Source: Bifidobacteriaceae bacterium (lineage in GTDB: Bacteria > Actinomycetota > Actinomycetes > Actinomycetales > WQXJ01). Taken from it: a stretch of DNA of 11,421 nucleotides. The stretch's first letter is position 1. Every line of letters starts with the position of its first letter. The position numbers were made by a program, and so were the translations under genes. Positions 1 to 11,421 of this stretch are shown here, in pieces. The stretch is taken from NCBI GenBank assembly GCA_031258055.1, contig JAIRNM010000378.1, forward strand, positions 1-11,421, written 5' to 3'. The notes under the pieces are model-generated. The model did no database searches. It was not told the origin of the DNA and was given only the letters and a program-made list of their open reading frames with translations.

Positions 1-315
1 GCCTGATTCGCTGCCCCGTTCGCGCCTGGGTGCTGCGGCGCGGATGGCCAGGGCGGCCGCGACTACATGGACGCAGATCCCGGCCGCTGGGCAGGGGCAG
101 CTAGCCCGCGCCGGTCCGCCCGCGTCCAGGCTTACCGTGTATTCACCCACCTGGACCTGGCCCGAGCGACCGGACCATTGCTTGTCCCCTTCCAACCCTT
201 CGGGAAGCACCGCGGCCGGGGCGAACTTGGCCGCCCGGCGCACCAGCCCTGGACTGGCGAGTTGGGCCAAGGCCGAATCCTCCAGCCGCCAATAGACCTC
301 AGCCCAGCCGCTCAT
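1..315 (-). CDS. SWIM zinc-finger protein, N-terminal part (YehQ-type), cut by window edge
   Basis: Only the first 105 codons are in the window; the gene continues past position 1. The start is the ATG at 315..313. It overlaps the TGA of the VWA gene by 4 nt (ATGA), and a strong GGAGG lies 7 nt upstream (323-327). The visible protein opens with MSGWAEVYWRLED and carries C73-P-C75, five residues, then C81-V-H83. This is a complete CxCx(n)CxH SWIM zinc site, followed by an alanine-rich helix. SWIM domains are known to bind DNA or protein; the ligand here is unknown. As the last visible gene of the DUF4132-MoxR-DUF5682-VWA series it occupies the place of E. coli yehQ, which also encodes a SWIM protein. 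The SWIM call is read directly from the motif. The YehQ equivalence is inferred from context and the length cannot be judged. Confidence 0.85.
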   Translation of the reverse strand, partial: MSGWAEVYWRLEDSALAQLASPGLVRRAAKFAPAAVLPEGLEGDKQWSGRSGQVQVGEYTVSLDAGGPARASCPCPAAGICVHVVAAALAIRAAAPRRERGSESG

Positions 316-1430
316 CCCATGACCTCCGCCAGCCAGTCCGCCAACCGGTCTGGCGTCATGGCGCCGATCTCCATGCCGCGATCCGCTAGCAGTCGCGCCA
401 CATGCGGATCAAACACCGCCGCCGCTGATTCGTCCAGCGCGCCCAGGCCCAGCAAAGTGACTCCAGCGGCTTTCAACCGCCCGGCGGCCGCCACCAGTCC
501 TGCCACGGAGCCGCCCTCCTCGAAGTCGCTGATCAGCACCAACACCGTCCGCGCCGGTGTTCGCACCAGCCTCTCGCAGTACCGCAAGGCCCGGCAGATG
601 TCTGTGCCGCCACCCAACTGGGCGCCCATCAGCACCCCGACGGGATCTGAAGCCTGCTCGGTCAGGTCCACCACGGCTGTGTCGAACGCCAGCAACCGCA
701 CGTTGACGCCTGGTAGCGCCGCCAAGATAGACGCGCACACGGCGCTGTATAGCACCGACTCCGCCATCGATGCGCTCTGATCGACACACAGCAGCACATC
801 CCACTCAAGGCTGCGCCGGGCGCGCGCGTTGAACCGCAGCCGGTCCACCACCAAGCGTCCGGTTTCAGCGTCATAGTTGGCCAGGTTCGCCCGGATGGTG
901 GCCCGCCAATCGAGGTCTTGCGCCCGCGGCCGAAACGAGCGCCGGAACCGGTTGCGCCGCCCGCTGAACGCTTGCGCGAACCGGGTCTTTAGCCGCGCCG
1001 CAATTTGCTCCACCACCTTGGCGATTACCGTCCGCAGGCCCGCCTCCAACTTGGCGTCAATGCTCCCTCGAACCGTCAACAGCGCGGCGCCGAGTTCCGG
1101 ACTCGGCTCCAAGGAGTCGGCTGTCGCCGGGTCCGCCAGCAACTCCGTCAACCCGTAGCGCTCGACCGCCTTCGCCTGCATGCGCTCGAAGGCCGACTTG
1201 GGGAACAACTCACGGGTCCGCGCCAACCAGTTGATCGCCGTTAGCTGCGAGGGGTCGAGCGAACCGCCACCGCCCGGTTCCGGGCGCAGCCCCCGCTCCG
1301 CGTACTCCCGGTCGAACAGGTATCCGAGGGCCGTATCCAAATCAAGGTCGCGCGCGCCAAAGGCTTGGGCGCGGGGCAGAGCGCCGTCGGCGTAGCGCCC
1401 CAGCGCCAACCGCCACCGCCGTACGTTCAT
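312..1430 (-). CDS. VWA-domain protein with intact MIDAS, partner of MoxR ATPase (YehP-type)
   Basis: This 372-aa protein has an N-terminal helical half (about 1-200, with a basic arginine-rich stretch near 158-170) and a C-terminal von Willebrand factor A domain (about 208-372). The metal-ion-dependent adhesion site is complete: D217-Q-S219-A-S221 (DxSxS), T276 in GGGTD, and D302 in LVLISDF. There is no signal peptide or membrane segment, so it is probably cytosolic. VWA proteins encoded beside MoxR ATPases are known to act as their substrate-binding or adaptor partners through the bound Mg2+, as in CoxD/CoxE-like and RavA/ViaA pairs. The ATG at 1430 overlaps the stop of the DUF5682 gene by 4 nt (ATGA), with a purine-rich GGTGGAG just upstream, suggesting translational coupling. 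Length and neighbourhood match E. coli YehP. The substrate is unknown. Confidence 0.9.
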   Translation of the reverse strand: MNVRRWRLALGRYADGALPRAQAFGARDLDLDTALGYLFDREYAERGLRPEPGGGGSLDPSQLTAINWLARTRELFPKSAFERMQAKAVERYGLTELLADPATADSLEPSPELGAALLTVRGSIDAKLEAGLRTVIAKVVEQIAARLKTRFAQAFSGRRNRFRRSFRPRAQDLDWRATIRANLANYDAETGRLVVDRLRFNARARRSLEWDVLLCVDQSASMAESVLYSAVCASILAALPGVNVRLLAFDTAVVDLTEQASDPVGVLMGAQLGGGTDICRALRYCERLVRTPARTVLVLISDFEEGGSVAGLVAAAGRLKAAGVTLLGLGALDESAAAVFDPHVARLLADRGMEIGAMTPDRLADWLAEVMG

Positions 1431-3910
1431 TGGGCTCCACCCCCTCGGGCCCAGGCCCCGAGCCCGTCCGCCTCCAGCGACTCGAGCAGCGCCGCTTCGA
1501 CAGCTACGCCCAAGCGCAGATCTGCCTCCGAGACGTCTCCGGCGCCGGTCGCGATGTCCTGCGCCCCCAAGCCGGACAGCTTGGCGACTTGCTCCGCCAG
1601 CCGGGCGGTTTCGCGGGGACGGAGGCGCGCGAAGGCTAGGCGCAGTTCCGGCAGGAAGGCCAAGAACGCGGGCTCGTCCATGTCTCCCAGCGCCTGGTCC
1701 ACCACCTCGAACAGTTCCGGTGTGTGCAGGATCAGGTCGGGCGCGGCCCGCATCAAGCCCTGGAAGAACCGCATGGCCAGGGCCGGGTCGGCCCCTGGCG
1801 CGAATAGTCCGCGCAGCCGCGCGGCCACTTCGCCATCTGGCGCGGTGCCGTCGATCTCCGCGAAAGCCATCAGCGCCCCCGCCACGCCCGGCGCGGCGCT
1901 GCCGGAGCGCCGCAACCGGTCCAGCGACTCGCTCAGCTGAGCTGCCAGCTCGGCAGCGCCTACACCACTCGGAAACCCCGGCTCCGACAGTCCGTCCAGG
2001 AGGCCAATCAGTTCTCGCACGCCTATCATCGCCTCGACCGCTCGCTCCTCGGCATCCTCCGGGACATCCGCGCTTTGACCCACGAGGTAGACCAGTTGTG
2101 GCACCGCCCGTGCGACCAGCGCCTCTAGCTGCTGCGGGCGCGCCAGGTCCAACACTTCCGCCGCCCGCGTCAAGCCGAGCAGGCGTCGTGCCGCCCCGAG
2201 CACGGAACCCAAGTCCGAGTCTTGGCCGATCACCTCGTAGAGCATCTGCTCCAACGCCGGGAACTCGTCCGCTAGGCCGATCAGCGCCGCCTGGGCCACT
2301 ACCTCCGCCACCCGGTCCGAGCGCGGGCGCTCGTCCTCCTCGTCAGCAAGGCGGGAACGGAGGCGCTTGCGGGCGGCATCGGCCAAGGTGGCGCCGTCGG
2401 TGACCAAGGCCACCAGCGCCGCCTCAACCATTGGGGTCCAGGCGTAGCTCCACTTCTCCTGGGCGCGGCTCAGCGCCTCGCCCGCCGCGTAGTCGGGGCC
2501 GCTCAACCGCTGCGCGAAGCCCACGTCCAGAAATGCCATCAACCACAAGAACCGGCTCCGGCGCCGGGCGTTCGGTGAGCGGCGCAGATCCAGCGCGGTG
2601 GTCCTTGACTCCCCGCTGGACAAGTTGAACCGCAGATCAAGGGCGGTTTTTCGGGTCTCTTGGACAATCGGCGGAGCCGGGCAGCCGGGCGGGAGCCGAC
2701 CTTCCTTGTCCCCATTGAAGACTTTGGCCACGGCGCTTCGCAGGGCAGCGGGGGCGTCCGCACCGCCAGAGAAGCAGGACGTGCAGGCATCCAGCAGATC
2801 GGACCGGCCTGTGACCGCGTGACCGCGCAAGGCGGCTAGGCGTTCGGCCTGTAGCGCCGCTTCGATTACCTGGGCGGCTCCGACCGCCTCTGCCGTGCCC
2901 GCCGCCCCAGCCGTGCGGGCCACATCCGCCAGGCACTGCGCGCCCAACCGGCCGGCGGCACCGGTCGGCGCGTCCCACACGCGCTGCCGGTAGCCCGGCG
3001 CCGCGATGCCGGCGCCGTAGCCGGTCTGGGCGGCGAGCTGGCCCAAGCTGTAGCGCACCAGCCAAGCCCCGCCCAGCATGGTGTTTCGCCTTGGCTGCTC
3101 CTCTATCGCATTTTCCTCGGCTGGAGGCGGGGCGCCGGTCACGTCCAAAGCAACGGCCAGCGCCTCGGCGAGAGCCAGAGTGTGGAATCCGCCGGTCACC
3201 ACGACCAAAGAGCCCAGCGCTTGCGTCCGCCACCTCAGGATGTGGGCGGCCATGACACTTTCGCGCTGGACGGAGCCCTCCGCCTCCAATACCTCCGGTT
3301 CGTAGTCCAAACGCGCCAAGGTGCTCCACGCGAACACATCCCGGAAGAGCCTGCGGGCGTCCGCGTCGGCCCCGCGCAGTTCGAACAGATGGTCCCAGAG
3401 CTCGTCGTGGTCGCGGCAGTGCTCATGGCGGGCTAACTGGGCTAAGCTGCGGCTCTCCGCGTAATAGCGTTCGCCGCGCAACGCGGCCACACCCTCGCCG
3501 CTCTCAGAATCCTCCTCCGGGCTGGCATCAATGAAGGCGACGTGCGCCCCGCCAGCCGCTCCGTCCCGCAAGGCCACCCACTCCGGGGAGAAATCTGCCA
3601 GCGGGTAAAACACCGCCGACCCCTTCTTAGGCAGGCCCAGCACCGCTAGCGGTGGCTCCGCTTCGGGGTGGCACAGCAGGTCAAGCAGCGAATCGTATTC
3701 GGCTGGCCCCTCGATCAGGACAGCCTGCGGGGAAACGGCCTTGATCAGGTGGCGCACGGCTAGGGCACAGGCCGGGCTGTGGTGGCGAATCGGAGCGAAC
3801 CAGATGCCCCGAGCTTCAAGCCCATCCAGTAGCGCCAGCCCGCGCGCTAGCCGAGGCGGCGGCCCTTCGGCGCCAAGGCTGAGCCGGGGATGGGAAGCGG
3901 GAGACGCCAC
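1427..3910 (-). CDS. DUF5682 family protein (YehM-type)
   Basis: This is a large protein of about 827 aa. I place the start at the GTG at 3910, 13 nt after the MoxR stop, with a weak GAGAG 10 nt upstream. A TTG at 4018 would lengthen it by 36 residues, but these would only read through the MoxR gene in another frame and there is no well-placed ribosome site. The N-terminal third holds the recognisable DUF5682 blocks: IRHHSPACA (41-49), LIEGPAEYDSLL (65-76), FYPLADFSPEWVALR (101-115), AFIDAS (125-130), RESVMAAHI (216-224) and VVVTGGFHTLAL (236-247). The remainder is helical and alanine/leucine rich with no motif I recognise. No signal peptide or membrane helix is seen. The family has no settled biochemical role. 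The His/Glu-Gly-Pro/Gly-Gly-Phe-His pattern recalls EreA/ChaN/TraB-TIKI enzymes (inference). The position between MoxR and VWA genes matches E. coli yehM. Confidence 0.85.
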   Translation of the reverse strand: MASPASHPRLSLGAEGPPPRLARGLALLDGLEARGIWFAPIRHHSPACALAVRHLIKAVSPQAVLIEGPAEYDSLLDLLCHPEAEPPLAVLGLPKKGSAVFYPLADFSPEWVALRDGAAGGAHVAFIDASPEEDSESGEGVAALRGERYYAESRSLAQLARHEHCRDHDELWDHLFELRGADADARRLFRDVFAWSTLARLDYEPEVLEAEGSVQRESVMAAHILRWRTQALGSLVVVTGGFHTLALAEALAVALDVTGAPPPAEENAIEEQPRRNTMLGGAWLVRYSLGQLAAQTGYGAGIAAPGYRQRVWDAPTGAAGRLGAQCLADVARTAGAAGTAEAVGAAQVIEAALQAERLAALRGHAVTGRSDLLDACTSCFSGGADAPAALRSAVAKVFNGDKEGRLPPGCPAPPIVQETRKTALDLRFNLSSGESRTTALDLRRSPNARRRSRFLWLMAFLDVGFAQRLSGPDYAAGEALSRAQEKWSYAWTPMVEAALVALVTDGATLADAARKRLRSRLADEEDERPRSDRVAEVVAQAALIGLADEFPALEQMLYEVIGQDSDLGSVLGAARRLLGLTRAAEVLDLARPQQLEALVARAVPQLVYLVGQSADVPEDAEERAVEAMIGVRELIGLLDGLSEPGFPSGVGAAELAAQLSESLDRLRRSGSAAPGVAGALMAFAEIDGTAPDGEVAARLRGLFAPGADPALAMRFFQGLMRAAPDLILHTPELFEVVDQALGDMDEPAFLAFLPELRLAFARLRPRETARLAEQVAKLSGLGAQDIATGAGDVSEADLRLGVAVEAALLESLEADGLGAWARGGGAQ

Positions 3911-3923
3911 GGGCCAACAACTC

Positions 3924-5036
3924 TCAAGCGCGCCAGGCCCTGGCCGCGGATTGGAAGTCCTTCCAAGCGCGGCTGCGCCGGGCCCGCTCGCGGACCACCG
4001 TGTCGAAGTAGAAGTCAAGGCGGGCGGCGTCCTCCTGGTTATCCTTCAGCGCCACGCCCAGCAACTGCCGGGCCATCCCTCCGGCGGTGACTTTGCCGTC
4101 GCCCAGGTAGCGTGCTTCCAGGGCGGCGGCCACTGCCACGTTGACCGCCTCAGCCGTGGACATCACCGTCTCCGGGCGTTTGATAGACGCACCCTCCGCC
4201 GTGGAGCCTGACCGTAGATCCCTGAACGCCGTGACCAGCAACTCCAACACGTCGCGCTCCACCTGGACCGCGGCGCGCTGGCCGCCCAACTCTGCCTCAA
4301 GCTGCCGGGACACCAGTTCTACCTCGAAGGCGGGGTCCGCGATGGGCCGAACCGTCTCAAAGTTGAACCGCCGCTTCAACGCGGCCGACATCTCGTTGAC
4401 GCCACGGTCGCGGAGGTTGGCGGTCGCTATCACGTTGAAGCCCGGCCGGGCCGCGATCAGTGCGTCCGAGCCCAGCTCGGGGATCATCAACTGTTTCTCC
4501 GAGAGGATTGAGACCATAGTGTCCTGAATCTCCGGCGCCGCGCGGGTGATCTCCTCGAAACGCGCCACCGCGCCCAGTTCCATCGCCTGACAGATCGGTG
4601 AAGGCACCAAAGACCGGCGAGACGGGCCCTCGGCCAACAGCAGGGCGTAGTTCCAGGAGTAGCGGACGTGGTCCTCGGTGGTGCCAGCCGTCCCTTGCAC
4701 CGTCAGGTTCGAGTTGCCGCTGATGGCCGCCGCCAGCAATTCGGAGATCATGGACTTGGCGGTGCCAGGCTGGCCCACCAGCATCAGCCCTTGCCGACCG
4801 AGTAGCGTCACCACGCAGCGGTCTACCAGCGGGTCGTCGCCAAAGAACTTGCGGCTAACGCCCAGTGCTTCGTCGCCGATTACGAACGCCCGGACTGCCC
4901 GTGCCGTCAGCTTCCAGCCGGGCGGCGGCGCTTCGCCGCGCGACGCGTCCCAGGCGGCCAGGCGCTCCAGTTCATCCGCCTGTTTTACCTCCGCCGGCTG
5001 CCGCAATACCTGGACTTGCTCGCTGTCAGAATCCAC
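3924..5036 (-). CDS. MoxR-class AAA+ ATPase (YehL-type)
   Basis: This 370-aa protein hydrolyses ATP to remodel protein complexes, by family knowledge of MoxR AAA+ ATPases. Visible motifs are Walker A GQPGTAKS (88-95), a Walker B of unusual form, VARFEEIT (157-164), sensor-1 asparagine N207 in NVIATANLRDRG, and the arginine-finger region ALKRRF (219-224). The stretch SILSEKQLMIPELG (176-189) is the MoxR beta-hairpin insert. The start is a GTG at 5036 with GGGAG 7 nt upstream (5044-5048). It overlaps the end of the DUF4132 gene by 11 nt, so the two are probably translationally coupled. The C-terminal part (about 230-370) is the lid helical bundle. The protein is probably cytosolic and hexameric, working with the VWA protein two genes downstream. 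Sequence type and gene order agree with E. coli YehL. The remodelling target is unknown. Confidence 0.93.
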   Translation of the reverse strand: MDSDSEQVQVLRQPAEVKQADELERLAAWDASRGEAPPPGWKLTARAVRAFVIGDEALGVSRKFFGDDPLVDRCVVTLLGRQGLMLVGQPGTAKSMISELLAAAISGNSNLTVQGTAGTTEDHVRYSWNYALLLAEGPSRRSLVPSPICQAMELGAVARFEEITRAAPEIQDTMVSILSEKQLMIPELGSDALIAARPGFNVIATANLRDRGVNEMSAALKRRFNFETVRPIADPAFEVELVSRQLEAELGGQRAAVQVERDVLELLVTAFRDLRSGSTAEGASIKRPETVMSTAEAVNVAVAAALEARYLGDGKVTAGGMARQLLGVALKDNQEDAARLDFYFDTVVRERARRSRAWKDFQSAARAWRA

Positions 5037-8000
5037 TCTTGTTCTCCCAGTCCTTGTCGAATTGTCCTGCCTCAGCCACGTAGGCGTAGTCGCCGTAGGC
5101 CTCTGCTAGCAGCACGGGCGGTACCGCCGCCAACGCCAGGGCGGCGCCGTCGCGCGCGAAGATCAGCTTGTCGAGCGCAGCCGGGACTTGTTCCTCCGGC
5201 AGGACTGAGCCGGTGAATTCGATTATGGCCGTGATCTGGGCGGACGGGAACTCCTTGGAGTAGGTGTTGAACCAGCCGCCGTCCTCCGCCAGCCCTCTGG
5301 TATAGCCGCGTTTGACGGCGCGACCCCGGATGGCGAACGAGTCCGAGAACCAACCACGCCTGGTGGCGACCTCCGCTTCCCCCTCTGGCAGTGAGGCGGG
5401 ATCCGGCAGGTCCGGAGGCGGCTCGGTGAACTGGTCGAACAGCGGTTTGACCGCGTAGTCCGCCAAATGCGTGCGCCATTGCCGCGCCTCGTCCGCCGTT
5501 ACGACCGCCCGGTGGGCCAGCCGGATCTCGCCCGCCGGGGGAATCGACAGGTCGGCATCGTTCGCGTCGAGGAAGTCCCCCTCTGGCGTGGGGCGGAACA
5601 GGCGGGGCGCGGCTCCGCTCTCCGGGATGTGCGACCAGACCAGCGCGGACACTAGCTGACGCATCACCGGATGCCCAGCTAGTGACTCAAGCCATGTCGA
5701 CGCGTCCCAAGCGCGCCCGACGCACATCGCCTCGTGAAGCCGGGTCGTCTGCAGCGCTACGACCTGCTTCAACTCCTTCTTCGAGGCGCTGAGCTGCGCC
5801 TTCGCCTCCTGGACCAGCTCTTCCGAGTCGGCGGCGGCCGCCTTCGGCAGAGCGGCGACCGGCTTACCCGCCGGATTGGAGAGTTGGACTGCGAACGCCC
5901 CGGTCTTCGCCGACCGGCCAATCCGGCCTGTGAAGACCCTGGAGCCGTAGTCCAGGCGGAGCACACCGTCATCTTCGAAACCCGCTGTCTGGATGGTGCG
6001 GTCCGCCAAGTCATCCATGGACCAGCCCCTGGATTGGGCGATCTCCTCGGAAAGCTCGGCGGCGACAGCCCGGACCGTCGCCTGCTTGAACTTCCGGGCG
6101 ATGGACAGCACAAACTGGATCGCGGCCGGATCGGGGTTCTCAGATGCGGCCCGGACCAGCGCCTCAATCTGGGCGCGGCGCTTGGGGTAGGCGCGGATGT
6201 AGGCCTGCCCAGCGGCTAACACGCGGTGGCCGGGCGCGAAGCAGGTCAAAGCGAGCAGGCCTTTCTCCCCGATGGCACTGCCCAGAAACTCGCCCGCCTT
6301 CAGCCGCCTCAGTTCCTCGTAGACCTGGTCCCGGGTCATGCGACCCATGGTCTGGGCCCACTCGCTGTCTGGGTACTGCTTGGCTTCCGCCTGGCGCCCT
6401 TGGTACACCGCGTCCACGTTCGCGGCGGCGTATTCGCGCGCTTCCTGGTCGCTGGGCGTGGCGATATCCTGCGCCACCCAGGCTTCCAGCGCGAAGACGC
6501 CCAGGGCCTCCCGGCTGGGCTGGTCGAGCAGCGACAGGTACAGCTTGAACAGGCCGCCGCCCGCTGGGTCCTTCATCTTCACCGCCAGCACCGCCCACCA
6601 GCGGATAATCGCCGGGTCTACCGGGTCCCCGCTCGCCCAGCGGCAAGCCGGGAGCGCATCTAGCGGCAGCCACTTCATGCCGACCGGGGGCTTCTTGGCC
6701 AGCCCCTTCTCAGCCGCCGCGGCCAGGGCCGCCGGAGTCAAGTAGTCGGCGACGTCATCGCCCAAGGCGGCGAGCGCCGCGAGGATAGCGGCTTGGACCG
6801 GCTCGCTCCGCTCACTCTTTAGCGCCGCCCGCAAGGCGGGCAGACCAGCCTGGCCACCGATCGCCGCGATCCAGCGGGCGGCCTCGGCGCGCATCTCCGA
6901 CTTGCTCGCCTCCAGGCCGCCCACCGCAATTGATCCCGCCTCCGGCCGCTTGGCCAAAACCGCTTGGGCCTGCGCCCGTAACGCCTTGGACCCTCCCAGC
7001 GCCAGTTTTGCCAGCACTGGCGTCAGCCGCGATGGTGGAACGGGCATCCCACGCAAGATCCTCAGCGCCTCAAGACCCGGTTCCCCCGGAGTCGACGGCT
7101 TCAAGGCCTTTTCCAGCAGCTCGGGGTGCTCGGCGAAGAGTGGCCAAAGGCCTGCGGCGGGATACGGCTTGCCATACCAGCCCTGGGTCAGGATAATCTC
7201 CCCCAACTCTGCGGCAATGTCTCCCTTGGCCGCCTTGTACCCCGCCTTCTCCACCTCCGCCGCCACTGCCCGCAGATCTGCGCCGGAGATGGGCCCGGCA
7301 CCGCTACTCAGATCTCCCCGGTTGATCCGCCGACCGCCTTTGCCATCAGGGACCAGGATTAGGCGGGCCAGCGCCGTAGCCTTGATGGACCCGATCACCC
7401 CTCGCAGCACTAGTGGGGGCAGCCAGTCCAGCGCCTTGGGCCGGACCCGGGATTCGCCGTCCAGCCAGGCGCGAATCGGCTCCGCGTCACGGCTCGAAAA
7501 GCCCTTGGCTTCTGCGTAGCGCTTCCGGAGCCACTTGGCTTGGGGGTACTCCAGGGCCGCGGCTTTGGCGTTTTCCACCGACTTGTCGATAGCGTCCCCC
7601 AACTTGCGGACGAAGTCCTCCGCCAGCGGAGCGAACTCCTCTGGCGCCACGGGTGGGATCTCCGGTTCGACCTCGGATACGGTCCGTGTCGCTTCCACCC
7701 GGCCCAGCACCTGCCCAATCACATCGCGCCTGCGCTGGGGACCGCCCTTCGCGAGTTCTTCCTCAAGGAGACGCCTGCCCGCCTCCCCCATGGCCGCCGC
7801 TGCCTCCGCCAGGCTGGTCAAGACTGGCCCATTGGCCTGCTCCAGCCCGGCAGCCACCAATTCCCCGTGCTCTTTACCAGGCAACCGGGCCGCTGCCGCC
7901 AGCGCCGCATCGCGGACCTGCTTGGACCGATCAAGCGCCCATTGACCTAGCGGTCCCGCCAGCGCCTCGCAGAACTCCTGGTAGAGGGCTATCCAACGCA

Positions 8001-8724
8001 GTGCGCGCGCCCGTTGTCCAGCCTCCAACGGCGCCAACAAGCCTGGCAAGTCCCCAATCACCTGACCAACCACGCGGGCGAGGGCCCGGGGCCCTGACCC
8101 CCCTAAGTCCGCCTCCCACTGCTTCAGATGCGCGTCGAAGCGCCAGGCGTCCTGTGTGGTCAGCTTGAGGAACGTGAACGCAATGATCTGGTCGGTCTCC
8201 GGTGGCCGGTATCCCACCGATTCCAAAGCGCCGACTTCGAAGGTTGGGGCCCAGTGCTTCGGTGAGTCGCTCCAGTACTGCCGGTTCTCCGACAGCGCCG
8301 CGAACCATCTGGGCACGGTGGCAGGCCAGGCGTCTGACAGATCGGCCGCCTTGGGCAAGGACAAGACCTGGCCCAGGCGCACCCACTGTTCCGGGGCCAG
8401 TTGGCTATGTTTCCGGCGCAGTTCCTGCAATTGGTTGCCGACCGTCCAGCCGGGAACGCCGTCCTCGAGGGCCTTGACTTCAGCTGGCCCCAGGTTGGCC
8501 AAATCCTCCGCCCGCCTGCCCGTCAGGGTGTATTCCAGCACCAAATCCGCCAAGTCCCGGCGCTCGTCTCGCAGCCGTTCGAACAACTTGGACAGTTCCT
8601 TAGGCGCACGCCTGAACGACTTCCCAACCGACCGCTTCAACAACACCGTCGCCTCGGTTCCCGCCCGGACAGGGGATGGAGCAGGCCGACCCGGTCCAGG
8701 CGCCTCCGGTGCCAGCCGCTTCAA
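5026..8724 (-). CDS. DUF4132 domain protein (MolR/YehI-type)
   Basis: This is a giant 1232-aa protein, close in size to E. coli YehI (about 1200 aa). The C-terminal DUF4132 domain begins near residue 900 with WSMDDLADRT followed by TAGFEDDGVLRLDYGSR. It continues through DLSIPPAGEIRLAH, and the end carries KRGYTRGLAEDGGWFNTY (about 1130-1150). The middle has two alanine/leucine-rich stretches resembling HEAT-type helical repeats (about 260-335 and 560-660), fitting a scaffold. No catalytic motif, signal peptide or membrane helix was recognised. The start is uncertain. TTG at 8724 follows an in-frame TAG by one codon and has AGGGGGG 9 nt upstream. GTG at 8646 has GAGG 5 nt upstream and would drop a Pro/Gly/Ala-rich 26-residue leader. 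It is the first gene of the five-gene operon and overlaps the MoxR gene by 11 nt. Its molecular function is unknown. MolR was an early name from an E. coli molybdate-regulation study and should not be taken as function. Confidence 0.88.
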   Translation of the reverse strand: MKRLAPEAPGPGRPAPSPVRAGTEATVLLKRSVGKSFRRAPKELSKLFERLRDERRDLADLVLEYTLTGRRAEDLANLGPAEVKALEDGVPGWTVGNQLQELRRKHSQLAPEQWVRLGQVLSLPKAADLSDAWPATVPRWFAALSENRQYWSDSPKHWAPTFEVGALESVGYRPPETDQIIAFTFLKLTTQDAWRFDAHLKQWEADLGGSGPRALARVVGQVIGDLPGLLAPLEAGQRARALRWIALYQEFCEALAGPLGQWALDRSKQVRDAALAAAARLPGKEHGELVAAGLEQANGPVLTSLAEAAAAMGEAGRRLLEEELAKGGPQRRRDVIGQVLGRVEATRTVSEVEPEIPPVAPEEFAPLAEDFVRKLGDAIDKSVENAKAAALEYPQAKWLRKRYAEAKGFSSRDAEPIRAWLDGESRVRPKALDWLPPLVLRGVIGSIKATALARLILVPDGKGGRRINRGDLSSGAGPISGADLRAVAAEVEKAGYKAAKGDIAAELGEIILTQGWYGKPYPAAGLWPLFAEHPELLEKALKPSTPGEPGLEALRILRGMPVPPSRLTPVLAKLALGGSKALRAQAQAVLAKRPEAGSIAVGGLEASKSEMRAEAARWIAAIGGQAGLPALRAALKSERSEPVQAAILAALAALGDDVADYLTPAALAAAAEKGLAKKPPVGMKWLPLDALPACRWASGDPVDPAIIRWWAVLAVKMKDPAGGGLFKLYLSLLDQPSREALGVFALEAWVAQDIATPSDQEAREYAAANVDAVYQGRQAEAKQYPDSEWAQTMGRMTRDQVYEELRRLKAGEFLGSAIGEKGLLALTCFAPGHRVLAAGQAYIRAYPKRRAQIEALVRAASENPDPAAIQFVLSIARKFKQATVRAVAAELSEEIAQSRGWSMDDLADRTIQTAGFEDDGVLRLDYGSRVFTGRIGRSAKTGAFAVQLSNPAGKPVAALPKAAAADSEELVQEAKAQLSASKKELKQVVALQTTRLHEAMCVGRAWDASTWLESLAGHPVMRQLVSALVWSHIPESGAAPRLFRPTPEGDFLDANDADLSIPPAGEIRLAHRAVVTADEARQWRTHLADYAVKPLFDQFTEPPPDLPDPASLPEGEAEVATRRGWFSDSFAIRGRAVKRGYTRGLAEDGGWFNTYSKEFPSAQITAIIEFTGSVLPEEQVPAALDKLIFARDGAALALAAVPPVLLAEAYGDYAYVAEAGQFDKDWENKSGF

Positions 8725-8816
8725 ACTCTAGCGCCCCCCTACGACAGCCTTCCAACCAGCGCTTTCGCTTTGCCCGCCGCCCCGCTGCCCCGGTTCTTGG
8801 TGTCCGATGCCGTCCG

Positions 8817-8833
8817 CCCACCGCAGCGGCGGG
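8817..8833 (-). other. GC-rich hairpin between the RHH antitoxin gene and the DUF4132 gene
   Basis: Read on the minus strand, a 7-bp stem CCCGCCG / CGGTGGG (one G-U pair) closes a CTG loop, 26 nt past the stop codon of the RHH gene. There is no T-tract, so it is at best a weak or Rho-assisted terminator. The rest of the 8725-8858 gap shows no clear -35/-10 pair. TAGAGT lies directly before the TTG at 8724, with TTGGAA 19 bp further upstream, but this is a poor promoter match. Confidence 0.3.
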
Positions 8834-8858
8834 GGTCGCCAAAGCCGGGTCGTCGCAA

Positions 8859-9188
8859 CTACCGGCTAGCAAGGACTAGGCGCAGCCCCTCCCGCACCAG
8901 GTCGCTCTGGGTGCGGCCGGTGCGCTCGGCCAGACTCTCCAACTCCGCGTACTCCGCGTCCGAGACCCGCGCGCGAACCACCGGCGACCGGCCCTTGCCC
9001 GGACCCAACCTGGGCCTGCCGCCCAGCGCCCGCACGGCGGCCCCGCGGTCGGACTCGCCAGTCACCCACATCAGGTCCCGCCTGGCGGCCTCGGTCGCCG
9101 ACCGCCCACGCAGCACCGGGCCCGAGCCGGGCAATTCGCCCCGTTCAACCAGTTCTTGGTAATACCGTTCCCCCGGTGTCTTGGTCAT
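8859..9188 (-). CDS. Ribbon-helix-helix antitoxin-like protein (C-terminal RHH), partner of BrnT-like toxin
   Basis: In this 109-aa protein the recognisable part is C-terminal. SPVVRARVSDAEYAELESLA (about 67-86) supplies the DNA-binding beta strand and first helix, and ERTGRTQSDLVREGLRLVLA the second helix of a ribbon-helix-helix (CopG/Arc/MetJ-like) fold. The N-terminal 65 residues (MTKTPGERYYQELVERGELP...) are charged and probably bind the toxin. The ATG at 9188 overlaps the stop of the upstream small gene by 4 nt (ATGA), typical of a toxin-antitoxin pair. RHH at the C-terminus and antitoxin second in the operon are the arrangement of BrnTA-type systems, the reverse of the mazEF-type pair next to it. 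It probably represses its own operon. The RHH fold is fairly secure; the antitoxin role is inferred from pairing and architecture. Confidence 0.7.
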   Translation of the reverse strand: MTKTPGERYYQELVERGELPGSGPVLRGRSATEAARRDLMWVTGESDRGAAVRALGGRPRLGPGKGRSPVVRARVSDAEYAELESLAERTGRTQSDLVREGLRLVLASR

Positions 9189-9460
9189 CGTTCCTCGCTA
9201 TCAGGCCACAAATCTCTGAAATTGTCGGTCAAATCGAAAAAGTGAAACACCCAAACCTCGCGTCGCGCCGGTGTCAACCTGGCAATCAACTCAAGGCGCC
9301 TAGTCGAACCTTCGTGCGGATGCCCCGCGAAAGCTATCGTGACGCTGCCCGGCTCGGAGTTGAGCACACGGCGACCAAGCGCGTGGTCTATGAGATAGAT
9401 TGCTTGCTCTTTGTCAAAGCCGTGCCGGTAGGCGGCATCGTCCAACTCCAGAGGGCTCAT
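9185..9460 (-). CDS. BrnT-like small toxin candidate
   Basis: This small protein is 91 aa from the ATG at 9460. The same frame is open to a GTG at 9496 (103 aa), with another GTG at 9469. I prefer 9460 or 9469 because the GTG at 9496 has only a badly spaced GAGG. Also, a possible -10 (TACCTT, 9487-9482) lies downstream of it. Visible features are RHGFDKEQAIYLIDHALGRRVL (an N-terminal His-Gly followed by a helix), a beta region VTIAFAGHP, then RRLELIARLTPARREVWVFHFFDL. This helix-then-strands layout, with the conserved His-Gly, is like BrnT/DUF4258-type RelE-fold RNases, but the usual C-terminal Ser-Ala-Arg is replaced by FHFFDLT. It precedes and overlaps the RHH gene by 4 nt. The toxin call rests on layout and pairing more than on sequence identity. 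Confidence 0.5.
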   Translation of the reverse strand: MSPLELDDAAYRHGFDKEQAIYLIDHALGRRVLNSEPGSVTIAFAGHPHEGSTRRLELIARLTPARREVWVFHFFDLTDNFRDLWPDSEER

Positions 9461-9523
9461 ACGCAACACCGCACACCCCGTAAGGTAGCACCACACCGGC
9501 CTCGGGAACAGTCGGAGTCAGCG

Positions 9524-9557
9524 TTGGGCGCTGGGTGCACCTTGGTACACTGGCGGC
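9524..9557 (+). promoter_or_regulatory. Leaderless promoter and probable autoregulatory operator of the RHH/mazF pair
   Basis: A -10 candidate TACACT (9546-9551) lies 16 bp from a weak -35, TTGGGC (9524-9529). The GTG start codon begins 7 nt after the -10, so transcription would start at or next to the start codon, as in leaderless actinobacterial mRNAs. The perfect palindrome GGTGCACC (9534-9541) fills the spacer. A second half-site GGTACAC (9544-9550) repeats GGTGCAC (9534-9540) at exactly 10-bp spacing and covers the -10. Such tandem sites are typical of ribbon-helix-helix repressors. The 9461-9557 gap is shared with the divergent BrnT-like gene. Confidence 0.5.
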
Positions 9558-9815
9558 GTGAAGACTGGAGTGTCGCTGCCGGATGACCTGTTTGGACAAG
9601 TGACCGCTTGCGCCCGGGAGCAAGGCGTGACGCGTTCCGCCTGGATCGCCCGGGCGGCTGCGGAGCAGGTGCGCCGCCAGCAAGAAGACCAGGTGACGGA
9701 AGCGGTCAACCGGGCAGTGGCGGCGGAATCACCCGCCAGCCGGGCCGAACGCGAGAGCATTGCCGCTGAGGCGCGCGGGCGCATGGAGTCGCTGGCTGAA
9801 GGCGAAGACTGGTGA
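9558..9815 (+). CDS. RHH antitoxin of a MazEF-type pair
   Basis: This 85-aa protein has an N-terminal ribbon-helix-helix. KTGVSLPDDLFGQVTACAR supplies the DNA-contacting strand and first helix, and GVTRSAWIARAAAEQVRRQQ the second helix (to about residue 42). A charged C-terminal tail (VNRAVAAESPASRAERES...EGEDW) is of the sort that wraps around MazF toxins. The start is GTG at 9558, directly downstream of the candidate -10, with no room for a ribosome-binding site, hence probably leaderless. The last codon overlaps the mazF start (GTGA), so antitoxin is made first and coupled to toxin. It is expected to neutralise the MazF encoded downstream and, with it, to repress the operator at 9534-9550. 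RHH-type antitoxins paired with MazF are common in actinobacteria. Confidence 0.8.
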   Translation: MKTGVSLPDDLFGQVTACAREQGVTRSAWIARAAAEQVRRQQEDQVTEAVNRAVAAESPASRAERESIAAEARGRMESLAEGEDW

Positions 9816-10153
9816 GCGTCCGGGGCAGGATCTACTGGTACAGCTTCGGGTCGCCGCAGGGGATAGGACCGGCTAAGCGCCGACCAGTGGTGGTGGTCCA
9901 ATTCCAGTCGTTCAACAATTCCGCCATCGGCACAGCCATGGTCGCCAGTTTGACGAGCCGGCTGGACGCGGCAGCTTATCCCGGAAACGTGTTCCTGCCG
10001 ACCTCAGCTACAGGATGGCCGAAAGACTGCGTAGCCCGCACGTCGGAGCTGGCGACTGTCGACCGGCGCGACCTGGACAGGCCTGTTGGCCAAGTCCCTC
10101 CCCTGATGATGCGCGACATCGACGCTGGTCTGCGCCTTGCCCTCGACCTGTGA
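9812..10153 (+). CDS. mazF: MazF/PemK-family mRNA interferase toxin
   Basis: This 113-aa protein has the usual length for the family. Family blocks are all present: RGRIYWYSF (4-12), KRRPVVVVQ with R24-P25 (22-30), FNNSAIGTAMVASLTS with T48 of the LTS motif (34-49), GNVFLP, and the C-terminal CVARTSELATVDRRDL. The arginine and threonine named are the residues that act in RNA cleavage in characterised MazF enzymes. The toxin should cut single-stranded mRNA at a short recognition sequence that cannot be predicted from this alone. The start is the GTG at 9812, overlapping the antitoxin stop by 4 nt, with GAAGG 9 nt upstream. A GC-rich hairpin follows 31 nt after the stop. No frameshift or missing key residue is seen, so it is probably functional. 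Confidence 0.88.
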   Translation: MSVRGRIYWYSFGSPQGIGPAKRRPVVVVQFQSFNNSAIGTAMVASLTSRLDAAAYPGNVFLPTSATGWPKDCVARTSELATVDRRDLDRPVGQVPPLMMRDIDAGLRLALDL

Positions 10154-10184
10154 CTCTGGGGCGACCAACCCGATGGGCACGTTG

Positions 10185-10203
10185 CCGGGTCGAGCCGACC
10201 CGG
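10185..10203 (+). terminator. GC-rich hairpin after mazF
   Basis: A perfect 8-bp inverted repeat CCGGGTCG / CGACCCGG with an AGC loop lies 31 nt past the mazF stop. It has no T-tract, so it would be a non-canonical terminator of the kind often proposed in high-GC actinobacteria. It also sits just before the transposase remnant and could instead mark the edge of that inserted piece. Confidence 0.4.
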
Positions 10204-10207
10204 GAAG

Positions 10208-10450
10208 GTGATTGCGAAGGCGTCCAAGGCGGGTTTCCACCGGTTGGCCCAACGCTTCTTGCCGCATCCTGTGGGGTCCAGGGAGCGGGTCACCAGGTAC
10301 AGGCACTTCAAGGCGGCGGTGACGGATTGGTCCAGGTACAACGCCCGCAGGTGGCTGGCCGCGAACGCCTCCGCGCCGCCCAGGCGTCCGGGTCCGGCGC
10401 GGCCGAAGGCGCGGCCCCGGAAGTACTCTTATGACGCGCTGAAGGTCTTG
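10208..10450 (+). pseudogene. Decayed fragment of an actinobacterial integrase-type transposase
   Basis: The 10154-10530 stretch has no intact gene. One plus frame keeps pieces of a transposase N-terminal region: AAVTDWSRYNARRWLAA (residues 36-52 counted from 10208), then a proline/arginine linker, then RPRKYSYDALKVL (69-81, ending at 10450). In intact relatives as I recall them, a GWSRDNARRRL-like helix-turn-helix segment and a KYSYDALKVL-like block precede the DDE catalytic core. Here similarity stops right after that block. No DDE core or matching second half follows, and the piece before residue 36 looks scrambled. The frame stays open to 10693 but runs antisense through vapC, so that part is not real. 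I cannot assign the IS family. No terminal repeats or target duplication were found. Confidence 0.5.
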
Positions 10451-10519
10451 CTGAGACGGCATCGTGCATCGCAGAGGGCGAAAAGTGACCCGTTCTCCCC
10501 TTTGGGAGGCTGGGCTCAA

Positions 10520-10551
10520 ACGCTCTGGTGTTACGGCGCGTCCCAGAGCGT
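10520..10551 (-). terminator. Hairpin at the 3' end of vapC
   Basis: A perfect 9-bp inverted repeat ACGCTCTGG (10520-10528) / CCAGAGCGT (10543-10551) encloses a 14-nt loop containing the vapC stop codon. On the minus strand the stem is followed by a short TTTG run, so it may end the vapBC transcript. The weak T-run and the overlap with the last codons keep the call tentative. The neighbouring mazF/transposase side transcribes towards it, so it could serve both directions. Confidence 0.4.
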
Positions 10552-10935
10552 GCGGAGCCCGGACAGGTCGGCGAACGCCTGGTCGCGGCTGACTAGGGTC
10601 ATGCCTCCCAGCAGCGCCTGGGCCGCTAGGAAGCGGTCAAAAGGGTCGCGGTGGTCCCATGGCAAACGCCCCGCGAGTATTGCCTCTTGGTGAGTGATTG
10701 GCAGCGGCGCGGCGCCGACCTGACGCACCCGGGCCGCCCACGTCTGGGCGCCGGCCAGGTGTGCAGCGGTGGGGAGCTTGCCAATCCGGACCTTGGTCGA
10801 CACCTCCATGGCCGAGGCGGCAGACACCGCCAGCCGGTTGCGCGCATCGGCCAACGCGGCTAGCAAACCGCCCGGGAGTTTCGACGGCTCACCGACCAGC
10901 CACAGAAAGGCATGCGTGTCGAGAAGAAGGTTCAT
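10531..10935 (-). CDS. vapC: VapC-type PIN-domain ribonuclease toxin
   Basis: This 134-aa protein has standard PIN-toxin length. It begins MNLLLDTHAFLWLV, the hallmark of one VapC subgroup. The four acidic active-site positions are visible: D6, E44 (in SAMEVSTK), D97 (in HRDPFDRFLAAQA, which also carries D100) and D118 (in LVSRDQAF). These coordinate Mg2+/Mn2+ for RNA cleavage in characterised VapC proteins; the RNA target is unknown. The ATG at 10935 overlaps the stop of the upstream Phd-type antitoxin by 4 nt (ATGA), so toxin synthesis should depend on antitoxin translation. A hairpin spans the stop codon. The reading frame is intact with all catalytic residues, so the toxin is probably active. 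This DTHAFLW subgroup is commonly paired with Phd/YefM antitoxins. Confidence 0.9.
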   Translation of the reverse strand: MNLLLDTHAFLWLVGEPSKLPGGLLAALADARNRLAVSAASAMEVSTKVRIGKLPTAAHLAGAQTWAARVRQVGAAPLPITHQEAILAGRLPWDHRDPFDRFLAAQALLGGMTLVSRDQAFADLSGLRTLWDAP

Positions 10936-11174
10936 TCCCAGGCCGCCAGTTCCTTTTCTGGCAACTCCTCGAAGAACGGCGAGTCCAAAGGCAGGCGCAC
11001 CGAGGGGTCCGCGCCGAACACCCTGGCTCCCGCCGAAGCCTCGCCCTCAGACACAGGCACAAGCCTGACACTCGGCACTCCAGCGCGGGCGATGATCACT
11101 TCTTCCCCCGCCTCAGCCCGCGCCATCAGGCGCGAAAAGTGCGTCTTCGCCGCCAGCGTGTTGATGATCGCCAT
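10932..11174 (-). CDS. Phd/YefM-type antitoxin of the VapC pair
   Basis: This 80-aa protein has an N-terminal part, MAIINTLAAKTHFSRLMARA to VIIARAGVPSVRLVPV (1-41). It has the Phd/YefM pattern: strand, helix with K-T-H-F-S-R-L, then GEEVIIARAGVPSVRLVPV. The C-terminal tail ends in FFEELPEKELAAWE, a typical toxin-binding segment for DTHAFLW-type VapC partners. The ATG at 11174 follows the -10 hexamer by 6 nt, so transcription probably starts at the A of the ATG (leaderless). The AAGGAA touching the ATG is too close to serve as a ribosome site. Phd proteins repress their own promoters, and a palindrome lies between the -35 and -10 here. It overlaps vapC by 4 nt. Confidence 0.87.
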   Translation of the reverse strand: MAIINTLAAKTHFSRLMARAEAGEEVIIARAGVPSVRLVPVSEGEASAGARVFGADPSVRLPLDSPFFEELPEKELAAWE

Positions 11175-11180
11175 TTCCTT

Positions 11181-11209
11181 AAACTAGGGCTGACTAACAC
11201 CGTAGTCAA
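11181..11209 (-). promoter_or_regulatory. Leaderless promoter with palindromic operator for the Phd/vapC pair
   Basis: On the minus strand, -35 TTGACT (11209-11204) and -10 TAGTTT (11186-11181) are separated by exactly 17 bp. The antitoxin ATG starts 7 nt after the -10. The inverted repeat TGACTA-N6-TAGTCA (11191-11208) overlaps the -35 and the upstream part of the spacer, fitting a Phd-type autoregulatory operator. The preceding PIN gene ends only 6 nt upstream of the -35. Confidence 0.65.
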
Positions 11210-11214
11210 GCTGG

Positions 11215-11421
11215 CTACTCGGCGGTGTTGGCGGCAGGGGCAGCGGGGGATTCGGGGATCAACCAGGCCACGTCGGCGTGCTGGGCAGCGGCGCCTTGGT
11301 CGAAGGTGGCGAACTTGGCACCATGGCGGCGGGCCAATTGGGCCAAGTAAGCGTCCGTGACTTGCCGGTGACCCACCACCCCAGCCATGCGCACCTCCCG
11401 AAACGGCACGTCATCGGCCCA
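11215..11421 (-). CDS. PIN-domain toxin (VapC-type), C-terminal part, cut by window edge
   Basis: The last 68 codons are in the window and the frame is open to the right edge, so the start lies outside. Upstream of the GTG at 11409 the frame still reads W-A-D-D, giving WADDVPFREVRM. This resembles the WPDD-type segment of VapC toxins, so the GTG is not the true start. Diagnostic blocks are GHRQVTDAYLAQLARRHGAKFATFDQG, which holds the third and fourth PIN acidic residues (D of VTDAY, D of TFD). The end is a Pro/Ala-rich tail stopping at TAG 11217-11215. This is a different VapC subgroup from the complete one in the window. Its antitoxin should lie just beyond the right edge. No defect is visible in the part seen. 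Confidence 0.8.
   Translation of the reverse strand, partial: WADDVPFREVRMAGVVGHRQVTDAYLAQLARRHGAKFATFDQGAAAQHADVAWLIPESPAAPAANTAE

Follow-up and report, generated by a model that had tools for sequence, protein, structure and literature searches.

The cassette described here, composed of genes for a DUF4132 protein, a MoxR AAA+ ATPase, a DUF5682 protein, a VWA protein and a SWIM zinc-finger protein, seems to be an old and widespread five-gene unit common to its actinobacterial host and E. coli. The N-terminal domain of its DUF5682 protein looks like a member of the Tiki/TraB hydrolase superfamily, judging by profile comparison, motif order, a modelled fold and conserved residues, and this likeness is new here. 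We give roughly even chances to a mechanism in which a dedicated hydrolase of the Tiki fold is remodelled or gated by the MoxR–VWA motor, its substrate being brought by the SWIM protein together with a large subunit that is exchangeable.

The cassette and its E. coli counterpart

The DNA examined (the window) is the whole 11,421-nt contig JAIRNM010000378.1 of assembly GCA_031258055.1 from a Bifidobacteriaceae bacterium. Five genes stand in tandem on the minus strand, all in one direction, in the order DUF4132-MoxR-DUF5682-VWA-SWIM:

5026..8724, minus strand: DUF4132 gene (YehI-like), TTG start, 1232 aa (ORF, Pfam, E. coli alignment)
3924..5036, minus strand: MoxR AAA+ ATPase of the YehL type, GTG start, 370 aa (ORF, Pfam, motifs)
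1427..3910, minus strand: DUF5682 gene (YehM-like), GTG start at 3910, 827 aa (Pfam, AlphaFold model)
3011..3868, minus strand: putative Tiki/TraB-like domain of DUF5682, about residues 15-300 (profile, fold and motif evidence)
1430..3010, minus strand: remaining part of DUF5682, mostly helical by its modelled secondary structure (residues 301-827, approximately)
312..1430, minus strand: VWA_CoxE protein (YehP-like), 372 aa (ORF, Pfam, motifs)
1..315, minus strand: SWIM zinc-finger protein (YehQ-like), N-terminal 105 codons, the 3′ part lying beyond the contig end (ORF, Pfam)

Since the SWIM gene runs off the end of the contig, only its first 105 codons are present, and a search with a full-length relative as a query did not recover the remainder from the host's own assembly, which is 77% complete. 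The DUF5682 frame is open from 4018 to 1427, and the GTG at 3910 is our choice of start, fitting the +13 gap; with the starts so chosen, the ORF coordinates reproduce the junctions of -11, +13, -4 and -4 nt given by an earlier sequence-only reading. A scan of positions 8600-9000 detected neither a sigma-70-type promoter nor a terminator. Toxin–antitoxin-type genes adjoin the cassette in the window.

The family assignments of that reading were confirmed by a Pfam profile search, with E-values of 9.5e-29 (DUF4132), 1.9e-35 (AAA_5), 1.1e-106 (DUF5682, PF18934; 358.3 bits against a Pfam cut-off of 26), 2.7e-49 (VWA_CoxE) and 3.9e-05 (SWIM). In NCBIfam, none of the five window proteins scored above a cut-off. 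In pairwise alignments, each of the five has a counterpart among the E. coli yeh products: DUF4132 is 30% identical to YehI over the C-terminal 311 columns, MoxR 48% to YehL, DUF5682 27% to YehM and VWA 42% to YehP, while the SWIM fragment matches YehQ weakly (29% over 83 columns, two-sequence E 1e-04). The five families occur in E. coli in the same order and direction as in the window, as had been proposed, except that the MG1655 locus, yehI-yehK-yehL-yehM-yehP-yehQ, includes an additional ORF, yehK, and leaves 684 nt between yehI and yehL. The name YehL also designates a MoxR subfamily (PMC3893208). The window MoxR is of this type and lies far from other MoxR proteins, as indicated both by its identity to YehL and by a score gap among 149 Actinomycetota genomes, where a search with E up to 1e-20 gave 14 matches of at least 364 bits (604 for the window itself) and a next match of 78.

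Among the literature matches listed, there is no study of the function of a yeh-type cassette, which bears out the earlier statement that none is established; they hold only the YehL subfamily name and incidental mentions of the system's genes (PMC6442406, PMC3589462), one of which concerns 184 clinical isolates that have a transposon in their DUF4132/yeh region (PMC9334617).

Co-inheritance and the question of a complex

Conservation of gene content and order extends beyond the window and E. coli. The survey covered 80 DUF5682 loci, the best of at least 584 confirmed matches by alignment likeness to the window type and two DUF5682 peptide patterns, a choice that tilts the sample towards class I and means that conservation of the SPEW and TGxFHT residues is in part a product of how the loci were picked. 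All five genes lie on one strand in 69 of these 80 loci, picked by likeness to the window type (E < 1e-8, match strand, flanks of up to 10 kb, neighbouring same-family frames merged). The 149 genomes hold 14 DUF5682 genes and 14 high-scoring YehL-type MoxR genes, paired one to one; that the same genomes underlie the DUF5682, MoxR and DUF4132/DUF5691 counts is deduced from equal settings and handles. YehL-type MoxR adjoins DUF5682 in 14/14 cases there and in 11/11 in a second sample. Thus, co-inheritance beyond chance, the test that the earlier reading had set itself, is upheld by the pairing and by the five-gene loci. Departures include DUF5682 alone (L044, L052), MoxR-DUF5682 alone (L050), DUF5682-VWA-SWIM lacking MoxR despite 9.6 kb of upstream sequence (L058) and a YehL-type MoxR lacking DUF5682 (L121).

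A second architecture, SWIM-DUF5691-MoxR-DUF5682-VWA, bears DUF5691 in place of DUF4132. Therefore, the set consists of a core of four genes and an exchangeable fifth; a profile comparison of DUF5691 with DUF4132 gave 2.6. SWIM-DUF5691 fusions exist, and DUF5682-VWA fusions were found four times among the 120 listed of 880 homologues and also at L010, L090 and L092. The latter favour contact between the two proteins, in line with that part of the proposal of a physical complex; the complex itself we infer. Shared regulation could by itself keep the genes together with no complex formed, as the permuted gene order in some lineages would allow, but both kinds of fusion, the overlapping gene junctions and the strict MoxR-DUF5682 pairing speak against this explanation, which we regard as very improbable.

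A conflict or anti-phage system, in which a MoxR–VWA switch releases a DUF5682 effector once an invader is sensed, is also unlikely, although MoxR–VWA cores recur in proposed conflict systems (PMC7159879), toxin–antitoxin-type neighbours are present, and the distribution is patchy (10/149 and 10/199 genomes). Like the ternary conflict systems described in that paper, the cassette combines MoxR and VWA with further components, but it shows no VMAP, iSTAND, FtsH or beta-propeller among its Pfam matches, so far as Pfam models these families, and the main text of the paper is without SWIM, DUF5682, DUF4132 or YehL. PADLOC matched in the window only a 38-residue stretch of the SWIM protein against a 566-position model, the four larger proteins giving no match, as did six E. 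coli or related proteins; no component thus shows the extended PADLOC match by which a known anti-phage system would be recognised. The yehL-yehQ segment is nearly fixed in E. coli, with coverage of 80% or more in 5,162 of 5,426 genomes, and DUF5682 is rare in phage (1 of 50,697 records) and plasmids (36 of 72,556). Moreover, in a MoxR tree of 77 rows (75 of the 80 loci, the window and E. coli), three large phyla each form one group, Planctomycetota do not, and the divergent E. coli YehL, which had no group label in the test, sits on a very long branch outside Pseudomonadota. Hence the defence role raised by the sequence-only reading finds the PADLOC results, the E. coli near-fixation, the phylum grouping and the rarity in phages and plasmids all against it.

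The N-terminal domain of DUF5682

The AlphaFold model of DUF5682 (mean pLDDT 89.2, pTM 0.86) contains an alpha/beta core like that of known Tiki/TraB members. The domain has the H-x23-E spacing and the conserved-residue order of PrgY-type TraB, and its conserved residues are H43, H44, E67, D128, E177, R216, M220, G240 and H243. The catalytic set of the superfamily is described in PMC6254334 as 2His/2Glu. In DUF5682, the candidate residues for it, on alignment, are H43/H44, E67, E177 and H243, all of them conserved, and 28 diverse rows retain the hydrolase-like residues. We take TraB_PrgY_gumN proper to be defined by a strict GX2H in each of its two histidine motifs. The window departs from this, having P-I-R-H as the first motif and G-G-F-H as the second; the first is G-[IV]-R-H in YehM and in all 12 class II rows, so that Gly is replaced by Pro in the window.

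How strong the profile match is varies with the type of TraB used as target. Comparison of DUF5682 with GumN/YbaP-type rows gave 2.1 and with a first mixed set 29.5, as against 68.3 with three rows and 91.1 with 33 rows of PrgY-type TraB, and 83.6 with a later mixed set. A VWA control gave 0.2 with 20 rows under 420 residues; the first such control had reached 95.3 owing to overlong frames in its alignment, DUF5682-VWA fusions among them. With Foldseek alone, a TraB chain ranked 27th for the DUF5682 model (E 0.15), and it became top-ranked only with a second-look aligner. The whole DUF5682 and DUF4132 models retrieved mainly generic helical repeats, as did the helical remainder of DUF5682.

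Individual DUF5682 proteins match the Pfam neighbours weakly, at best with E 0.0064 for ChaN and 0.014 for TraB. Out of 40 members, four match TraB weakly, and three each match DUF5694 and an exonuclease domain; the window N-terminus gives no TraB match. A PDB sequence search with DUF5682 profiles returned one match at E 1.8, and another run returned none. Membership in TraB_PrgY_gumN (PF01963) proper was considered and set aside, as DUF5682 is not filed there and gave no match over the Pfam cut-off. Thus, DUF5682 resembles the Tiki/TraB/ChaN superfamily in modelled fold, spacing and residue order, but differs in falling below the TraB and ChaN cut-offs, in its large helical remainder and in its tie to a MoxR–VWA motor. 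To our knowledge, no activity has been reported for DUF5682. Not every superfamily member is an enzyme, a Tetrahymena protein being an accessory subunit of complex IV (PMC10060162), and PMC6254334 describes a toxin domain related to the superfamily as lacking the 2His/2Glu set.

A motor, a putative hydrolase and a variable large subunit

The MoxR protein carries GQPGTAKS at 88, RFEEITR at 159, ATAN at 204 and RRFNFE at 222, patterns found in 77, 75, 47 and 72 of 78 loci, and the VWA protein carries DQSAS at 217, GGGTDI at 273 and SDF at 301 (79, 67 and 63 of 79). These are patterns of an active ATPase and of a MIDAS site, respectively, and the suggested MoxR motor with a MIDAS partner agrees with the presence of both. 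The SWIM motif CPCPAAGICVH at 73 has its pattern in 73/77 loci. A bpMoxR Pfam match over 49 residues remained below the cut-off (26.1 against 27), and a PDB sequence search found only midasin for MoxR and nothing for VWA.

The DUF4132 model (gene residues 34-1232; mean pLDDT 85.9, pTM 0.73) is predicted to form a long HEAT/armadillo-like solenoid over model residues 1-876 (about gene residues 34-909), which supports the scaffold role assigned to it earlier. HEAT_2 was matched at 4.3e-05, under its Pfam cut-off, further comparisons also gave HEAT/alpha-repeat matches, and the DUF4132 Pfam match itself lies in the C-terminal part of the gene, at 953-1100.

Many of the studied MoxR–VWA pairs are maturation factors (PMC3893208, PMC13036017, PMC7159879). 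In NorQ–NorD and CoxD–CoxE, as here, a MoxR AAA+ protein is combined with a VWA adaptor, and VWA_CoxE is the best Pfam match of the window VWA protein; NorQD serves nitric oxide reductase (PMC13036017), while the window operon adds to the pair a solenoid as well as Tiki-like and SWIM proteins. A SWIM protein of a different operon appears in PMC3747172. It is conceivable, if doubtful, that the cassette is a maturation chaperone like RavA–ViaA or CoxD–CoxE, acting in metal insertion or assembly of an enzyme encoded outside the operon, with the Tiki-like domain as a non-catalytic or cofactor-binding adaptor. The CoxE-like VWA protein would suit such a role, as would the haem binding described for ChaN, among the Pfam neighbours the one that most members match; weaker hints are yehM among the mutated genes of a copper-evolution study (PMC12409786) and a Deinococcus DUF4132 protein that may be involved in molybdopterin biosynthesis (PMC8533742). 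Against it stand the hydrolase-like residues kept across diverse rows, the ability of DUF5682 and VWA to form one polypeptide and the lack of a recurrent metalloenzyme beside the cassette, in a screen confounded by shadow reading frames. No client metalloenzyme is among the window Pfam matches, and with the contig ending inside the SWIM gene, a client may be encoded elsewhere. Neighbour clustering was swamped by class II genes and, in loci of high GC, by shadow reading frames; a further partner can therefore be neither claimed nor excluded.

In the reading preferred here, the whole cassette would encode a single machine powered by ATP. A CoxE/NorD-like pair, made up of the MoxR AAA+ ring and the VWA protein as its adaptor, would grip and remodel, or gate, DUF5682, with control running from motor to hydrolase. 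DUF5682 would be the dedicated enzyme, a putative peptidase or esterase, with a hydrolase fold of the Tiki/TraB-like kind in its N-terminal domain and a long helical stretch after it; this domain gives a basis for the effector role suggested earlier, whose catalytic side we infer from alignment and model. The SWIM protein and the large class-specific subunit, the DUF4132 solenoid in the window and DUF5691 in the sister class, may recognise or present the substrate.

The yehL-yehQ genes are carried by most E. coli genomes, yet their function was not found in the literature searched. A candidate Tiki/TraB-like catalytic domain with named residues makes this orphan operon testable by point mutants. 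If the reading is true, MoxR–VWA motors become linked to the Tiki superfamily, and the cassette may represent a new type of ATP-coupled hydrolase. More speculatively, and with rather low probability, a MoxR–VWA AAA+ motor feeding or unlocking a Tiki/TraB-fold peptidase would be a new kind of energy-dependent hydrolase, a chamber-less counterpart to Clp, Lon and FtsH, with interchangeable DUF4132 and DUF5691 subunits setting its substrates from Actinomycetota to E. coli.

Genes of the window

Pfam placed all five window proteins in the families that the sequence-only reading had named:

8724-5026, minus strand, DUF4132
5036-3924, minus strand, MoxR, GTG start at 5036
3910-1427, minus strand, DUF5682, GTG start at 3910, frame open up to 4018
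1430-312, minus strand, VWA
315-1, minus strand, SWIM, first 105 codons only

With these GTG starts, the junctions of -11, +13, -4, and -4 nt noted earlier are reproduced. The window is the entire contig C118 of a 2.39-Mb assembly that is 77% complete, and the rest of this assembly yielded nothing more of the SWIM gene; two additional SWIM-domain matches lie on its contigs C52 and C153. The MoxR protein contains the expected nucleotide-binding patterns and the VWA protein MIDAS-type patterns, and DUF4132, ahead of its C-terminal domain, is probably a solenoid, as suggested by HEAT-type profile matches and the predicted model.

Toxin–antitoxin-type genes stand next to the cassette at 8862-9188 (minus), 9558-10150 (plus), and 10534-11174 (minus); to these Pfam assigns, in turn, a ribbon-helix-helix (RHH) protein, a PemK/MazF-like toxin preceded by a weak RHH match, and a Phd/YefM antitoxin paired with a PIN domain. 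Pfam gave no match for the ORF at 9188-9496 or the 161-aa open frame at 10208-10690 (plus).

Conservation and two classes of the cassette

Among the best 80 of 584 confirmed DUF5682 matches, a choice by similarity to the window-type protein that favours sets with DUF4132, 69 loci carry all five genes on a single strand. The order DUF4132-MoxR-DUF5682-VWA-SWIM (D-M-U-V-S) occurs in 42 of these 69 (once with U and V fused, once with an extra D on the opposite strand), the others being M-U-V-S-D (18), V-S-D-M-U (6), and M-U-V-D-S (3). Of the remaining 11 loci, five are incomplete by contig ends (L003, L006, L045, L054, L079), one has D on the opposite strand (L053), one lacks D (L064), and four are reduced to U-V-S without MoxR (L058), M-U (L050), or U only (L044, L052).

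Two surveys were drawn without selection by likeness, covering 149 Actinomycetota genomes and 199 genomes of the phylum to which a Janthinobacterium, itself counted, belongs. In the first, DUF5682 is present in 10 genomes, the window's own among them, as 14 genes (15 match rows, one gene filling two), and the identical 10 genomes hold 14 MoxR genes scoring above 360 bits, the next match being at 78 bits. In the second, DUF5682 is represented by 11 genes in 10 genomes and the YehL-type MoxR by 12 genes in 11 genomes, one of them (L121, genome G315) without DUF5682. The two genes adjoin in 14/14 pairs by coordinates and in 11/11, respectively, as bare counts from related, non-independent genomes with no probability attached; together with the complete sets, this supports the conservation of content and order noted from the sequence alone.

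Besides sets with DUF4132 (class I, as in the window), a second class consists of SWIM, DUF5691, MoxR, DUF5682, and VWA, and is found in 8 of the 14 Actinomycetota loci (L083–L089, L091) and in 4 of the 8 loci fetched from the second survey (L122–L125). Nine of these 12 loci keep this order on a single strand; in L083–L085, SWIM and DUF5691 lie on the strand opposite to the other genes. DUF5691 exceeds the cut-off in 8/149 genomes, always no more than about 2 kb from the MoxR gene of a cassette, with matches below the cut-off in two further genomes. DUF4132 exceeds its own cut-off in six, in five of them close to a cassette (adjoining MoxR in three, with the domain 5-6 kb upstream in two); the sixth, genome G094, has DUF4132 without DUF5682. 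In G123, a further DUF4132 gene is distant from the cassettes, and one more lies on the opposite strand some 5 kb from a cassette.

The 14 Actinomycetota loci contain DUF5691 in eight cases, DUF4132 in five, neither in one (L095, genome G023 near 8.31 Mb), and both in none. Profile comparison links the SWIM proteins of one class to those of the other (probability 95.0, 141 columns outside the YehQ zinc finger), and DUF5691 and DUF4132 have no detectable relationship (2.6). Large subunits that never share a locus among these 14 and show no detectable kinship, beside related SWIM proteins, argue that the cassette is a core of four genes plus an exchangeable large subunit.

Two loci are unusual. 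L095 encodes a 1161-aa VWA protein and MoxR, followed by a frame of 1394 aa, one part of which resembles DUF5682; in this part, the motif of the conserved residue E67 reads LELC, like TraB. L128 has two tandem WGR-DUF4132 proteins (11219-18987) immediately after MoxR-DUF5682, and VWA and SWIM were not detected within the 19 kb fetched.

Relation to E. coli and a possible defence role

The gene order in E. coli MG1655 is yehI-yehK-yehL-yehM-yehP-yehQ; upstream of yehI lie yehF, a WGR gene, and yehH, a pseudogene of DUF4132 type, comparable to the WGR-DUF4132 proteins of L128. Window and E. coli proteins are identical by 48% for MoxR, 42% for VWA, 27% for DUF5682, 30% for DUF4132 (over 311 C-terminal columns), and 29% for SWIM (over 83 columns of the window fragment). 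A tree of 77 MoxR proteins resolves Pseudomonadota (30 rows), Bacillota (19), and Actinomycetota (14) as one group each and splits Planctomycetota into more than one; the window falls with Actinomycetota (top identity 78%, to L003), and E. coli YehL forms an extremely long branch outside Pseudomonadota, its placement being unsure. Because of the phylum-wise groups and the outlying YehL, the cassette appears ancient at the level of phyla among the sampled loci; K-12 has a diverged version and not the typical one.

The same grouping weakens the defence role that the sequence-only reading had considered possible, that is, a conflict system. Further against it, yehL-yehQ are near fixation in E. 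coli (some match in 5,301/5,426 genomes, at least 80% of the query in 5,162/5,426), PADLOC matches none of the proteins tested beyond a SWIM stretch, and DUF5682 is rare in phage and plasmid records, some of the plasmid records being chromosome-sized. An unannotated phage-collection record from human faeces (MT835988.1, 11382-12746) encodes part of a DUF5682 relative, covering 57% of the query at 27% identity.

A motor and a putative hydrolase

The YehL subfamily has already been described (PMC3893208). In line with the earlier statement that no function is established, the literature searched, which covered few subscription papers, contained, among the entries listed, no functional study of the yeh/DUF5682 system, and it had no mention of DUF5682, DUF5691, PF18934, PF13569, or PF18944. 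For MoxR–VWA pairs, it has been proposed that VWA captures the target and MoxR reshapes the bound complex (PMC7159879); NorQ has been proposed to twist the NorD linker, thus allowing metal insertion (PMC13036017). A maturation factor, with the MoxR–VWA pair serving a client, is a live alternative.

ATPase aside, DUF5682 is the only cassette product with an enzyme-like domain, the N-terminal Tiki/TraB-like one. DUF5694, a family of unknown function weakly matched by 3/40 DUF5682 N-termini (best E 0.0032), may be another Tiki relative. DUF5682–VWA fusions number four among the 120 homologues listed and also occur in L010 (Nocardioides albus), L090, and L092; SWIM is fused to DUF5691 in L091. Given the enzyme-like domain of DUF5682 and its occasional fusion to VWA, the simplest reading is that a MoxR–VWA motor would remodel or gate a putative Tiki-fold hydrolase, hydrolysis, control, and substrate being inferred, and that recognition may fall to the SWIM protein together with the exchangeable subunit.
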